A stretch of 64,000 nucleotides of DNA, taken from the NCBI RefSeq assembly GCF_005503365.1, contig NZ_SCML01000017.1, forward strand, positions 1-64,000, read 5' to 3'. The notes beneath the pieces are model-generated. The model worked only from the letters and a program-made list of their open reading frames with translations. It made no database searches and was not told where the DNA came from. This DNA is from Hydrogenophaga sp. 2FB. Its GTDB lineage: Bacteria > Pseudomonadota > Gammaproteobacteria > Burkholderiales > Burkholderiaceae_C. Position numbers and translations under genes: made by a program. The first letter of the stretch is position 1. Every line of letters starts with the position of its first letter. Positions 1-64,000 of the stretch are shown in pieces.

Positions 1-260
1 GCCCCCGACGGCCATCCCGCACACCCAAGCAATGTCGCGGCGGCGAAAACCATACCCACCAGCGAGACTGCGTTTCTCTTCCAATCCACAAAACACCCAG
101 ATAAGTCAAATGGCAATAAAACCAAAACTTTCATTGCCGAATTTAATAAAAGTAAATTCTTTAGGTTTAAATTCATGCTTGAAGCCGTTGGTTGGCTTCA
201 ACCATGGGAATGCTGCGAACGGGCACCCCATGGCATCACAAACGTTAAACGGAGGAATCC
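1..260. other. Upstream region of the ComEA-like gene; no gene recognised
   Basis: No convincing coding sequence is seen; the short open frames here have no family features. The stretch from about 100 to 180 is AT-rich compared with its surroundings and is a natural place for the promoter of the helix-hairpin-helix gene that starts at 261. A purine-rich GGAGG-like ribosome-binding site lies just before that start, at about 250-256. Confidence 0.4.
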
Positions 261-590
261 ATGTTCAAAAAATCGATTGCTTGCTTGCTGTCACTTTTCG
301 CCGCCGCCAGTTTCGCGGCTGTCGACATCAACACCGCCACGGTGGCCGATCTTGACAGTATCAAAGGCATCGGACCCGGCACATCCGCCAAGATCCTGGA
401 GGAACGCAAAGCCTCGCCCTTCAAGAACTGGGACGACCTGATCCAGAGGGTACCGGGGATCGGGGGTAAACGCGCCGTCAAGCTGTCGTCGGAAGGCTTG
501 ACCGTGAATGGCGACACGTTCAAGGCTGGCATGAAGCCTGTGGCCGAGAAGAAGGCCACGGACAAAAAAGCCACCGCTCCCACCAAGTAA
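261..590 (+). CDS. ComEA-like helix-hairpin-helix DNA-binding protein
   Basis: A 109-residue secreted protein. Residues 1-19 form a Sec signal peptide (MFKK then a hydrophobic stretch ending in SFA-A). The rest carries tandem helix-hairpin-helix motifs, visible as VDINTA, the GIGPGTS hairpin and the GIGGKRA hairpin, followed by a lysine-rich tail. This is the ComEA-type single-domain architecture; known members bind incoming double-stranded DNA in the periplasm during transformation. Many Burkholderiales carry such short homologues with unproven roles, so competence is an inference. A GGAGG ribosome-binding site precedes the ATG, and a strong terminator follows. Confidence 0.85.
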   Translation: MFKKSIACLLSLFAAASFAAVDINTATVADLDSIKGIGPGTSAKILEERKASPFKNWDDLIQRVPGIGGKRAVKLSSEGLTVNGDTFKAGMKPVAEKKATDKKATAPTK

Positions 591-626
591 GTAGCGGTCA
601 TCGATTCGCTTCAGCGAATCGCCAAC

Positions 627-660
627 AAAAAACCCACCGTGTTGCCACGGTGGGTTTTTT
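627..660. terminator. Bidirectional intrinsic terminator
   Basis: Arms 627-641 and 646-660 pair perfectly (15 bp, 4-nt loop) and are A-rich on the left and T-rich on the right, so the structure can end transcription from both sides: the ComEA-like gene on the plus strand and the porin at 694-1758 on the minus strand. A second small palindrome with 8-bp arms lies just before it at 602-621. Confidence 0.9.
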
Positions 661-693
661 TCGAATCTCTAGCTGAAAAATTCAGCCGTCGAT

Positions 694-1758
694 TTAGAAC
701 GAGTGCTGCAGACCCAGAGCGAAACCGGTGTTCTTGATGTAGTCGCTGGTCGCGGCGTCAGAGAACTTGTTGTGGTTCAACGAGGCATACGTGAACGTGC
801 GCTTGGACAGGCTGTACTTGGCCAGGACCGAGTAGCCCTTTGCCTTGCCAATGTCCGTGCCATTGAATTCAAGCTTGGACTGTGCATAGCCGACACCCAC
901 CGCCAGAGCGCTGGTCAGAGGGAAGTCAGCACCGATGTTGAACTCTTTGGCTTTCGCCTCAGCGCCAGGGACCGCATCAGAGGTGCCCTTGACGTGGTTG
1001 ATGCCAGCAATCAGCTTGACAACACCCAGGTCGTAGGAACCGTTGAGCAAGGTGTAGGTGCGCTTGCTGGGAGACAGACCGACCAGACCGGAAACATCGT
1101 CAAAGATGGTCGAAGCACTGTTGTCGCGCTCGCCCTGGTGGGCGAAGCCCACCACGAGTGGGCCGTTGGCGTAGTTCAGGCTGAACGACGTCAAGCTTGA
1201 ACGGCTGTTTGCTGCGGTTTCGTCTTCGCCCAATGCGTAGGCAACCGCAGCAGAGAAACCACCGAAGCTAGGGGTGTTGTAGCGAATGCCGTTGGAGGTG
1301 CGATCGTAGTAGCCCACCCAGGTGCGGAACGATGCAGCGCTGTTGGCGTTGAACGTATCGTTCGCCATGGCGCGCGTGTCGTCGTAAGGCGTCCATGCAC
1401 GGCCCAATTGCACTTCACCAAAACCACCCGACAGACCCACCCACGATTGGCGGTTGAAGGCAGTGCCGACTTGTTGCGAAGTACCGTTGTCAGCGTTGAA
1501 GCCTTGCTCCAGCTGGAAATTGGCCTTCAAACCGCCACCCAGATCTTCCGTGCCCTTGAGGCCGAAACGGCTGGTGGAGAAGTTGCCGCTGTCCAGGGAC
1601 GTAACGCGCTGGGAGGCGGTCACGCCACCAAGCGAAGTGGAGGTCTTGTTCGAGCCGATGGAGGCATCAATCAAACCATACAGAGTCACGCTGGACTGCG
1701 CTTGAGCGACACCGGCCACAGAGCCGAGAACGGCCAAAGCGATCAGGGATTTTTTCAT
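694..1758 (-). CDS. Gram-negative porin (GBP/OmpC-like, Burkholderiales type)
   Basis: A 354-residue outer-membrane trimeric porin for general diffusion of small solutes. The start at 1758 gives a typical signal peptide (MKKSLIALAVLG, ending in AQAQ) followed by SSVTLYGLIDASIG, the usual first beta strand of this family. The conserved [14 protein letters not shown] segment and the C-terminal GLQHSF, ending in the terminal phenylalanine needed for barrel assembly, are both present. AAGGAAG precedes the ATG. It is one of two adjacent porins here, separated by a terminator, so each is probably a separate transcription unit. Substrate selectivity cannot be read from sequence. Confidence 0.95.
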   Translation of the reverse strand: MKKSLIALAVLGSVAGVAQAQSSVTLYGLIDASIGSNKTSTSLGGVTASQRVTSLDSGNFSTSRFGLKGTEDLGGGLKANFQLEQGFNADNGTSQQVGTAFNRQSWVGLSGGFGEVQLGRAWTPYDDTRAMANDTFNANSAASFRTWVGYYDRTSNGIRYNTPSFGGFSAAVAYALGEDETAANSRSSLTSFSLNYANGPLVVGFAHQGERDNSASTIFDDVSGLVGLSPSKRTYTLLNGSYDLGVVKLIAGINHVKGTSDAVPGAEAKAKEFNIGADFPLTSALAVGVGYAQSKLEFNGTDIGKAKGYSVLAKYSLSKRTFTYASLNHNKFSDAATSDYIKNTGFALGLQHSF

Positions 1759-1943
1759 GGTTACTTCCTTAAGAATATTGCGGTGACACACCACAAGTTA
1801 GAAAAAACTGACTTATGGATGTTAGGGGGAAAGCCCACCGGTCCTAGGGTAAGCCCTGCAAAACGGGGCAAGTTCTGCACTTTTCGTTGCCCTGCTGCAA
1901 CAACCAGATGCCACCTCTGAGGCCATCGACCTACAACATTCCA

Positions 1944-1980
1944 CAGAAAAAAGCCGCCTGTTCTCGCGAACAGGCGGCTT
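1944..1980 (-). terminator. Intrinsic terminator of the second porin
   Basis: A perfect 13-bp stem (1951-1963 with 1968-1980) with loop TCGC. On the minus strand the stem is followed by a run of six or seven U (the A-run at about 1945-1952), in the right place to end transcription of the porin at 2020-2973 before the next porin. Confidence 0.9.
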
Positions 1981-2019
1981 TGCCGCTGATCAAGATGCTG
2001 GCACTAGGCCAGCAAACGA

Positions 2020-2973
2020 TCAGAAGTTGTGGGCCAGACCCACGCCCCAGCCGGTGATGGCCTTGTCAGCTGGCGAGCCGTTAAAGCCCACTTGAGCATT
2101 CTTCTTGCGGCCCAGGTTCACGTAAGCCGTGGTGCGCTTGCTCAGGAAGTACTTGTAGCCGCCGTGAATCACGCGGGTGGTGCCAGCACCAGCTTCGCTA
2201 GCGTCAACGGAAGCCCACAGTTCGCCAGGGCCCACAGGAGCGGTCACACCCAACGCCCAGTCGTTGTCGCCATTGGATGCGACGTTGGCGCGATCGTTGT
2301 ACGAGAAGAGCAACTTGGCCACGCCGAAGTTGTACGAAGCGGCGAACAGACGCAGGGAGGTCATGCCCGGCTCCACTTGGCCCACGTTCTTCGAGTAAGC
2401 GAAGTTCACAGCCACAGGGCCGTTGGCGTAGGACACGCCGAAAGCGCGGTGTGCGTTAACACCAGCAGCTTCGGAAGGAGCGTACGAAATCTGGCCGCTG
2501 AAACCACCGAAGGTCGGGGTCTGGTACAGCACTTGGTTGTCAACGTACACGGCGTTGGTGAACAGGGTGTTGTTACGCGTGCTGTAGCCGGTCACACCCT
2601 TGGTGCTGTTGGCGGTCAGTGCGTAGAAGAAGGTGGGGTTGAACGAACGACCCAGCTTCAGGGTACCAAAGCCACCTTGCAGGCCCACGAACATGTCGTT
2701 GTTGCCCAGCACGTTGCCGGCGGTGGTGCCATTGCTGGCGTCAAAGGAGGTCGACACCTTGAAGATGGCCTTCAAACCGCCACCCAGATCTTCCGTGCCG
2801 GAAATGGTCCAGTTGCTGGTGCCCAGACGGCTGGACGTCATTTCCAGAGGACTCACGCGGCCACCACGGTCTTCGAGGCCGACGTCAACGGTACCGCTCA
2901 GGGTCACGGAGGATTGTGCGAATGCGGCGCTGGTGGCTGCCACGGCGGCCAGAGCGATCAGGGTCTTTTTCAT
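2020..2973 (-). CDS. Gram-negative porin (second copy, divergent)
   Basis: A 317-residue porin of the same family as its neighbour. The start at 2973 gives a signal peptide ([20 protein letters not shown]), then [31 protein letters not shown] and GFGTLKLGR are family landmarks, and the protein ends in GLAHNF with the barrel-assembly phenylalanine. It is shorter than the 354-residue neighbour and clearly diverged from it, so this is an old duplication or a distinct porin. GGAG lies about nine bases before the ATG. It is divergent from coq7, with a 285-bp intergenic region between them. Confidence 0.95.
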
Positions 2974-3105
2974 GGAAGGTTTCTCCAAGGGTTTAAAAAG
3001 GGCCGGGGGTCTTTGCCACCGAGCCAACCTCCATTCAGGAAGCTGCGCCAATTGCATCAGAAAGTTTCCCGAGGCGCCATGTTGGTATGCTCATTTGCGC
3101 CGTTA

Positions 3106-3130
3106 CAACGGTGCATCCGTTGCACCGTTG
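3106..3130. promoter_or_regulatory. Inverted repeat between porin and coq7, possible operator
   Basis: The arms CAACGGTGC (3106-3114) and GCACCGTTG (3122-3130) are perfect 9-bp inverted repeats with a 7-nt spacer, in the 285-bp gap between the divergent porin and coq7 genes. The position fits a regulator-binding site for the porin promoter. No regulator can be named from sequence, and no clear -35/-10 pair was identified nearby. Confidence 0.4.
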
Positions 3131-3258
3131 CCACGAAGCTGGTGTTTACCCGGACGTCCAGACGACCCACAGGACCGGCCGAACCGATTCATCGCGGTCC
3201 ATCCGAACCGTGGCAGCATGGGCGCACCACTGCACATTCCACTGGAACCCTCAACACC

Positions 3259-3921
3259 ATGCGCACCCCCACCGATGCCCTGCTGATCACCGCCGATGCG
3301 GCGTTGCGCACCCTGTTCGTGACCCCACGGGCTTCACGCGAGTGCCCCACGCTGCCAGAGCGCGCCACGGATTCCGAACTCGACGCGACGGAGCGAGAAC
3401 TCTCGGGCGCACTCATGCGTGTGAACCACGTGGGCGAGGTTTGCGCGCAGGCGCTCTACACCGCGCAGGCGCTGGCGGCCCGCTGGCCGCGTGGCTCGGG
3501 AAAAAGGCCAGACGAAGCGCTGGCCCTGCAGCTGGAGGCGGCCGGACGGGAGGAGACCGATCACCTGGCCTGGACCGAGGCGCGTCTCGAAGAGCTCGGT
3601 GCGCGTCCCTCGCTGCTCAATCCGCTCTGGTATGCCGGTGCGTTTGGCCTGGGCCTGCTCGCCGGACGCATGGGGACGGGCGTGAGCCTGGGTTTTGTGG
3701 TGGAAACCGAGCGCCAGGTGGAGGCGCACCTCGCCAGCCACATGGACCGCCTTCCCGCCACGGACCAAGCGTCCCGGGCGATCGTGGCGCAGATGAAGGA
3801 TGACGAGGCGCGCCATGCACGCGAGGCCGAACATGCCGGCGCGGTGGCGTTGCCGTGGCCAGCGAAGGCGCTGATGCGAGCCGCCGCGAAAGTGATGACG
3901 ACGGTGGCACACCGGATCTGA
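3259..3921 (+). CDS. coq7: 2-nonaprenyl-3-methyl-6-methoxy-1,4-benzoquinol hydroxylase (Coq7/UbiF-equivalent)
   Basis: A 220-residue membrane-associated diiron hydroxylase that catalyses the last ring hydroxylation of ubiquinone biosynthesis; in many betaproteobacteria Coq7 replaces the flavoprotein UbiF. The ferritin-like ligands are visible: NHVGEVCAQ (first Glu), EETDH (second iron-binding Glu/His), ETERQVEAH and DDEARH. A hydrophobic segment at [14 protein letters not shown] matches the membrane-binding helices. The start at 3259 was chosen because the reading frame upstream runs through the opposite-strand porin and has no family similarity. It converges with the OsmC gene, 21 bp downstream. 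Confidence 0.93.
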
Positions 3922-3942
3922 ACGGCGCGCCCCGCAAGAACC

Positions 3943-4392
3943 TCAAGCCTCCAGCAAATCGAAGCTGGTGGTGATCTCCGCAGTCTTGCCCAACATGATG
4001 CTGGCCGAGCAGTATTTGTCGTGGCTCATGGCGATGGCGCGCTCGACGGCCAGGTTCGGGATGCCCTTGCCGCTGACGCTGAAGTGCATGTGGATCTTGG
4101 TGAACACTTTCGGGTCGGTTTCAGCGCGCTCGGTGGTGAGTTTGACCGAACAGCCCCGAACATCATGCCGGCCGCGCTTGAGGATGAGCACCACGTCGTA
4201 AGCGGTGCAGCCGCCCGTGCCTGCCAGCACGGTCTCCATGGGACGAGGCGCCAGGTTGGCACCGCCATTCTCGGGCTTGGCGGCGTCGGGCGCGCCATCC
4301 ATGGCAATCACATGGCCCGTGCCGGTCTCGGCAGTGAAGCCCATGTGGGAGCGGGTGCCGGCCGCGCCGGTCCAGGTGACGGTGCATTCCAT
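3943..4392 (-). CDS. OsmC family peroxiredoxin-like protein
   Basis: A 149-residue cytoplasmic protein of the OsmC/Ohr superfamily, thiol peroxidases that reduce organic hydroperoxides. Visible features include the central PMETVLAGTGGCTAYDVVLIL segment, where the buried helix carries the first reactive cysteine, and a second cysteine in SHDKYCSAS near the C-terminus. The length and cysteine spacing suit the YhfA/OsmC-like branch more than classical Ohr; subfamily assignment is uncertain. It is convergent with coq7 and divergent from the promoter and possible small RNA at 4468-4580. Confidence 0.85.
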   Translation of the reverse strand: MECTVTWTGAAGTRSHMGFTAETGTGHVIAMDGAPDAAKPENGGANLAPRPMETVLAGTGGCTAYDVVLILKRGRHDVRGCSVKLTTERAETDPKVFTKIHMHFSVSGKGIPNLAVERAIAMSHDKYCSASIMLGKTAEITTSFDLLEA

Positions 4393-4467
4393 GGTGTGTC
4401 CTGTCGTGAAAGATCCAACGCTATTGGGGAAGGCGCTCTAAAAATCATAGAAATGCGGCTTACATTG

Positions 4468-4495
4468 TTGCAATGCAGCATAAGCGCGTTATACT
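4468..4495 (+). promoter_or_regulatory. Sigma-70-like promoter
   Basis: TTGCAA (4468-4473) and TATACT (4490-4495) are separated by 16 bp and are the best -35/-10 pair seen in the osmC-ilvA gap. Transcription would start at about 4502 and run straight into a strong intrinsic terminator at 4545-4580, before the ilvA start at 4612. Confidence 0.6.
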
Positions 4496-4501
4496 GGCGT
4501 C

Positions 4502-4580
4502 ATTGTATTTACGGTTGTCTCCTCTACCCTCCACGGGTGGATTTAAGCCCGGTCCGGTTCTGCCAGACCGGGCTTTTTTT
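4502..4580 (+). ncRNA. Candidate small RNA or terminated leader upstream of ilvA
   Basis: A promoter-like sequence at 4468-4495 is followed after about 50 nt by a textbook intrinsic terminator: arms 4545-4554 and 4566-4575, then a T-run to 4580. This would make a transcript of about 80 nt. Its unpaired 5' part includes GTCTCCTCTACCCTCC, a pyrimidine-rich stretch able to pair with Shine-Dalgarno sequences, as in Hfq-type small RNAs. No leader peptide rich in branched-chain codons was seen, which argues against classical ilv attenuation. It could still be an ilvA leader with conditional readthrough. Confidence 0.5.
4545..4580 (+). terminator. Intrinsic terminator before ilvA
   Basis: Ten-base arms (AAGCCCGGTC at 4545-4554, complement at 4566-4575) with an 11-nt loop and a T-run of about seven bases. 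It sits 31 bp before the ilvA start, so it either ends a small RNA or controls readthrough into ilvA. Confidence 0.85.
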
Positions 4581-4611
4581 CGCCCCGATATGATGTGCGC
4601 CGAGGAACCAC

Positions 4612-6222
4612 ATGCCATCCACGTCTGCCCGCCCCCCACAACAACGCAATTCACAGAGCGCTTCGCCGCTCACCCTGATGGGGCCCGCAGACTACTTGAA
4701 AAAAATTCTGACCGCTCGCGTTTATGACGTGGCGGTGGAATCGGCGCTGGAAACCGCGACCGACCTCAGCCGCAGGCTGCGCAACACAGTGTTGCTCAAG
4801 CGCGAAGACCAGCAGCCGGTGTTCAGCTTCAAGTTGCGCGGCGCTTATAACAAGATGGCCCACCTGTCGCCCGAGCAGTTGAAAAAGGGCGTGATCTGCG
4901 CCTCCGCCGGTAACCACGCCCAGGGTGTGGCGCTCGGGGCGCGCAAGTTGGGCACGCGCGCCGTGATCGTGATGCCGACCACCACGCCCCAGGTGAAGAT
5001 CGATGCGGTGCGTGGCTTTGGCGGTGAAGTCGTGCTGCACGGCGACAGCTACTCCGATGCGTACACACATTCGCTGACCCTGCAAAAGAAGCAGGGGCTC
5101 ACCTTCGTGCACCCATTCGACGACCCGGACGTGATCGCGGGCCAGGGCACGATCGCCATGGAAATCCTGCGCCAGCTGCAAAGCCTGGGCTCCGACCACC
5201 TCGACGCGGTGTTCGTGGCCATCGGCGGCGGCGGCCTGATTTCCGGCGTGGCCAACTACATCAAGGCCGTGCGACCCGAAATCAAGGTCATCGGGGTGCA
5301 GATGAACGATTCGGACGCCATGCTCCAGTCGGTTCAGGGTGGGCAACGCGTGACGCTGCCCGATGTCGGCCTGTTCGCGGACGGCACCGCCGTCAAGCTG
5401 GTGGGCGAGGAAACCTTCCGCATCGCCCGCGACCTGGTCGACGGCTTCATCACCGTGGACACGGATGCCGTGTGCGCCGCCATCAAGGACGTGTTCGTGG
5501 ACACGCGCAGCATCGTCGAACCCTCCGGGGCGCTGGCGGTGGCGGCCATCAAGCAGTACGTTGCGACGCACAAGACGCGCGGCGAGACCTACGCGGCCAT
5601 TCTGTGTGGCGCCAACATGAACTTCGACCGGCTGCGTTTCGTGGCCGAGCGCGCCGAAGTGGGCGAAGAGCGCGAGGCGTTGTTTGCGGTCACGATCCCC
5701 GAAGAACGCGGTAGTTTCCGGCGCTTCTGCGAGGTGATCGGCGAGCTGCCGGGCGGCGCGCGCAACGTGACCGAGTTCAATTACCGCATCCACGACGGCA
5801 GCCAGGCCCATGTGTTCGTCGGCCTCACCACCCACGGCAAAGGCGAGTCAACCAAGATCGCTGCGACCCTCATCAAGCACGGCTTTGAAACGCTGGACCT
5901 GACGCACGACGAGCTGGCCAAGGAGCACATCCGGCACATGGTGGGGGGGCATTCGCCGCTCGCGCACGACGAGCGCCTGCTGCGTTTTGTGTTCCCGGAG
6001 CGTCCGGGCGCACTGCTGAAGTTCCTGAATCTGCTGCGCCCGGGCTGGAACATCAGCCTGTTCCACTACCGCAACCAGGGCGCGGACTACGGCCGCATCC
6101 TGGTCGGCCTTCAGGTGCCACAGAAGGACCACAAGGCATTCGACAAATTCCTGAACGCACTGGGTTATCCATATGTCGAGGAAACAGGCAATCCGGTATA
6201 CCGTCTGTTCCTGAAAAGTTGA
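4612..6222 (+). CDS. ilvA: Threonine ammonia-lyase (biosynthetic threonine deaminase)
   Basis: A 536-residue PLP enzyme converting L-threonine to 2-oxobutanoate, the committed step to isoleucine. The fold-type II domain has the PLP lysine in FSFKLRGAYNK and the glycine loop AIGGGGLISG; the C-terminal third (from about residue 350, EEREALFAVTIPEERGS) carries two ACT-like regulatory repeats, the second beginning around LLRFVFPERPGALLKF, as in isoleucine-inhibited long-form IlvA. The start at 4612 has a GAGGAA ribosome-binding site. An ATG at 4678, nearer the conserved ADYLKKILTA, is an alternative. Confidence 0.95.
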   Translation: MPSTSARPPQQRNSQSASPLTLMGPADYLKKILTARVYDVAVESALETATDLSRRLRNTVLLKREDQQPVFSFKLRGAYNKMAHLSPEQLKKGVICASAGNHAQGVALGARKLGTRAVIVMPTTTPQVKIDAVRGFGGEVVLHGDSYSDAYTHSLTLQKKQGLTFVHPFDDPDVIAGQGTIAMEILRQLQSLGSDHLDAVFVAIGGGGLISGVANYIKAVRPEIKVIGVQMNDSDAMLQSVQGGQRVTLPDVGLFADGTAVKLVGEETFRIARDLVDGFITVDTDAVCAAIKDVFVDTRSIVEPSGALAVAAIKQYVATHKTRGETYAAILCGANMNFDRLRFVAERAEVGEEREALFAVTIPEERGSFRRFCEVIGELPGGARNVTEFNYRIHDGSQAHVFVGLTTHGKGESTKIAATLIKHGFETLDLTHDELAKEHIRHMVGGHSPLAHDERLLRFVFPERPGALLKFLNLLRPGWNISLFHYRNQGADYGRILVGLQVPQKDHKAFDKFLNALGYPYVEETGNPVYRLFLKS

Positions 6223-6231
6223 CCCTGCGCC

Positions 6232-7341
6232 ATGGCACTTGATCCCGTCTTCGAACCGATCACCCGTCGAACCATCGAGCTGCCAGTCGCGCTGCCCACG
6301 GGGCTCAAGCTGCCCCACATCGCCCCCACCAGCGACACGATGCTGGACCACACCGTGCGCCGGCGGCTCACGCCCGCGGGCTTTCCGGAGAATGTGCTGG
6401 GCCGCATGGAGCCGCTGGTGCTGCAGCTCGCGCGCATCCAGCATGGGAGCCCGCTAGCGTTCGATCTGCTGGCCTTTGACTCGCCGCAACTGGTCGTGTT
6501 CGCCGCCGACCACGGCATCGCCGACGAAGGCATGTCCGAGCTCGCTCAGTCCATGACCTGCGAGCATGTGATGCAGCTGCTGCTGGGGGCTGCACCGGTG
6601 AGCGCACTGGCGCAGCTGCATGGCTTTGACGTGACGGTCGTGGACGCCGGCGTGGCCTCACACGTCACCCTGCCCGAGGACGCGCGGCGCAAGGCGCCGC
6701 TGTTGTTGCGAAAGATCGGCTACGGCACCCGCAACCTGATGATCGGGCCAGCGATGTCCCAGATCCAGGCCATCTCGGCACTGCATGCCGGCATGGACGT
6801 GGTACGGCATCTGCCGGGCAATGTGATCGCACTGGGCGACGAAGGCGTGGCGAACACAGTGAGTGCCTCGCTGTTGCTGTCCCGCCTGTGCGGGGTGCCG
6901 CTGGCCGATGCCTGTGGACGCGACGATTTTCAAGGCGAAAGCCTGAGCGACAGCGAGCTCCAGCAGCGGCTGGAAAAGCTGTCGGCCGGGGCAAGTCGCC
7001 ACCGCAAGGCCCTGGGGCCGTTGGACGCGCTGGCCGCGCTGGGCGGATTCGAGATCGCGATGATGGCGGGCGCCATGCTGCAAGCCGCCAGTGAACGGCG
7101 CGTGGTGCTGGTGGACGGCTATGTGGCAAGCGCAGCGGCGCTGGTGGCTCGCGGTCTGGTCCCAGCGACCGCCGACTACCTGGTGTTCAGCCACCGCTCA
7201 GCGGAGTCAGGCCATCGTCTGATGTTGATTCACTTGCAAGCGCAGCCGCTGCTGGACCTGGGCGTGCGCCTGGCGCAGGGCACCGGTGCCTTGATGGCTT
7301 GGCCGCTGTTGCTGACCGCACAGGCCTTGCTGGAGCGCTGA
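6232..7341 (+). CDS. cobT: Nicotinate-nucleotide--dimethylbenzimidazole phosphoribosyltransferase family protein
   Basis: A 369-residue cytoplasmic enzyme of the CobT family, which moves phosphoribose from nicotinate mononucleotide to dimethylbenzimidazole to make the lower ligand of cobalamin. Family landmarks are VVFAADHGIADEG near residue 90, the GDEGVANTVSASLLLS segment, GGFEIAMMAGAMLQAA and the C-terminal PLLDLGVRLAQGTGALMAWPLL, with the catalytic region near HRSAESGH. No other cobalamin gene is nearby; it follows ilvA after nine bases and may be co-transcribed with it. Confidence 0.88.
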   Translation: MALDPVFEPITRRTIELPVALPTGLKLPHIAPTSDTMLDHTVRRRLTPAGFPENVLGRMEPLVLQLARIQHGSPLAFDLLAFDSPQLVVFAADHGIADEGMSELAQSMTCEHVMQLLLGAAPVSALAQLHGFDVTVVDAGVASHVTLPEDARRKAPLLLRKIGYGTRNLMIGPAMSQIQAISALHAGMDVVRHLPGNVIALGDEGVANTVSASLLLSRLCGVPLADACGRDDFQGESLSDSELQQRLEKLSAGASRHRKALGPLDALAALGGFEIAMMAGAMLQAASERRVVLVDGYVASAAALVARGLVPATADYLVFSHRSAESGHRLMLIHLQAQPLLDLGVRLAQGTGALMAWPLLLTAQALLER

Positions 7342-7408
7342 GGCTTCAGCCCGCTCGCGTTGGTGGCCGCCGCTGGCGTCGATCCAGCCAACCTCTCCAC
7401 TCAAGCGC

Positions 7409-7915
7409 TCAGGATCGCTCCGCCAGCTCGGGCAGCGTCAACTCCACCGTGGTGGGTGCTCCCAGCGCAGGGCCCAACCGCACCGTGCGCCGCGTGACGG
7501 CTTGCAGCACGAGGCCACCATCCAGTGGTGCGCCAACACGGTAGGGCCTGGGCGGTTGGCCATCCACGGCGATCAGCGCAGCGCCATCTTGCGCACCCAC
7601 CGCCACAACGCCCAACAAGTTGTAGCGTGGCGGCGCGGCAGGGGCCGCGTTGGACGCGGTGTTTGCCGGCAACGCACCCAATGTGCGGGCCACCGCCGCG
7701 GCATCGGCGGTTACCTGCACGGGCGCCACGCCCGAGACCGGCGTGACAGGTGATTGGCCCCAGGCCAACAACACCCAGTACCCCGCGCTCAGTCCCGCGG
7801 CCAGCCACAGCAGCCCGGCCGCCAGCGTCGGTGCACGCCCCCCTGCCGTCAGCAGCGCGGCCGGGCTTTCCATGAGAAAGCCAGAATGTCCGAACGCAGG
7901 AACCTTCTTTTTCAT
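7409..7915 (-). CDS. gspC: Type II secretion system protein C (inner-membrane clamp)
   Basis: A 168-residue bitopic inner-membrane protein linking the T2SS inner platform to the secretin. A transmembrane helix at about residues 28-55 (LAAGLLWLAAGLSAGYWVLLAWG) is followed by a Pro/Ala linker and the periplasmic HR domain (YNLLGVVAVGAQDGAALIAVDGQPPRPYRVGAPLDGG). No PDZ domain is present, as in short GspC forms. It reads opposite to gspG with an 78-bp gap holding divergent promoters. The start at 7915 is preferred; an ATG at 7873 lies inside the N-terminal segment. The longer upstream frame overlaps gspG and is not used. Confidence 0.85.
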   Translation of the reverse strand: MKKKVPAFGHSGFLMESPAALLTAGGRAPTLAAGLLWLAAGLSAGYWVLLAWGQSPVTPVSGVAPVQVTADAAAVARTLGALPANTASNAAPAAPPRYNLLGVVAVGAQDGAALIAVDGQPPRPYRVGAPLDGGLVLQAVTRRTVRLGPALGAPTTVELTLPELAERS

Positions 7916-7993
7916 GCGCGCATTATGATCGACCACCGTGTTTTTCGGCCTTCTCTTCAAGGCCATTTCGGGCCCCTGTCCGCGGGAGATTGA

Positions 7994-8446
7994 ATGCCAC
8001 ACCTGACCACCCCCCTGCCCTCCCGAACCCTGCGCGCCCTGCGGCGCGGCTTCACCCTGATCGAGCTCATGGTGGTGCTGGTCATCATCGGCGTGCTCGC
8101 CGCGCTGATCGTGCCCAACGTGCTCGATCGCGCCGACGACGCACGCGTGACCGCCGCCAAGACCGACGTCAACAACCTCATGCAGGCGCTCAAGCTGTAC
8201 CGGCTCGACAACCAGCGCTACCCCACGGGTGAACAGGGGCTCAATGCGCTGGTGGCCAAGCCATCGGCCGGGCCAACGCCACCCAACTGGCGCCCGTACC
8301 TGGACAAGCTGCCGGCCGACCCGTGGGGCCGTCCGTATCAGTACATCAACCCCGGCCTCAAGGGTGAAGTGGACGTGCTCTCGCTCGGCGCCGATGGGCA
8401 AGCCGGCGGCGAAGGCAAAGAAGCCGACATTGGCAGCTGGCAGTGA
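7994..8446 (+). CDS. gspG: Type II secretion major pseudopilin
   Basis: A 150-residue major pseudopilin. The prepilin peptidase site is visible as RRG-FTLIELMVVLVIIGVLAAL, with Glu at +5 after cleavage. The C-terminal part (DNQRYPTGEQGLNALV, then DPWGRPYQYINPG and VLSLGADGQAGGEGKEADIG) includes the conserved calcium-binding loop of GspG. It is the first gene of the rightward gsp operon, separated from gspH by a 116-bp GC-rich repeat. Confidence 0.97.
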   Translation: MPHLTTPLPSRTLRALRRGFTLIELMVVLVIIGVLAALIVPNVLDRADDARVTAAKTDVNNLMQALKLYRLDNQRYPTGEQGLNALVAKPSAGPTPPNWRPYLDKLPADPWGRPYQYINPGLKGEVDVLSLGADGQAGGEGKEADIGSWQ

Positions 8447-8449
8447 ACA

Positions 8450-8555
8450 TGGCGCCCCCACGCTCCACCGCTGCGCGGGTCGCTGCCCCCCAAGGGGGCT
8501 GGGCCTGCCTTGGGGGCGGCCCGGCGGCCGGCCCGGTGTTGCGCGCTGCGTGAAG
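8450..8555. repeat. GC-rich intergenic element
   Basis: The gap between gspG and gspH holds nested inverted GC-rich runs (CCGCTGCGCGG, then CCCCCCAAGGGGGC and CCTTGGGGGCGGCC). A related mosaic with CCGCTGCGCGG lies at 19697-19850. Such elements are scattered in Comamonadaceae genomes, from general knowledge. Its stem-loops could partly terminate transcription or protect mRNA after gspG, favouring high levels of the major pseudopilin. Confidence 0.55.
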
Positions 8556-8562
8556 CCATCCC

Positions 8563-9015
8563 ATGCGCAGCAAAACCCTCGGCTTCACGCTGCTCGAGCT
8601 GATGGTGGTGCTGGTGATCGTGGCACTGGCCACCGCCGGTGTGAGCATGGCCATGCGCGACACCGACGCCACACGGCTGGAGCGAGAAGGCCTGCGGCTG
8701 TCGGCGCTGCTCGAATCGGCGCGCGCGCAGTCGCGCACCAGCGGCCTGCCCGTGGTGTGGCGCGGCGTACCGCAGGGTTTTGAATTCATTGGTCTGCCCC
8801 AGCAGGGCAGCCGTGGCACGTCGACCGGACCGCGCCCCTGGCTGAGCCAGGACACCCAGGCGCTGGTGATCCAGCCGCCCGGGGCCCAGTCCCTGGTCCT
8901 CGGGCCAGAGCCCCTCATCCCGGCCCAGCGCCTCGTGCTGGCGCAAGGCGAGCGCAGGATCACGCTGGGCACGGACGGCCTCTCACCGTTCACCGTGCTC
9001 AGCCCCGCACCATGA
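8563..9015 (+). CDS. gspH: Type II secretion minor pseudopilin H
   Basis: A 150-residue minor pseudopilin. The N-terminus MRSKTLG-FTLLELMVVLVIV has the prepilin peptidase site and Glu+5 followed by the hydrophobic helix. The body (LEREGLRLSALLESARAQSRTSGLPVVW) matches the GspH/FimT domain. The stop overlaps the gspI start by ATGA at 9012-9015, so the two are translationally coupled. Confidence 0.93.
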   Translation: MRSKTLGFTLLELMVVLVIVALATAGVSMAMRDTDATRLEREGLRLSALLESARAQSRTSGLPVVWRGVPQGFEFIGLPQQGSRGTSTGPRPWLSQDTQALVIQPPGAQSLVLGPEPLIPAQRLVLAQGERRITLGTDGLSPFTVLSPAP

Positions 9016-9383
9016 AACGCCTCTCACGCGGATTCACCTTGATCGAGGTGTTGGTGGCGCTCGCCGTGGTGGCCATCACGCTGTCGACCGGCCTGCAGGC
9101 CACGGGTGCGCTCACGCGCGCGGCGGGACGGCAAAGCGACCAATGGCTGGCGCAGCTCTGCGCCGAAAATGAACTCACGCGGCTGCGGCTGCTGCGCCAG
9201 TTGCCCGGTACCGGCGAGAGCGATGCCGCCTGCGCGCAGGCCGGGCGCGAGATGCAGGTGCACCTGTCGGTGTTGCCCACGCCGAACCCGAACTTCCGGC
9301 GCGTGGATGCGGTGGTGGAAGCCGCGGTGGATGGCACGCGGGTGCGTCTGTTGACCCTGTCAACCATCATGGGCCGCTACTGA
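9012..9383 (+). CDS. gspI: Type II secretion minor pseudopilin I
   Basis: A 123-residue minor pseudopilin. MKRLSRG-FTLIEVLVALAVVAITLS gives the prepilin site and helix; WLAQLCAENELTRLRL is typical of GspI, which forms the pseudopilus tip complex with GspJ and GspK. It starts within the gspH stop and ends two bases before gspJ. Confidence 0.93.
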   Translation: MKRLSRGFTLIEVLVALAVVAITLSTGLQATGALTRAAGRQSDQWLAQLCAENELTRLRLLRQLPGTGESDAACAQAGREMQVHLSVLPTPNPNFRRVDAVVEAAVDGTRVRLLTLSTIMGRY

Positions 9384-9385
9384 GC

Positions 9386-10120
9386 ATGAAGAGCGCGCGC
9401 GGCTTCACCCTCATCGAGTTGCTGGTGGCGATCGTGGTCATGTCCATGCTCGCGCTGTTGAGCTGGCGTTCGCTCGACGGCATGACGCGCACGCAAACCC
9501 TCACCCAGCAGCGCGCCGACGATCTTCTGCGCATGCAGGCGGCCATGGGCCAATGGGCGACCGATCTGGACGCGCTGATCGACACCGGGGAGGTGAATCC
9601 ACTCGATTTCAATGGCCAGGTGCTGCGCATGACGCGGCGCGACAGCGGCGAAACCGGCCTGGACAGCCGCGGCATCCGCGTCGTCGCCTGGACACGCCTG
9701 ACCGGTGTGGCGCTCGCGGGCCTGCCCGTCATCTCTTCGAGCAGTAGCGCCAGCGGCCAGTGGGTGCGCTGGCAATCGGGACCCTTGCTGCGGCGCGACG
9801 AGCTGGCGCGCGCCTGGCAGCGGGCGGCCGAATGGGGCCGCGGCGCCTTGCCCTCGCAAACGGGCAATCCCGGCACCGACAGCGCCATTGCCCTGCTGGG
9901 CATCGACAACTGGCAGCTCTTCTACCACCGCGGCGAAACCTGGGGCAACCCGCAGTCTTCCACCGGCAACGAGGAGCCGGTGGGGGGCGTCGAGACCACG
10001 CCCACGGGCAGCGGCATGCCCAACGGCGTGCGCCTGGAACTGGTGCTGGGTACGGGCGAAGGCCTCAACGGCAGCCTGGTGCGCGACTGGGTGCGCCCCA
10101 CGCTGGAGGCGGGCCGGTGA
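9386..10120 (+). CDS. gspJ: Type II secretion minor pseudopilin J
   Basis: A 244-residue minor pseudopilin of the tip complex. MKSARG-FTLIELLVAIVVMSMLALLSWRSLDGM carries the cleavage site and helix; the body contains QQRADDLLRMQAAMGQWATDLDALID and the C-terminal VRLELVLGTGEG, typical of GspJ. Its stop overlaps the GTG start of gspK (GTGA at 10117-10120). Confidence 0.92.
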   Translation: MKSARGFTLIELLVAIVVMSMLALLSWRSLDGMTRTQTLTQQRADDLLRMQAAMGQWATDLDALIDTGEVNPLDFNGQVLRMTRRDSGETGLDSRGIRVVAWTRLTGVALAGLPVISSSSSASGQWVRWQSGPLLRRDELARAWQRAAEWGRGALPSQTGNPGTDSAIALLGIDNWQLFYHRGETWGNPQSSTGNEEPVGGVETTPTGSGMPNGVRLELVLGTGEGLNGSLVRDWVRPTLEAGR

Positions 10121-11103
10121 AACACAAACGCCCCCCCGCGGCGCGCCAACGCGGCGCGGCGCTGTTGCTCGCCATGCTGGTCGTCACGCTGGTGGCCACG
10201 CTGGCCGCCGCCGCGCTCTGGCAACAGTGGCGCGCCGCCGAGGTGGAGCAGGCGGAGCGGCAACGCATGCAGGCCGGCTGGATCCTCACCGGCGCGCTCG
10301 ACTGGGCGCGCCTGATCCTGCGCGAGGACGCGCGCGACAACCAGACCAGCGGCAACGCCGACCACCTGGGCGAACCCTGGGCCACGCCGCTCGAAGAGGC
10401 GCGCCTCTCCAGCTTTCTGGCCGCCGACAAGAACAACAACACCGACGACATGCGCGAAGCCTTCCTCTCCGGCGAGGTGATCGACATGCAATCGCGCATG
10501 AACTTCCTCAACATCGTGCGCACCGTGGGAAGCGGCGCGCAGGCCAAGGTGGAGCTGTCCGAGGCCGACATGCGCAGCTTCAGCAAGTTGTACGAACTGC
10601 TGGGCCTGCCGACCTCGGAACTCAATGCCGCCGCCAACGAGTTGCGCACATCCATGAGCCTGGCGCTGAACGACCCACTGCCTTCGCGCACCGCCCTGGT
10701 TCCGAAGAAGTTTTCGCAGCTGGCCTGGCTGGGCATCGGCCGTGCCAGCCTGGCCGTGCTGGAGATGCATGTGGCCGTGCTGCCCGCCCGCACCACGCTC
10801 AACCTCAACACCGCCAGCGCACAAGCGCTCTCGGCCAGCGTGCCCGACCTGGACCTGGCGCAGGCGCGCCAACTCATCGCCATGCGCGGGCGCGAGCCCT
10901 TCAAGAGCCTGGCCGACGTGACCACCGCCTTGCCCGACCTGAAGGCCCAGCTGTCCGATCTCTACCACGGTGTGCGCAGCAACCACTTCGAGGTGCGCGG
11001 GCGCCTGCGGCTGGACAACACCATCATCGAAGAGCGTTCGCTGGTGGTGCGCAACAACCTGGACGTGCGCGTGAACTGGCGCGAGCGCTTCGCCAGGCCC
11101 TGA
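10117..11103 (+). CDS. gspK: Type II secretion minor pseudopilin K
   Basis: A 328-residue pseudopilin cap protein. RQRGAALLLAMLVVTLVATLAAAAL is the characteristic GspK N-terminus, lacking the usual Glu+5. SRMNFLNIV and the SAM-like RTTLNLNTASAQALSASVPDLDLAQARQLI and FKSLADV segments are family features. The GTG start at 10117 overlaps the gspJ stop; the open frame extends further upstream, inside gspJ, but has no pseudopilin features there. Confidence 0.92.
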   Translation: MKHKRPPAARQRGAALLLAMLVVTLVATLAAAALWQQWRAAEVEQAERQRMQAGWILTGALDWARLILREDARDNQTSGNADHLGEPWATPLEEARLSSFLAADKNNNTDDMREAFLSGEVIDMQSRMNFLNIVRTVGSGAQAKVELSEADMRSFSKLYELLGLPTSELNAAANELRTSMSLALNDPLPSRTALVPKKFSQLAWLGIGRASLAVLEMHVAVLPARTTLNLNTASAQALSASVPDLDLAQARQLIAMRGREPFKSLADVTTALPDLKAQLSDLYHGVRSNHFEVRGRLRLDNTIIEERSLVVRNNLDVRVNWRERFARP

Positions 11104-11184
11104 AACATGCATGGTCGCTGACACATACAGTAACTAGAATGGTGCACTCTTGCCCCAGCAACCCTTTCGCATGACTGGATCACT

Positions 11185-12492
11185 GTGCTGATCGTCGCCC
11201 CTTCGGACTTTTCCGCCGCGCCGGCCGCAGGGCCCACCGCCCTGTTCGACTGGGCGACATCCAGCAATGGCCAGCAGATCACCGGCCATGGCCAGTGTGC
11301 TGCCTCGCTGCTGCCGCGCGACGACGACGTGGTGCTGGTGCTGCCGCCGCGCTCGGTGTCGTGGCACCGCGTGTCCCTGCCCAAGGTCGCCCAGGCCCGT
11401 CTGCGTGCCGCGCTCGACGGCCTGCTGGAAGACCGCCTGCTGGCCGACACGGCCGACCTGCACTTTGCCCTGGAGCCCGGCGGCCGCTCGGGCCAGACGG
11501 TCTGGGTTGCGGCATGCGACCGTGTCTGGCTGCGTGGCTGGCTGCAAGTCCTTGAATCCGCCAGCCGCCCGGTGGGGCGCATTGCGCCCGCTCTGTGGCC
11601 GCTGGTGCCCGCCGAAGCGCCGGGGGCCACGCCGGGCGCTTCGCGCAGCTTCGGGTTGGACGTGCCCTCCAACGTGCACTGGGCGTACAACGAAAACGGC
11701 CAGATCTGGCTGGGCAGCGCGGGCTTGCTCGGCGTGAGCTGCGCGCCCGTGCGCGAGACGCCCATGGGCAACGGCACGGCCGCCGACATGGTGGTCACCG
11801 CCCTCATGCCCCCGGCCAGCGATGCGCCGGGCGCGCCTGGTGAGTTCGACGTCTGGCTCGCCGATCCCTCGGTGGCGCAACAGGCCGAACAGGTGCTGCA
11901 ACAGCGTTTCGAACTGGTGGCCCAGCCGGCCTGGCTGCTGCGTTGCGCCCAGTCCGACTGGAACCTGGCGCAGTTCGACCTGAGCCTGTCGGCCGGCGCA
12001 CGGCGCGGCCAGCGGCTCAAGCGCAGTTTTCGGCAATGGCGCAATGCCCCGGCGTGGCGGCCGGCGCGCTGGGGCTTTGCCGCCCTGGTCGGCGTGCAAC
12101 TCGTGGGCTTGAACGCCGCCGCCTGGCACGAACGCAGCACGCTCAACGACAAACAGCAGGCCATCGTGCAGACGCTGCAGAAGAGCTTTCCGCAGGTCAC
12201 GGTGGTGCTCGACGCACCGGTGCAGATGCAGCGCGAGGTCGCGCGCCTGCAGGCGGCCAGCGGCGCACTGTCGGCGGGTGACCTCGAAACCCTGCTCGCC
12301 GCCATCGACCAGGCCGCGGCGGGCGACGCCCTGACGCCCTCGGTCATCGCCTACAACACCGGCGAAGGCCGCTTCTCGGGCTGGCGCGCCAGCGAAGAAC
12401 AACTGCGCGCGCTGCAACAGACGCTGGAACAAAGCGGCTGGCGCGCGCGCTTCGATGGCAGCGAGCTGGCCCTTCGGCCGCCGGAACTCTGA
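11185..12492 (+). CDS. gspL: Type II secretion inner-platform protein L
   Basis: A 435-residue inner-membrane protein that recruits the GspE ATPase. The N-terminal two thirds form an actin-like cytoplasmic domain (VVLVLPPRSVSWHRVSLPKVAQARLRAALDGLLEDRLLAD is the typical segment), a membrane helix lies near WRPARWGFAALVGVQLVGLNAAAW, and a ferredoxin-like periplasmic domain follows. The GTG start at 11185 gives the expected MLIV N-terminus. An 81-bp gap separates it from gspK, the largest in this part of the operon, so an internal promoter is possible. Confidence 0.9.
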   Translation: MLIVAPSDFSAAPAAGPTALFDWATSSNGQQITGHGQCAASLLPRDDDVVLVLPPRSVSWHRVSLPKVAQARLRAALDGLLEDRLLADTADLHFALEPGGRSGQTVWVAACDRVWLRGWLQVLESASRPVGRIAPALWPLVPAEAPGATPGASRSFGLDVPSNVHWAYNENGQIWLGSAGLLGVSCAPVRETPMGNGTAADMVVTALMPPASDAPGAPGEFDVWLADPSVAQQAEQVLQQRFELVAQPAWLLRCAQSDWNLAQFDLSLSAGARRGQRLKRSFRQWRNAPAWRPARWGFAALVGVQLVGLNAAAWHERSTLNDKQQAIVQTLQKSFPQVTVVLDAPVQMQREVARLQAASGALSAGDLETLLAAIDQAAAGDALTPSVIAYNTGEGRFSGWRASEEQLRALQQTLEQSGWRARFDGSELALRPPEL

Positions 12493-12502
12493 ACCGAACA
12501 CC

Positions 12503-13036
12503 GTGGCCACCACCCAACCCACCTCTCCTGTCGCCCGGTTCACACTGGCGCTGTCCGCCGCCTTGTCACGCCTGTCGCCACGCGAACGCAGCGCGGTCAC
12601 CATCGCGGCCTGGGTCATCGGCCTGGGCCTGCTCTGGTGGCTGGCGGTGGCCCCGGCCATCAACACCCTGAGTCAGGCCCCGGCACGCCATGCCCGGGTG
12701 GACACACAACTCGCACAGATGCAGCGCCTGGCCGCCACCGCCGAATCGGTGCGCGGCCAGAGCAGCGCCCAACCACCCGGGCGCGACGAAGTGCTGCGCG
12801 CGCTCGAAACCGCCACCAACGGCCTGGCCGGCACGGCACAGCTGTCCGTGCTTGGCGATCGCGTCACGATCACGCTGCGCAACACGCCGCCCGAAGCGTT
12901 GGCGCAATGGCTGACGCAGGTACGCATCAACGCCCGCCTGCTGCCATTGGAAAGCAAGATCACCCGCGAAGCCGGCAGCCCCGGGTGGAGCGGCACGCTC
13001 GTCCTGACCGGCCCCGGTCTGAGCGGCACCCCATGA
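12503..13036 (+). CDS. gspM: Type II secretion inner-platform protein M
   Basis: A 177-residue bitopic protein that partners GspL. The N-terminal LSRLSPRERSAVTIAAWVIGLGLLWWLAVAPAI is the standard GspM cytoplasmic stub plus membrane helix; the periplasmic part is a ferredoxin-like fold (VTITLRNTPPEALAQWLTQVR). A GTG at 12503 is preferred over an upstream ATG at 12455, which would overlap gspL by 38 bp. It overlaps gspN by ATGA. Confidence 0.9.
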   Translation: MATTQPTSPVARFTLALSAALSRLSPRERSAVTIAAWVIGLGLLWWLAVAPAINTLSQAPARHARVDTQLAQMQRLAATAESVRGQSSAQPPGRDEVLRALETATNGLAGTAQLSVLGDRVTITLRNTPPEALAQWLTQVRINARLLPLESKITREAGSPGWSGTLVLTGPGLSGTP

Positions 13037-13827
13037 ACGGCGTGTGGCCCGTGCGCCTGGCCTGGATCGGAGGCCTGCTCGGCCTGTTAGTGGCCTTGAT
13101 CGTCTTTGCCCCCGCCCGCTGGCTGGCCAGCAGCGTGACCTCGGCCACCAACGGCCAGTTGCAGTTGCTCAACGCGCGCGGCACGGTGTGGAACGGCCAG
13201 GCCGACGTGGTGTTCACCGGTGGCGAAGGCAGCCGCACCCAGACCGCGCTGCCCCAGGGCATGTTGTGGCGCCTGGCGCCCACGCTGGCGTCGGGCCGGC
13301 CCGCGGCGGCGCTGCGGCTCGAAGCCCCCTGCTGCACGCCCGAGCCGATGGACCTCACCCTCATCCCGCGCCTGGGCGGCGCGGAACTGCGCATCGCCAA
13401 GTCCACCAGCCTGTGGCCGGCCGAGCTGCTCGCCGGTCTGGGCACGCCCTGGAACACGCTGCGCGTGGAAGGCCAGCTCGCCCTGCACACCGACGGCATG
13501 ACGCTGCGCTGGGACCAGGGCCGCACCAGCCTGCAGGGTGAGGCCTCGGTCGAAGCCCTCGACGTCGCTTCACGCCTCTCCACCCTGCGCCCCCTGGGCA
13601 GCTACCGCATGACCATGCGCGCCGAAGCCGACGGCAACACCACCACGCTGGACCTGCAAACCCTCAGCGGCGCACTCAGGCTGCAAGGCGCCGGCAGCTG
13701 GGTCGGTGGGCGTCTGCGTTTCCAGGGTGCGGCCGAAGCCGAGCCCGGCGCCGAAACCGCATTGGGCAACCTGCTCAACATCATGGGCCGACGGCAGGGC
13801 TCGCGCTCGCTGCTCAGCATTGGCTGA
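13033..13827 (+). CDS. gspN: Type II secretion protein N
   Basis: A 264-residue GspN. A membrane helix (WIGGLLGLLVALIVFAPARWLA) is followed by ATNGQLQLLNARGTVWNGQADVVFTGG, the typical GspN start of its repeated beta domain. GspN is an accessory T2SS protein found in only some systems, with an unclear role. Translation is coupled to gspM through ATGA at 13033-13036. The frame continues upstream, inside gspM, but that part is not the gene. Confidence 0.9.
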   Translation: MNGVWPVRLAWIGGLLGLLVALIVFAPARWLASSVTSATNGQLQLLNARGTVWNGQADVVFTGGEGSRTQTALPQGMLWRLAPTLASGRPAAALRLEAPCCTPEPMDLTLIPRLGGAELRIAKSTSLWPAELLAGLGTPWNTLRVEGQLALHTDGMTLRWDQGRTSLQGEASVEALDVASRLSTLRPLGSYRMTMRAEADGNTTTLDLQTLSGALRLQGAGSWVGGRLRFQGAAEAEPGAETALGNLLNIMGRRQGSRSLLSIG

Positions 13828-13879
13828 TGACCTCATCAAGCGCCCACACGCCACCCCTCAACCAAGATACGATCCGCAC

Positions 13880-16081
13880 ATGAAACCGAACCCTCTCCGA
13901 GTCGCTCCGGGCCGTGCTGCCCACGGCGGCGTGCTCACGGTACTGGCGCTCGCTCTGTGTCTGGCATCGGGAAATGGCATTTCACAAACTGGCGCGCGCG
14001 CGGCCAGCGAGCCCGTGGTGCTCAACTTCGTGGGCGCCGAGATCGAATCGGTGGCGCGCACCATGGCCACCATCACCGGGCGCAACGTGGTGGTCGATCC
14101 GCGCGTCAAGGGCACGGTCAACCTGTCCACCGAGCGGCCCGTCTCCCCCACCGCCGCGCTCAACCAGTTCGCGGCCGTGCTGCGCCTGCAAGGTTTCTCG
14201 ATCGTCGATACCGGGGGTCTCTACAAGATCGTGCCCGAGGCCGACGCGAAGCTGCAGGGCAACGTGGTGAGCGCCGGCGCGGTCTCGGCCCTGCCCGCGT
14301 CCAACACCGTGGTCACGCAGATCTTCCGGCTCAACCACGAGTCGGCCAACAACCTCGTGCCGGTGCTGCGCCCGCTGATCGGGCCGAACAACACCATCAA
14401 CGTCAACCCCGGCAACAACTCGCTGGTCATCACCGACTACGCGGACAACCTGCAGCGCATCGGCCGCATCATCACCGCGCTCGACGTGGCCGGGGCGACC
14501 GACGTGGAGGTCATTCCACTGCAACACGCGGTGGCGGCCGACCTGGCCGCCCTGGTCACGCGCCTGATCGACCCGGCGGCCGCCGGCGGCGCGGGACAGG
14601 CCGACCCCTCGTACAAGACCACGCTGGTGGCCGAGCCCCGCAGCAACAGCCTGGTGCTGCGCGCGGCCAACCCGGCGCGCGTGGCGCTGGTGCGCGCACT
14701 GGTGGTGAAACTGGACCAACCCTCGTCGCAAAACGTGAGCGGCAACATCCACGTGGTGTACCTGAAGAACGCCGACGCCACCTCCCTGGCCGCCACGTTG
14801 CGCGCGGCCATCTCGGGTGAATCATCGGGGGGGCTCAGCGGCATCAGCAGCGGTAGCCCTCTCAACCGCGCGGGTCTGGCCCTGACGCCGACCGGCGCCA
14901 ACGCCACCTCCATGACGACCGCCAGCAACGCGGCCACGGCATCGGTGTCCCCGAGCGCCGCGCCCTCGACCGGTGGCCAGATCCAGGCCGACCCGGCCAC
15001 CAATTCGCTCATCATCACCGCGCCCGAACCGCAATACCGCCAGTTGCGCGCCGTCATCGACCAGCTCGATTCGCGCCGCGCGCAGGTGTACGTGGAAAGC
15101 CTGATCGCCGAGGTCAATGCCGAAAAGGCGGCCGAGTTCGGCATCCAGTGGCAGGGCGCGCTCGGCAACAACGGCGACCGCGTGATCGGTCTGCTCGGCA
15201 CCAACTTCGGCACCGCCGGCCGCAACATCCTCGAACTCGCCCAAGGCAACGCCACGCCAGCGCCTGGCCTCAACGCCGGCCTGGCGCGCCGCACCAACGG
15301 CGTGTACGTGCTCGGTTTCCTCGCGCGTTTCCTGCAGGAGAACGGCGAAGGCAACATCCTCTCCACCCCCAACCTGCTCACGCTGGACAACGAAGAAGCC
15401 AAGATCGTGATCGGCCAGAACGTGCCTTTCGTGACCGGCCAGTTCACCAACACCGGCGCCAACAACGGCTCGGTCAATCCGTTCCAGACCATCGAGCGCA
15501 AGGACGTGGGCCTGACGCTGCGGGTCAAGCCGCAGATCAGCGAAAACGGCACCATCAAGATGACCATCTTCCAGGAGGTCAGCAACGTGGTGGCCTCCTC
15601 GGTCAACTCGACCACAGGGCTGATCACCAACAAGCGCACCATCGAATCCACCGTGCTGGTCGACGACGGCGCCATCGTGGTGCTCGGCGGCCTGCTGCAG
15701 GACGAATACGCGGGCAACCAGGAGAAGGTCCCAGGCCTGGGCGACGTGCCCTTTGTCGGTGGCCTGTTCCGCAGCGAAACGCGCTCGCGCCGCAAAACCA
15801 ACCTCATGGTGTTCCTGCGCCCGGTGGTGATGCGCGATGCGCGCGAAACCAGCACCCTGGCACTCGATCGCTACGAGCTCATGCGCTCGGTGCAGAAGGA
15901 CTCGCAGCCCAAACAAAGCGGCGTGCTGGGCGTGAACGAATCGGCGATCATGCCGCCACAAGCGCCACCGGGCACGTTCCCCGCGAACCGCGAGGGCCAG
16001 CCGCCCGTGCGCTCGCTGGCCGACCCGCTCACGACGCCGCCGGTGAACCCGCCGCCGCAAACGCCGGCGCCGCAGCGGTGA
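13880..16081 (+). CDS. gspD: Type II secretion outer-membrane secretin
   Basis: A 733-residue secretin forming the outer-membrane channel. A signal peptide (about residues 1-40) is followed by the N0 domain (VVLNFVGAEIESVARTMATITG), N1-N3 repeats (for example VIPLQHAVAADLAALVTRLIDP), a Ser/Gly/Ala-rich loop inside N3 near residue 320, and the secretin core (RAQVYVESLIAEVNAEKAAEFGIQWQ, VPFVTGQFTN, VLGGLLQDEY, GLGDVPFVGGLFRSE). The C-terminal tail is Pro-rich. No pilotin gene was seen nearby. The ATG at 13880 is used; the frame upstream overlaps gspN. Confidence 0.96.
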   Translation: MKPNPLRVAPGRAAHGGVLTVLALALCLASGNGISQTGARAASEPVVLNFVGAEIESVARTMATITGRNVVVDPRVKGTVNLSTERPVSPTAALNQFAAVLRLQGFSIVDTGGLYKIVPEADAKLQGNVVSAGAVSALPASNTVVTQIFRLNHESANNLVPVLRPLIGPNNTINVNPGNNSLVITDYADNLQRIGRIITALDVAGATDVEVIPLQHAVAADLAALVTRLIDPAAAGGAGQADPSYKTTLVAEPRSNSLVLRAANPARVALVRALVVKLDQPSSQNVSGNIHVVYLKNADATSLAATLRAAISGESSGGLSGISSGSPLNRAGLALTPTGANATSMTTASNAATASVSPSAAPSTGGQIQADPATNSLIITAPEPQYRQLRAVIDQLDSRRAQVYVESLIAEVNAEKAAEFGIQWQGALGNNGDRVIGLLGTNFGTAGRNILELAQGNATPAPGLNAGLARRTNGVYVLGFLARFLQENGEGNILSTPNLLTLDNEEAKIVIGQNVPFVTGQFTNTGANNGSVNPFQTIERKDVGLTLRVKPQISENGTIKMTIFQEVSNVVASSVNSTTGLITNKRTIESTVLVDDGAIVVLGGLLQDEYAGNQEKVPGLGDVPFVGGLFRSETRSRRKTNLMVFLRPVVMRDARETSTLALDRYELMRSVQKDSQPKQSGVLGVNESAIMPPQAPPGTFPANREGQPPVRSLADPLTTPPVNPPPQTPAPQR

Positions 16082-16091
16082 GGCCGCGGCC

Positions 16092-17534
16092 GTGAAGTAC
16101 CCGCTGCCTTATGCCTTCGCCCGTGAGCACCACTGGCTCATCGAGGACGACGGCACCACGCTGACCCTGCTGGGCAGCAGCACGCCGGCCAGCGACTCGG
16201 GCGCGCAGACGCGGCGCCTCTCGGCGCTGTCCGAAATCCTGCGCCAGCACCCGGTGAACGACATCCGCTGGGAAAGCGGCGACGTGCTCAAGCAGCGCAT
16301 CAGCGCGGCGTACGCGCAAGGCGAATCGAGCGCGGCCGCGGTGGTGAGCGAGGTGCAAAGCGATGCCGACCTCAGCCGAATGATGCAGGACCTGCCGGCG
16401 ATCGAAGACTTGCTGGAGACCGCCGACGACGCGCCCATCATCCGCATGCTCAACGCGCTGCTCACGCAGGCCGCGCGCGACGGCGCGAGCGACATCCACA
16501 TCGAACCCTACGAACGCCATTCGAGCGTGCGCTTCCGTGTGGACGGCACCTTGCGCGAAGTGGTGCAACCCAACCGCGCGCTGCACGCCGCGCTGATCTC
16601 GCGCCTGAAGATCATGGCCGAGCTCGACATCTCCGAGAAACGCCTGCCGCAAGACGGCCGCATCTCGCTGCGCATCGGCACGCGCGCGGTCGACGTGCGC
16701 GTGTCCACCCTGCCCAGCGCGCATGGCGAACGCGCCGTGCTGCGCCTGCTCGACAAGAGCGAGAGCAAGCTCAGCCTGGAAGCCGTGGGCATGCAGGGCG
16801 ACGTGCTCGGGCGTTTTCGCAAGCTCATCGGCCAACCGCACGGCATCATCCTCGTGACCGGCCCGACCGGCTCGGGCAAGACCACCACGCTCTACGCCGC
16901 GCTGCAACGCCTGGATGCCAGCACGCAGAACATCATGACGGTGGAAGACCCGATCGAGTACGAGCTGCCCGGCGTGGGGCAGACGCAGGTGAATTCGCGC
17001 ATCGAACTCACCTTCGCCAAGGCGCTGCGCGCCATCCTGCGCCAGGACCCGGACGTGATCATGATCGGTGAGATCCGCGACTTCGAAACCGCGCAGATCG
17101 CCATCCAGGCCTCGCTCACCGGCCACCTCGTGCTCGCCACGCTGCACACCAACGACGCCCCCAGCGCCGTGACCCGCCTAACCGACATGGGCGTCGAGCC
17201 CTTCCTACTGAGTTCGTCCCTGCTGGGCGTGCTCGCGCAGCGGCTGGTGCGCAAGCTCTGCCCGCACTGCCGCCGCCAGGACGACAAGGGCCTGTGGCAC
17301 CCGGTGGGCTGCGAGCATTGCAACCAGAGTGGCTACAAGGGCCGCACTGGCATCTACGAGCTGATGGTGGCCGACGACCAGATCCGCGCGCTGATCCACA
17401 ACCGTGCCGCCGAAAGCCAGGTCTATGTGGCGGCCGAGGCTGCTGGCCTGCGCTCCATGCGTGCCGATGGTCAGCGGCTGATCGACCAAGGCGTCACTTC
17501 GCCCGAAGAGGTCATGAGCGTGACGCGCGACTGA
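16092..17534 (+). CDS. gspE: Type II secretion traffic ATPase
   Basis: A 480-residue hexameric ATPase powering pseudopilus assembly. It has the N1E domain (YAFAREHHWLI), Walker A GPTGSGKTT at about residues 257-265, the Asp box MTVEDPIEYE, Walker B DVIMIGEIRDFETA, the His box GHLVLATLHTNDA, and the zinc-binding tetracysteine CPHC...CEHC near residues 390-412. GTG start at 16092, ten bases after gspD. Confidence 0.97.
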   Translation: MKYPLPYAFAREHHWLIEDDGTTLTLLGSSTPASDSGAQTRRLSALSEILRQHPVNDIRWESGDVLKQRISAAYAQGESSAAAVVSEVQSDADLSRMMQDLPAIEDLLETADDAPIIRMLNALLTQAARDGASDIHIEPYERHSSVRFRVDGTLREVVQPNRALHAALISRLKIMAELDISEKRLPQDGRISLRIGTRAVDVRVSTLPSAHGERAVLRLLDKSESKLSLEAVGMQGDVLGRFRKLIGQPHGIILVTGPTGSGKTTTLYAALQRLDASTQNIMTVEDPIEYELPGVGQTQVNSRIELTFAKALRAILRQDPDVIMIGEIRDFETAQIAIQASLTGHLVLATLHTNDAPSAVTRLTDMGVEPFLLSSSLLGVLAQRLVRKLCPHCRRQDDKGLWHPVGCEHCNQSGYKGRTGIYELMVADDQIRALIHNRAAESQVYVAAEAAGLRSMRADGQRLIDQGVTSPEEVMSVTRD

Positions 17535-17565
17535 ACAGGCCGGCACCTACGCCCATTCGACCCAC

Positions 17566-18795
17566 ATGCCCGCCTACACCTTCGAAGCCCTCGACGCACA
17601 GGGCGCCACGCAGAAAGGCCTGATCGACGCCGACACCGCGCGCGCGGCGCGCAGCATGTTGCGCGCACGTTCGCTGGTGCCGCTGCTGGTCGAGCCCGCC
17701 ATGGGTGCGGCAGGCGGCGCATCGTCCAGGGGCTTCAACATCACGCTCTGGGGCGGCCGGGCCTTCAGCGCCACCACGCTCGCGGTCTGGACGCGCCAGC
17801 TCGCCGGCCTGGTCTCCGCCGGTTTGCCGCTGGAGCGCGCGCTCTCGGCGCTGACCGAAGAAGCCGAAGACGAGAAGCAGCGCAACCTCATGGCCTCGCT
17901 GCGCTCCGAAGTCAATGCCGGTTCGCCCTTTGCCCGCGCGCTGTCGCAACACCCGCGCGAGTTTTCGCCCATCTACACCGGCGTGATCGCCGCGGGCGAA
18001 CAGAGCGGTCTGCTCGGCACGGTGCTCGAACGCCTGGCCGACGACCTCGAATCGCGCGAAGCGCTGAAGAACAAGATCGTGGCGGCCTCGCTCTACCCCG
18101 CCATCGTCACGCTGGTGGCGATCGTCATCGTGGTGTTCCTGGTGTCGTACGTGGTGCCGCAGGTGGCCAACGTGTTTGCCGGCAGCAAGCGCGCCCTGCC
18201 CTTCCTCACGGTGGTGATGCTCGGCCTGAGCGACTTCGTGCGCTCGTACGGCTGGCTCATGCTCGCCGTGCTGGTGCTGGGCGTGGGCGGCGTGGTGTTC
18301 GCCCGCCGCAACGAAGCCATCCGCCTGAGCATGGACGCGACCTGGCTGCGCCTGCCCCTCGTGGGCCGTCTGGCGCGCGGCTACAACGCGGCGCGCTTCG
18401 CCGCCACGCTGGCCATGCTGGCGGCCGCGGGCGTGCCGATCCTGCGCGCGCTGCAGACCGCCGCCGACACGCTGTCCAACCAGGCCATGCGCGCCGACGC
18501 GCTCGACGCGCAGGTGCTGGTGCGCGAAGGCGCGCCGCTGGCCTCGGCGCTGGGCAGCAAGAAACGGTTTCCGCCGTTGGTGTCGATGTTCGCGCGCCTG
18601 GGCGAACAGACCGGGCAGTTGCCCGCCATGCTCGAACGCGCCGCCAAGCAACTCGGCGACGAGGTGCAGCGCCGCGCCATGCACATGGCCACCATCCTGG
18701 AGCCACTGCTGATCGTGGGCATGGGCCTGGTGGTGATGCTGATCGTGCTGGCCGTGCTGATGCCGATCATCCAGCTCAACCAACTCGTGACCTGA
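17566..18795 (+). CDS. gspF: Type II secretion inner-membrane platform protein F
   Basis: A 409-residue polytopic protein with two T2SSF domains, three membrane helices (around residues 175-200, 225-245 and 375-400) and the typical N-terminus MPAYTFEALDAQGATQKGLIDADTARAAR. AFSATTLAVWTRQLAGLVSAGLPLERALSAL is the first domain and AARFAATLAMLAAAGVPILRAL starts the second. It ends the gsp operon; a 5'-nucleotidase gene begins two bases later. Confidence 0.96.
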   Translation: MPAYTFEALDAQGATQKGLIDADTARAARSMLRARSLVPLLVEPAMGAAGGASSRGFNITLWGGRAFSATTLAVWTRQLAGLVSAGLPLERALSALTEEAEDEKQRNLMASLRSEVNAGSPFARALSQHPREFSPIYTGVIAAGEQSGLLGTVLERLADDLESREALKNKIVAASLYPAIVTLVAIVIVVFLVSYVVPQVANVFAGSKRALPFLTVVMLGLSDFVRSYGWLMLAVLVLGVGGVVFARRNEAIRLSMDATWLRLPLVGRLARGYNAARFAATLAMLAAAGVPILRALQTAADTLSNQAMRADALDAQVLVREGAPLASALGSKKRFPPLVSMFARLGEQTGQLPAMLERAAKQLGDEVQRRAMHMATILEPLLIVGMGLVVMLIVLAVLMPIIQLNQLVT

Positions 18796-18797
18796 AC

Positions 18798-19694
18798 ATG
18801 GGTGTTTCCCTTGACGGCAAGCTCGTCGTCGCCATTTCCTCCCGCGCCCTGTTCGACTTCGAAGAAGAGAACCGCCTGTTCGAAACCGGCGATGACCGCG
18901 CCTACATGAAGCTGCAGCTCGACCGTTTGGAACAGCCCGCGCTGCCCGGCGTGGCGTTCTCGCTGGTGCACAAGCTGCTCGCGTTCAACGATGCCGACGC
19001 GCAGCGCGTGGAAGTGGTGATCCTCTCGCGCAATGACCCGGTCTCGGGCATGCGCGTGTTCCGCTCGGCCAAGCACTACGGCCTGCCGATCCAGCGCGGC
19101 AGCTTCACGCGCGGCCAGCCGCCCTGGCGTTACCTGCGCCCGCTGCGCGCCAACCTGTTCCTCTCCACCCACCTGGCCGACGTGCGCGCCGCGCTCGAAG
19201 CGGGCGTGCCCGCCGCGCAGGTGTACCCGCAGTCGGTGCACGCAAGCACCGAACACCCGAACGAAGTGCGCATCGCCTTCGACGGCGACGCCGTGTTGTT
19301 CTCCGACGAGGCCGAGCGCGTCTTCCAGGCGCAGGGCCTCTCGGCGTTCCAGGAGCACGAGGCCAGCAAGGCCGCGTTGCCGCTCGCGGGTGGCCCGTTC
19401 AAGCCCCTGCTCGAAGCCCTGCACCGCCTGCAAAGCGAGGGCACGCCGCTCATGCGCGTGCGCACCGCGCTCGTCACCGCGCGCAGCGCACCGGCGCACG
19501 AGCGCGCCATCCGCACGCTGATGAACTGGAACATCGACGTCGACGAAGCCATGTTCCTCGGCGGCCTGCCCAAGGGCGAGTTCCTGCGCGAGTTCGAGCC
19601 CGACTTCTTCTTCGACGACCAGACCGGCCACATCGAGTCGGCCGCGCTGCACGTGCCCGCCGGGCACGTGGCCAGCGGCATCAGTAACCGTTAA
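18798..19694 (+). CDS. 5'-nucleotidase, cytosolic cN-I-like family
   Basis: A 298-residue protein matching the bacterial family related to vertebrate cytosolic 5'-nucleotidase I, by recall of family sequences. Landmarks are LVVAISSRALFDFEEENRLF near the N-terminus, EVVILSRNDPVSGMRVF, THLADVRAALEAGVPAA, IAFDGDAVLFSDEAERVF (a DxD HAD-like motif) and DVDEAMFLGGLPKGEFL. It would dephosphorylate nucleoside monophosphates. It begins two bases after gspF, so it is probably on the same transcript, though no functional link to secretion is apparent. Confidence 0.82.
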   Translation: MGVSLDGKLVVAISSRALFDFEEENRLFETGDDRAYMKLQLDRLEQPALPGVAFSLVHKLLAFNDADAQRVEVVILSRNDPVSGMRVFRSAKHYGLPIQRGSFTRGQPPWRYLRPLRANLFLSTHLADVRAALEAGVPAAQVYPQSVHASTEHPNEVRIAFDGDAVLFSDEAERVFQAQGLSAFQEHEASKAALPLAGGPFKPLLEALHRLQSEGTPLMRVRTALVTARSAPAHERAIRTLMNWNIDVDEAMFLGGLPKGEFLREFEPDFFFDDQTGHIESAALHVPAGHVASGISNR

Positions 19695-19850
19695 ACACCC
19701 CCTGCGCCGCTGCGCGGCTTCCCCCCTCCGTGGCGCGCCTTCGGCGCTTCGAGGGGGGGACGGAACCTCGGGCCGGCGTAGCCGGACCCTTGGTGCCCCT
19801 GGAGGGCTGCCCCTCCCGCCTGCCTCGATGTGTATTCGGCTCCGTGTTTG
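19695..19850. repeat. Mosaic GC-rich intergenic repeat
   Basis: After the 5'-nucleotidase stop, nested inverted repeats are seen: CCGCTGCGCGG, a long CCCCCCTC/GAGGGGGG stem separated by CGTGGCGCGCCTTCGGCGCTTC, and CCGGCGTAGCCGG. It shares CCGCTGCGCGG with the element at 8450-8555. The stem at about 19722-19760 could act as a transcription barrier at the end of the gsp operon. No gene is seen between 19695 and 19954. Confidence 0.55.
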
Positions 19851-19954
19851 AAGGCCTACTCCGCTAAGCCTGGCCTCAGCGTGCGCGCCATGCGACCCGC
19901 TACGATGCGCCTTGACTGGGCGCCGTCTGCGCCCGACCTTCCCTGGGCCCCTTC

Positions 19955-21766
19955 ATGACGACGACAACGATGCCAACCGACGCCGCCCCCCGCCCCGCCA
20001 GGCTCTGGCCCACGCTCAAGGGCATCGGCGCTTTCGCCATGCCGTACTTCCAGTCCAACGAGAAGTGGCGCGCGCGTGGCCTGTTGCTGGCGGTGGTGCT
20101 GCTCAACCTCGGCACGGTCTACATGCTGGTGCAGATCAACGAGTGGTACCGCGTGTTCTACGACGCGCTGCAGGCCAAGGACCAGCCGGTGTTCTGGCAG
20201 CAGATCGGGCGCTTTGGCTGGCTCGCGCTGATCTACATCGTGCTCGCGGTCTACAAGTTCTACCTCACGCAGATCCTGCAGCTGCGCTGGCGCGTCTGGC
20301 TCACCGACCACTACATGGGCCGCTGGCTGGCCCACAAGGCGTTCTACCGCATGGAGCTGGCGCGCTTCACCGACGACGAACACGGCAACCCCGACAACCC
20401 GGACCAGCGCATCCAGGAAGACCTGAACCTCTTCACCAGCTACACCGTGACGCTGTCCATGGGCATGTTCAACGCGCTCATCACGCTGGTGAGTTTTGTC
20501 GGCATCCTGTGGACGCTCAGCGGCTCGCTCAGCTTCACCGCGCCCGCCTTCTTCGGCGGTGGGCAATGGGAGATCGTGGGCTACATGGTGTGGGCCGCGG
20601 TGCTGTACTGCGTGATCGGCAGTGCCATCGCGCACTGGATCGGGCGGCCCCAGGTGCGGCTGAACTTTCAGCAGCAGATGCTCGAAGCCAACTTCCGCCA
20701 CCACATGGTGCGCGTGCGCGAGTACAGCGAATCGATCGCGCTCGACGGCGGCGAAGGCGTGGAGCGCCGCCACCTCGACCTGCGCTTCGCGGACGTGATG
20801 GGCAACTACTTCAACCTCATCCGCAACCAGAAGCAACTCACCTGGTTCAGCAGCTTCTTCTCGCAGGCCGCCATCATCTTCCCGATGATCGTGGCCGCGC
20901 CGCGTTACTTCAGCGGCGCGATCCAGCTCGGCCAGCTGATGCAGATCAACTCGGCCTTCGGGCGCGTGCAGGACTCGCTCTCGTGGCTGGTCGACAACTA
21001 CATGGCGCTGGCGGTGTGGAAGGCCACCACCGACCGTCTGATCGGCTTCGAGAAGAGCCTGCAGCACCAATCGGAAACGCGCGACGACCTGTCCCTCACC
21101 GAGTCGTCCGATGGCATCACCGCGCAAGGCCTCACCGTCGCGCTGCCCGGCGGCAGCACGCTGCTGGCCGGCGTGGACCTGAGCGTGAAGCCCGGCGACA
21201 CGGTGCTGCTGCACGGCCCCTCGGGCAGCGGCAAGTCCAGCCTGTTCCGGGCGATCTCGGGCATCTGGCCCCACGCGCTGGGCCGCGTGGGCTTGCCAAA
21301 GAACGCGATGTTCATTCCGCAGCGGCCCTACTTCCCGGATGGCCGCTTGCGCGACGCGCTGGCCTACCCCGACCCGGCCGACCAGTACACCGACGCCGAA
21401 CTGAAGGACGCACTCGACGCTGCGCTGCTGCCCGCATTGGCCGACGAGCTCGACCGCGAAGACGCCTGGGGCCAGAAGCTCTCCGGCGGCGAACGCCAAC
21501 GCCTGGCGATTGCGCGCGTGATGCTGAAGAAACCGGCCTGGGTGCTGGCCGATGAAGCGACCAGCGCGCTCGACGAAGAGGCCGAGGCCACGATCTATCA
21601 GCGCCTGGTCGACCGGGTGAAGCAGGCGCATGGCGCGATCGTGTCGATCGCGCACCGCTCCACGCTGGCGGCACACCACCGGCAGCGCTGGACCTTGCGG
21701 GCCAACGCGCTGGATGCGGAGAATGGCAACGGCGCGCGCTACCGCCTGGACGTGTCGACGGGCTGA
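19955..21766 (+). CDS. SbmA/BacA-YddA-like ABC transporter, fused permease and ATPase
   Basis: A 603-residue inner-membrane exporter half with an N-terminal SbmA/BacA-type membrane domain (six helices; FYDALQAKDQPVFWQQIGRF and LRWRVWLTDHYMGRWL are family landmarks) and a C-terminal nucleotide-binding domain: Walker A GPSGSGKSS, Q-loop IPQRPYFPDG, signature LSGGERQR and Walker B WVLADEATSALDEE. Members of this ABCD-like family carry vitamin B12, peptides or acyl-CoA-type substrates; the substrate here is unknown. Its last 28 bp overlap the convergent LysR gene. Confidence 0.9.
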   Translation: MTTTTMPTDAAPRPARLWPTLKGIGAFAMPYFQSNEKWRARGLLLAVVLLNLGTVYMLVQINEWYRVFYDALQAKDQPVFWQQIGRFGWLALIYIVLAVYKFYLTQILQLRWRVWLTDHYMGRWLAHKAFYRMELARFTDDEHGNPDNPDQRIQEDLNLFTSYTVTLSMGMFNALITLVSFVGILWTLSGSLSFTAPAFFGGGQWEIVGYMVWAAVLYCVIGSAIAHWIGRPQVRLNFQQQMLEANFRHHMVRVREYSESIALDGGEGVERRHLDLRFADVMGNYFNLIRNQKQLTWFSSFFSQAAIIFPMIVAAPRYFSGAIQLGQLMQINSAFGRVQDSLSWLVDNYMALAVWKATTDRLIGFEKSLQHQSETRDDLSLTESSDGITAQGLTVALPGGSTLLAGVDLSVKPGDTVLLHGPSGSGKSSLFRAISGIWPHALGRVGLPKNAMFIPQRPYFPDGRLRDALAYPDPADQYTDAELKDALDAALLPALADELDREDAWGQKLSGGERQRLAIARVMLKKPAWVLADEATSALDEEAEATIYQRLVDRVKQAHGAIVSIAHRSTLAAHHRQRWTLRANALDAENGNGARYRLDVSTG

Positions 21767-22644
21767 CGCGCGGCCAAGCGGCGAAAGCGCTTGACCAGCT
21801 CGTCTTCCAGCGCCGAGCTGGGAAAGTTCGGGTTGCGCAGGCGGTAGATCTTGTGCACCGGCGCGCGGCGGATCGGGCGAAAGCTCAGCTTGTCGCTGGT
21901 CCAGGCCCGCGCCGTGAGGTTGTCGACCACCGCGATGCCGCAGCCCGAGGCCACCAGCGCACAGGCCACCTGACCCGAGCGCACCTCGATCTGCGAGCGC
22001 GCGGTCTGCAACTGCTCGGGCAGCGCCATGTCGACGAACAGCCCCTGCGGCGTGTCCGGGCTGAAGGCGATCAGCGTCTCACCCAGCACCTCGCGAAGTG
22101 ACACGCTCGCCGCCTTCTCGAACCGGTGCCCCTTGGGCATCACGCAGCTCAGCGTCCATTGCCCCACCACCTCGGACACCAGCGGCGGGTGGTCGATCGG
22201 CAGGTTGCTGAAGCCCACGTCGGCTTCGCCGCGCGCGAGCAGGCGCGTCATGTCGCGCTTCAAATGCGATTCGACGTGCAGCTTGGCCTCCGGAAAATCC
22301 GCCACCACGCTCGCGATCGCATTGGGCAGCAGCTCCAGCACGAGGCTGGGGCTGGACAACACCCGCAAGGTCTGGCCGCCGCCCGCGCGCAGCGAACCGG
22401 CGCGCTCCTTGATGCGGTTCACGCCGAGGTACACCTGCTCCACCTCGGCAAACAGCGCGTGCGCCTCCGGCGTCGGCTGCAGGCGCCCCTTGTTGCGTTC
22501 GAACAAACGCACACCCAGCTGCAACTCGATATGCCCGAGCATGCGGCTGATACCGGGCTGCGACACGTGCAGCAGCCTGGCCGCATCGGTCACCGAACCG
22601 GCCAGCATGGTGGCCCTGAAAACTTCGATCTGCCGCAGGTTCAT
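21739..22644 (-). CDS. LysR-family transcriptional regulator
   Basis: A 301-residue regulator: an N-terminal winged helix-turn-helix (MNLRQIEVFRATMLAGSVTDAARLLHVSQPGISRMLGHIE region) and a LysR substrate-binding domain from about residue 90. The start at 22644 gives the standard MNLRQIEVF; upstream frame sequence is GC-rich and lacks family features. It is divergent from a Bug-type binding protein and an FAD oxidoreductase, the usual arrangement for a LysR protein that controls its neighbours. A perfect 9-bp inverted repeat lies 24 bp upstream of the start. Confidence 0.93.
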   Translation of the reverse strand: MNLRQIEVFRATMLAGSVTDAARLLHVSQPGISRMLGHIELQLGVRLFERNKGRLQPTPEAHALFAEVEQVYLGVNRIKERAGSLRAGGGQTLRVLSSPSLVLELLPNAIASVVADFPEAKLHVESHLKRDMTRLLARGEADVGFSNLPIDHPPLVSEVVGQWTLSCVMPKGHRFEKAASVSLREVLGETLIAFSPDTPQGLFVDMALPEQLQTARSQIEVRSGQVACALVASGCGIAVVDNLTARAWTSDKLSFRPIRRAPVHKIYRLRNPNFPSSALEDELVKRFRRLAARQPVDTSRR

Positions 22645-22667
22645 GGGGCCCTCGCCGGGTCTTTGCA

Positions 22668-22690
22668 CCGCATAACCCCGTGTTATGCGG
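22668..22690. promoter_or_regulatory. Palindromic operator between LysR and Bug genes
   Basis: CCGCATAAC (22668-22676) and GTTATGCGG (22682-22690) are perfect 9-bp inverted repeats around a 5-nt spacer, in the divergent intergenic region. It contains a T-N11-A-compatible core, as expected of LysR-type binding sites, and its position suits autoregulation plus activation of the genes at 22764-25078. Confidence 0.65.
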
Positions 22691-22763
22691 ATCGGAAGCA
22701 ATGGTATTGGATTGTTAGGACACGGCTGCTTAGCATTCGCCGGACCATTCCAGGAGACATGAC

Positions 22764-23780
22764 ATGACCGACCAAGACACCACCACCCCCTTGCAGCCCC
22801 TGCGCCGCCGCGACTTCCTGCTCGGCGCCAGCGCGCTGACCGGCAGCCTCGCCGCCGCACCGCTCACCGCCCTGGCCAACACCGACTGGCCCACGCGCCC
22901 GGTGCGCATCGTCGTGCCCTTCGCACCCGGGGGCGGCGCCGACAGTTCGGCGCGCGTGCTGGCCGAACTGTTCGGCAACACACTGGGGCAGGCCTTCATC
23001 GTCGACAACAAGCCCGGCGCGGGCAGCGCCATCGGCGTGAACCACGTGGCGCAGAGCAAGGACGGCCACACGCTGCTGATGGGCAGCAACAGCATGGTGA
23101 TCAACTCGCTGCTCGTGCCCAACATCGGCTACGACGTGAACAAGGACTTCGACGTGGTCGGCATGGTGTCCGACCAGCCGCTGGTGCTCGTGGTGCCGAG
23201 CAACTCGTCGCTGCAATCCATGAACGACGTGATCCGGGAGGGCAAGGCCGCGCCCGGCAAGCTGACCGCGGGCAACAGCGGCAACGGCACGTTGGCCCAC
23301 CTCACCGCCGAGATGTTCGCGGGCGAGACCGGCATCGAATTCACCCACGTGCCGTACAAGGGCGAGAGCGCCATGATGCCGGACGTGCTCGCCGGCCTCG
23401 TGTCCCTGGGCTTCCTGAACCTGCCCAGCGTGCTGCCGCACATCCGCGCGGGCAAGCTGCGCGCCATCGCGGTCTCGTCGCCCAAGCCGGTGGCCGACCT
23501 GCCGGGCGTGCCCACGCTGCGTTCGCTGAACTACCCGAGCCTGGAAGTGCAAGGCTGGGCCGCGCTGTTCGCGCCCAAGGGCAGCATCCCCGCCGCGGGC
23601 CTGGCCAAGCTGGAAGCCCAGCTGACCCAGGCGCTGCAGTCCGACACGGTGAAAACCAAATTCGCCTCCATCGGCGTGGCACCGGTGCTGCAGAACCGCG
23701 CGCAAGCCGGCCAGTTCATGCGCAGTGAGATCGATCGCTATGCCGCGGTGATCAAGGCCCGCGGCATCAAGGCGAACTGA
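22764..23780 (+). CDS. Bug-family periplasmic binding protein (tripartite tricarboxylate transporter receptor)
   Basis: A 338-residue extracytoplasmic solute receptor. The N-terminus has a twin-arginine signal (LRRRDFLLGASALTG, then an Ala-rich cleavage region), so export is probably by Tat. WPTRPVRIVVPFAPGGGADSSAR, the IVDNKPGAGSAIGVNHVA segment and FTHVPYKGE are Bug/TctC landmarks. No TctA/TctB membrane genes are present, so it is an orphan receptor, common in Burkholderiales. Ligands in this family are usually small carboxylates or amides. It is followed after 11 bp by an FAD oxidoreductase. Confidence 0.93.
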   Translation: MTDQDTTTPLQPLRRRDFLLGASALTGSLAAAPLTALANTDWPTRPVRIVVPFAPGGGADSSARVLAELFGNTLGQAFIVDNKPGAGSAIGVNHVAQSKDGHTLLMGSNSMVINSLLVPNIGYDVNKDFDVVGMVSDQPLVLVVPSNSSLQSMNDVIREGKAAPGKLTAGNSGNGTLAHLTAEMFAGETGIEFTHVPYKGESAMMPDVLAGLVSLGFLNLPSVLPHIRAGKLRAIAVSSPKPVADLPGVPTLRSLNYPSLEVQGWAALFAPKGSIPAAGLAKLEAQLTQALQSDTVKTKFASIGVAPVLQNRAQAGQFMRSEIDRYAAVIKARGIKAN

Positions 23781-23791
23781 GACCCCCGACC

Positions 23792-25078
23792 ATGCAACAA
23801 GCGACGACGACACCCGACGTCCTGGTCTGCGGCGGCGGCCTGGCCGGCACCATGGCTGCCATCGCCGCGGCGCGCCAGGGCGCCAGGACCCTGCTGGTGG
23901 AGCGCTACGGCTTCCTCGGCGGCAACGCCACCGGCGGCGCGGTCGCGCAGTTCAACTGCTGGCAGACCGCGGCGGGCCGCCGCGTCATCGCCGGCCTGGC
24001 GCAGGAAGTGGTGGACCGGCTCGAGGCATACGGCGCGGCGCGCCCGCACGATGTGTTCGTCATGTCCACGGGGCACCCGATGGACCGCGTCGAATACGCC
24101 ACCGAGGTGCTCAAGCTCGTGCTCGACGACATGGTGACCGACGCCGGCGTCACCACCCTGCTGCACACGCAGGTGCTCGACGTGACGGCGCAGCACGACC
24201 GCATCGAGCGCGTGCGCCTGCTGACCAAGAGCGGCATCGTGGACGTGCAGCCGTGCGTGGTGATCGACACCTCGGGCGACATGGACGTGCTGCACAAGGC
24301 CGGCGCGCGCTTCCTGGGACTGGACGAAGGCGACAACCTGCAGCCCGCGACCATGATGTTCCGCTTCGGCCCGATCGACTTCGAGCGCCTCGACGCCTTG
24401 TCACCGCAGGACATCCAGAAACTGGCACGCCAGGGTTTCGAGTCCGGTGAACTGGCGCGCGAGGCGCTGCACCTGGCACGCGATCCGTTTTCGCAGGATG
24501 CCTGGTTCAACATCAGCCGCCTGGGCATCGACGCCACCGACACCTATGCCCTGAGCCGTGCCGAGATGGAAGGCCGTCGCCAGGCCTGGCGCGCCGCGTT
24601 GTTCCTGCAGCGCGCGGTACCCGGCTGCGAAGCGGGTCGCCTGCAGGCCTTCGCCACCCAGGTCGGCATCCGCGAGACCCGGCGCATCCACGGCGACCAC
24701 GTGCTCACGGCCGAAGAACTCGTGCAGCCACCGCCGTTCGACGACACCATTGCGCTGGGCGCGTACCCGATCGACATTCATCCGGCTGCCGGTGGCGCGT
24801 TGATCTACACGCCCATGGGCGACGACCACGCGTACCAGATCCCTTACCGCAGCCTGATCCCGCAGGGTTTGAGCAATGCGTTGGTGGCCGGGCGCGGCAT
24901 CTCGGCCACGCACGCGGCGCTGGCCGCGATCCGCGTCATGACGATTTCCATGGCGGTGGGGCAGGCGGCGGGCACGGCCGCAGCACAGGCGTGCGCGGCG
25001 CACGGCGGCGACGTACGGGGCGTGAACGCGGGCGCGTTGCGGAGCAGTTTGTTGGCGCAGGGTGCGTTGTTGACGTAG
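23792..25078 (+). CDS. FAD-dependent oxidoreductase (FAD_oxidored family)
   Basis: A 428-residue flavoprotein. The dinucleotide-binding motif is VLVCGGGLAGTMAAIAAARQG, followed by the family segment GFLGGNATGGAVAQF; IDTSGDMDVLHKAGA and a C-terminal GRGISATHAALAAIRVM with the second FAD contact agree with the FAD_oxidored (PF12831) architecture. Substrate is unknown. It is in an apparent operon with the Bug receptor and under the divergent LysR gene, which suggests oxidation of the compound the receptor binds. Confidence 0.88.
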   Translation: MQQATTTPDVLVCGGGLAGTMAAIAAARQGARTLLVERYGFLGGNATGGAVAQFNCWQTAAGRRVIAGLAQEVVDRLEAYGAARPHDVFVMSTGHPMDRVEYATEVLKLVLDDMVTDAGVTTLLHTQVLDVTAQHDRIERVRLLTKSGIVDVQPCVVIDTSGDMDVLHKAGARFLGLDEGDNLQPATMMFRFGPIDFERLDALSPQDIQKLARQGFESGELAREALHLARDPFSQDAWFNISRLGIDATDTYALSRAEMEGRRQAWRAALFLQRAVPGCEAGRLQAFATQVGIRETRRIHGDHVLTAEELVQPPPFDDTIALGAYPIDIHPAAGGALIYTPMGDDHAYQIPYRSLIPQGLSNALVAGRGISATHAALAAIRVMTISMAVGQAAGTAAAQACAAHGGDVRGVNAGALRSSLLAQGALLT

Positions 25079-25091
25079 CGGACCTGGCGCG

Positions 25092-25131
25092 CGTGCCCTC
25101 ACCCCAGCCCGCTCCCAGAGGGAGAGGGAGT
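25092..25131. repeat. Intergenic repeat, left copy
   Basis: The sequence GCCCTCACCCCAGCCCGCTCCCAGAGGGAGAGGGA contains a CTCCC/GGGAG hairpin. A near-identical copy lies at 28357-28393 (CCCTCACCCCAGCCCTCTCCCCAGAGGGG). The two copies bound the decayed type I secretion locus. Confidence 0.7.
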
Positions 25132-25138
25132 GAAGGCC

Positions 25139-25957
25139 TCATCGCTCGCGCAAGCTCTCACTCGTGTGTTGCAGCAAGGGCGCCAGGAAATACTCGATCA
25201 CCCGCCGCTGCCCGGTCTTCACCTCCACCGTCACGGCCATGCCCGGGCTCAGCCCCACCTCGGTGCCATCGACCATCAAACGCGTCCTGGCCATGCGCAC
25301 ACGGCTGGAGTAGATCAAGCCGCGCTTCTCGTCGTTGATCGCGTCGTGCGACACCGAAGACACTTCGGCGTCGATCGTGCCGTACTTGGTGTACTGGAAG
25401 GTCTCGATCTTCACCTCGGCCTCCTGCCCCGCTTTCACGAAGCCGATGTCCTTGTTCTCGAAGAAGGCTTCCACCTCCAGCGGGTTGTCGCTGGGCACGA
25501 TCACCATCAGCGGCTGCGCCTCGGTGACCACGCCGCCTTCGGTGTGCACCGACAACTGCTGCACCGTGCCGTCCACCGGAGAGGCCAACGGCGGCAACGC
25601 GCTCCTGGTGCCAGCCACTTCGGTGCGGGTGTTGAGGATGTCACCCAGTCGCTGCACCGAAATGCCGGTTTGTTGAAAGTCCGTCCACAACTGCGCCAGG
25701 CGCATCACCGGTTGCGCCACTTGCCCGGCCAGCATGTTGAAGGCGATCAACTGGCCCACGCTGAGCTGGCCTTCGATCACCAGCTTCGCGCCGAAATACA
25801 GCGTGGTGGTGTGCGCGAACACGTAGCTGCGCAGCGCCGTCAACGTGACTTCAAAGATGACGACCACCGCGAAACCGAGCGCGATCACGTCCAGCGTGGT
25901 GTGGCCCCGGTGCACCAACACCTTGTCCATCACCACCTGGAAGAACACCCGCGCCAT
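25139..25957 (-). pseudogene. Chimeric remnant of a type I secretion ABC transporter (HlyB) joined to its membrane-fusion protein (HlyD)
   Basis: A 272-residue open frame built from three pieces. Residues 2-50 ([39 protein letters not shown]) match the middle of an HlyB membrane domain. Residues 51-124 ([23 protein letters not shown] ... [10 protein letters not shown]) match its end, but the stretch normally between them is missing and so is the whole ATPase domain. From about residue 126 ([17 protein letters not shown]) the sequence is the C-terminal half of HlyD. The apparent ATG lies in lipase-derived sequence with no ribosome-binding site. It is almost certainly non-functional, formed by in-frame deletions. 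Confidence 0.88.
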
Positions 25958-26498
25958 TGAAGGTGTAGGTGCTGGTGATTTGTTGCGCGGTGCCGTCTTG
26001 CTGGCGGAGCAAGTTAAACGCTGTGGCGAGGTGACCGCCCAGGCTGTAGCCGGTGACTGTGTAGACCGCGTAGGGTGGCAGCTTGCCGCTGTCTTTCAGA
26101 CCTTGAAACCAGGCTTCCATGTCGGCAATCTGGCCGAACGCCCAACCGTGCTCTTTGATTTCCAGCGTGTTGGTTGCCTGGTTGTCTCGCGCTGCGTCGT
26201 CGGCGAATTCGGTGGAGCGAAAGCTGAGAACAAACTCGCCCGTCTCATTGCTTTTGAACAGCGTTCCGCTGAAACCTGTGGTGGTGTTGCTCACGTGGTC
26301 GACCACACTCCATCCTGTTAACGCATCCGTGAATTTTTCGGCCTGAATTTCTGTGAATTTGCTCGAACGGTTGTTACCTCGAATCAATGCAGCTTGAATA
26401 GCCAACCGATTCTGAAATTCAACAACCCCGAGATAGTCCGCTTCCGCAGCCATTTGAACGGCGGAAAACTTAAGCAAATCAGAAGAAATGGTTGTCAC
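25851..26498 (-). pseudogene. Truncated lipase (alpha/beta hydrolase), probable type I secretion substrate
   Basis: A 215-residue frame. Residues 1-184 resemble a secreted lipase: no signal peptide, FVLSFRSTEF, and the nucleophile elbow [12 protein letters not shown] with Ser at about 152. Similarity stops at about residue 184 (TYTFNGAG), where the DNA switches to HlyB-derived sequence read in another frame, giving a nonsense tail of about 30 residues. The catalytic Asp and His and any RTX repeats and C-terminal export signal are lost. An intact relative would have been exported by the HlyB/HlyD pair whose remnants follow. Confidence 0.85.
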
Positions 26499-26500
26499 AA

Positions 26501-27319
26501 TTAATTGCCCCCTGTTGGTTTAACAATTTTTTGCACAAATCGAGCTGTGTGTCCGTAAGCCCGATCTTCGTTGCCACAAGAACTCGCACCAAGCCAAGGT
26601 GCTCTCCCGTCCTCGGTACTGCCAAGGAGATGATCAAAGATATATCCTCGCTTTACTCCTAGAATTTCTCCGGTTGTTGTGTCAATAATTTGAAGTACAC
26701 CTCCTGCAATCCAATTTCTTCTTTCTTCTTCCGTTGAAACATCTTGATAGTCAACCGCAAAACGGAATTTGGTATGCGTGCCGTTAATTTGTGTCAACTC
26801 CACATATTCATTTCCAGCCTTGGATTTCTTGATCAAGGCTTCGTATCGAGAGATATTTCCACTTTCTTGTTTTGCATCGACGTATTGATAGTTCTTTTGC
26901 AAGTTGCTTGATGGCGTAGATTTCAAAAATGAAAGAATAAATCCCTCCCCGCCCAAATCATTGCCATATGGATCGTTCATTTCGAATTGATTGGAAGAAT
27001 TTAACCGCCGAGGTCGAATCTTCAACAAAAGTACACCTTCCTCACCTTCGACAGTTCGATAAATATTCTCCCCGGCCGTTTTGCATCGCTCATCAAACAA
27101 CGCCTTGGCCACCGCAAAGCGCTTTCGATATTCATAGCTGCGATAAATCGAAGGTCCAAGAGCGGCAACCGGCACGGCCAGCACCAGTGCCACGCACATG
27201 GCTTTGCCAGCCCCGGTCTTTGGCTTCGAGATCGCCAGCCAGAGCCCGATGGCAATCAAGCCCCAAAAAATCCAACCTATTCCTCGGACCACATCGGCCC
27301 CAATGCCCAATTCAAGCAT
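26501..27319 (-). CDS. Membrane-anchored protein of unknown function beside the lipase remnant
   Basis: A 272-residue protein with two N-terminal membrane segments (GIGWIFWGLIAIGLWLAI and AMCVALVLAVPVAALGP), then a soluble domain rich in polar residues. I do not recognise the family. Codon use is AT-richer than the chromosome around it. The ATG at 27319 has GAGGGTG just upstream. It ends two bases before the lipase remnant, so the two were one operon; a membrane-anchored partner next to a lipase could be an immunity or accessory protein, but this is only context. Confidence 0.7.
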   Translation of the reverse strand: MLELGIGADVVRGIGWIFWGLIAIGLWLAISKPKTGAGKAMCVALVLAVPVAALGPSIYRSYEYRKRFAVAKALFDERCKTAGENIYRTVEGEEGVLLLKIRPRRLNSSNQFEMNDPYGNDLGGEGFILSFLKSTPSSNLQKNYQYVDAKQESGNISRYEALIKKSKAGNEYVELTQINGTHTKFRFAVDYQDVSTEEERRNWIAGGVLQIIDTTTGEILGVKRGYIFDHLLGSTEDGRAPWLGASSCGNEDRAYGHTARFVQKIVKPTGGN

Positions 27320-27604
27320 GTGCACCCTCAATCAAACGAAAAATTTCGAATAGAAAAGCAAGCGTCACGGTACGTGCGAGTCCTGTGAATTCACATCCCA
27401 CCTCAGCACTCACCATAGATGAAAGATGGACCCTCCAATACCGGCTAGGGGTATCGATATCTACCCATTTTGGGGATGTAGCGTGTACTCAAAGCAAGCC
27501 AACCGATCCGCAGCCAAGCGAGCTTCGTCCGCAGGTGACGGCCTTCGCCAGGAAAATGAATGGAGGACTTGTCCGATATTCACTCACGAAAACCACGACC
27601 TTTC

Positions 27605-28045
27605 TCACTCAAGCACAAGAGAATAAGTCTTCGCCTCCGAGCGAATACCAGCATCCTTGTACACAATCAGCGCCGATTTCAGATCTCGTAACGCTTGCAA
27701 TTGAAATTGCGCCATGGATACTGACATTTCAATTTCCAACAACTTTTTCCGTTCCCAACAATGTTTCTTTTTTTCATCTTTTCCGGATTCAAGCGAAAGG
27801 AGTCTTACCTGCATCAAATCTTTCTGCCAATAAAAATCCCAAACCGTAATACCCGTCAGGTCACCTTTTGGATTCTTGGGATCGATTTCTGCATAGAACT
27901 GTCGCAACCAGATATTGGTTTCACGGTCAATGGTCCAGACATCTGACGGATCGGTTGCGTTGGCTCTCTTTGGCCGCTTGTTCAATTCATTGAAGTGGTA
28001 TTTGTTGAAATCTCCGGCGGAGATGTATTCATTGACGAAAGCCAT
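27605..28045 (-). CDS. Hypothetical protein, lower GC
   Basis: A 146-residue soluble protein with no recognised domain (starts MAFVNEYISAGDFNKYHFNEL, ends TYSLVLE). TIDRETNIWLRQFYAE and TVWDFYWQKDLMQVRLLSLESG look like a compact globular domain with many aromatic residues. GGAGAG lies about eight bases before the ATG at 28045. AT-rich codon use and its place between two copies of an intergenic repeat suggest it arrived with the type I secretion locus. An upstream extension of the frame is GC-rich and not used. The 285 bp between it and the next gene hold nothing I recognise. Confidence 0.65.
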   Translation of the reverse strand: MAFVNEYISAGDFNKYHFNELNKRPKRANATDPSDVWTIDRETNIWLRQFYAEIDPKNPKGDLTGITVWDFYWQKDLMQVRLLSLESGKDEKKKHCWERKKLLEIEMSVSMAQFQLQALRDLKSALIVYKDAGIRSEAKTYSLVLE

Positions 28046-28251
28046 GGTGTCTCTCCTCAAGATCCGCTGCGCGCGGCCGCAGCAAGCCCTGCGCGCACCT
28101 TCTGTGCGGGGCGACCATGTCCGCACTGCGGTCGCGAGACGTACACGTGCTGACGAAGCTGTTGAACCATGTTGCTCCCCCTCTCACGGCGGCCTTTGTC
28201 CAAAGCCTGAAGTCCGTAAATATAGTTTTTTTGCCTCAAGAAAATCAACAA

Positions 28252-28456
28252 AACTAATACTTTTTTGCGATTTAAAAATCGAAAAAAGAGTGTTTTGACG
28301 TACTTGTCGCGGGAGCCTGCGGGGAGCAGCTCAAAGGGGAAGGTGAACTTGAACGCGCCCCCTCACCCCAGCCCTCTCCCCAGAGGGGCGAGAGAGCAAG
28401 AAAGACCAGGCGTTCGAGAACCCGAGGGAAGCCGCGTCAGCGGCGCAGGGGCGTGT
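28252..28456. repeat. AT-rich leader followed by right copy of the intergenic repeat
   Basis: Bases 28205-28290 are strongly AT-rich (runs of T and A) and probably hold the promoter for the gene at 27605-28045. Bases 28357-28393 repeat the element seen at 25092-25131 (CCCTCACCCCAGCCCTCTCCCC then a GAGAGAG tail). No gene is seen. Confidence 0.6.
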
Positions 28457-29086
28457 TCACACGATTCCGTTGCGGATCGCGTACACCGTGAGTTCGGCGT
28501 TGTTCGCCAGGTGCAGTTTCTCCAGAACGCGCGCGCGGTACACGCTCACGGTCTTGGGGCTGAGCATGAGTTCTTCGGCAATGTCCGACAGCTTCTTGCC
28601 CGACGCGATCTTCTGCAGCGTCTGCAGCTCGCGTTCGGACAGGCTGGCGTGCAGCTCTTCGCTTTCGGGCGCGTTGAGCGTGTCCACCAGCATCTGCGCC
28701 ACGTCAGCCGTCACGTACTTGCGGCCCTGCATCACGGTGCGGATGGCGGCCACCAGCTCGGCCGGCTCGCCGGCCTTGTTGAGGTAACCCCGCGCGCCCG
28801 CGCGCAGGCAGCGGATGGCGTACTGGTCTTCCGGGTACATCGAGACCACCAGCGTCTTGACGCTGGAGCCCTCTTCCTTCAGCGTGCCCAGCACCTCCAG
28901 GCCGCCGCGCCCCGGCAGGTTGAGGTCGAGCACCAAGACGTCGCACTCGACCTTGCGCATGACATCGCGCAGCTCCGGGTAGCTGCCGGCTTCGCCCACG
29001 ACCTGGATGTCGGTGGCCTCCGAGATGGTGTCGCGGATGCCCCGACGCACCATCGCGTGGTCGTCACACAAAATCACTTTGATCAT
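28457..29086 (-). CDS. NarL/FixJ-type response regulator
   Basis: A 209-residue response regulator. The receiver domain (residues 1-120) has the acidic pocket DDHAMVRRG, phospho-acceptor Asp in VLVLDLNLPGRGG and the late Lys/Ala region GYLNKAGEPAEL. A LuxR-type helix-turn-helix (LSERELQTLQKIASGKKLSDIAEELMLSPKTVSVYRARVL) occupies residues 140-205. It overlaps the upstream histidine-kinase gene by 23 bp, so the two form a two-component pair. Targets are unknown. Confidence 0.94.
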   Translation of the reverse strand: MIKVILCDDHAMVRRGIRDTISEATDIQVVGEAGSYPELRDVMRKVECDVLVLDLNLPGRGGLEVLGTLKEEGSSVKTLVVSMYPEDQYAIRCLRAGARGYLNKAGEPAELVAAIRTVMQGRKYVTADVAQMLVDTLNAPESEELHASLSERELQTLQKIASGKKLSDIAEELMLSPKTVSVYRARVLEKLHLANNAELTVYAIRNGIV

Positions 29087-30212
29087 TCGATTCCTCGCCG
29101 GCCTTCGCCGCGTTGTCCGGGTTGTGTGGTGTGTGCAAGGGCACCGACAGGATCACCGAAGTGCCCTTGGGCGACGAGCTGACGTCGAGCCAGCCGCCCA
29201 CCTTGGCCGCGCGCTCGCGCAGGCCGAGCAGCCCGAACGACTTGGCCTTGCGCAGGGCATGCGCGTCCAGGCCCTTGCCGTTGTCGGTGACTTCCAGCGT
29301 CAGCACGCCTTCGCCGTCGCTCAGGTCGATGTCGACCGCGCTGGCCTCGGCGTGTTTGCTGATGTTGGTCAGGGCTTCCTGCGCGGTGCGGTAGGCCACC
29401 AGTTGCACTTCGCGCGGCACGTCGAGCGTTTCGGACGAGCGCCGCACCACCACGCGCAGGCCGGTGCGCCGCTCGAAACTGGCGGCCAGCCAGAGCACCG
29501 CGGCGACCATGCCCTGGTCGAGGATGGGCGGGCGCAGGTTCATCATGATGCGCTGGCTCGCGTCGAGCGCGTGCTGCAGCATTTCCATGGCGGAGCCCAG
29601 GTGGCTTTGCGCGGAGGCGTCTTCCGTGCGCCGGCCGATCAGGGCCAGGTCGAGCTTGACGGCGGCCAGCGCGCCGCCGATGTCGTCGTGGATCTCGCGC
29701 GCGATGTCGGCGCGCTCCTGCTCGATGCTGGTCTGCAAGTGCTCGGCCAGTTCGGCCAGGCGCCTGCGCGACTCGGCCAGCTCGGCGTCGGCGGCGTCGG
29801 CGGCGCGCCGGGTTTGCGACACCTCGATCGCGCGCTGGATCACGTGCGAGAGGCGGTGCATGCTGTCCTTGAGCAGGTAGTCGCTCACGCCGCGGTGCAT
29901 GGCGTCCACCGCCGCGGCCTCGCCAATGGCACCGGACAGGATGATGAAGGGCACCCGGATGCCCATCTCGCCCACCACGTCCCAGGCGTCCATGCCGGTG
30001 AAGCCGGGCAGGTGGTAGTCGGCCAGCACCACGTCGTAGTGCGCTGTCTGCAACTCGTGGCGGAACTCGTCCACCGTGTCCACCAGCACCACCTCGCTGG
30101 CGAGCTGGCTGCGTTGCAGCGCGAACTTCACCAGCGCGTGGTCCACGCGCGAGTCTTCGAGGTGCAGGATGCGAACAGGGGGTTTGTCCGGGGTCTCAGG
30201 AGGTCCGCTCAT
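29064..30212 (-). CDS. Receiver-HisKA_3 hybrid histidine kinase
   Basis: A 382-residue cytoplasmic sensor kinase. The N-terminal receiver domain has ILHLEDSRVDHALVKFAL and VVLADYHLPGFTG; a coiled-coil linker (about residues 140-165) leads to the H-box ERADIAREIHDDIGGALAAVK, and the ATPase has RTAQEALTNISKHAEAS and VTDNGKGLDAHAL, as in NarX/DegS-type kinases. No membrane helix is present, so input is cytoplasmic or through the receiver domain. The start at 30212 is preferred over 30266. It is divergent from the chemotaxis operon. Confidence 0.9.
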   Translation of the reverse strand: MSGPPETPDKPPVRILHLEDSRVDHALVKFALQRSQLASEVVLVDTVDEFRHELQTAHYDVVLADYHLPGFTGMDAWDVVGEMGIRVPFIILSGAIGEAAAVDAMHRGVSDYLLKDSMHRLSHVIQRAIEVSQTRRAADAADAELAESRRRLAELAEHLQTSIEQERADIAREIHDDIGGALAAVKLDLALIGRRTEDASAQSHLGSAMEMLQHALDASQRIMMNLRPPILDQGMVAAVLWLAASFERRTGLRVVVRRSSETLDVPREVQLVAYRTAQEALTNISKHAEASAVDIDLSDGEGVLTLEVTDNGKGLDAHALRKAKSFGLLGLRERAAKVGGWLDVSSSPKGTSVILSVPLHTPHNPDNAAKAGEESNDQSDFV

Positions 30213-30371
30213 GGTGTGGAAGTGAGGTGGTGGTGGCCACTTTGCGTCCAGGTGCTGGGATGGCAAGCGGGAAATTGGTGCTGAATTCGGCCCGTTATCT
30301 GCCGATACAGCGTCAGGCAGCTGCCGAAAATTGTAATACCCGCTCCTTCAGCGAACCCGCACACGCCCGTC

Positions 30372-30815
30372 ATGGAACAAACAACGATGCAGCAGACTTC
30401 CCCCTCTGTCTCCCTGCCCGTGAATCTGGTGGCCGATCTCCAGGATGCGCTGCTCATGGCGATGACCGATCTTCAGCGCCTGGAAGGTCTGCTGGACCAC
30501 GCCACGAGCAACCTGCTCGAGCGCTTTGGCTCGGCCAACCAGGCATTGAGCCACCTGAGCGCCGAGCGCGCCGACGAGCTGGGCCCGATCCGCCACAACC
30601 TGCACCAGGCCGTGACCGAGCTGCAGTTCCACGACATGGCGACCCAGTTGATCGTGCACACCGGCAAGGTGCTGCAGAGCTGCGCCTGGCGCCTGGCCGA
30701 TCAGGCCATGGAGCCCGAAGACGACGAGCTGCCGCTCGAACTGGACCCGATGCCCGAGCGCCCCAGCCCGGTGACCCAAAGCGAGATGGACGCCGGCTCC
30801 ATCGACCTGTTCTGA
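30372..30815 (+). CDS. CheZ-like chemotaxis-associated protein
   Basis: A 147-residue, largely helical acidic protein heading the chemotaxis operon. LQDALLMAMTDLQRLEGLLDHATSNLLERFG suggests a long amphipathic helix, and the segment TELQFHDMATQLIVHTGKVLQS resembles the central helix of CheZ around its catalytic Gln (LQFQDLTGQ-type). The acidic C-terminus ends in SIDLF, like the CheY-binding tail of CheZ. It is shorter than classical CheZ (about 210 residues). A CheY-P phosphatase role is inferred from this and from its position 59 bp before cheY. Confidence 0.65.
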   Translation: MEQTTMQQTSPSVSLPVNLVADLQDALLMAMTDLQRLEGLLDHATSNLLERFGSANQALSHLSAERADELGPIRHNLHQAVTELQFHDMATQLIVHTGKVLQSCAWRLADQAMEPEDDELPLELDPMPERPSPVTQSEMDAGSIDLF

Positions 30816-30874
30816 GCACAGGCCGATTCAAGCCCCCGACCCACTTGCCGATATCTGAACAAACGGAGTAAGCC

Positions 30875-31237
30875 ATGCGATCGATTCTTGCCGTAGATGA
30901 CTCGGCTTCCATGCGAAAAATGGTGTCATTCACCCTCACGGGGGCGGGCTACCACGTGGTCGAAGCCGTGGACGGGCAGGACGCCTGGGACAAGGCCCAG
31001 AAACACAGCATCGACCTGGTGCTGACCGACCAGAACATGCCCAACCTGGACGGGCTGGGTCTGACGCGCAAGCTGCGCGAGCACCCCAAGTTCAAGACCG
31101 TGCCGATCCTGATCCTGACCACCGAGTCGAGCGATCAGATGAAGCAGCTCGGCCGTGCCGCGGGCGCCACCGGCTGGATGGTCAAGCCGTTCGACCCGAC
31201 GCGCCTGCTCGAGGTCATTCAAAAAGTCATTCGTTGA
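30875..31237 (+). CDS. cheY: Chemotaxis response regulator
   Basis: A 120-residue single-domain receiver. It has the acidic pair in LAVDDSASMRKM, phospho-acceptor Asp in DLVLTDQNMPNLDG, the conserved Thr in ILTTESSD and Lys in MVKPFDPTRL. It is phosphorylated by CheA and binds the flagellar switch. An AACGGAG ribosome-binding site precedes the ATG, and cheA begins 30 bp downstream. Confidence 0.95.
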   Translation: MRSILAVDDSASMRKMVSFTLTGAGYHVVEAVDGQDAWDKAQKHSIDLVLTDQNMPNLDGLGLTRKLREHPKFKTVPILILTTESSDQMKQLGRAAGATGWMVKPFDPTRLLEVIQKVIR

Positions 31238-31267
31238 TGCCGAACGCCAAGCTACCAAGGAAATCCC

Positions 31268-33385
31268 ATGGGTGAAATGATGAACGAAGGCCAGAGCCTG
31301 GGCAACGACATCGACCTGAGCCAGTTCTACCAGATCTTCTTTGAAGAAGCGGGTGAGAACCTCGACCAGATGGAGCAGATGCTGCTCGCGCTCGACCTGG
31401 AGAAGGCCGACGACGAGGAACTCAACGCCATCTTCCGCTGCGCGCATTCGATCAAGGGCGGCGCGGCCACGTTCGGCTTTGCCGATGTGGCCGAACTCAC
31501 GCACCAGATGGAGTCGCTGCTGGACAAGTTGCGCCGCCACGAACTGACGCCGACCTCCGCGATGGTGGACGTGCTGCTGGAATCGTCCGATGCGCTGCGC
31601 GGCCTGCTGGGCGCGCACCAGGGCCGCGGCGGCGAAGCACCGGCCACGGCGGACCTGGTGGCGCGCATCAGCGTGCTGGCCCACGGCGAGGACGCCGAAG
31701 AGGCCGTTCTGGCGCCCGAGCCCGTGCCCGTGATCGTGGTCGCGGCCCCCGCGCCCGCACCGCGCAAGGCCGCCAAGAAGGTCGAACGCGATCTGGAAAT
31801 CCACATCGGCCCGCTGGAGAATCCGGCCCAGGCCGACGGCATTGCCGAGCTGTTCCGCGACATTCCCGGCCTGGGCACCGTCGAGGCCATGGCCTGCGAC
31901 ATGAGCACGCACCGCGTCTGGCGCGCCCGCACCAGCGCGAGCGACGGCGACCTGATGGACCTGTTCACCTTCCACGTCGGCAAGGACGAGATCCGCATCG
32001 TCGACAACAGCGCCGGCGCCGAAGCCAGCGCTGCGCCGGCGGCGACGGAAGAGGAAGAACTCATGGGCACCGGTCACCCGAACCCCACCACCGAAGGCCG
32101 CGACTACGGCTTCTTCGACGGTGCGCCAGGCGTGCCTACCCCCGCCGCGGCGCCCGTGGCCGGCAAAGCCGGAACCGGCAAGACCGACGCGCGCGCACCC
32201 GCTGCCGCGGGCGCCGGCCTGGAATCGAGCACGCTGCGCGTCTCGGTCAGCAAGGTCGACCAGCTCATCAACCTGGTGGGCGAACTCGTGATCACCCAGG
32301 CCATGCTGGCGCAGAAGAGCCGCGAGCTCGACGACGCGAGCAACCAGCCGTTGCTGGCCGGCCTGGCCGACCTCGACCGCAACACCCGCGACCTGCAGGA
32401 AGCGGTGATGTCGATCCGCATGATCCCGATGTCGGTCGTGTTCAACCGCTTCCCGCGCATGCTGCGCGACCTCGCGAGCAAGCTGGGCAAGAAGGTCGAG
32501 CTGGTCACGCAAGGCGAATCGACCGAACTCGACAAGGGCCTGGTGGAGAAGATCACCGACCCGCTGACGCACCTGATCCGCAACAGCTGCGACCACGGCA
32601 TCGAGATGCCCGAAGACCGCCGCGCCAGGGGCAAGTCCGAACACGGCACGATCACGCTCTCGGCCTCGCACGAAGGCGGCTCGATCCTGATCGAGGTGCG
32701 CGACGACGGCAAGGGCCTCTCGCGCGAGAAGCTGTTGAAGAAGGCGCGCGAGAAGGGCATCGACGCACCCGACTCGCTGACCGACACCGAGGTCTGGAAC
32801 CTGATCTTCGCGCCCGGCTTCTCCACCGCCGAGGAAGTGACCGACGTGTCCGGCCGTGGCGTCGGCATGGACGTGGTCAAGAAGAACATCGCCGCGCTCA
32901 ACGGCACGGTGGAGATCGCTTCGGCCGAAGGCGTGGGCATGCGCGTCTCGGTGCGGCTGCCGCTCACGCTGGCCATCATGGACGGCATGTCGGTGCGCGT
33001 CAGCGACGAGGTGTACATCCTGCCGCTGTCCAACGTGATCGAGTCGTTCCAGATCAAGCCCGAGGACATCAACACCATGGCGCAGGACGCGCAGGTGGTG
33101 AAGGTGCGCGACGAGTACATGCCGGTGGTCGAACTGGAGCGCGTGTTCCAGGTGCCACGCTTCGAGCACAGCGACACCAGCCCCATCATGGTGGTGGTGG
33201 AAGCCGAGGGCGCGCGCGTGGCGCTCATGGTCGACGAGTTGCTCGGCCAGCAGCAGGTGGTGATCAAGAACCTGGAGTCGAACTACCGCAAGGTGCCCAA
33301 CGTGTCGGGCGCGACCATCCTGGGCGACGGCAAGGTGGCGCTCATCCTCGACACCTCCGGTCTGGTGCGCCGCACCCGCCACTGA
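31268..33385 (+). CDS. cheA: Chemotaxis histidine kinase
   Basis: A 705-residue CheA. The HPt domain has the phospho-accepting His in FRCAHSIKGGAATFGF (about residue 60); a second regulatory domain covers about residues 175-250; dimerisation helices start near SSTLRVSVSKVDQLINLVGELVITQ; the ATPase has HLIRNSCDHGIE and VRDDGKGLS, with SGRGVGMDVV; and the C-terminal CheW-like P5 domain ends in LVRRTRH. It would be linked to receptors through a CheW encoded elsewhere, since none lies here. Confidence 0.96.
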   Translation: MGEMMNEGQSLGNDIDLSQFYQIFFEEAGENLDQMEQMLLALDLEKADDEELNAIFRCAHSIKGGAATFGFADVAELTHQMESLLDKLRRHELTPTSAMVDVLLESSDALRGLLGAHQGRGGEAPATADLVARISVLAHGEDAEEAVLAPEPVPVIVVAAPAPAPRKAAKKVERDLEIHIGPLENPAQADGIAELFRDIPGLGTVEAMACDMSTHRVWRARTSASDGDLMDLFTFHVGKDEIRIVDNSAGAEASAAPAATEEEELMGTGHPNPTTEGRDYGFFDGAPGVPTPAAAPVAGKAGTGKTDARAPAAAGAGLESSTLRVSVSKVDQLINLVGELVITQAMLAQKSRELDDASNQPLLAGLADLDRNTRDLQEAVMSIRMIPMSVVFNRFPRMLRDLASKLGKKVELVTQGESTELDKGLVEKITDPLTHLIRNSCDHGIEMPEDRRARGKSEHGTITLSASHEGGSILIEVRDDGKGLSREKLLKKAREKGIDAPDSLTDTEVWNLIFAPGFSTAEEVTDVSGRGVGMDVVKKNIAALNGTVEIASAEGVGMRVSVRLPLTLAIMDGMSVRVSDEVYILPLSNVIESFQIKPEDINTMAQDAQVVKVRDEYMPVVELERVFQVPRFEHSDTSPIMVVVEAEGARVALMVDELLGQQQVVIKNLESNYRKVPNVSGATILGDGKVALILDTSGLVRRTRH

Positions 33386-33394
33386 CGCCACCCC

Positions 33395-34285
33395 ATGCTG
33401 CTGCAGACCACCGCCCCCAAGCGCGCGCCACTGCCCTCGGGCCGGGCCAGCGTGCCCGCACCCGATGACGGCCCGTTGACCGAAGGCCGCGAGTTCGTCT
33501 GGTCCGACGCCGACTTCGCGCGCGTCAAGGCGCTGATCTACAAGAAGGCCGGCATCAGCCTGCACGACGGCAAGCACGCCATGGTGTACAGCCGCGTCTC
33601 GCGCCGCCTGCGCGAAACCGGCTATGACAGCTTCAAGACCTACCTCGACTGGCTCGAACAGCACGACGGCGCCGAGTGGCAGGAGTTCATCAACGCGCTC
33701 ACCACCAACCTCACCGCGTTCTTTCGCGAGCAGCACCACTTCGGCATCCTGCACGACCTGCTGGCCGCCAAGCGCGCGCAGCCCTGGCGCATCTGGTGCT
33801 CGGCCGCGTCCACCGGCGAAGAGCCCTACTCCATCGCCATGACGGCCACCGAGGCGCTGGGCCCGTCGGGTTCGTTCGAGATCGTCAACAGCGACATCGA
33901 CACCAAGGTGCTGGCCACCGCGCAGCGCGGCGTCTACAAGGCCGACGGCGTCAAGGGCCTGAGCCCCGAGCGCCTGCAGCGCTTCTTCATGCGTGGCAAG
34001 GGCAGCAACGCCGGCCTGATGCGCGTGAAGCCCGAGCTGCAGAAGCACCTGCAGTTCCAGGCCGTCAACCTGATCGAGAACCTGCCGTTTCGCGAACCCT
34101 TCGACGTGGTGTTCTGCCGCAACGTGATGATCTATTTCGACGCACCCACGCAGCGCGCCGTGCTCGAACGCATCCACCGCGTGATGAAGCCCGGCGGCAT
34201 GCTGTTCGTGGGCCACGCGGAGAACTTCAGCGACGCGCGCCAGCTGTTCGCCCTGCGCGGAAAGACCGTGTATGAACGGATTTGA
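33395..34285 (+). CDS. cheR: Chemotaxis receptor methyltransferase
   Basis: A 296-residue SAM-dependent methyltransferase that methylates chemoreceptor glutamates. The N-terminal helical CheR domain (DADFARVKALIYKKAGISLHDGKHAMVYSRVSRRLR region) is followed by the SAM-binding motif WCSAASTGEEPYSIAM and FDVVFCRNVMIYFD. It overlaps cheD by 14 bp. An N-terminal extension of about 30 residues is low complexity and may not be part of the fold. Confidence 0.95.
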   Translation: MLLQTTAPKRAPLPSGRASVPAPDDGPLTEGREFVWSDADFARVKALIYKKAGISLHDGKHAMVYSRVSRRLRETGYDSFKTYLDWLEQHDGAEWQEFINALTTNLTAFFREQHHFGILHDLLAAKRAQPWRIWCSAASTGEEPYSIAMTATEALGPSGSFEIVNSDIDTKVLATAQRGVYKADGVKGLSPERLQRFFMRGKGSNAGLMRVKPELQKHLQFQAVNLIENLPFREPFDVVFCRNVMIYFDAPTQRAVLERIHRVMKPGGMLFVGHAENFSDARQLFALRGKTVYERI

Positions 34286-34922
34286 CGCCATCGCCACGCG
34301 CGTCCCCGGCTCGCGCGTCGACGCCCTCAAGGCCCGCGCGCCCAAGCCCGGCGAGGCGAGTTTTTTCTACCACGACCACCACTTCAAGCACGACGCGGTA
34401 AAGGTGTTGCCGGGCGAGTACTTCGTGACCACCGACGACCTGGTGGTGATGACCGTGCTCGGTTCGTGCATCGCCGCCTGCATCTGGGACCCGCGCGTGC
34501 GCGTGGGGGGCATGAACCACTTCATGCTGCCCGACGGCGGCAACGACGCGAGCGGGCGCTACGGTTCGTACGCGATGGAATTGCTGATCAACGAAATGAT
34601 CAAGCTCGGCGCTCGGCGCGAAACCCTGCAGGCCAAGGTGTTTGGCGGCGGCCAGGTGATGAGCAGCTTCACCACCATGAACGTGGGCGAGCGCAACACG
34701 CAGTTCGTGCTCGACTACCTGCAGACCGAACGCATCGCCGTGATCTCCAAGGACGTGCTCGACATCCACCCGCGCAAGGTCTGCTACTTCCCGGCCACGG
34801 GCAAAGCCATGGTCAAGCGGCTGGCGCACTCGCACCCCGAAACACTCGAAACACAGGAACGCAAGGGCAGCGCGGCCGTGGTGGCCAAGGCCACCGCCGG
34901 CGGCTCGGTCGACCTGTTCTGA
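34272..34922 (+). CDS. cheD: Chemoreceptor glutamine deamidase
   Basis: A 216-residue CheD. The catalytic Cys and His are visible in [13 protein letters not shown] and GGMNHFMLP, and KVFGGGQV and [14 protein letters not shown] are conserved. CheD deamidates receptor glutamines and in some bacteria is controlled by CheY-P. The first 14 bp lie within cheR. Confidence 0.94.
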
Positions 34923-34933
34923 CTGAAACAACC

Positions 34934-36028
34934 ATGGCCAAGATCAAAGTGGTGGTGGTGGACGACTCGGCGCTGGTGCGCAGTCTGCTCACCGAAATCA
35001 TCAACCGCCAGCGCGACATGATCTGTGTCGGCGCGGCCAGCGACCCGCTGGTGGCGCGCGAGATGATCCGCGAACTCAACCCCGACGTGATCACGCTCGA
35101 CGTGGAAATGCCGCGCATGGACGGGCTCGAATTTCTCTCGCGCCTGATGCGCCTGCGCCCGATGCCGGTGGTGATGGTCTCCACCCTCACCGAGCAGGGC
35201 GCCGAGACCACGCTGCGCGCGCTCGAGATGGGCGCTGTCGACTTCGTGGCCAAGCCGCGCATCGGCATCAGCAGCGGCTTGAGCGAACTGGCCGGCGACA
35301 TCGTGGAGAAGATCCGCACCGCCGCCGCCGCGCATGTGAAGCGCATGGCCTCGCCGCCCGCCAGCGCCGCCACGCCGCCGGCCGGCAGCGCGCACCACGA
35401 GCCACCACGCGCCGCGCTGCCCCGCGTGGCGACGGAAAAAATCATCTGCATCGGTTCGTCCACCGGCGGCACCGAGGCCATTCGCGAGGTGCTGATGCCC
35501 ATGCCGGCCGACGCGCCCGCGATCGTCATCACGCAGCACATGCCGCCGGGCTTCACCACCAGTTTTGCCAACCGGCTCGACACGCTGTGCCGCATCCGCG
35601 TGGCCGAAGCGCGCGATGGCCAGCGCATCCTGCCGGGCCATGCCTACATCGCCCCGGGTGGCCGGCACCTGCGCATCGACCGCAGCGGCTCCAACTACGT
35701 GGCCGTGGTGGAAGACACCGAACCGGTCAACCGCCATCGCCCTTCGGTGGAGGTGCTGTTCAAGTCGGCCGCGCGCGTGCTCGGCCCCAACGCGCTGGGC
35801 ATCATGCTCACCGGCATGGGCGCCGATGGCGCTGCCGCCATGCGCGAGATGAAGGACGCGGGCAGCTACAACTACGTGCAGGACGAGGCCAGTTGCGTGG
35901 TGTTCGGCATGCCGCGCATGGCCATCCAGCACGGCGCGGCGCACGAGGTGCTGCCGTTGAACCAGATCGCGAATGCCGTGTTGACGCGCCTGGCGAGCTC
36001 GCCTTCAGGTGTGCGACATCGGATTTGA
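34934..36028 (+). CDS. cheB: Chemotaxis response regulator, protein-glutamate methylesterase
   Basis: A 364-residue CheB. The receiver domain ([15 protein letters not shown], phospho-Asp in [13 protein letters not shown]) is followed by the methylesterase with catalytic Ser in [10 protein letters not shown], His in [10 protein letters not shown] and Asp in [13 protein letters not shown]. It removes receptor methyl groups when phosphorylated by CheA. The ATG at 34934 follows cheD by 11 bp; the long open frame upstream is a shadow of cheD. Confidence 0.96.
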
Positions 36029-36034
36029 TGTCTT

Positions 36035-36751
36035 CTAGACCCGCTCGCTGACCAGGCTGCCGACTTCCAGCGGCGCGGCGCTGCCATGGCCATGCTCGTC
36101 GTAGGACACGATGTCGGCCGGTGTGCTGTCTTCGGCCGACACACCATCGCCCATCACGTCCACGGCGGCGTCACCGCCGGCCGCCCTCTGCATCTCGGGG
36201 TGGGGCGTGTGCTCCAGCACCGCGGTGCCGGCGCGCTGCGGCACCAGCGGCTTGCGCGGGATCAACGACGCGGCCACGGCGGACAGGTCGGGCGCCGTGT
36301 CGCTCTGGTTGCCCAGCGCATCGCTGTTCGAAGGCTCGATGCCGAGCGCGCGGTCCACCACGGCGGCGCTGGCTTCCCACATGTTGGAGAGCACCTGCTG
36401 CAGGTGCTCCACCGTCCTCTTGCCTTTGGCCTGCTGCTGCTCGGCCGCGTCGGCGGCTTCCTGCCGGGCTTGCTGCCGCGCGGCCAGGTCGCGCGGCGCG
36501 GCGGCACCCGGCTCGGTTGCGGTCTTTGCGGTTGTGCTCGTGGCCGGTGGCGTGCGCCCGTCTTCCGCCCGCCGCGGGGTGGTGGGTGGCTGTGGGGTCG
36601 CGCGGTCCTCGCGGCCAAAGCCCGTCTGGGCCTTGCCATCGTGGCCACCGGCCTGCACAGGTTGCACGGCGGCGGCCGGCGACACCGGCGCCACGGCGGT
36701 GGACACCGGCGTCGGCCAGGACACGGCAGTGGTGCTCGAAATGTTCAGCAT
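36035..36751 (-). CDS. Hypothetical low-complexity protein facing the chemotaxis operon
   Basis: A 238-residue protein rich in Ala, Pro, Thr and Gln, mostly disordered. One ordered stretch is likely: the helix EHLQQVLSNMWEASAAVVDRALGIEP. It begins MLNISSTTAVSWPTPV. Such proteins often accompany flagellar or chemotaxis clusters in Comamonadaceae, resembling FlaG or hook-length-related proteins, but no specific family is recognised. It converges on cheB with a 6-bp gap. Confidence 0.55.
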   Translation of the reverse strand: MLNISSTTAVSWPTPVSTAVAPVSPAAAVQPVQAGGHDGKAQTGFGREDRATPQPPTTPRRAEDGRTPPATSTTAKTATEPGAAAPRDLAARQQARQEAADAAEQQQAKGKRTVEHLQQVLSNMWEASAAVVDRALGIEPSNSDALGNQSDTAPDLSAVAASLIPRKPLVPQRAGTAVLEHTPHPEMQRAAGGDAAVDVMGDGVSAEDSTPADIVSYDEHGHGSAAPLEVGSLVSERV

Positions 36752-36856
36752 GGGCTTCCCCTCACGGCGGCCACCGGGCAGAAACAGGCCCGGTGTTCTT
36801 GAGGCAGTTGTCGGCAGCCCCCGCGGAAACTTGAGCGCTTTCTTACGACCGGCGCG

Positions 36857-37363
36857 TCACACGCCGCCGGTGGGGTGCGTCGGGTCGACCCAGAGCACCT
36901 GTTCGGGCTTTTCCACCGGCTCGATGTCCAGGTTGACCGCCACCGCCTGCCCGTCACTGCGGCAGAGCACGCATTCCAGCACCTCGGTGGCGCTGGCGTT
37001 GATTTCCTGGTGCGGCACGAAGGGCGGCACGTAAATGAAATCGCCCGGGCCGGCCTCGGCCGTGAACTCCAGGTGCTCGCCCCAGCGCATGCGCGCGCGA
37101 CCGCGCACCACATAGATCACGCTCTCCAGCGGGCCATGGTGGTGCGCGCCGGTCTTGGCGTTGGCGTGGATGGTGACGGTGCCGGCCCAGAGCTTTTGCG
37201 CCCCGACGCGCGCGAAGTTGATCGCGGCCTTGCGGTCCATGCCCGGCGTCGAAGGCACGTTGCCGTCGAGCTGGTTGCCGGGGATCACGCGCACGCCGTC
37301 GTGCTTCCAGGCCGGGTCGTGGGCGTGATCGTCGGGGGCGTCGTGCGGGTGGTCGTGGGCCAT
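36857..37363 (-). CDS. Cupin-domain protein
   Basis: A 168-residue single-cupin protein. The metal-binding cupin motif 1 appears as AKTGAHHHGPLESVIYVVRGRARM and motif 2 as GPGDFIYVPPFVPHQE. The N-terminus is His/Asp-rich (MAHDHPHDAPDDHAHDP), which could bind metal. The substrate cannot be inferred. A GGAG ribosome-binding site lies before the ATG at 37363. It is divergent from the DUF2889 gene. Confidence 0.85.
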   Translation of the reverse strand: MAHDHPHDAPDDHAHDPAWKHDGVRVIPGNQLDGNVPSTPGMDRKAAINFARVGAQKLWAGTVTIHANAKTGAHHHGPLESVIYVVRGRARMRWGEHLEFTAEAGPGDFIYVPPFVPHQEINASATEVLECVLCRSDGQAVAVNLDIEPVEKPEQVLWVDPTHPTGGV

Positions 37364-37462
37364 GGCGGGTCTCCTGTGTCGCAGGTCTTCAGTGTGCCAG
37401 CGTGCAGGCGGCGGCGCTGGGCAGGAGAATGTGGGGCGCCCCACACAGATCAGGAGAACAAC

Positions 37463-38023
37463 TTGCCCTTGCCCGAGCCCGCCCCCCGCCAGCCCATGCA
37501 CACCCGGCGCGTCACGTACCAGGGCTTCCTGCGCGAGGACGGGCTGTGGGAGATCGAAGGCGAACTGCACGACAGCAAGCCGCACGACTTCGATATCCAC
37601 GGCACAGTCCGCCCGGCCAACGAGCCCTTTCACCACATGCGCATCCGGGTCAGCTTCGACGAAGCGATGGTGATCCACGCCGTCGCGGTGGCCATGGACG
37701 CCTTCCCGCACGCCCCCTGCCCCGACGCCATGCCCAACCTGCAGCGCATGGTGGGCGAGGTGCTCGGGCGCGGCTGGCGGCACACCATCCAGCGTCACCT
37801 CGGCGACATCCAGGGCTGCACACACCTGCGCGAACTGCTGTTCAATCTCGCCACCGCGGCCTTCCAGACGCGCTCGGGCGCTTTCGCCCCCAACGCCGAC
37901 GGCCGCCCGCCCGCGCACTTGGGCCAATGCGTGGGCTGGGATTTCAACGGGCCGGTGGTCGAGCGCGTGTACCCGATGTTCTTTCGCTGGCAGCCGCCGG
38001 CGAAACCACGCAGCACCGCCTGA
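37463..38023 (+). CDS. DUF2889 domain protein
   Basis: A 186-residue protein of the uncharacterised DUF2889 family: MHTRRVTYQGFLREDGLWEIEGELHDSKPHDF is the typical start and GCTHLRELLFNLATAAFQT the typical end. These are often near aromatic degradation or cupin genes but have no known reaction. A TTG at 37463, nine bases after an AGGAG site, is the best start; the family's own N-terminus begins near the ATG at 37496. Confidence 0.8.
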   Translation: MPLPEPAPRQPMHTRRVTYQGFLREDGLWEIEGELHDSKPHDFDIHGTVRPANEPFHHMRIRVSFDEAMVIHAVAVAMDAFPHAPCPDAMPNLQRMVGEVLGRGWRHTIQRHLGDIQGCTHLRELLFNLATAAFQTRSGAFAPNADGRPPAHLGQCVGWDFNGPVVERVYPMFFRWQPPAKPRSTA

Positions 38024-38072
38024 CCCGCGCGGGGCGAGCAGCCCCTGGCTTTCTTCGAACGAGGAGCGGCGT

Positions 38073-38972
38073 ATGGCGACAAGGACCTGGGTTCGTGTGG
38101 TGCTCGGTGGCGTCGTGGGGCTGGTGGTGATGGCGGCACTGCTGGTCGGCGCGGGCCTGTTCCTGGCCGAGCGGAAGATGCAGCGCCGCGTGGAGGTGCC
38201 GGTGCAACCGGTGGCGCTGCGCAACGACGCGGCGTCCCTCGAACGCGGCAAATACCTGTTTTCTTCGCGCGGGTGCGTGGACTGCCACGGCAGCGGCGGC
38301 ACCGGCAAAACCTTCGTGGACGACGGTGGCCTGGTGATCGCCGGCCCCAACATCACCACCGGCCCGGGCGGTGTGGTGGCCGCCTACCAGCCGGTGGACT
38401 GGGTGCGCAGCATCCGCCACGGCGTGAACCCCAAGGGCCGCCCGCTGATGATCATGCCCAGCGAGGACTACAACCGCTTCACCGACGACGACCTGGCCTC
38501 GCTGGTGGCCTATGTGCGCTCGCTGCCGCCGGGCAGCGGACAAGGCGCGGTGGTGAAGCTGCCGGTGCCCGTGCGCGCGCTGTACGGCTTCGGCGCCATC
38601 CAGGACGCGGCCGCCCGCATCGACCACACGCTGCCGCCGCAGCAACCGGTGCCCGAGGGCGTGACCGTGAAACACGGCGAATACGTGGCCAACATGTGCC
38701 TGGGCTGCCACGGCGTGGGCTTTGCTGGCGGCAAGGTGCCCGGCGGCCCACCCGACTGGCCACCCGCCGCCAACCTCACCCCTGGCGAAGGCAGCGTGAT
38801 GCCACGGTACGCGGATGCGGACACGCTGATCGCGATGTTCCGCAGTGGCAAGCGGCCCGATGGCAGCGAGGTGAAGGTGATGCCGTTTGGTTCGCTCGGG
38901 GCGATGAGCGAGACGGACCTGCGGGCGCTGTACCTGTACCTCAAGGGCTTGCCGGCAAAGCCGCACGGGTGA
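38073..38972 (+). CDS. Membrane-anchored dihaem c-type cytochrome
   Basis: A 299-residue protein with an N-terminal membrane anchor (VVLGGVVGLVVMAALLVGAGLFLAE) and two haem c sites, CVDCH near residue 67 and CLGCH near residue 209, each in a cytochrome c domain. Met ligands are possible in LMIMPSEDY and VMPFGSL. This resembles the cytochrome subunit of alcohol or aldehyde dehydrogenases, but no dehydrogenase gene is adjacent. GAGGAG lies before the ATG. Confidence 0.9.
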   Translation: MATRTWVRVVLGGVVGLVVMAALLVGAGLFLAERKMQRRVEVPVQPVALRNDAASLERGKYLFSSRGCVDCHGSGGTGKTFVDDGGLVIAGPNITTGPGGVVAAYQPVDWVRSIRHGVNPKGRPLMIMPSEDYNRFTDDDLASLVAYVRSLPPGSGQGAVVKLPVPVRALYGFGAIQDAAARIDHTLPPQQPVPEGVTVKHGEYVANMCLGCHGVGFAGGKVPGGPPDWPPAANLTPGEGSVMPRYADADTLIAMFRSGKRPDGSEVKVMPFGSLGAMSETDLRALYLYLKGLPAKPHG

Positions 38973-39003
38973 ATGCGGGCGGGCGCGGCGCGCTCATTGA
39001 CCC

Positions 39004-39453
39004 ATGTCCAACGACCACGACGACGCCTCGCTCGAACGCTTCGTCCAGGCACAGGCACGGGACTACGCGCAGGCCCTGGCCGAGTTGCAAGCCGGCCGCA
39101 AGCAGACGCACTGGATCTGGTACGTGCTGCCGCAACTGCGCGGGTTGGGCCACAGCCCCATGGCAGAGCGCTACGGCATTAGCGGGCGCGCGGAGGCCGA
39201 AGCCTATGTGGCGCACCCGGTGCTGGGGTCGCGGTTGATCGCTTGTGTGCGTGCCGTCCTGGCGCACCCGGAGCGCAGCGCGGTGGAGATGCTCGGCGTG
39301 GTGGATGCGATGAAGTTCCAGTCGTGCCTGACGCTGTTCGCCACGGTGGCGCCGCACGAGCCTTGCTTTGCGGAAGCGTTGGCAGCCTTTTACGGTGGAG
39401 AGCGCGACGCGCAGACCCTGAGGCTGCTGGATGCCGAGAGCGGCTTAGACTGA
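39004..39453 (+). CDS. DUF1810 family protein
   Basis: A 149-residue protein of the DUF1810 family. Family landmarks are LERFVQAQARDYAQALAELQAGRKQTHWIWYVLPQLRGLG, followed by AHPVLGSRLIACVRAVL and DAMKFQSCLTLFATVAP. Distant members are macrodomain-like NADAR relatives; no reaction is known for this branch. The gene lies at the left edge of the defence island. Confidence 0.9.
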   Translation: MSNDHDDASLERFVQAQARDYAQALAELQAGRKQTHWIWYVLPQLRGLGHSPMAERYGISGRAEAEAYVAHPVLGSRLIACVRAVLAHPERSAVEMLGVVDAMKFQSCLTLFATVAPHEPCFAEALAAFYGGERDAQTLRLLDAESGLD

Positions 39454-39483
39454 CGCAAGTTCCAAGACCCACCTGACAACGCG

Positions 39484-39702
39484 ATGAAAACCATAGACGA
39501 GATGCTGAACCTGGCTTTGCTGACGCCGGATCAGCACCACCAGATCAGCGCCTGGATTGCGCGAGCCGACACACCCGAAGACATCTTGAAGATGCCTGCA
39601 CCACTGTGGAAGGCCGTCGAGCGGGCCAGCGAGGTCATGGGGATCGATGAGGACCTTGTGCGTCCACCGTCGCTGGATGCTGATGGCATTGCTTATAGCT
39701 AG
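39484..39702 (+). CDS. Small hypothetical protein
   Basis: A 72-residue acidic protein (MKTIDEMLNLALLTPDQHHQISAWIARADTPEDIL ... ) predicted to be mostly helical. No family is recognised, but the composition, the ordinary codon use and the spacing after the DUF1810 gene support a real gene. Confidence 0.6.
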   Translation: MKTIDEMLNLALLTPDQHHQISAWIARADTPEDILKMPAPLWKAVERASEVMGIDEDLVRPPSLDADGIAYS

Positions 39703-40130
39703 GCGAGGCTCTCAATCGACTGAGTGCTTGATCGTCGCTAAAAGGGGGATGGCTCGCAGGTTGGCACTCAGCGAGAGCATGTGTCGAATCTTTCGACCCA
39801 ACGGCGGCTTCAGACTGGACTGAGTCACCCGCGGCCGACGTCCTGGAAGACGGCAGCTTTCAACACCGAGCGGTCGATGGCAAGTGCTCCGTAGGGCAGC
39901 AATGCCGCCAAGACTGGCAAATCGATGAGGTGTGGCCGCAGGCCATTCTCGGACCGGTTGCGCGCGAGGCGAACTGGAGTTGTCGACTCACTGCGGCCGG
40001 TCACTGTTCCCGAGAGCGGTTGCAGGTGCTCAGTAAAAACAGACATCTAGCGTGCGAAAGGTTGTTTGGGGAAGCACCTTTCATCATCTTGGTAGAGTTC
40101 AGTCACCCAAAGCATAGCTCGTCAATATCC
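39703..40130. other. Left boundary of the defence island; no confident gene
   Basis: This 428-bp stretch is where base composition changes from GC-rich to AT-richer DNA. It has a 73-residue minus-strand frame (39825-40046) with no family features. The plus-strand frame leading into the SIR2 gene extends back to 39930 but has no similarity to SIR2 proteins before 40131. No tRNA, integrase or direct repeat marking an attachment site was recognised. Confidence 0.5.
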
Positions 40131-41690
40131 ATGTCTATCAAAGATGATCTCATTGCCCATTTTTCCGAAGCGCCGTCGGCGCCATTTCTATTCGTCGGCT
40201 CCGGATTCTCCAGGCGATATCTGGGCCTTGAGGACTGGAGTGCACTATTGCAGCGTTTCTCAAAAGACCTAAAACCCTACGAGTACTACCTAACAAGCGC
40301 GGATGGAAAGCTACCGCGCGTTGCCTCACTTTTAGCGGCCGATTTCCATCAACACTGGTGGACATCTGACGTATACAAGGAAAGCAGGGAAAAAAACAAG
40401 GCGAAGGCAAAGGATGCAACGTCGGCACTTCGCATTGAGATATGCAACTACTTAAGTGTAACGACTCAATTAGGCCCGGCAAAGGAGTACGCCGAAGAGA
40501 TTGCCCTTCTATCGAAATTGAACGTTGATGGTATTGTCACGACTAACTGGGACACATTGCTTGAGAATCTCTTTCCAGACTACAAGGTATTTGTTGGTCA
40601 GAATGAGCTATTATTTTCTAACACGCAGGCGATTGGTGAAATCTACAAGATACATGGGTCAACATCGAGACCTGCTTCGCTTGTCCTGACAGAAGAGGAC
40701 TATGATGGATTCCACTCGGCAAATCCGTATTTGGCAGCCAAACTCATAACAATTTTCGTAGAGCACCCTGTCGTTTTCATTGGATACTCGTTAACGGATC
40801 CGAATGTGCTTGATCTCCTTCGCGGCATCACGTTGGTCTTAGGGCAAGATAACCTAGTAAAACTTCAGAACAATCTCATTTTTGTCCAACGAGCACACGG
40901 TCAGCAGGCGCAGTACAGCAAAACACTTATTGCTATTGATGGAGGACAGCTTCCCATTACGATCGTTAAAAGCGATAGTTACGCTCCAATCTATGAGGCA
41001 CTAGAGTCGATAAAACGAAAAATCCCGGCACGAGTTCTGCGGTATTGTAAGGAGCAGTTATACGAGATGGTGCGCAACACCGAGCCATCCGAGAAGCTAT
41101 GCGTTGTTGATGTTGACGATATTGACAAGAAGGAAGATATCGAATTTGTGGTTGGAGTTGGCGTAGCGAGCGAAAAGGCTGGTCAAATCGGCTATCACGG
41201 CATTAGCGTCTTAGATTTATTCAAGGACTTTCTCGCTGATAAAAGTAAGTTCGACGCAAAAGCAATTTTGAACAAGACTGTTCCCGACCTAGGTCGGGGT
41301 GCAACATACATTCCAGTATTCAGGTACCTTAAAGAAGCCGGTATCAACACTCAGGAGGCGTACAAAAAATCCGGACTTTTTCTTGCAAAGCATCTTCCTT
41401 TAAAGGGTGCCGAACACTACCGATCACGCCCATATGCGAAGCCCTTCGTCAAGACAGAAAAAGACAAAACTGCGGACCAAATTATCGCAACCAACTCACC
41501 AGAAAAGGCCGCAATGTTTCTTCCATACCTTTCCAAGGATCGTTTTGACGTCGCGGCGGTGAGAGCGTTTTTGCTAAAAAATGTTGATAGATTCGAGAGC
41601 AGCTTTCCTTACTCCACCTATTTTAGGAAGCTAGCTTGCCTATGTGACTATTATCAGTTTGGGTGGAGTTCACGCACAAAGATCGAATAA
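40131..41690 (+). CDS. SIR2-domain antiphage NADase
   Basis: A 519-residue protein. Residues 1-230 are a SIR2-like Rossmann domain: FLFVGSGFSRRY (NAD-binding loop, residues 20-30), TTNWDTLLE (Asn139 and Asp141), YKIHGS (His175) and FIGYSLTDPNVLDLL (residues 216-230). These are the residues used by defence SIR2 enzymes such as ThsA and DSR2 to cleave NAD+. The C-terminal 290 residues are not recognised and would sense infection or mediate assembly. The start at 40131 puts the SIR2 motif at the usual distance from the N-terminus. Codon use is AT-rich. It is transcribed with the retron genes 214 bp downstream. Confidence 0.85.
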   Translation: MSIKDDLIAHFSEAPSAPFLFVGSGFSRRYLGLEDWSALLQRFSKDLKPYEYYLTSADGKLPRVASLLAADFHQHWWTSDVYKESREKNKAKAKDATSALRIEICNYLSVTTQLGPAKEYAEEIALLSKLNVDGIVTTNWDTLLENLFPDYKVFVGQNELLFSNTQAIGEIYKIHGSTSRPASLVLTEEDYDGFHSANPYLAAKLITIFVEHPVVFIGYSLTDPNVLDLLRGITLVLGQDNLVKLQNNLIFVQRAHGQQAQYSKTLIAIDGGQLPITIVKSDSYAPIYEALESIKRKIPARVLRYCKEQLYEMVRNTEPSEKLCVVDVDDIDKKEDIEFVVGVGVASEKAGQIGYHGISVLDLFKDFLADKSKFDAKAILNKTVPDLGRGATYIPVFRYLKEAGINTQEAYKKSGLFLAKHLPLKGAEHYRSRPYAKPFVKTEKDKTADQIIATNSPEKAAMFLPYLSKDRFDVAAVRAFLLKNVDRFESSFPYSTYFRKLACLCDYYQFGWSSRTKIE

Positions 41691-41904
41691 TTTTCGGACA
41701 TTTCAGTCGCTCTTGACTGTGGTGCCGAACATCTCGACACAGAGGTTGAGGGTGTTCTCGAGATTTTCGAGAAAACAAAGACCTGAGGAAATCACCTGCG
41801 ACCGCACTGACTCTCGAGTCGGGGTGGCCGCTCTGGCTGGGAGCATTGGGGGCATATCCCTGATATTGAGATAATATTCGTGAAATAAATTGTACAAGGC
41901 AGCT
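41691..41904. promoter_or_regulatory. Intergenic region upstream of the retron operon
   Basis: A 214-bp gap holding a 7-bp hairpin (41755-41761 with 41767-41773) and an AT-rich stretch with a TAATAT box at 41872-41877, a plausible -10 element; no well-spaced -35 was found. An AAGG sequence lies six bases before the effector ATG. It probably carries the retron promoter. Confidence 0.4.
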
Positions 41905-42474
41905 ATGAGGGCACCATCAGTCGAAAGGTTCGGGGAGGACGTTCGGAAACTCTTTGCGGAGAACCGAATGGTGGTTTTCCTATGCGGCCCCTCTCTCCTC
42001 TTGGCGGACAAGAATCCGGGAGCAGCACTGCGCAAGCGACTCAAGGATGCTCTAGAAGTAGAGGGCTTTGAGGTTGTACTTGGCGAAGATGATGGTCTTG
42101 AAGACGTTCGGCTGACGGAAACGGGAGGCTACGCCCACGACAATGAACTTGAGTTCATCCGGCGTGAATGTGGTGCAATTGTTCTTATTGCCGATAGCGT
42201 TGGTTCATTTTGTGAATTGGGATTGTTTGTGCACTGGCTCGCCAACAACCCTGACAGAACGTGCGATTTCGTCTTGATTGCAGACGAAAAATACAAGGAT
42301 GATAAATCATATTTCAACGAAGGCCCAGCAAATGCCGCCGAGCATTTTGGTCGGACCTTATACGTGGAATTCGCGACTGCCGATATAAAACCAATTCTTA
42401 AACGATTGAGAGGGCGGCGGTCAACTCAGTTGTTTTCCGGTCATGGACGCCCGGCCGGAAGAGTTAAGTCATGA
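41905..42474 (+). CDS. Retron effector, nucleoside-deoxyribosyltransferase-like
   Basis: A 189-residue protein with a Rossmann-like fold resembling nucleoside 2-deoxyribosyltransferases. VVFLCGPS (residues 23-30) is the first strand and phosphate loop; SFCELGLF (101-108) has the Glu104 that would be the nucleophile; HDNELEFIRRECGAIVLIADS is typical of the family. The type II-A retron effector of E. coli Ec86 has the same domain fused to a C-terminal winged helix; here that part is absent from this protein. The start is ATG 41905. The stop overlaps the reverse-transcriptase ATG (ATGA at 42471-42474). Confidence 0.75.
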   Translation: MRAPSVERFGEDVRKLFAENRMVVFLCGPSLLLADKNPGAALRKRLKDALEVEGFEVVLGEDDGLEDVRLTETGGYAHDNELEFIRRECGAIVLIADSVGSFCELGLFVHWLANNPDRTCDFVLIADEKYKDDKSYFNEGPANAAEHFGRTLYVEFATADIKPILKRLRGRRSTQLFSGHGRPAGRVKS

Positions 42475-43958
42475 GTGTTAATGTCAATACTCGACTGATA
42501 AGACTCGGTCTTGGATGTATTCAGCCGGCAAGCGCGGATGATGTCAGCAAATTTCTGGCGTTATCTCTCGAAGTTGAGGAAGAGCCGATTTCTCCAGAAG
42601 CAATCCAAATCATCTTAGATGAATGGTCCTCGCAGAAGGATGTTGTCTGCGTGCATTTAAGGCAGCGACTATATTCGCTAACCCGTCAAGGTGACGGGAG
42701 GCTGACACCGAAAGAGAGACATCTTCGAGACAAAACCAGACTATTTTTGCTCAAGGAGCTTCGAGCTGCTACACTCAGAAGGCCAGAAGCTGAGGAACCA
42801 GAGAAGGCTGATGTTTCGTCAGCCGTATTTATTGACTCAGCGACACAAGAGGAGCGGCCAAAAGGCGCGGCCGCCAATCCTCGCGTAGCTCCGGGTGCCG
42901 GCCGCGCCTTTTGGCCGCTCCTAGCTAAGCAACTTTTTGTTGGCTCTTCCCCTTCAGCTTCTGGCCTTCGTTTCCGCTTCTGCTCCTTCCCCACAATTTC
43001 AGACTGCTGCAAGGCGGCAGGCGATGATTCTATTCCTGCGGATGGAATAGGAATTAACGAAATCTCCTTAGGTTTGGGTATTAGCCCAGGCTTATTGACA
43101 TCATTTCTAGCTAGACCCGAGCGGTACTACCGAGTCTTCGAAATTCCGAAAGCGAATGGAAAATCAAGACAAATTCAAGCTCCAAGAACGATGATCAAGG
43201 TACTTCAGTACTTTTTTTTGGACTATCTACTCAATTGGCTTGAAGCTCATCCAACGGCGACGGCCTACTCGCGCGGCAGCTCAATTAGAAAGAATGCTCA
43301 GGTACACACCGAAAAAAAATATGTCGCAAATATTGATGTGTCAAACTTCTTTCCATCGCTCACGATAGGCATCGTTGCCAAAAGCTTAGTAGCTGCGGGT
43401 TTAAGTAGTAACACCGCAGTACTGGTAGCACGGCTTTCTTCATACAAAGGGGGACTTCCACAAGGTGCTCCGACAAGCGCTGCCTTGTCGAATATCGTTA
43501 TGCGCGAATTTGACGCAAGCGTGTCAGAATCATGCAATTCGCTTGGCGTCAGCTACACCCGATATGCTGATGACATGACGTTCAGCGGGATGGAGTTGGA
43601 TGGCGTCAAGCAAGCGATCTGCTTTGCAAAGGAGCGCCTCACAGAAATGCGGTTGACGCTCAACGATCAAAAGACAAGGATATTCGGCCCAGGCACTAGG
43701 CAGGTGGTCACCGGTGTTGTGGTCAACGATTGGCCTCAGCCTTCACGTGTGGATCGACGGCGTTTAAGAGCTGAGTTGCATCAAGCAAAAATCTCACCGG
43801 CCAACTCCGTCGCAAAGTACCAGCAACTGCTGGGACGCGCGGCCTACATGCTTTCGTACGCCAGAGAGGAGAGACCAGTGGGAGCGATATCGAGGGCATA
43901 CGTGGAAGATGCTTTAGCTGGCGTGAAGATGCTAAGGCACTTTACGCACAATGAATGA
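42471..43958 (+). CDS. Retron reverse transcriptase with N-terminal extension and embedded msr-msd
   Basis: A 495-residue open frame. Residues 1-102 look like a winged-helix domain (SADDVSKFLAL, ISPEAIQIILDEW, LYSLTRQGDGRLTPKERHLRDKTRLFLLK). About residues 103-166 are translated from the putative ncRNA at 42778-42969 and have noncoding-like composition. From about residue 195 the sequence is a retron reverse transcriptase: NAQVH at 275-279 (the retron NAxxH motif), NIDVSNFFPS, LPQGAPTSAALSN, YADD at 365-368 and VTG at 413-415. The RT part alone, about 320 residues, is the usual length. The only usual in-frame start after the RNA is TTG 43074, too far inside the fold to be convincing, so translation through the RNA is likely. 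Confidence 0.9.
   Translation: MSVNVNTRLIRLGLGCIQPASADDVSKFLALSLEVEEEPISPEAIQIILDEWSSQKDVVCVHLRQRLYSLTRQGDGRLTPKERHLRDKTRLFLLKELRAATLRRPEAEEPEKADVSSAVFIDSATQEERPKGAAANPRVAPGAGRAFWPLLAKQLFVGSSPSASGLRFRFCSFPTISDCCKAAGDDSIPADGIGINEISLGLGISPGLLTSFLARPERYYRVFEIPKANGKSRQIQAPRTMIKVLQYFFLDYLLNWLEAHPTATAYSRGSSIRKNAQVHTEKKYVANIDVSNFFPSLTIGIVAKSLVAAGLSSNTAVLVARLSSYKGGLPQGAPTSAALSNIVMREFDASVSESCNSLGVSYTRYADDMTFSGMELDGVKQAICFAKERLTEMRLTLNDQKTRIFGPGTRQVVTGVVVNDWPQPSRVDRRRLRAELHQAKISPANSVAKYQQLLGRAAYMLSYAREERPVGAISRAYVEDALAGVKMLRHFTHNE
42778..42969 (+). ncRNA. Putative retron msr-msd RNA inside the RT reading frame
   Basis: The ends pair over 16 perfect bases (42778-42793 with 42954-42969), as a1/a2 repeats do. 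Just inside is an 8-bp stem with a UUU loop (42806-42824), the hallmark msr hairpin bound by retron RTs. Next comes a perfect 24-bp stem with a 25-nt loop (42850-42873 with 42899-42922), the size of an msd hairpin. A small stem with a T5 loop (42928-42945) follows. An AGC that could hold the branching guanosine lies at 42788-42790. The order a1, msr, msd, a2 is canonical, and the total of 192 nt is normal. The unusual feature is the location within the coding frame, with no stop in 64 codons. Confidence 0.72.
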
Positions 43959-44397
43959 GGCACTCGGGGCACAGTGATGAGTTAAGGGGCGCCCCATGAC
44001 GAAGTGTGTTTGCGCTGCTAGCCAGCTACAGGCTGCAATGGGTCACCATTGCCTGTTCGGCGGATCAGCGAGGGCCGCTCAGGCGGGCGTCAATCTCAAG
44101 GCCGCAAACAATGTCAGCATGGCCCCTGACCGGTCACTAAGTCAGCGCCATCACTGAGACCTGGATGACGGAGATGTGGTGGGCACGGTGAATCGCAGGT
44201 GCCTCCAACAGTGCCGGAGCCGCTGCATAGCCGACGAGCAGAACACAACGCGCAAAGGCCGGTGGCAGGACGCGTTGAGGCGTCGTCCCCGGTACCGAGC
44301 CTGATCGAACTGCACCTGACTGAGAGATCCAAGCGCCCAATGCCAACGTGGTATTTTTGCGTTTGCCCATGCGCGCCACAACTCAGGAGACGATCCG
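43959..44397. other. Right boundary of the defence island and halogenase upstream region
   Basis: A 439-bp gap in which composition returns to GC-rich. A short plus-strand frame (about 54 codons from 43996) and minus-strand frames (for example 44137-44379) have no recognised features. GGGGCGCCCC at 43986-43995 is a perfect short palindrome after the retron stop without a clear T-run. The sequence before the halogenase-like gene includes CAGGAG as its ribosome-binding site. Confidence 0.45.
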
Positions 44398-45723
44398 ATG
44401 CAGCTTGACGAAAATTGCGATGTCCTCGTGGTCGGCGGCGGCCCTGCCGGCTCCACCATCGCTGCGCTGCTCGCGCGCGAAGGCCGCAAGGTGGTGCTGC
44501 TGGAGAAGGAGCACCATCCCCGCTTCCATATCGGCGAGTCGCTGCTGCCCGGCAACGTGGCCTTGTTCGACAAGCTCGGTGTGCGCGATCAGGTCGAGAA
44601 GATCGGCATGCCGAAGTACGGCATCGAGTTCGTGCCACCCGACCTCGACTATTGCAGCTATGTCGATTTCGCCGAGGGCTGGGACCCGTCGATGGCATCG
44701 GCGTGGCAGGTCCGTCGTTCCGAACTGGACGAGCTGCTGTTTCGCCATGCCACCACCACGGGTGCCCTGGCGCTCGAAGGCGCGAAGGTCACGGACGTCG
44801 CGTTCGATGACGATGGCGCCCGGGTCGAGGCGGTGCTTGACGACGGCGGGTCACGCAGCTGGCGCGCGCGTTTCGTGGTCGACGCCACGGGCCGCGACAC
44901 GCTGCTGGCGAACAAGTTCAGGTGCAAGGAAAAGAACAAGGACCACAACAGCACGGCCCTGTTCGGCCATTTCCGCGGCGCCCGGCGCCTGGAAGGCAAG
45001 CGCGAAGGCAACATCAGCATCTGCTGGTTCGAGCACGGCTGGTTCTGGTTCATCCCGCTGGCCGACGGCACCACGAGCGTGGGTGCGGTGTGTTGGGCCT
45101 ACTACCTGAAGGCGCGCAACAAGCCACTGAAGGACTACTTCTTCGACACGATCGCCCTGTGCCCGGAACTGCACGATCGGCTCAAGGACGCCACGCTGGT
45201 GGACGACAAGGTGCATGCCACCGGCAACTTCGCCTATTCCAGCACGCATGCCACCGGCGACCGCTACCTGATGGTGGGCGACGCCTTCACGTTCATCGAC
45301 CCGATGTTCTCCTCAGGCGTCTTTCTGGCGATGCAGAGTGCCTTCGATGGCGCGCAATTCGTCGCCACGGCGCTGGACCGACCGCAGCAACTGCCCGCTG
45401 CCCGCGCCGCGCTCGAAAAGCGTGTGCGGGTGGGCCCGCGCGACTATTCCTGGTTCATCTACCGCGTCACCAACCCCACCATTCGGGACATGTTCATGCA
45501 CCCGAACAACCGGTTCAAGGTCAAGCAGGGCCTCATGTCGCTGCTGGCCGCCGACATTCACCACGGGCCGGCCTACCGGATGTCGCTGGTGATGTTCAAG
45601 CTGATCTATTACGTGGTCTCGGTGACGAACTGGCGGCGCACCTATGACGGCTGGAAACGGCACCGCCTCAACATCCGCGACATGGGGCCTTTGAGCGGCG
45701 AGACGATCATGAAAGCGGATTGA
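44398..45723 (+). CDS. Flavin-dependent halogenase-like FAD monooxygenase
   Basis: A 441-residue flavoprotein. The FAD fold is DVLVVGGGPAGSTIAALLAREG; GESLLPGN and GWFWFIP (the flavin-dependent halogenase GWxWxIP signature) place it near the tryptophan-halogenase family, and YLMVGDAFTFIDPMFSSGV is the second FAD contact. GWxWxIP-bearing relatives are found with dialkylresorcinol and aryl-polyene-like pathways and as isolated genes, some of which do not halogenate. A true halogenase also needs an active-site Lys that I could not place with confidence. The neighbour is a convergent methyltransferase. Confidence 0.85.
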   Translation: MQLDENCDVLVVGGGPAGSTIAALLAREGRKVVLLEKEHHPRFHIGESLLPGNVALFDKLGVRDQVEKIGMPKYGIEFVPPDLDYCSYVDFAEGWDPSMASAWQVRRSELDELLFRHATTTGALALEGAKVTDVAFDDDGARVEAVLDDGGSRSWRARFVVDATGRDTLLANKFRCKEKNKDHNSTALFGHFRGARRLEGKREGNISICWFEHGWFWFIPLADGTTSVGAVCWAYYLKARNKPLKDYFFDTIALCPELHDRLKDATLVDDKVHATGNFAYSSTHATGDRYLMVGDAFTFIDPMFSSGVFLAMQSAFDGAQFVATALDRPQQLPAARAALEKRVRVGPRDYSWFIYRVTNPTIRDMFMHPNNRFKVKQGLMSLLAADIHHGPAYRMSLVMFKLIYYVVSVTNWRRTYDGWKRHRLNIRDMGPLSGETIMKAD

Positions 45724-45745
45724 CCGCCGCGCCTCGCCCGTCAAC

Positions 45746-46489
45746 TCACGGCCGCACGGCCGTGTATTCCGAGAAGATGCCCAGTTCGGTGTGGCGCTTG
45801 ACCTGCAGGAAGCCTGCACGCTCCATCGCCTGGAGGATCTGAGCGGGCGGGATGCAGCTCTCGATGGTGTCCCAGTAATAACGCCACAACTCGGCACTGC
45901 CGCGCTCGCGGGCGACGATGCGCGCCAGGGCCGGCACGATGTGTCGCATGTAGAACTTCACGAAGGCGCGCGACAGGCGGCTCGAAGGCTGGCTGATCTC
46001 CAGGATCAGCAGCTTGCCGCCGGGCCGCAGAACCCGGTGGAATTCGCGCAGCGCGGCGTCCACGTCCGACACATGCCGGAACGCATAACCGAAGCTCAGG
46101 AAGTCGGCTTCGCCCGTGGCACACGGCAACTCCTCCGCCCGGCCGGCGCGCAGTTCGACGCCCGGCAGATCCACCTGCGCCAACATGCCCGGACTCGGGT
46201 CGACGCCGATGAGGCGGCCCTGCTCGCCGATCAGGTCGCAGGCCTGGCGCGCCAGCAGCCCTGTGCCGATGCCCACGTCCACGACCTTGTCGCCAGATGC
46301 CAAACCGGCCCGGACCAGCGCGTCCCGCCGGTACTTGCCACCCGATCCGAACGCCATGGCGCGCTCGATCCGGTCGTAGTCGACGGCGGTCTCGTCGAAG
46401 ATGCGGCGCACGTAGCGCGCATGGTCTGCCTCGTCGCGGTAGTAGGCGGGCAGCGGTGCATGCGGTAGCTGCGTGGTCGGTTCGATCAA
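45746..46489 (-). CDS. UbiE/COQ5-like class I SAM methyltransferase
   Basis: A 247-residue methyltransferase. KVVDVGIGTGLLARQACDL is the SAM-binding motif I, PCATGEADFLSFGYAFRHVSDVDAALREFHRVLRPGGKLLILEISQP is typical of UbiE-type quinone methyltransferases. A dedicated ubiE is expected elsewhere, so this is likely a secondary enzyme acting on a small aromatic or quinone. It converges with the halogenase-like gene over a 22-bp gap, and joint action is possible but unproven. Confidence 0.88.
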   Translation of the reverse strand: MIEPTTQLPHAPLPAYYRDEADHARYVRRIFDETAVDYDRIERAMAFGSGGKYRRDALVRAGLASGDKVVDVGIGTGLLARQACDLIGEQGRLIGVDPSPGMLAQVDLPGVELRAGRAEELPCATGEADFLSFGYAFRHVSDVDAALREFHRVLRPGGKLLILEISQPSSRLSRAFVKFYMRHIVPALARIVARERGSAELWRYYWDTIESCIPPAQILQAMERAGFLQVKRHTELGIFSEYTAVRP

Positions 46490-46613
46490 GGGTCTGCTCC
46501 TGGTGCCATGGAAACCTGGATGGTATCCGTGTGCACCCTGGAGCCGGAGATTACCGATGCGGTGGTGGCATGTCAGCGGCCAGACGGCAAGGCTGGCGTG
46601 CGGCCCGTATCGG

Positions 46614-46700
46614 TCAGCGCAAGCCGAAGAAGCTCAGGATGATCCCAATCACGACCACAAGACCCACGATATAGATGATGGTGTTCACGGCAGTCTCCAT
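46614..46700 (-). CDS. 28-residue single-pass membrane protein
   Basis: A 28-residue frame, METAVNTIIYIVGLVVVI continuing to GIILSFFGLR, with one hydrophobic helix and an Arg C-terminus. Short proteins beginning NTIIYIVGLVV and ending SFFGLR are conserved in many proteobacteria as unannotated small membrane proteins, by recall. The start is ATG 46700; a GTG four codons later is an alternative. The gene lies between the methyltransferase and the serine hydrolase. Confidence 0.7.
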   Translation of the reverse strand: METAVNTIIYIVGLVVVIGIILSFFGLR

Positions 46701-46811
46701 GTGTGTGTATGAGCGATCCATCGTAGGGAGACTGGCTCACAGGGCCTGTCAGCCGTGTCGCGGTCCCGCTGTAGGACAAGGACGGCCCCGCAGCGGTAGT
46801 CCGCCCTCACA

Positions 46812-47996
46812 TCACCCCACCACCGCCCCATACACCAGCCCACGCATCACCGACCGGTAGTGAATGCGCTGGTTCGGCGCCTGCGCCATGAAGATCGCGA
46901 ACATCTCCAGGGCAGGGTCGACGAAGAAGTGCGTGCCGCCGATGCCGCTCCAGTGGTAGGTGCCGACGGAGCCGGGCACGGGTGCCTCGCCCGCCGCCGT
47001 GCGCACGGCAAAGCCCAGGCCGAAGCTGTGGCCGGGGGGCAGCAGTGCGTTGTCGATGGCGATGGCGCGGCCCAGGTGGTCGGCCGTCATGAAGGCCAGG
47101 GTGTGCGGTGACAGCAGGCGCTGGCCCTCAAGCTCACCACCGCCCAGCAAGCACTGCAGGAAGCGCGCGTAGTCGTGCGCGGTGGACATGAGGCCGCCGC
47201 CGCCCATTTCCAGCGCGGGCACTTCGCGCGGGTCGTGCATGGGCATCGGTGCGCCGCCGTCGGGGTCTTGTTCAAAAGCCTCGGCGATGCGGTGGTGCTG
47301 CGTGGGTGGCACGAAGAAGGCGGTCTCGTGCATGCCCAGGGGTTGCAGGATGGTCTCGCGCAGGAAGGCACCGAGCGGCTGGCCGGTGATCACTTCGATC
47401 ACGCGGCCCAGCACATCGGTGGCGCGGCTATAGGCCCAGGCGGTGCCGGGCTGGTGGGCCAGCGGCAGCGCGGCCAGGCGGTCGCACAGCTCGGCGTTGG
47501 TCTGCTGGCGGTTGACCAGGCCAGCCTGCGCGTAGAGCGCGTTCACGTGGCCGTTGCCGGTGAACTCGTAGGTGAGGCCGGCGGTGTGGCGCAACAGGTC
47601 CTGCACGGTGCTCGGGCGATGGGCGGGCACCAGCGCCACGCCGTGCGGCCCGGGCACCGCCACCTGCTGTTGCAGGAAGCCGGGGATGTAGCGGCCCACC
47701 GGGTCGTCCAGCAGCAGCCGGCCCTGCTCCACCAGCATCATGGCCGCCACCGAGACAATGGGCTTGGTCATGGAGTAGATGCGGAAGATCGCGTCGGTGC
47801 CCATGGCTGTGTCGCGCGCGGGGTCGAGCCGGCCCACAGCGGCATCGAGCACCACGCGGCCGCGCCGCGCGATCAGCACCGACGCGCCGGGCAGGCGCCC
47901 GCGGTCCACGTCGCGCTGCAGCACCTGCACGATGCGTTGTGTGCGTTCGGGGCACAGCCCCACGTTGGCCGGCGTGGCCGTTGGCAATCCATGCAT
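46812..47996 (-). CDS. Beta-lactamase-family serine hydrolase
   Basis: A 394-residue cytoplasmic or periplasmic serine hydrolase of the class C beta-lactamase/EstB fold. The Ser-x-x-Lys motif is in FRIYSMTKPIVS and the second-motif Tyr in WAYSRATD; GTYHWSGIGGTHFFVDP is the third-motif region (HxG-like). No signal peptide is seen, favouring an esterase rather than a true beta-lactamase. Substrate unknown. Confidence 0.88.
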   Translation of the reverse strand: MHGLPTATPANVGLCPERTQRIVQVLQRDVDRGRLPGASVLIARRGRVVLDAAVGRLDPARDTAMGTDAIFRIYSMTKPIVSVAAMMLVEQGRLLLDDPVGRYIPGFLQQQVAVPGPHGVALVPAHRPSTVQDLLRHTAGLTYEFTGNGHVNALYAQAGLVNRQQTNAELCDRLAALPLAHQPGTAWAYSRATDVLGRVIEVITGQPLGAFLRETILQPLGMHETAFFVPPTQHHRIAEAFEQDPDGGAPMPMHDPREVPALEMGGGGLMSTAHDYARFLQCLLGGGELEGQRLLSPHTLAFMTADHLGRAIAIDNALLPPGHSFGLGFAVRTAAGEAPVPGSVGTYHWSGIGGTHFFVDPALEMFAIFMAQAPNQRIHYRSVMRGLVYGAVVG

Positions 47997-48041
47997 GTTC
48001 TGGCTCTCCTGACAGGGGCGTGCCCCGATCTTAGAGCCGGT

Positions 48042-49133
48042 TCACAAACCCTCGAACGCGGCCGGGTCGCGGTCGCTGCGCGTGAGCACCGTGCGGCGGG
48101 ACAGATACGTCACCGCGGCCAGAAAGCTCGTGCACCGCACCACGCCCGCGGACAGGTCGGCCACGCCCACGGTTTCGGGCAAGGCCTGGGTCCAGCCTTC
48201 GAACGGATGGGGATGGGGCGCGAGCGCGTAGAACTTTTCCGACGCGCTGCGCCAGTCGGTCGGGCCCTTGCGGTCGAGTCGGTAGAGCAGCCAGGCCTGG
48301 GTGTCGGAGAGCCGGTAGAAGGTGAAGCTCACGTTGGGCGCGTGGTCGGGCGCGCAGGTATGGCGCGGCGCCACCTCCGGCGTGGCGGGTGCGCCGGGGC
48401 CGTAGAAGAGCGGTGCGGGCGGCGCGGCTTCGACGTCGCCGGCACGGGCAGCGCCGCCTGCCGTGTCGGCCACGGCCAGCCAGTTGCGGTACACCTGCGC
48501 GCTGCGCGCCTCCAGCCGGGCTTGCGCGGCGGCGGCCAGCCCGAGCGAGTCGGGGTGGTGGCGCCAGGCCATCTCGCCGTGCTGTTCCAGATGCAGGTTG
48601 AGCGCGTGCCGATCGCGCAGCGCCGAGGCCGGCGGCGGGCTGCAGCGGAAGACCACTTGTGCGCCATCGGCTTCGGGCGGCAGCGGGGCGTCTTCCACCA
48701 CCACAAAGAGGTGCAGGTCCACGCCGGTGTCGAGCCGCGCCTGTGCCACGGGCTCGTGCGCGGCGCCCAAGGGGTGCCATTGCAGCGGGCCCATCACGCG
48801 GGCGTGCCACTGCACCTCTTCGTGCACGTTGACGAGGGCGCCGACGATGGCCACCCGCTGGCGCCAGGGCGGCAGCAACAATTCCCCCGCATCGCCGCGT
48901 GCCTGCAGGTGCTCGGTCATCAAGCGGCGCAACATGCTGTGGGCCGCGGTCGCGCACTCGGGCCGTTCCTGCGAGGCTTCGTGCGCGAAGTGCCATTCGT
49001 AGGCCGCACCCTGCCGCGCCACCAGCGGGCTGCCGCACACCGGGCAGAGACAGCCGCACTCCGCCCCGCGCTCGACCTCACTGATGAAGCGGAGCGCGCC
49101 GGTGGCGTCCAGGGCGGCAAAGAGGGGTGTCAC
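48042..49133 (-). CDS. CoiA-like protein with zinc-ribbon N-terminus
   Basis: A 363-residue protein. The N-terminus has CGCLCPVCGSPL, then QGAAYEWHFAHEASQERPECATAAHSMLRRLM, as in the competence-associated CoiA family, which combines a zinc ribbon with a nuclease-like domain. The nuclease core motifs could not be confirmed in the remaining sequence, so it may be a truncated or diverged member. GTG start at 49133. Function unknown. Confidence 0.6.
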   Translation of the reverse strand: MTPLFAALDATGALRFISEVERGAECGCLCPVCGSPLVARQGAAYEWHFAHEASQERPECATAAHSMLRRLMTEHLQARGDAGELLLPPWRQRVAIVGALVNVHEEVQWHARVMGPLQWHPLGAAHEPVAQARLDTGVDLHLFVVVEDAPLPPEADGAQVVFRCSPPPASALRDRHALNLHLEQHGEMAWRHHPDSLGLAAAAQARLEARSAQVYRNWLAVADTAGGAARAGDVEAAPPAPLFYGPGAPATPEVAPRHTCAPDHAPNVSFTFYRLSDTQAWLLYRLDRKGPTDWRSASEKFYALAPHPHPFEGWTQALPETVGVADLSAGVVRCTSFLAAVTYLSRRTVLTRSDRDPAAFEGL

Positions 49134-49204
49134 GGGAGATTCGGACCGCTAAACGTACAAGAAGCCGGTCGGGGCCGGCTCCTGGTGTGTCAGCGCTGGC
49201 CTGG

Positions 49205-49651
49205 TCAGTCGGGTTGTGCGTCCTCCGGCACCTTCACCAGTGTGACCGGCACGGGCGACTGCTGCACCATTTCCTGCGACACCGAGCCCAGCACCGCCGC
49301 GCGCAGGCCGCTGCCGCGTGTGCTCATGATCACGGCATCGCAGGCGTGGCTCTCGATGATCTCGACCAGTTGGTGCGCCGCGTCGCCACTGGCCACCGCC
49401 TGCTCGACCTGCATGCCCGCGGCGCTCAGCAGCGCCACGGCCGGGCGCACGAGGTCGCGGCCCGCGGCCTCGCTCACCTGCTGCAACACCACCGGGTTGT
49501 GCGCCACCACCAGTTCGTAGAGGGTGGCGGATTCCTGCACGTTGGCGACCACGAAGCGCGCCTTGAGTCCGGCGCCCACCAGCCGCAAGGCATGGTGCAC
49601 CGCCAGCAGGGCGTGTGTGGAACCGTCGACGGGGATGAGGATTTTCAGCAT
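49205..49651 (-). CDS. Universal stress protein family
   Basis: A 148-residue UspA-domain protein. MLKILIPVDGSTHALLAVHHAL is the first strand and ATP-binding Asp; DAVIMSTRGSGLRAAVLGSVSQEMVQQSPVPVTLVK has the G-2x-G-9x-G/S ATP-binding pattern. It is predicted to be a nucleotide-binding stress-response protein. The ribosome-binding region reads GGAGCGACC before the ATG. Confidence 0.95.
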   Translation of the reverse strand: MLKILIPVDGSTHALLAVHHALRLVGAGLKARFVVANVQESATLYELVVAHNPVVLQQVSEAAGRDLVRPAVALLSAAGMQVEQAVASGDAAHQLVEIIESHACDAVIMSTRGSGLRAAVLGSVSQEMVQQSPVPVTLVKVPEDAQPD

Positions 49652-49727
49652 GGTCGCTCCGCAAAACAGGACACGGCCATCCTAATACGCCCGCGCGACA
49701 AACGCACACGCGCGGGCAAAGCGTTGT

Positions 49728-52376
49728 TCACGCGCGGAACTCCAGGTAGAACGTGGCGCCCTGGCCCGGCGAACTCTCGGCCCACACGCGCCCGCCCATG
49801 CGCTGCACCGCCTTGGCCACCAGCGCCAGCCCGACGCCGGTGCCCGCATAGTCTTCGGCGCGCTGCAGGCGCTGGAAGATGCCGAAGATGCGGTCGTGGT
49901 GTTTCATGTCGAAGCCCACGCCGTTGTCTTTCACCCAGAGAATGCGCCGGGTGCCTTCGCTGCGCGCGCCGATCTCCACCTGCGGCTGGTCGTGGCTCGC
50001 GCTGAACTTGATGGCGTTGCCCACCAGGTTGCGCAGCACCACCGCCAGACCTTCGGGGTCGAGCCGCAGCGTCATGGGTTCGAGCTGCAAGCTCACGGCC
50101 GTGTGGGCCGATGCAATGTCGGCGGCCTGGCTTTCCAGCACCAGGTCCACCAGCGGCTGCAGCACCACGGCGTGTTGCTCCATGGTGCGGCGCTCCATGC
50201 GCGAGTAGTCCAGCAGGTCGGAAATGAGCGCGGCCATCTGCTGCACACCGCGTCGGATGCGGCCGATGAACTGCCGCCCTTCTTCGTCCAGGTTGCGGCT
50301 GTGCTCTTCTTCGAGCAACTGGCTGTAGCCGTCGATGCCGCGCAGCGGCGCTTTCAGGTCGTGCGAGACGGTGTACGAGAAGGCCTCGAGTTCGCGGTTG
50401 GCCGCGCTGAGCTGCTCGGTGCGCTCGGCCACGCGCTGCTCCAGTTTGGCGTTGATGCGTTCCAGGTTGGTCTGCGCCTGTTTGAGCTGCGTGATGTCGA
50501 GCAGGGTGCCGCTGTACTGGTAGCCCGCGCCATCGGCCAGGACGCGGCATTCCACGCTGCCGCGGAACCAGCGCTCGCGCCCCAGTCCCGGATGGCGGCG
50601 GAACTCGGCGTGCAGGCGGCCGCGTTTGGGCAGGGCTTGCATGAAGGCCGCCACGCGCTCGCGGTCGTCGGGGTGCAGGCAGTCGAGGTAGGCGTCGAGA
50701 TCGGGCGGCGGGCCCACCGTTTCCTCGCGGCCGATGTTGCGGTACATCTGGCGCGACCACCAGATCTTCTGCGTCTGCGTGTCGTACAGCCAGCTGCCCA
50801 GGCCCGCCATGGCCTCGGCCTGTTCCAGCAGGCCTTTCTGGTCGCTCAGGGCCTGGCTGGTCTGCAGCCGTTCGGTGATGTCCTGGACGATGGAGAAGAG
50901 GTGCTTGAGGCGGCCGTCGGGCTCGCGCACCGCGCGCACGTGGATTTCGGTGTGCACGTGGCTGCCGTCCCAGCGCACGAAGCGCTTTTGCATCTGGTAG
51001 CTCTCGGACAGGCCGGCCTTCATGCGGTCGAGCAGCTGGAGGTTGCGCTCCAGGTCGGGCGACGGCGTCATCTCGGCCCACGTCAACTTCAGCAATTCAT
51101 CGCGCGGGTAGCCGAGGATTTCGCACAGGCGGTCGTTGACCTGCAGCCAACTGGTGCTGGTCGGCGAGGAGATCGCCATGCCGATCAAGGGCAGTTCGTA
51201 GAAGAGCCGTTGGAATTCGGCCTGCTCGCGCTGCGCGATCTGCGCCTCTTTCTGCACGGTGATGTCGAGCAACACGCCGCTGATGCCGGTGACCTTGCCT
51301 TCGGCGTTGCGCGTGAGCGCGCTGCGGTCGTCGATCCAGATCCAGCGGCCGTCGGCACAGCGCAGGCGGTATTCCTGGCGGTACTGGTCGGGACCGTGTT
51401 CGAGGTATTGGTCGATCTCGGCGTTGACGCGCCCGACGTCGTCGGGATGGATCAGGTCGTCGTAGGTCATGCGGCCTTGCAGCAAGGGCTCGGGTGCGTA
51501 GCCCCATTGGGCAATGGACGGGCTCACGTAGTGGATGGGGCAACCGATCACATTGAACCACTCGATGACCACCAGGGGTGAGCGCGCGACCACGTCGCTC
51601 ATGCGCTGGAGTTGGGCGTGGCTGGCTTGCAGGCGTTCGGCCATGCGGTCGGCCGCGGCGCCAATGAGCGCGAGTTCGTCGCGCCCCTGCAGCCCGGTGC
51701 GGGCCTGCAACTGCCCCTCGCCCATGGTGGTCAGCGCGCGGGCCAGTTGCTCGGCGCGGCGAAACCAGGCCCAGTGCAGCAGCAGCGCCAGCAAGCCCAC
51801 CAGCACGAGCAACACCACGCTTTCGCGCAGCATCTGCGCGCGCATGCCCGCCATGCGCAGGGCGATGGGCTGGCTGAGGTCGACCACGGTGAGCAGCTCG
51901 CGGCCGGGCTCCAGCGTGGCCCGGCCGAACAGGTGGGACGCGCCGGGTGGGCGGGCCACTTGCACCGTCGCACCCACCAGCGGCTTGGCGAACAGCGACT
52001 GGATCTCCACCAGGTCGGGGCACTGGCTCTGCAGATCGACGAAGTTCTGGCCAATGTCGGAGCGCATCAGGGAGGCCAGCACCTTGCCATGGACGTCGAC
52101 CAGATACGCGTGTTCCATGCCGCCATACAGCCCCAGACCGCCCACGAGCCGGCGCACCAGCAGCGTGCTGACGGTGCCGGTTTCGGCGCTCAGCCGGCTT
52201 TGCTCGACGCCCAGGCGTTCGCGCAAGCGCTGCGTCTCGCTCTCGGTGACCTGCCGATCGACCTCGCGCCATTCCAGAACCAGATTGACAGCGGCGGTGG
52301 TCAGGGCAAACGCGGCGAGCAACAGCGGCGCGAGCCAGCGCGCCGGAATGGACAGAAGGCGGGACACCGGCTTCAT
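49728..52376 (-). CDS. Multi-PAS sensor histidine kinase
   Basis: An 882-residue membrane sensor kinase. A membrane helix (ARWLAPLLLAAFALTTAAVNLVLEW) and a periplasmic double-helix region precede a second helix (LRESVVLLVLVGLLALLLHWAWF), a HAMP-like stretch (GRDELALIGAAADRMAERL), three PAS domains with PAC motifs (for example EYRLRCADGRWIWIDDRSAL), and a HisKA/ATPase core: SYTVSHDLKAPLRGIDGYSQLL carries the phospho-His, with LVGNAIKFSASHDQP and VKDNGVGFDMKHHDRIFGIFQRL. The start at 52376 overlaps the upstream binding-protein stop by ATGA, so binding protein and kinase are one sensory unit. No response regulator is adjacent. Confidence 0.92.
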   Translation of the reverse strand: MKPVSRLLSIPARWLAPLLLAAFALTTAAVNLVLEWREVDRQVTESETQRLRERLGVEQSRLSAETGTVSTLLVRRLVGGLGLYGGMEHAYLVDVHGKVLASLMRSDIGQNFVDLQSQCPDLVEIQSLFAKPLVGATVQVARPPGASHLFGRATLEPGRELLTVVDLSQPIALRMAGMRAQMLRESVVLLVLVGLLALLLHWAWFRRAEQLARALTTMGEGQLQARTGLQGRDELALIGAAADRMAERLQASHAQLQRMSDVVARSPLVVIEWFNVIGCPIHYVSPSIAQWGYAPEPLLQGRMTYDDLIHPDDVGRVNAEIDQYLEHGPDQYRQEYRLRCADGRWIWIDDRSALTRNAEGKVTGISGVLLDITVQKEAQIAQREQAEFQRLFYELPLIGMAISSPTSTSWLQVNDRLCEILGYPRDELLKLTWAEMTPSPDLERNLQLLDRMKAGLSESYQMQKRFVRWDGSHVHTEIHVRAVREPDGRLKHLFSIVQDITERLQTSQALSDQKGLLEQAEAMAGLGSWLYDTQTQKIWWSRQMYRNIGREETVGPPPDLDAYLDCLHPDDRERVAAFMQALPKRGRLHAEFRRHPGLGRERWFRGSVECRVLADGAGYQYSGTLLDITQLKQAQTNLERINAKLEQRVAERTEQLSAANRELEAFSYTVSHDLKAPLRGIDGYSQLLEEEHSRNLDEEGRQFIGRIRRGVQQMAALISDLLDYSRMERRTMEQHAVVLQPLVDLVLESQAADIASAHTAVSLQLEPMTLRLDPEGLAVVLRNLVGNAIKFSASHDQPQVEIGARSEGTRRILWVKDNGVGFDMKHHDRIFGIFQRLQRAEDYAGTGVGLALVAKAVQRMGGRVWAESSPGQGATFYLEFRA

Positions 52377-53422
52377 GGCGAGGGCGGGCTCGTGGAGACG
52401 CGCATGGCGGGCCCGGCATCGATCAGCGTGGCCCAGTCCGGCGCCGCGCGCAGCAGGCCCAGCTCCTGCAGCAGGAGGGCCATGTCCTTGCCTTGCTGCG
52501 CCAGCAAGGGCTCCTCGCCGATGAGCAGGTCCTGCGATTGCGCCGGCGTGTAGTGGCGCAAGCCCCGCTGCACCGCCTGGTATTGCGCCGGGGACAGGTC
52601 GGCGCCAGGAGCTAGCGAGGCGGCGGCGCCCGCGGGGTCTTGTTGCATCGCGTCCAGACCGGCGGCCCAGGCCCGCAACAGCGCGTCCACCGCCTGCGGC
52701 CGTTGGCGCAGCACGTCGGCGCGCACCACCAGCACGTCCACGATCTCGCCGGGCAGTTGGCGGCTGTCGAAGATGGCGCGGTAGCCCTGCGCCTGGATCG
52801 GGCCGTCCATCGGCGCGTAACTCACGGCGGCGGCCACGCGCTCGCTTTGCAACGCGGTCAGGTGCTGGGTGGCGTCCATGCGCACCACGGTCACGTCCTC
52901 GCGCTGCAGCCGGGCCTTGCGCAGCAGGCGCTCGAGCATCAGCGTGCCCACGGTGGCGTCTTCCACCGCGATGCGCTCGCCGCGCAGCGCCTGCAGGTTC
53001 CGGATGCGTGGCGCGGCCACCACCACGTCGGCGCCGGCCGAGGTGTCGAGCACGGCGATGATGCGCACGTCGAACCCGCTGTCGACCAGGCGCAGGGCTT
53101 CGTCCATGGTCAGGCCGGCGGCGTCGAGCAAACCGTTGCGCAGGTGGCGCAGGGCCTCGGCGCTGGAGATGAGTTCCACCACCTTGACCTGCTGCGCGTC
53201 CGCCAGACCCCGGTCGCGCGCGAGCACCAGGGGGTCGTAACCCACCCAGGTGTTCAGACCGACAACGAGTGGCGGCTGGGGCAATTCGCCGCAGGCGATC
53301 AGCCCGAAAACCAGCCCTGTCGCCACCAGCGGGCGCGCAGCCCACGCACGCGCGCGAGAAAACCATGCGCGCGAGCCCTCCCCTTCGGGCCTATGGCCCT
53401 GATGTGATGTCCCGACTTCCAT
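52373..53422 (-). CDS. Periplasmic NMT1/SsuA-like binding lipoprotein
   Basis: A 349-residue binding protein with an N-terminal hydrophobic segment ending in a lipobox (LVFGLIACGEL), so probably lipidated. PLVVGLNTWVGYDPLVLARDRGLADAQ is the start of an ABC-type sulfonate/taurine/thiamine-precursor-like receptor fold (NMT1 family), followed by AEALRHLRNGLLDAAGLTMDEALRL. It overlaps the histidine kinase by 4 bp, and no ABC permease is present, so it probably serves as a ligand sensor for the kinase rather than a transporter component. The N-terminal 20 residues are rich in charged residues; a later start is possible. Confidence 0.85.
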   Translation of the reverse strand: MEVGTSHQGHRPEGEGSRAWFSRARAWAARPLVATGLVFGLIACGELPQPPLVVGLNTWVGYDPLVLARDRGLADAQQVKVVELISSAEALRHLRNGLLDAAGLTMDEALRLVDSGFDVRIIAVLDTSAGADVVVAAPRIRNLQALRGERIAVEDATVGTLMLERLLRKARLQREDVTVVRMDATQHLTALQSERVAAAVSYAPMDGPIQAQGYRAIFDSRQLPGEIVDVLVVRADVLRQRPQAVDALLRAWAAGLDAMQQDPAGAAASLAPGADLSPAQYQAVQRGLRHYTPAQSQDLLIGEEPLLAQQGKDMALLLQELGLLRAAPDWATLIDAGPAMRVSTSPPSP

Positions 53423-53543
53423 GGAAACATTCTGTCACCAATGAAGGCCGGTTCGAGAAGAGCAGGTGGTAACAGACCGGAAATCGTGCCTTTCGGCCCA
53501 GCCTGTCACCGTTGCGCGGCGCCGCCAGGGCGCCGGCGCCGGG

Positions 53544-54002
53544 TCATTGCTTGACGGTCATGCCGTTCTGCACGCGCTGGGCGCCTTCCACGGCCTTGGC
53601 AACCTCCACGGCGCGGTCGATCTGGGCCTGGGTGTCCACCACGCCCGAGAGCTGAACTTCGCCGCCCACGGTGGTCACCTTGATGTCCATGCCCTTGACC
53701 GTGTCGTCGGCCAGCAAGGCGGTCTTCACCTTGGTGGTGACCACCGTGTCGTCGATCTTCCCGCCCACGGTGGTGGACGGTGTGCCCGGTGCACTGGGTG
53801 CGCTGGGCATGCTCGACGTTGGCGGCGCCTCGGCAGGCGGGACCGCGGCGGGCGGTGTCGGCTCCATGGGCGGGGCGGAAGCGGGCGGCGAGCCCGGAGG
53901 CGTGTCCATCGGTGCCTCGGCCTTGTTGCAGGCGGCCAGGGCGGCGATCGAGAGGGCGATCGCGGTGGCACCGATCAGTCGGGTGGTGTTTGAAGTGTTC
54001 AT
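53544..54002 (-). CDS. BON-domain lipoprotein
   Basis: A 152-residue lipoprotein. Residues 1-24 form a signal peptide ending in the lipobox LAAC; a Pro/Ser/Ala-rich linker follows; the C-terminal BON domain (DDTVVTTKVKTALLADDTVKGMDIKVTTVGGEVQLSGVVDTQAQIDRAVEVAKAVEG region) is a membrane-binding module like OsmY. Envelope-stress role is inferred. GGAG lies before the ATG. Confidence 0.92.
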   Translation of the reverse strand: MNTSNTTRLIGATAIALSIAALAACNKAEAPMDTPPGSPPASAPPMEPTPPAAVPPAEAPPTSSMPSAPSAPGTPSTTVGGKIDDTVVTTKVKTALLADDTVKGMDIKVTTVGGEVQLSGVVDTQAQIDRAVEVAKAVEGAQRVQNGMTVKQ

Positions 54003-54214
54003 GCGATTTCTCCTGTGAGGTTATGCCGAAGTGGTGACATGAAAGTCACTGTCCTACGCACCCGCGCATATGTCCGTTCGCTAGCGCACACAAGGTCCAG
54101 GGCCATGTGCGGCACGCAACAGACACGAAGGCGTCGGCAAAGAACACTGTGCAAACACCCAACAAGGGCTTTTCACATGCACCGCACCACTCCAGCCCGC
54201 ACGATCGCCAACGC

Positions 54215-55246
54215 ATGAAACGCCGCGGACTCTCGCGCGCGACCTCGGCCTGGGTCAAAGCCTTCAACCGCAACCTGCGCGCCGCCACGCGCGCCGCGGC
54301 GAAACGGCCTCGTCCCCCGCGGCCGGTGCGCCCACGCACGACCGCCAGCGCGTCGCCCGCCAGGACGGGCGACTGGATACCAGGCCTGGCCATGGGCCCG
54401 CACGGCGCGCGCCGGTTCCGGCTCTACCGTCCCACGGGCCTGCAAGCGGGCGAAACGGTGCCTTTGCTGGTGATGCTGCACGGCTGCAACCAGGACGCCG
54501 CGGCCTTTGCCGCCAGCACCCGCATGAACGCCCTCGCGCGCCGCGAACGGTTCATGGTGCTCTACCCCGAACAAGACCGCCTGGCGAATGCGCAGCGCTG
54601 CTGGAACTGGTACGAGACGCGCAATGGCCGCGCCCTCGGCGAGGTGGCGCTCATCCTGGCGGCCATCGACCAGGTGTGCCTGCTCTACCCGGTGGACCGC
54701 ACGCGCATCGCGCTGGCCGGGCTCTCGGCCGGCGCGGGCATGGCGGCCTTGCTGGCCACCCGACACCCGGATCGTTTCCAGGCGGTGGTGATGCACTCTG
54801 GCGTGGGGCCCGGTATGGCGGCGTCCACCGCCACCGCGCTCGCGGCCATGCGCGGGCGCCGCCCGCCCCAACCCCGCGAGCCGCAGGCCGAACCGGAACC
54901 TTGGCCACCCCTCTTGGTGATCCAGGGGGGCACCGATCTCGTGGTGTCGCCGCGCAACGGCGCGGCCGTGGCGCAGATGTGGGCCGAGCACGTGGGCGCC
55001 ACCACCACCGCACCCCGCGCGGTGCAGCGAGGCCAGCGCCACCCCATGACGGTGACCGACGCCAGACGCAAGGGCCGCACGGTGGTCACGCTGGTCGAGG
55101 TGCCGCAGTTGGGCCATGCCTGGAGCGGCGGCGCGGCCAGCCAGGCGTACAGCGACCCGAAAGGGCCCGACGCCTCGCGCATGGCCTGGGCCTTTGTGTT
55201 GCGCCAGTTTCGCCAGCGTCCTACACAGGAACAGGCACAAGGATGA
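54215..55246 (+). CDS. PHB-depolymerase-family esterase
   Basis: A 343-residue esterase of the PHB depolymerase/feruloyl-esterase family. LLVMLHGCNQDAAAFAASTRMN is the oxyanion-hole region; catalytic Ser is in LAGLSAGAGMAALLATRHPDRF, Asp in VIQGGTDLVVSPRN, His in LGHAWSGGA. The N-terminus (MKRRGLSRATSAWVKAF then an Ala/Arg/Pro-rich stretch) lacks an obvious signal peptide. The ATG at 54215 is preferred over 54107. Physiological substrate unknown. Confidence 0.88.
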   Translation: MKRRGLSRATSAWVKAFNRNLRAATRAAAKRPRPPRPVRPRTTASASPARTGDWIPGLAMGPHGARRFRLYRPTGLQAGETVPLLVMLHGCNQDAAAFAASTRMNALARRERFMVLYPEQDRLANAQRCWNWYETRNGRALGEVALILAAIDQVCLLYPVDRTRIALAGLSAGAGMAALLATRHPDRFQAVVMHSGVGPGMAASTATALAAMRGRRPPQPREPQAEPEPWPPLLVIQGGTDLVVSPRNGAAVAQMWAEHVGATTTAPRAVQRGQRHPMTVTDARRKGRTVVTLVEVPQLGHAWSGGAASQAYSDPKGPDASRMAWAFVLRQFRQRPTQEQAQG

Positions 55247-55258
55247 GACACTGAACCG

Positions 55259-56056
55259 ATGAACAACAAGACCCGAACCGCCGCCAAGTCCAGAACCGCG
55301 GCGAAGCCCGCTGCCCCGCCGCCGCCCGTGCTGGTGGACCCGCTGTTCCTGGCCGCGCCGCAGGTGTCGACCTTCGTGGGCACGCAGCCGCTGACCAACG
55401 CCAGCGGCTTCTTCTTCGAGCGCGATGAGCGCCTGTACCTGGTCACGAGCCGGCACGTGCTGATCGACGAAGCCACCGACCACCGGCCCGACCGCATCGA
55501 GATCGGCCTGCATATGGACGCCACCAACCTCACGCTGTCCACCGGCTTCTCGGTGCCGCTGTACGTGGACGGCCTCGCGGTGTGGCACCAGGGTTGCGAC
55601 AGCGGCGGCGAGATCGACGTGGCCGTGATCGAACTGGACCGCAGCGCCTTCCCCGCCGAAGCCGTGGTGCGCGCCTTCACGCCGGCGCACCTGCAAACCG
55701 ATTTCAATGCCGTGCCGGCCGACACCTCGTTGATGATCGTGGGTTTTCCGCTCGGCTTTCACGACGTGGTGCACCACCTGCCGGTGCTGCGCCATGCGGC
55801 GATCGCCTCGCCCTTCGGCGTCCGGTTCCAGGCCCAGGGCTTCTTTCTCACCGACGCGCGCACCCACCGCGGCACCAGCGGCGCGGCCGTCGTGATGCGC
55901 GACACCTCGCCCGGCACCACCGCCCTGCCCTGGAAACTGCTGGGCGTGCACTCCTCGCGCATGGACATGGGCAACCGCGACCTGGTGCAGGACGAGTCGC
56001 TCGGGCTGAACTGCGCGTGGTACGCCGACATCCTGCTCACACTGACGGCGGTGTGA
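55259..56056 (+). CDS. Trypsin-like serine protease domain protein
   Basis: A 265-residue protein with a likely trypsin-like triad: His in YLVTSRHVLIDEA, Asp in GGEIDVAVIELDRS and Ser in THRGTSGAAVVMRD. There is no signal peptide and no PDZ domain. The GTSGAA rather than GNSGGP environment is typical of diverged bacterial proteases of this kind. It lies 12 bp after the esterase gene, so they are probably co-transcribed. Confidence 0.8.
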   Translation: MNNKTRTAAKSRTAAKPAAPPPPVLVDPLFLAAPQVSTFVGTQPLTNASGFFFERDERLYLVTSRHVLIDEATDHRPDRIEIGLHMDATNLTLSTGFSVPLYVDGLAVWHQGCDSGGEIDVAVIELDRSAFPAEAVVRAFTPAHLQTDFNAVPADTSLMIVGFPLGFHDVVHHLPVLRHAAIASPFGVRFQAQGFFLTDARTHRGTSGAAVVMRDTSPGTTALPWKLLGVHSSRMDMGNRDLVQDESLGLNCAWYADILLTLTAV

Positions 56057-56062
56057 GGCTCT

Positions 56063-57316
56063 TCAAGGGCTGCGCGCCCTGAGCTGCTCCCACAAGTAGA
56101 CGCAGGACGGTGGCCACGCGAAGGCGCGCCGCACGGTGATGCCGATGCGGCGGTCCACGCCCTGCAGTTTCACCGGCACGCGCACCAGCGCGCCGCTGTG
56201 AAGGTCCTCCTGGATCTGCAGGGGTGACATCAGCGCGATGTGGTCACTCTCCAGGAGCAGCGCGCGCACCAGCGACGGGCTGTTGGCGTGGAACGAGACC
56301 GGCGGCAGATCGAGGCCAGCGGCGCGAAACGCCCGCTCAAACGCGGCATGAGCCGGCGTGTTCTCCAGCGGTGCGATCCAGGTCTGCGCGCGCAGCTGGC
56401 GCAAGGAAGGCGCGCGCCGCACCGACGCGAGCGCGTGGCCCCGGCGCACCACCGCGACCAGCGACTCGCGGAACAGCTCGTGCTCCTCCAGCTCGGGCGC
56501 CACGAGCTCGCCGCGCAAGGGGCCGAGGACCATGTCCAGGTCGCCGGTCTTGAGCTGCCGGGCCATGGCCTCGTAGGTGCCGTCGCTGATGGTCACGACC
56601 ACGTTGGGCATCTGCCGCAACAGCCCCGCCAGGGCTTGCGGCGCGAGCGACGTGCTGGCCATGGGCAACACACCTAGGTGCAACCGCCCCGAGGCCTCGC
56701 CGCGGTAGGCGGAGATCTGCTCCTGCAGCACGCGCAGGATGTCGAGCACACGCTTGAGCGGCGCCAGCACGCGCTCGCCATCGCGCGTGAGGCGCAGGCC
56801 GCGTGGCGTGCGCTGCACCAGCGCGCGACCGTAGGCCGTCTGCAGCGAGCGCAACTGCTGGCTGACGGCGGGTTGAGACAGGCCGAGCGCCCGCGCGGCC
56901 TGCGTTTCATGCGCGCGTTCGGCGCACACCACGAAGCAGCGCAGCATGGGCACCGTGAGCACGCGAAACAGGCTGTCCACCCGGCGCTGCATCGGCAACG
57001 ACCACGGCGCCTGCGGCGGTCCTTCCGAGGTGCTGAGCGCAAGTTCGGCGCGCACGCCCTCGCACGCGCGCACCACCGCCAGGCCCGGCACGGTGCACAC
57101 CATGCCGCGCGCGCCGCGCTCGAACAAGGCCAGGCCCAGGGCCTGCTCCATCAGCTGAATGCTGCGCGTGACGGTCGAGGTGGAGACATGCAGGCGCAAG
57201 GCCGCCTCGGCCGCCGTGCCACCCTCGTGCGTGGCCTCGACCATGCGCAAGGCGCGCAAGCGGCTCTCGAAGGGCGGATCGGCGAGGTTTCTCGTCATGG
57301 TGGCTGGGTGCGTCAT
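56063..57316 (-). CDS. LysR regulator with two helix-turn-helix domains
   Basis: A 417-residue protein, about 110 residues longer than a usual LysR regulator. It starts with one LysR-type winged helix (RLRALRMVEATHEGGTAAEAALRLHVSTSTVTRSIQLMEQ region), and a second complete LysR winged helix follows at about residues 115-175 (MLRCFVVCAERAHETQAARALGLSQPAVSQQLRSLQ region), then the ligand-binding domain. The starts 57316 and 57298 are both possible. A 7-bp inverted repeat lies just upstream, toward the divergent Bug gene. Confidence 0.88.
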   Translation of the reverse strand: MTHPATMTRNLADPPFESRLRALRMVEATHEGGTAAEAALRLHVSTSTVTRSIQLMEQALGLALFERGARGMVCTVPGLAVVRACEGVRAELALSTSEGPPQAPWSLPMQRRVDSLFRVLTVPMLRCFVVCAERAHETQAARALGLSQPAVSQQLRSLQTAYGRALVQRTPRGLRLTRDGERVLAPLKRVLDILRVLQEQISAYRGEASGRLHLGVLPMASTSLAPQALAGLLRQMPNVVVTISDGTYEAMARQLKTGDLDMVLGPLRGELVAPELEEHELFRESLVAVVRRGHALASVRRAPSLRQLRAQTWIAPLENTPAHAAFERAFRAAGLDLPPVSFHANSPSLVRALLLESDHIALMSPLQIQEDLHSGALVRVPVKLQGVDRRIGITVRRAFAWPPSCVYLWEQLRARSP

Positions 57317-57323
57317 AAGCAGA

Positions 57324-57350
57324 ATGCAATTCTCGTCCAGGATATTGCAT
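57324..57350. promoter_or_regulatory. Palindromic operator between the tandem-HTH LysR gene and a Bug gene
   Basis: ATGCAAT (57324-57330) and ATTGCAT (57344-57350) form a perfect 7-bp inverted repeat with a 13-nt spacer, spanning about 2.5 helical turns, in the divergent region eight bases upstream of the possible LysR start at 57316. It is the natural target of the LysR protein. Confidence 0.6.
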
Positions 57351-57414
57351 GGGTGGCGGCGCCCTGTGCGGCGACACTGCGCAAGTTCACCATCACACAG
57401 CGACAACCAGAGAC

Positions 57415-58413
57415 ATGACACACCCGAACGCATCCCGCACCCGCCGCCACTTTGCGCTGAGCGCACTGGCCGCCCTCGCCGCCTTCTCGTTCGGCCCCGC
57501 GCAGGCACAAGCGCCGCAGATCCCGAAGACCGTCAAGATGCTGATCCCGTTCCCGCCGGGCGGCTCGACCGACCTGCTCGGCCGTGCCGTGGGTGCACGC
57601 CTGGCCACGCAACTGGGCATCACCGTGGTGATCGAGAACAAGGGTGGCGCGGCCGGTTCCGTGGGCGCGGGCGAGTTCGCGCGCATGCCGACCGATGGCA
57701 GCGCGCTCATGATGGGCCACATCGGCACGCTGGCGATCAACCCGTCGATCTACCCCAAGCTGCCCTACGACCCGATCAAGAGCTTCGCCCCGGTCGCGCT
57801 GGTGGCGCGCGTGCCCAACGTGCTGGTGGTCAACGAGAAATTCCCCGCGAAGAATTTCAAGGAATTCATCGCCCAGGCCAAGGCCCAGCCGGGCCGCCTG
57901 AACTACTCGTCGGGTGGCAATGGCAGCGCGGCGCACATCACCATGGAGTTCCTCAAGCAGGAAACCGGTGTCTTCATGCCGCACATCCCGTACCGCGGTG
58001 CGGCCCCGGCCATTTCCGACGTGCTCGGCGGGCAGGTCGAGACGATCTTCACTGGCTCGCCGGCGCTGATCGCCCACATCCGTTCGGGCCGCCTGCGCGC
58101 GCTGGCGGTGTCCAGCGACAAGCGCATGGCGCAGTTGCCCGACGTGCCCACGGTCGCCGAAAGCGGCTACCCCGGCTTCGAGGCCGACCAGTGGTACGGC
58201 GTGGTGGCGCCCGCGGGCACGCCAGCGGCCATCGTGGCGTTCTACAACGCGGAGATCAACAAGGCGCTGAACTCACCCGAAATGGAGCGCGCGCTCGCCA
58301 CCGAAGGCGCCATTCCCACGCCGACCACGCCGCAGGCCTTTGGCGCGTTGATCGCCAAGGAAATTCCGCGCTGGGCCAAGGTGATCAAGGCGGGCAACGT
58401 CAAGGCCGACTGA
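57415..58413 (+). CDS. Bug-family periplasmic binding protein
   Basis: A 332-residue extracytoplasmic receptor. The twin-arginine signal (RTRRHFALSALAALAAFSF, then PAQA) precedes KTVKMLIPFPPGGSTDLLGRAVG, a Bug landmark, with VIENKGGAAGSVGAGEFA, IPYRGAAPAISDVLGG and GVVAPAGTPAAIV. No TctAB genes are near. The ATG at 57415 gives the expected signal. Its position beside a LysR gene suggests it is inducible by its ligand. Confidence 0.92.
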   Translation: MTHPNASRTRRHFALSALAALAAFSFGPAQAQAPQIPKTVKMLIPFPPGGSTDLLGRAVGARLATQLGITVVIENKGGAAGSVGAGEFARMPTDGSALMMGHIGTLAINPSIYPKLPYDPIKSFAPVALVARVPNVLVVNEKFPAKNFKEFIAQAKAQPGRLNYSSGGNGSAAHITMEFLKQETGVFMPHIPYRGAAPAISDVLGGQVETIFTGSPALIAHIRSGRLRALAVSSDKRMAQLPDVPTVAESGYPGFEADQWYGVVAPAGTPAAIVAFYNAEINKALNSPEMERALATEGAIPTPTTPQAFGALIAKEIPRWAKVIKAGNVKAD

Positions 58414-58428
58414 GCGTTCCTGTGAGCC

Positions 58429-59409
58429 TCATTCGAGCTTGAGCTCGAGCTTGCCGACGAGGCCGCGCCACTTGGCGATGCCCTGCTCCATGGAGCGCGT
58501 GGCATCGGCCGGTGTGCCACCAATCGGGTCCGCGCCCTCGGTCTCCAGGGCCGTGCGCACGTCCGGCGACTTCAGGATGCGGTTGACCTCGGCGTTGAGT
58601 TTGGTGACGACGTCCCTGGGCGTGCCCTTGGGCACCATCAGCGCGAACCAGCCGTTGCCCTCATAACCGGCCAGTCCCGCTTCGGCCACGGTGGGAACGT
58701 CGGGCAGCGCCGGGGAACGCTGCGAGCCTGTGACCGCCAACGCGCGCAGGCTGCCGGCCTTGATCTGCTGGCGCACCAGGGGCAGCGGGGCGAAATTCAG
58801 CTGGATCGTGCCGGCCATCAGATCGGTGATCGCCGGGCCGCTGCCCTTGTAGGGCACATGGGTCATGCGCACGTCCGCCATTGACGCGAACAACTCGCCG
58901 AACAGATGGTTCGACGTGCCCGCGCCCGACGAACCGTAGTTCAGCTTGCCGGGGTTGGCCTTGGCGTAGGCGATCAGGCCTTTGATGTCCTTGACCGGCA
59001 GGCTCGGGGTGACGGTCACGATGGTCGGCGGCGTCGCCAGCAGCACCACCGGGATCAGGTCGGTCGCGGGGTCGTACGACAGGTTCTTGTACAGGCTCTG
59101 CGCCACCAGGATGTTGCCGAACGCCGCCAGCACCAGGGTGTGGCCATCGGGTTTGGACCTGGCCACCTGGGTGACGCCCGTCGTGCCGCCCGCGCCAGGG
59201 CGGTTTTCCACCACCACGGTCTGGTTCCAGGCTTCGCCGAGCTTCTGGGCAATGATGCGGCCCAACAGGTCGGTGTTGCCGCCGGGCGTGTAGGGCACGA
59301 CCAGTTGAATGGTTTTGCTGGGGTACGGTTCGGCCGCCGTGGCGAACGGGCTGGCGGCCGCCACACCGGCGGTCAGCACCGCCGAAAGAAGTTGTTTCCA
59401 CATGCGCAT
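58429..59409 (-). CDS. Bug-family periplasmic binding protein
   Basis: A 326-residue receptor with a Sec signal (MRMWKQLLSAVLTAGVAAASPFATAA) followed by KTIQLVVPYTPGGNTDLLGRIIA, VVENRPGAGGTTGVTQVA, MTHVPYKGSGPAITDLMAG and WFALMVPKGTPRDVV. It converges on the neighbouring Bug gene and lies 37 bp after a TauD/TfdA-type dioxygenase gene in the same direction, probably in one operon controlled by the LysR gene at 60605. Confidence 0.92.
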   Translation of the reverse strand: MRMWKQLLSAVLTAGVAAASPFATAAEPYPSKTIQLVVPYTPGGNTDLLGRIIAQKLGEAWNQTVVVENRPGAGGTTGVTQVARSKPDGHTLVLAAFGNILVAQSLYKNLSYDPATDLIPVVLLATPPTIVTVTPSLPVKDIKGLIAYAKANPGKLNYGSSGAGTSNHLFGELFASMADVRMTHVPYKGSGPAITDLMAGTIQLNFAPLPLVRQQIKAGSLRALAVTGSQRSPALPDVPTVAEAGLAGYEGNGWFALMVPKGTPRDVVTKLNAEVNRILKSPDVRTALETEGADPIGGTPADATRSMEQGIAKWRGLVGKLELKLE

Positions 59410-59446
59410 CGGTTCTGCTCTCGCGGTTGTCGTGGGGTGGGTGCGT

Positions 59447-60478
59447 TCAGGCGACGGCGCCGGCCGTCTCGCCATGGCGTGCCAGGTAGGACGTGCGGAA
59501 CTCGCGCGTCAACTCGAACGGCGGCGGCAAGGGACGGCCGTTGGGCAAGGTGAGCCAGGCGCGCAACAGGTGGCGGCGCTCGGCCGGGTCGTCGAAGTCC
59601 TCGTACTTGGTGCGCGCGTGCAGCACCGCGTAGTTGTTGCCCATCTGCACGTCGCCGGGCTGCATGGAAAAGCTCAGCTGCACCGCGGGGTCGTTGCAGA
59701 TGTCTTCCACCAGTTGCACCGCCTGCTCCTGCGCGGGCGTGAGGCGCGGGACCTCGGGGAAGCGCTGTGCGGCGAGCAGGTAGCGGCGCTTGTACAGCGC
59801 GCTCAGGCGGCCTTCGAAGAAGTTCAGGATCGGCGAGGTCTGCACCTTCAGGCCGGTGGGGTGTTGCTCGCGCGTGTCGAAATGGAAGGGCTGCTGCAGC
59901 ACCTCGATGAGGTCGGGCCGGCGTTGCATCACCTCGTTGTAGAGCTGGGCCACGCTCACCAGTTTGCTGATACCGCCCGACTTCGCGGTCTTGAGGCACA
60001 GCAGCATGAAGGCGTCGCCGCCGTCGTTGTGAAAGGTCAGTTCGTCGTCGGTCTGGTAGCTGCGGACCGAGTTGGTGCTGTCCACGCGCAGGCCGGTGTT
60101 GGTGACCGAGTGCATGCGGTTGCCTTGCTTGTCCTGCCCTTGCGGGTCGCCCAGGTGCACGGCCATGGCCCAGAAGATCCTGCGGGCTTCGTCCGTGGAG
60201 TAGCGCTGCACCGGCAGGCCGCGCAGCAAGGCGAAACCGCGCCCGCCTTCGAGATCGGCGCGCACGGCTTCGAAGCGCCGCGCCAGGCGCGGCATGGCGA
60301 AGTCATCGCGGGTCAGGTCGGTGAGCGCCGTGGTGTTGCCGCGGTGCGCCGCCAGCATGGCATCGATCTCGGCCACCTCGGCCGGCTCCAGGTGCTGGAT
60401 CCAGTCGGTGCGGGCACCCAAGGCCGGCCCGCTCCACACCTCTGGCCCGCTCAACAACCGCTCGGCTTGACCACGCAT
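59447..60478 (-). CDS. TauD/TfdA-family Fe(II)/2-oxoglutarate dioxygenase
   Basis: A 343-residue dioxygenase. The 2-His-1-carboxylate facial triad is visible as TFHNDGGDAF (HxD) and NYAVLHARTKYED (distal His). It follows the TauD/TfdA branch that oxidises side chains of sulfonates, amino-acid derivatives or phenoxyacids. The substrate is unknown, but the downstream Bug receptor suggests an imported carboxylate. It is divergent from a LysR gene. Confidence 0.9.
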   Translation of the reverse strand: MRGQAERLLSGPEVWSGPALGARTDWIQHLEPAEVAEIDAMLAAHRGNTTALTDLTRDDFAMPRLARRFEAVRADLEGGRGFALLRGLPVQRYSTDEARRIFWAMAVHLGDPQGQDKQGNRMHSVTNTGLRVDSTNSVRSYQTDDELTFHNDGGDAFMLLCLKTAKSGGISKLVSVAQLYNEVMQRRPDLIEVLQQPFHFDTREQHPTGLKVQTSPILNFFEGRLSALYKRRYLLAAQRFPEVPRLTPAQEQAVQLVEDICNDPAVQLSFSMQPGDVQMGNNYAVLHARTKYEDFDDPAERRHLLRAWLTLPNGRPLPPPFELTREFRTSYLARHGETAGAVA

Positions 60479-60604
60479 CGTTCTGTCTCCTGTGTCTGGG
60501 TTTTTTCCTGCGCGATTGCAGGGATTGGGGGCGACTCTAGTGCGCGGTCATTTATTTGCCAAATTTCCATTTTTGATAAACCTATCCATTAATAGAATAA
60601 GAGC

Positions 60605-61525
60605 ATGAACATCACGCTCAAGCAGATCGAGTCCTTTCTGGCCGTGGCGCGCACGCTGAGCTTCAGCCAGGCGGCCGAGCAGATCCACCTGTCGCAACCG
60701 GCCCTGAGCGCGAACATCCGCCGGCTGGAAGAGACCGTGGGCGCGCGCCTGTTCGACCGCGACACGCGCACCGTGGCCCTGTCGATGGTGGGCGCGGCCT
60801 TCATGCCCATCGCCACCGGCCTGATGGACAACATCGACCATGGGCTGGCGCACATCCAGGACATCCTGGCCGGCCAGCAAGGCCGGTTGAACATCGCGGT
60901 GGCGCCCTCGGTGGCCGCGGGCGTGCTGCCCGACATCCTCGTGCGCTTCATGGCCGACCACCCGCGCATCCAGCTGCGCGTGCACGACGTGTTGTCGCAG
61001 GGTTGTGTGGACATGGTGCGCTCCGGCGCGGCCGACCTCGCGCTGATGCCGATGCGCAGCGACGTGGAAGACCTTTCGCAACAGCTGCTGTTCCGCGACC
61101 CGATCGTGGTGCTGTGCGCCCCGCACCACCCGCTCGCCGGCCGGCGCAACCTGCAATGGAAGGACATCATTCCCTGCCAGCTGATCGTGCGCAGCACCGA
61201 CAGCAGCGTGCGGCAACTGCTGGACGCGCAGTACCTGTTGCACGGCGCGGTGCTGCGGCCCGCGTTCGAGGTGGCGCACGTGGGCACCGTGCTCGGGCTG
61301 ATCGTCGCCGGGCTGGGCATCGGCATCCTGCCGTCGTCGGTGATGCGCACCGTCAACATGGACGGCCTGGTCACCTGCCACTTCGCCAAGCGCTCGACGC
61401 CCTACTGGTCGATCTGCGCCTGCACGCCGAAGAACCGTTCAAATCCACCGACAGTTGAATTTTTTATTCAACAGTGTCTTGAACGGTTCCGGTCTGGCTT
61501 GGGGTCCGGCACGCGAACGGCCTGA
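60605..61525 (+). CDS. LysR-family transcriptional regulator
   Basis: A 306-residue LysR regulator with the N-terminal helix-turn-helix (MNITLKQIESFLAVARTLSFSQAAEQIHLSQPALSANIRRLEE region) and a ligand-binding domain from about residue 95. It is divergent from the dioxygenase/Bug operon across a 126-bp AT-rich gap (about 60545-60604), which should hold both promoters, and is likely its regulator. Confidence 0.93.
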   Translation: MNITLKQIESFLAVARTLSFSQAAEQIHLSQPALSANIRRLEETVGARLFDRDTRTVALSMVGAAFMPIATGLMDNIDHGLAHIQDILAGQQGRLNIAVAPSVAAGVLPDILVRFMADHPRIQLRVHDVLSQGCVDMVRSGAADLALMPMRSDVEDLSQQLLFRDPIVVLCAPHHPLAGRRNLQWKDIIPCQLIVRSTDSSVRQLLDAQYLLHGAVLRPAFEVAHVGTVLGLIVAGLGIGILPSSVMRTVNMDGLVTCHFAKRSTPYWSICACTPKNRSNPPTVEFFIQQCLERFRSGLGSGTRTA

Positions 61526-61543
61526 AATGGAGCCTGCATCTTT

Positions 61544-61655
61544 TATTCGATATCGGATATTTATAGAGAAAAATTACCATAAATATTCGTTTTGAATATT
61601 TATAAGAAACATATGGCAGTTCATGGCCGAAGCCATTACTATCCGATAGTGGATA
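61544..61655. promoter_or_regulatory. Three operator-like palindromes before hipB
   Basis: Three sites are aligned in the AT-rich gap: TATTC-N6-GGATA (61544-61559), a 25-bp perfect palindrome with 10-bp arms (61579-61603, core ATTC-N5-GAAT), and TATCC-N6-GGATA (61640-61655). The E. coli HipB operator is TATCC-N8-GGATA, so these look like operators of an autoregulated HipBA module with shorter spacing. The last site abuts the hipB ATG at 61660. Confidence 0.7.
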
Positions 61656-61659
61656 TTTA

Positions 61660-62010
61660 ATGGTGAATTCTTCTATAAATAGCCGAAAACGATCTTTTAT
61701 GACCGAAGAGCACACCACGGAAGAACTGCTGGCCGGATTGGGCGAGCAGCTGCGCGCCCAACGCCTGCGCATGAACCTCACGCTCGACGAGCTGGCCAGG
61801 AGCGCCGGCCTGTCCATCAACGCCGTGCGCCGGCTGGAAAGCGGTGAAGGCGCGACCCTGGCCTCCTTCGTCTCGGTGCTCAAGGTGCTGCGTCGCGACG
61901 ATTGGCTGGCCACGCTGCAACCGGCGGTGACCATCAACCCGCTGAGCATGCTCAAGGCGCGCGAACCCCGCCAGCGCGCATACAAGCCCCGCCGCACCAA
62001 GCCGGATTGA
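61660..62010 (+). CDS. hipB: HipB-like antitoxin (XRE-type helix-turn-helix)
   Basis: A 116-residue DNA-binding antitoxin. The Cro/CI-like domain (LGEQLRAQRLRMNLTLDELARSAGLSINAVRRLESGEGATLASFVSVLKVL region) lies at about residues 28-82, with a basic C-terminal tail (RQRAYKPRRTKPD). An ATG at 61699 is a second possible start. It lies five bases before the HipA gene and behind three palindromes, so the pair is an autoregulated toxin-antitoxin operon. Confidence 0.9.
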   Translation: MVNSSINSRKRSFMTEEHTTEELLAGLGEQLRAQRLRMNLTLDELARSAGLSINAVRRLESGEGATLASFVSVLKVLRRDDWLATLQPAVTINPLSMLKAREPRQRAYKPRRTKPD

Positions 62011-62014
62011 CGCG

Positions 62015-63352
62015 ATGGCCACCGCCGCCCCCCCAAGCCGAACCGCGCCGTACCAGAGCGTCGACGTGGTGGAAGTCCGCGCCTGGGGCCGCCGCGTGGG
62101 CGCCGTCGCGCGCGAGCCGACCAAAAACTTCTACGCCTTCCAGTACGACCCGGCGTGGGTGCGCACCGGCATCGAACTGGCGCCGCTCACCATGCCGCTG
62201 GCGCAGGCCAGCGAGCCCTTCATCTTCACGGAGCTGCCGGAGCCCACCTACAAGCGCCTGCCCGCGCTGCTGGCCGACGCGCTGCCCGACGATTTCGGCA
62301 ACGCCTTGATCGATGCCTGGATGGCCGATCGCGGCATGGCCAAGGCGGCCGTCACCTCGCTGGACCGCCTGGCGTACATGGGCCAGCGCGGCATGGGCGC
62401 CCTCAGCTTCGGCCCCATGCGCGGTCCCCGCCCGAGCAAGGCCACCGCCATCCAGATGGGCCAGCTGGTGCAAGCCGCGCGCCTGGCGGTTCAGGGCGAT
62501 TTCGACGGGGAAGACCACGTCCACACGGCGCTCAAGCAGATCATCCAGGTGGGCACCTCCGCCGGCGGTGCGCGCGCGAAGGCGACCATTGCCTGGAACC
62601 CCGACACCGACGAGGTGCGCACCGGCCAGTTCAACATCCCCGAGGGCTTCGAGGCCTGGTTGCTCAAATTCGACGGCATCGGCAAGGACAACGACCTGGG
62701 CCCGTCCAAGGGCTATGGCCGCATCGAATACGCCTACCACCTCATGGCCGTGGAAGCCGGCATCGACATGTCGCCCTGCCGCCTGCTGGAAGAAAACGGG
62801 CGCGCGCATTTCATGACCCGGCGCTTCGACCGCGACGGCGACCAGCGCCACCACATGCAGACCCTGTGTGCCATGGCGCACCTGGACTTCAAGCAGGTGG
62901 CCACCCACAGCTACAACCAGCTGTTCCAGACCGCGAACGCACTTCAACTGGGGCAGCAAGCCCTGGTGGAACTGCTGCGCCGCATGGTGTTCAACGTGCT
63001 CGCCGTGAACAACGACGACCACAGCAAGAACTTCTCGTTCCTCTTGCGCCAAGGCGAACCGTGGGCACTGGCCCCCGCCTACGACATCACCCACGCGTTC
63101 AACCCGGACAACGTGTGGGTCAAGCAACACCTGATGTCGGTCAATGGCCGATTCGACCGGATCTCGCGCCTGGACGTGCGCACGGTGGCCGAGCGCTTTG
63201 GCTTGCTCGCGGAACTGCCCGAGGTGGTGCGGCAGGTGCAGGCGGCGACGGCGCAATGGCCGGGTTTCGCGACACACGCCGGCGTGGACCGCACCGAGGC
63301 CGAGACGATCGCCGGCCACATCGCCGACCGGGCGCAACAGTTCGGGGCTTGA
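62015..63352 (+). CDS. hipA: HipA-like serine/threonine kinase toxin
   Basis: A 445-residue HipA-family kinase. The N-terminal HipA domain (EPFIFTELPEPTYKRLPALLADALPDDFGNALIDAWM) precedes the kinase fold: YGRIEYAYHLMAVEAGIDMSPCRLL, FMTRRFDRDGDQRHHMQTLCAM, and the catalytic loop NVLAVNNDDHSKNFSFLL, with APAYDITHAF as the metal-binding Asp. In E. coli, HipA phosphorylates GltX and induces dormancy; the target here is unknown. It converges with the reductase gene. Confidence 0.92.
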   Translation: MATAAPPSRTAPYQSVDVVEVRAWGRRVGAVAREPTKNFYAFQYDPAWVRTGIELAPLTMPLAQASEPFIFTELPEPTYKRLPALLADALPDDFGNALIDAWMADRGMAKAAVTSLDRLAYMGQRGMGALSFGPMRGPRPSKATAIQMGQLVQAARLAVQGDFDGEDHVHTALKQIIQVGTSAGGARAKATIAWNPDTDEVRTGQFNIPEGFEAWLLKFDGIGKDNDLGPSKGYGRIEYAYHLMAVEAGIDMSPCRLLEENGRAHFMTRRFDRDGDQRHHMQTLCAMAHLDFKQVATHSYNQLFQTANALQLGQQALVELLRRMVFNVLAVNNDDHSKNFSFLLRQGEPWALAPAYDITHAFNPDNVWVKQHLMSVNGRFDRISRLDVRTVAERFGLLAELPEVVRQVQAATAQWPGFATHAGVDRTEAETIAGHIADRAQQFGA

Positions 63353-63366
63353 CGCCCCGTCTCAGG

Positions 63367-64000
63367 TCAGCCCTTGGCGACCTCGTGGTTCGCCATCAGC
63401 TCCAGCGCCTTCACCAGGGCCGAGTGGTCCAGATCGCCCATGCCGTTCGCAGCGCAGGCCTGCATGAGCTGCGCCGCATTCGCCGTTTGCGGCAGGCCCA
63501 CACCGAGTTCCTTCGCGCCTTGCAGTGCCAGGTTCAAATCTTTCTGGTGCAGCTTGATGCGAAAGCCCGGGTTGAAGGTGCGCTTGATCATGCGCTCGCC
63601 GTGCACTTCGAGAATGCGGCTGGCGGCGAAGCCACCCATGAGCGCCTGGCGCACCTTGGCCGGGTCGGCGCCCGCCTTGCTGGCGAACACCAGGGCTTCG
63701 CTCACGGCGGCGATGTTGAGCGCCACGATGATCTGGTTGGCGACCTTGGTGGTCTGCCCGTCGCCCACGCCGCCGACCAGCGTGATGTTCTTGCCCATGA
63801 GTTCGAGCAGCGGGCGCACGCGTTCGAACACGGCTTCTTCACCGCCACACATGATGGTGAGCGAGGCGGCCTTGGCGCCGACTTCACCGCCCGAGACGGG
63901 CGCGTCGACGTAGTCGCAACCCAGTTCCTTGATGGTCTTCGCGAAGGCCTTGGTGGCCATGGGCGAGATCGAACTCATGTCGACCACGATCTTGCCTTTG
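63367..64000 (-). CDS. Tartronate semialdehyde reductase-like 3-hydroxyacid dehydrogenase (partial)
   Basis: The C-terminal 210 or so residues of a beta-hydroxyacid dehydrogenase. DAPVSGGEVGAKAASLTIMCGG (substrate-binding motif), TLVGGVGDGQTTKVANQIIVALNIAAVSEALVF (catalytic Lys in GDGQTTKVANQ) and FRIKLHQKDLNLAL are family signatures. The N-terminal Rossmann domain lies beyond the right edge. It resembles GlxR/GarR, the glyoxylate-route tartronate semialdehyde reductases; substrate certainty needs the missing part. Confidence 0.9.
   Translation of the reverse strand, partial: KGKIVVDMSSISPMATKAFAKTIKELGCDYVDAPVSGGEVGAKAASLTIMCGGEEAVFERVRPLLELMGKNITLVGGVGDGQTTKVANQIIVALNIAAVSEALVFASKAGADPAKVRQALMGGFAASRILEVHGERMIKRTFNPGFRIKLHQKDLNLALQGAKELGVGLPQTANAAQLMQACAANGMGDLDHSALVKALELMANHEVAKG

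Follow-up and report, generated by a model that had tools for sequence, protein, structure and literature searches.

Does the reverse transcriptase (RT) gene of a retron in Hydrogenophaga sp. 2FB carry its own template RNA within its reading frame? An earlier note, made from the letters alone, proposed that it does. We followed this up in the window, by which we mean the whole 64,000-nucleotide stretch of contig NZ_SCML01000017.1 that was analysed. In the retron cassettes described in the sections of PMC6868368 used here, the msr-msd lies upstream of the RT and not inside it. This customary layout, with the msr-msd outside the RT coding sequence, does not hold in the window, where the RNA occupies codons 103-167 of the RT frame. 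The locus is very probably a type II-A retron whose template RNA, the msr-msd, lies in frame within the RT gene.

The retron begins with an NDT-type effector gene (41890-42474, + strand), assigned to type II-A from its sequence and the PADLOC model NDT_II-A PDLC02929 (E 8.4e-52); its start is either TTG 41890 or ATG 41905. The TGA of this gene shares bases with the ATG of the RT gene in an ATGA overlap. The RT gene itself (42471-43958, +) encodes a fused protein of 495 aa, identified with PADLOC and Pfam, in which a winged-helix domain, a linker encoded by the msr-msd and a reverse transcriptase follow one another. PADLOC RT_II-A PDLC02940 aligned residues 1-468 with profile positions 1-458 of 477 (E 1.9e-135), and Pfam RVT_1 also matched (E 4.3e-21). 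Both components by which PADLOC recognises type II-A, an NDT_II-A effector and RT_II-A, are present in the window. The 477-position length of the RT_II-A model suggests that fused proteins of this kind were among those on which it was trained; the PADLOC II-A models presumably derive from Mestre 2020.

The reverse transcriptase domain spans 42970-43955 (+), and its closest solved structures are those of the Retron Ec86 RT (E 2.6e-67; Foldseek E 2.0e-19). It carries the hallmarks that section 7 of PMC6868368 defines for retron RTs (YADD, NAXXH in region X and VTG in region Y), as NAQVH at 43293-43307, YADD at 43563-43574 and VTG at 43707-43715 on the + strand. N275, H279, Y365-D368 and G415 are invariant in a 17-row alignment, in which V413 and T414 are nearly so. 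The winged-helix-like N-terminus that the earlier note had read from the sequence agrees with the predicted fold of residues 1-102 (42471-42776, +), for which a fold search returned PadR/MarR types. Two Retron-Eco1 filament chains appeared at ranks 11 and 14 of this search with E-values of 0.06-0.08 that are not significant alone, and were absent from the best 50 rows of a second structure aligner. A sequence profile of the winged helix gave no significant match in the PDB (best E 0.041).

The NDT gene is preceded, at a distance of about 200 bp and on the same strand, by a gene for a SIR2-domain protein (window 39930-41690, +; PADLOC PDC-S25, E 7.7e-185), which forms a small defence cluster with the retron. 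Elsewhere in the host genome, contigs C50 and C88 hold two more RT genes (L006 and L007), whose frames are open for 636 and 604 aa; their size suggests that they may encode group II intron proteins.

The nested stems that had been proposed were re-read from the sequence, and all pair as claimed. The outer a1/a2 stem forms 16 of 16 pairs (42778-42793 with 42954-42969), and the predicted fold lengthens it to 18, so that a1 spans 42778-42795 and a2 42952-42969; both arms are backed by pairing, fold and covariation. Within it stands the msr hairpin (42806-42824), in which an 8-bp stem (42806-42813 with 42817-42824; seven Watson-Crick pairs and one G-U) closes a UUU loop, with 98.9% of cells paired in 11 sequences. 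The msd stem pairs at 24 of 24 positions. Its 5' arm (42850-42873) is supported by pairing, fold and covariation, and its 3' arm (42899-42922), which encodes the peptide AFWPLL, by pairing, translation and covariation. A small conserved hairpin, CAAC-TTTTT-GTTG (42930-42942), sits between the msd stem and a2 and is paired in 100% of cells in the same 11 sequences. All of these features are on the + strand. Folding of 42771-42975 gave -113.4 kcal/mol versus -68.6 +/- 4.8 for shuffled sequences (z -9.4), and none of 200 shuffles folded as well.

These predicted dimensions fall within the retron norms of section 6 of PMC6868368. That section places the msr 5' of a long msd hairpin, with a1/a2 of 8-30 nt and msr hairpins of 7-10 bp with loops of 3-10 nt; the window has 16-18 bp, 8 bp with a 3-nt loop, and an msd of 24 bp. 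The same section describes a conserved priming guanosine within a TAGC motif, or a variant of it, located at a1's inner end. The canonical TAGC was not found in the window. By likeness to such motifs our guess at a candidate branch guanosine is the G at 42801, within CAGA, which is invariant (position 31 of alignment A4). The identification of the whole as an msr-msd stands on this anatomy together with the flanking RT_II-A and the adjoining NDT_II-A. The claim that the RNA fills exactly 64 codons is right in length (192 nt); the RNA begins at position 2 of codon 103 and is not codon-aligned. The frame 42471-43958 is open throughout, as had been said.

We searched genomes, GTDB contigs and viral contigs for relatives and found at least 21 more proteins that combine winged helix and RT within a single open frame, which makes 22 with the window. 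They occur in Pseudomonadota, Thermodesulfobacteriota, Chloroflexota and viral contigs, and the clade is spread over phyla and is no one-off; named hosts include Burkholderiales, Pseudomonas, Stutzerimonas, Hydrogenophaga, Accumulibacter, Janthinobacterium, Desulfobacterales, Alteromonadales, Parvularcula, Hoeflea and a Chloroflexi MAG. A single record bears the label Nanoarchaeota, possibly because the contig was mis-binned. From the genome scan the best 80 of 395 loci were kept; they had been ranked by their likeness to a fused query, so that the set is tilted towards fused members. Viral contigs gave no match when scanned with a three-row alignment; the 17-row alignment (best 80 of 431 loci) recovered L091-L093 as fused members. 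L091 and L092 are near-copies, and L019 and L001 are one contig, which entered the count a single time. The 4 matches in plasmid records, and the 10 listed among 24 phage matches, contained only RTs that match from about residue 210 onward. The fused family is rare: at E <= 1e-70, four of 398 phylum-wide genomes matched, one of them, L004, being a split system, and further, overlapping samples gave 1/369, 1/385, 1/250, 2/197 and 1/196 genomes. An annotation or frame error as the source of the fusion was rejected, as 22 separate records agree, though they are not independent by descent.

In 21 of the 22 fused members, the first ORF upstream of the fused gene matches NDT_II-A and lies no more than 97 bases away. 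In L001 (2928-4208, - strand) and L021 (2173-3489) the NDT forms the C-terminus of a larger protein whose N-terminal part matches LmuA models, and in L003 (89-1501) that of a larger protein whose N-terminal part matches DUF626_VIII; by eye, these three N-terminal parts look protease- or hydrolase-like.

If the structure is a functional RNA, its stems should be kept across these members, and the earlier note had asked for an alignment of homologues on this point. Covariation was measured, on the structure predicted for the window, in 11 of the 22 members, those that align well over the RNA region. Paired cells made up 88.9% of the total versus 34-48% when partners were slid by 1-3 columns, 32 of 58 pairs had changed on both sides versus 8-12 when slid, and the covariation score was 0.377 versus 0.091-0.130. 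Changes in the stems are thus largely compensated. None of 500 shuffles reached the paired percentage, the changed pairs, the changed cells or the covariation score; a fifth measure, further pair types (56 against 50.6), was equalled in 16 of the 500. Support is weakest for the outer a1/a2 stem (helix 1), which pairs poorly across distant members: 15 of its 18 pairs had changed on both sides somewhere in the 11 sequences, and 74.7% of its cells pair.

A covariance model, R1, was built from the same 11 sequences. In 21 of 22 members it located the RNA within the frame and always at the same place, including 10 of the 11 members outside its building set: seven from genomes (E 8.5e-12 to 7.7e-19) and three from viral contigs (E 6.2e-11 to 2.6e-14). 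The member it missed, L045 from Hoeflea (3327-5012), is fused and lies within the clade, has a differing predicted msd, and showed no NDT match in the single upstream ORF examined (134 aa); it is a possible degenerate or divergent subtype.

With the same model we looked for an msr-msd elsewhere in the operon, which would have pointed away from the embedded RNA, and found none elsewhere in the window. The host genome likewise gave no second msr-msd among the 150 of 2168 first-look candidates that were scored, the sole other match being an antisense shadow at the same place. This single location, as far as candidates were scored, and its constancy in 21 of the 22 members bear on whether the hairpins are instead a transcription attenuator, an RNA-processing site or a palindromic repeat unrelated to reverse transcription. 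The hairpin at 42806-42824 (+) and part of the msd arm (-) do score as terminator-like, and no Rfam family, retron or other, matches the RNA at the gathering score. Terminator-like sites are nevertheless no commoner than in shuffles (3 found, 2.6 expected), and an attenuator or repeat would not account for the full retron order, the retron RT and NDT alongside or an msr hairpin similar to that of Eco1. We regard an origin unrelated to reverse transcription as highly improbable. Permissive Rfam matches (mir-3926 and others) were rejected as artefacts of the perfect msd stem. Far from the retron, the window also holds a match to Rfam Betaproteobacteria_toxic_sRNA RF02278 at 4516-4581 (+; 53.8 bits). 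A promoter scan of the + strand from 41650 to 44150 revealed no promoter-like site, which near the RNA fits supply from the operon transcript and proves nothing.

Homologues were also to show whether the frame is kept open through the RNA, and it is unbroken in all 22 fused members. Over the 21 R1 matches the RT frame contains no stop in 1420 codons, versus 53 in 1419 and 72 in 1399 for the other two forward frames. The length of the match is 1 mod 3 in 20 of 21; in the exception, L020, the frame is still open. Codon phase at the match start was 0 in all 10 members outside the R1 building set, whereas the 11 building sequences had been trimmed by us at codon boundaries, which fixes their phase at 0 in advance. 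In 19 of 19 rows, with L045 among them, the msr hairpin has its closing pair in one and the same codon register, the register being taken from frames set by the protein alignment. As controls, the RNAs of the unfused L057, L029 and Eco1 systems have stops in all three frames, and the partial match in L023 leaves one frame free of stops. Under a dinucleotide Markov model the chance that a single member lacks a stop is 2-41%, and the product of these chances is 2.8e-22, a figure that ignores shared ancestry.

That per-member chance, and the fact that short GC-rich stretches are often stop-free, leave room for an accidental open frame: an ordinary retron ncRNA, with winged helix and RT made as separate proteins, as they are in neighbouring systems, and the RT translated from an internal start. 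Codon and start-codon tables, compiled for 19 rows that exclude L091-L093, show an in-frame ATG, GTG or TTG between the RNA and the RT core in 17 of the 19, four of them with a four-base Shine-Dalgarno-like match, and some RT could therefore start internally. The window's candidates after the RNA are two TTGs (43074 and 43095; residues 202 and 209), and its next ATG is residue 241. However, both TTGs lack a Shine-Dalgarno-like match and lie within predicted RT helices, and L016 lacks any in-frame ATG, GTG or TTG over the whole stretch between the beginning of the RNA and the conserved RT motif YR220; L015 has none in frame after the RNA. Taken with the stop-free frame over 21 members and with indels that come in threes, this makes an accidental frame unlikely, and we continue with an RNA that is probably translated as part of the RT gene.

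We then compared how the bases of the RNA stretch change with how those around it change, using five member pairs for codon positions and seven for synonymous and nonsynonymous sites. Substitutions at the three codon positions numbered 47/47/49 in the RNA stretch, the only flat segment (p 0.97), versus 156/113/275 in the winged helix, 32/24/78 just after the RNA and 419/275/895 in the RT (each p below 1e-8). Synonymous divergence was 0.09-0.29 in the RNA stretch versus 0.68-0.90 in the flanks, and the nonsynonymous-to-synonymous ratio within the stretch was 0.36 in one pair and 0.65-1.10 in six. Flat codon positions and slow synonymous sites together indicate that the bases are held as nucleic acid while the frame is held open. 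On these substitution patterns, the peptide from the RNA stretch appears at most weakly selected.

AlphaFold2, run with the 17-row alignment, gave a pLDDT below 50 at residues 102-165, the sole run of three or more such residues, and this is the span encoded from a1 to a2. The RNA-coded part of the protein is accordingly predicted to be a flexible linker. Selection might still act on that linker as protein, through motifs such as SPS and WPxxxxQL, with the stems as a by-product; in 17 rows W148 and Q154 are nearly invariant and S116 is invariant. Yet the W and Q codons sit on invariant or nearly invariant RNA bases, TTGGCC and CARCT, and no confident fold is predicted for the segment. As the stems covary and synonymous sites evolve about as slowly as the others, conservation for the sake of the peptide has very little probability.

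How such a gene could work is suggested by its layout. Ribosomes would read through the RNA to yield a winged helix-linker-RT protein. The RT of Eco1 recognises its msr hairpin (PMC6868368, section 7), and the fused RT would likewise bind the 8-bp, three-nt-loop msr hairpin, on other transcript copies or after cleavage. It would prime at the 2'-OH of the conserved G (candidate 42801) and copy the msd stem, giving an msDNA of perhaps 95-105 nt. RT, msDNA and the tethered winged helix would then silence the NDT effector until phage infection, as described for retrons. Since the same nucleotides are both code and template, a transcript that is bound or copied by the RT would be untranslatable, and this exclusion of message and template on one molecule would place a built-in negative feedback on RT level. 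We therefore offer, tentatively and with rather more doubt than the embedded RNA itself, the picture of a self-limiting retron: each transcript may act as RT message or as template, RT binding or copying of the msr-msd may block or destroy the message, and the RNA-coded tether may join the DNA-binding domain to the RT, with RNA gene and linker co-selected over several phyla on nucleotides and open frame, though not detectably on the peptide.

We found no description of a retron RNA inside an RT frame in the parts of the literature searched, which included PMC12548924, PMC9252829, PMC8989520 and PMC6868368 and did not extend to the founding retron classification. The parts and the retron type are already known, and the element that appears new is the location of the RNA inside the frame. 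Retron RNAs are sought next to RT genes; because this clade hides its RNA inside coding sequence, searches of upstream regions would miss it and annotate just a long RT. The locus clearly exemplifies how a structured RNA can share its bases with an open reading frame, the two constraints being distinguishable through codon positions. With it one can test whether a message's translation is regulated by its reverse transcription, and it illustrates that fusion through an RNA gene can create a domain tether.

The remaining question is how the fused form arose. A tree was built from 90 RTs, for which 164 RT ORFs were reduced to 134 (a single ORF per locus, none shorter than 200 aa, no locus beyond L140) and finally cut to loci up to L096 besides the fused ones. 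All 22 fused proteins fall into a supported group (100/93) that takes in just two other rows, L027 and L094, both truncated where their contigs end; in L094 the frame stays open as far as the contig start, and the linker end is of the same kind. Owing to these two cut rows, the fused label needs three changes on the tree. As far as sequence comparison can establish it, compensatory changes preserve the RNA structure, the frame is open in a fixed register and the fused form is a clade.

The adjoining group (100/96) comprises L004, L023, L029 and L032, and to call it sister assumes a root outside the 28-row group, as the tree is midpoint-rooted. These systems share with the window an NDT_II-A gene and an RT, with a small ORF between the two; unlike in the window, all parts are separate, the small ORF ending before or within the RNA and the RT having its own frame. 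In L004, L023 and L032 the small ORF is recognisable as the N-terminal domain of the fused proteins, matching the RT_II-A N-terminus (E 2.7e-7 to 1.4e-5); in L029 it matches only HTH_IX, weakly (E 0.0017). That of L023 matches both the PDLC02940 N-terminus and the C-terminus of NDT_II-A PDLC02930 (172-271 of 272). R1 weakly placed an RNA between small ORF and RT in L023 (E 0.009) and L029 (E 0.0003) and found none in L004 and L032. In L029 (2910-3362) a small helix-turn-helix-like frame enters the RNA and stops inside it, an arrangement that is plausible as a half-way stage to the fused form.

Retron-Eco1 (Ec86; E. coli BLR(DE3), L171) also matches the II-A models and shares the order of NDT, winged helix, ncRNA and RT. 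Its effector gene (1590-2513) is overlapped in its last 13 bases by the ncRNA (2501-2669), and its RT is a gene of its own (2733-3638), whereas in the window the NDT is a separate gene with its own stop, and a single frame runs through winged helix, ncRNA and RT. R1's best match in Eco1, a weak one (E 0.025), is the msr hairpin, whose 8-bp stem carries a 3-nt loop; the model matched nothing else of this RNA. The Eco1 effector matches PADLOC NDT_II-A to its end, and we take its C-terminus to carry the winged helix. The II-A retrons described here instead join a DNA-binding domain to the RT and not to the effector. Type III-A systems such as L057 (Pedobacter) resemble the window in having a winged-helix gene (WH_III-A, E 4e-31), an ncRNA (R1, E 2.1e-5) and an RT in succession, and differ in that the proteins are separate and the stop-free RT frame begins inside the RNA; to us, the L057 gene upstream of the winged helix reads like a phosphoribosyltransferase. 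Extra N- or C-terminal parts in the RT polypeptide are also a feature of the Retron-Eco2 (Ec67) RT fusions and the N-terminally extended myxococcal RTs in sections 7 and 8 of PMC6868368.

Since the neighbouring systems and Eco1 keep the same order, the succession NDT, winged helix, RNA, RT seems to be common, with differing punctuation. The fused form most likely arose from this order by loss of stop and start signals. In one of the split systems, L004, the RT frame (1360-2580) appears by eye to be extended at its C-terminus into a LuxR-type helix-turn-helix-like part.
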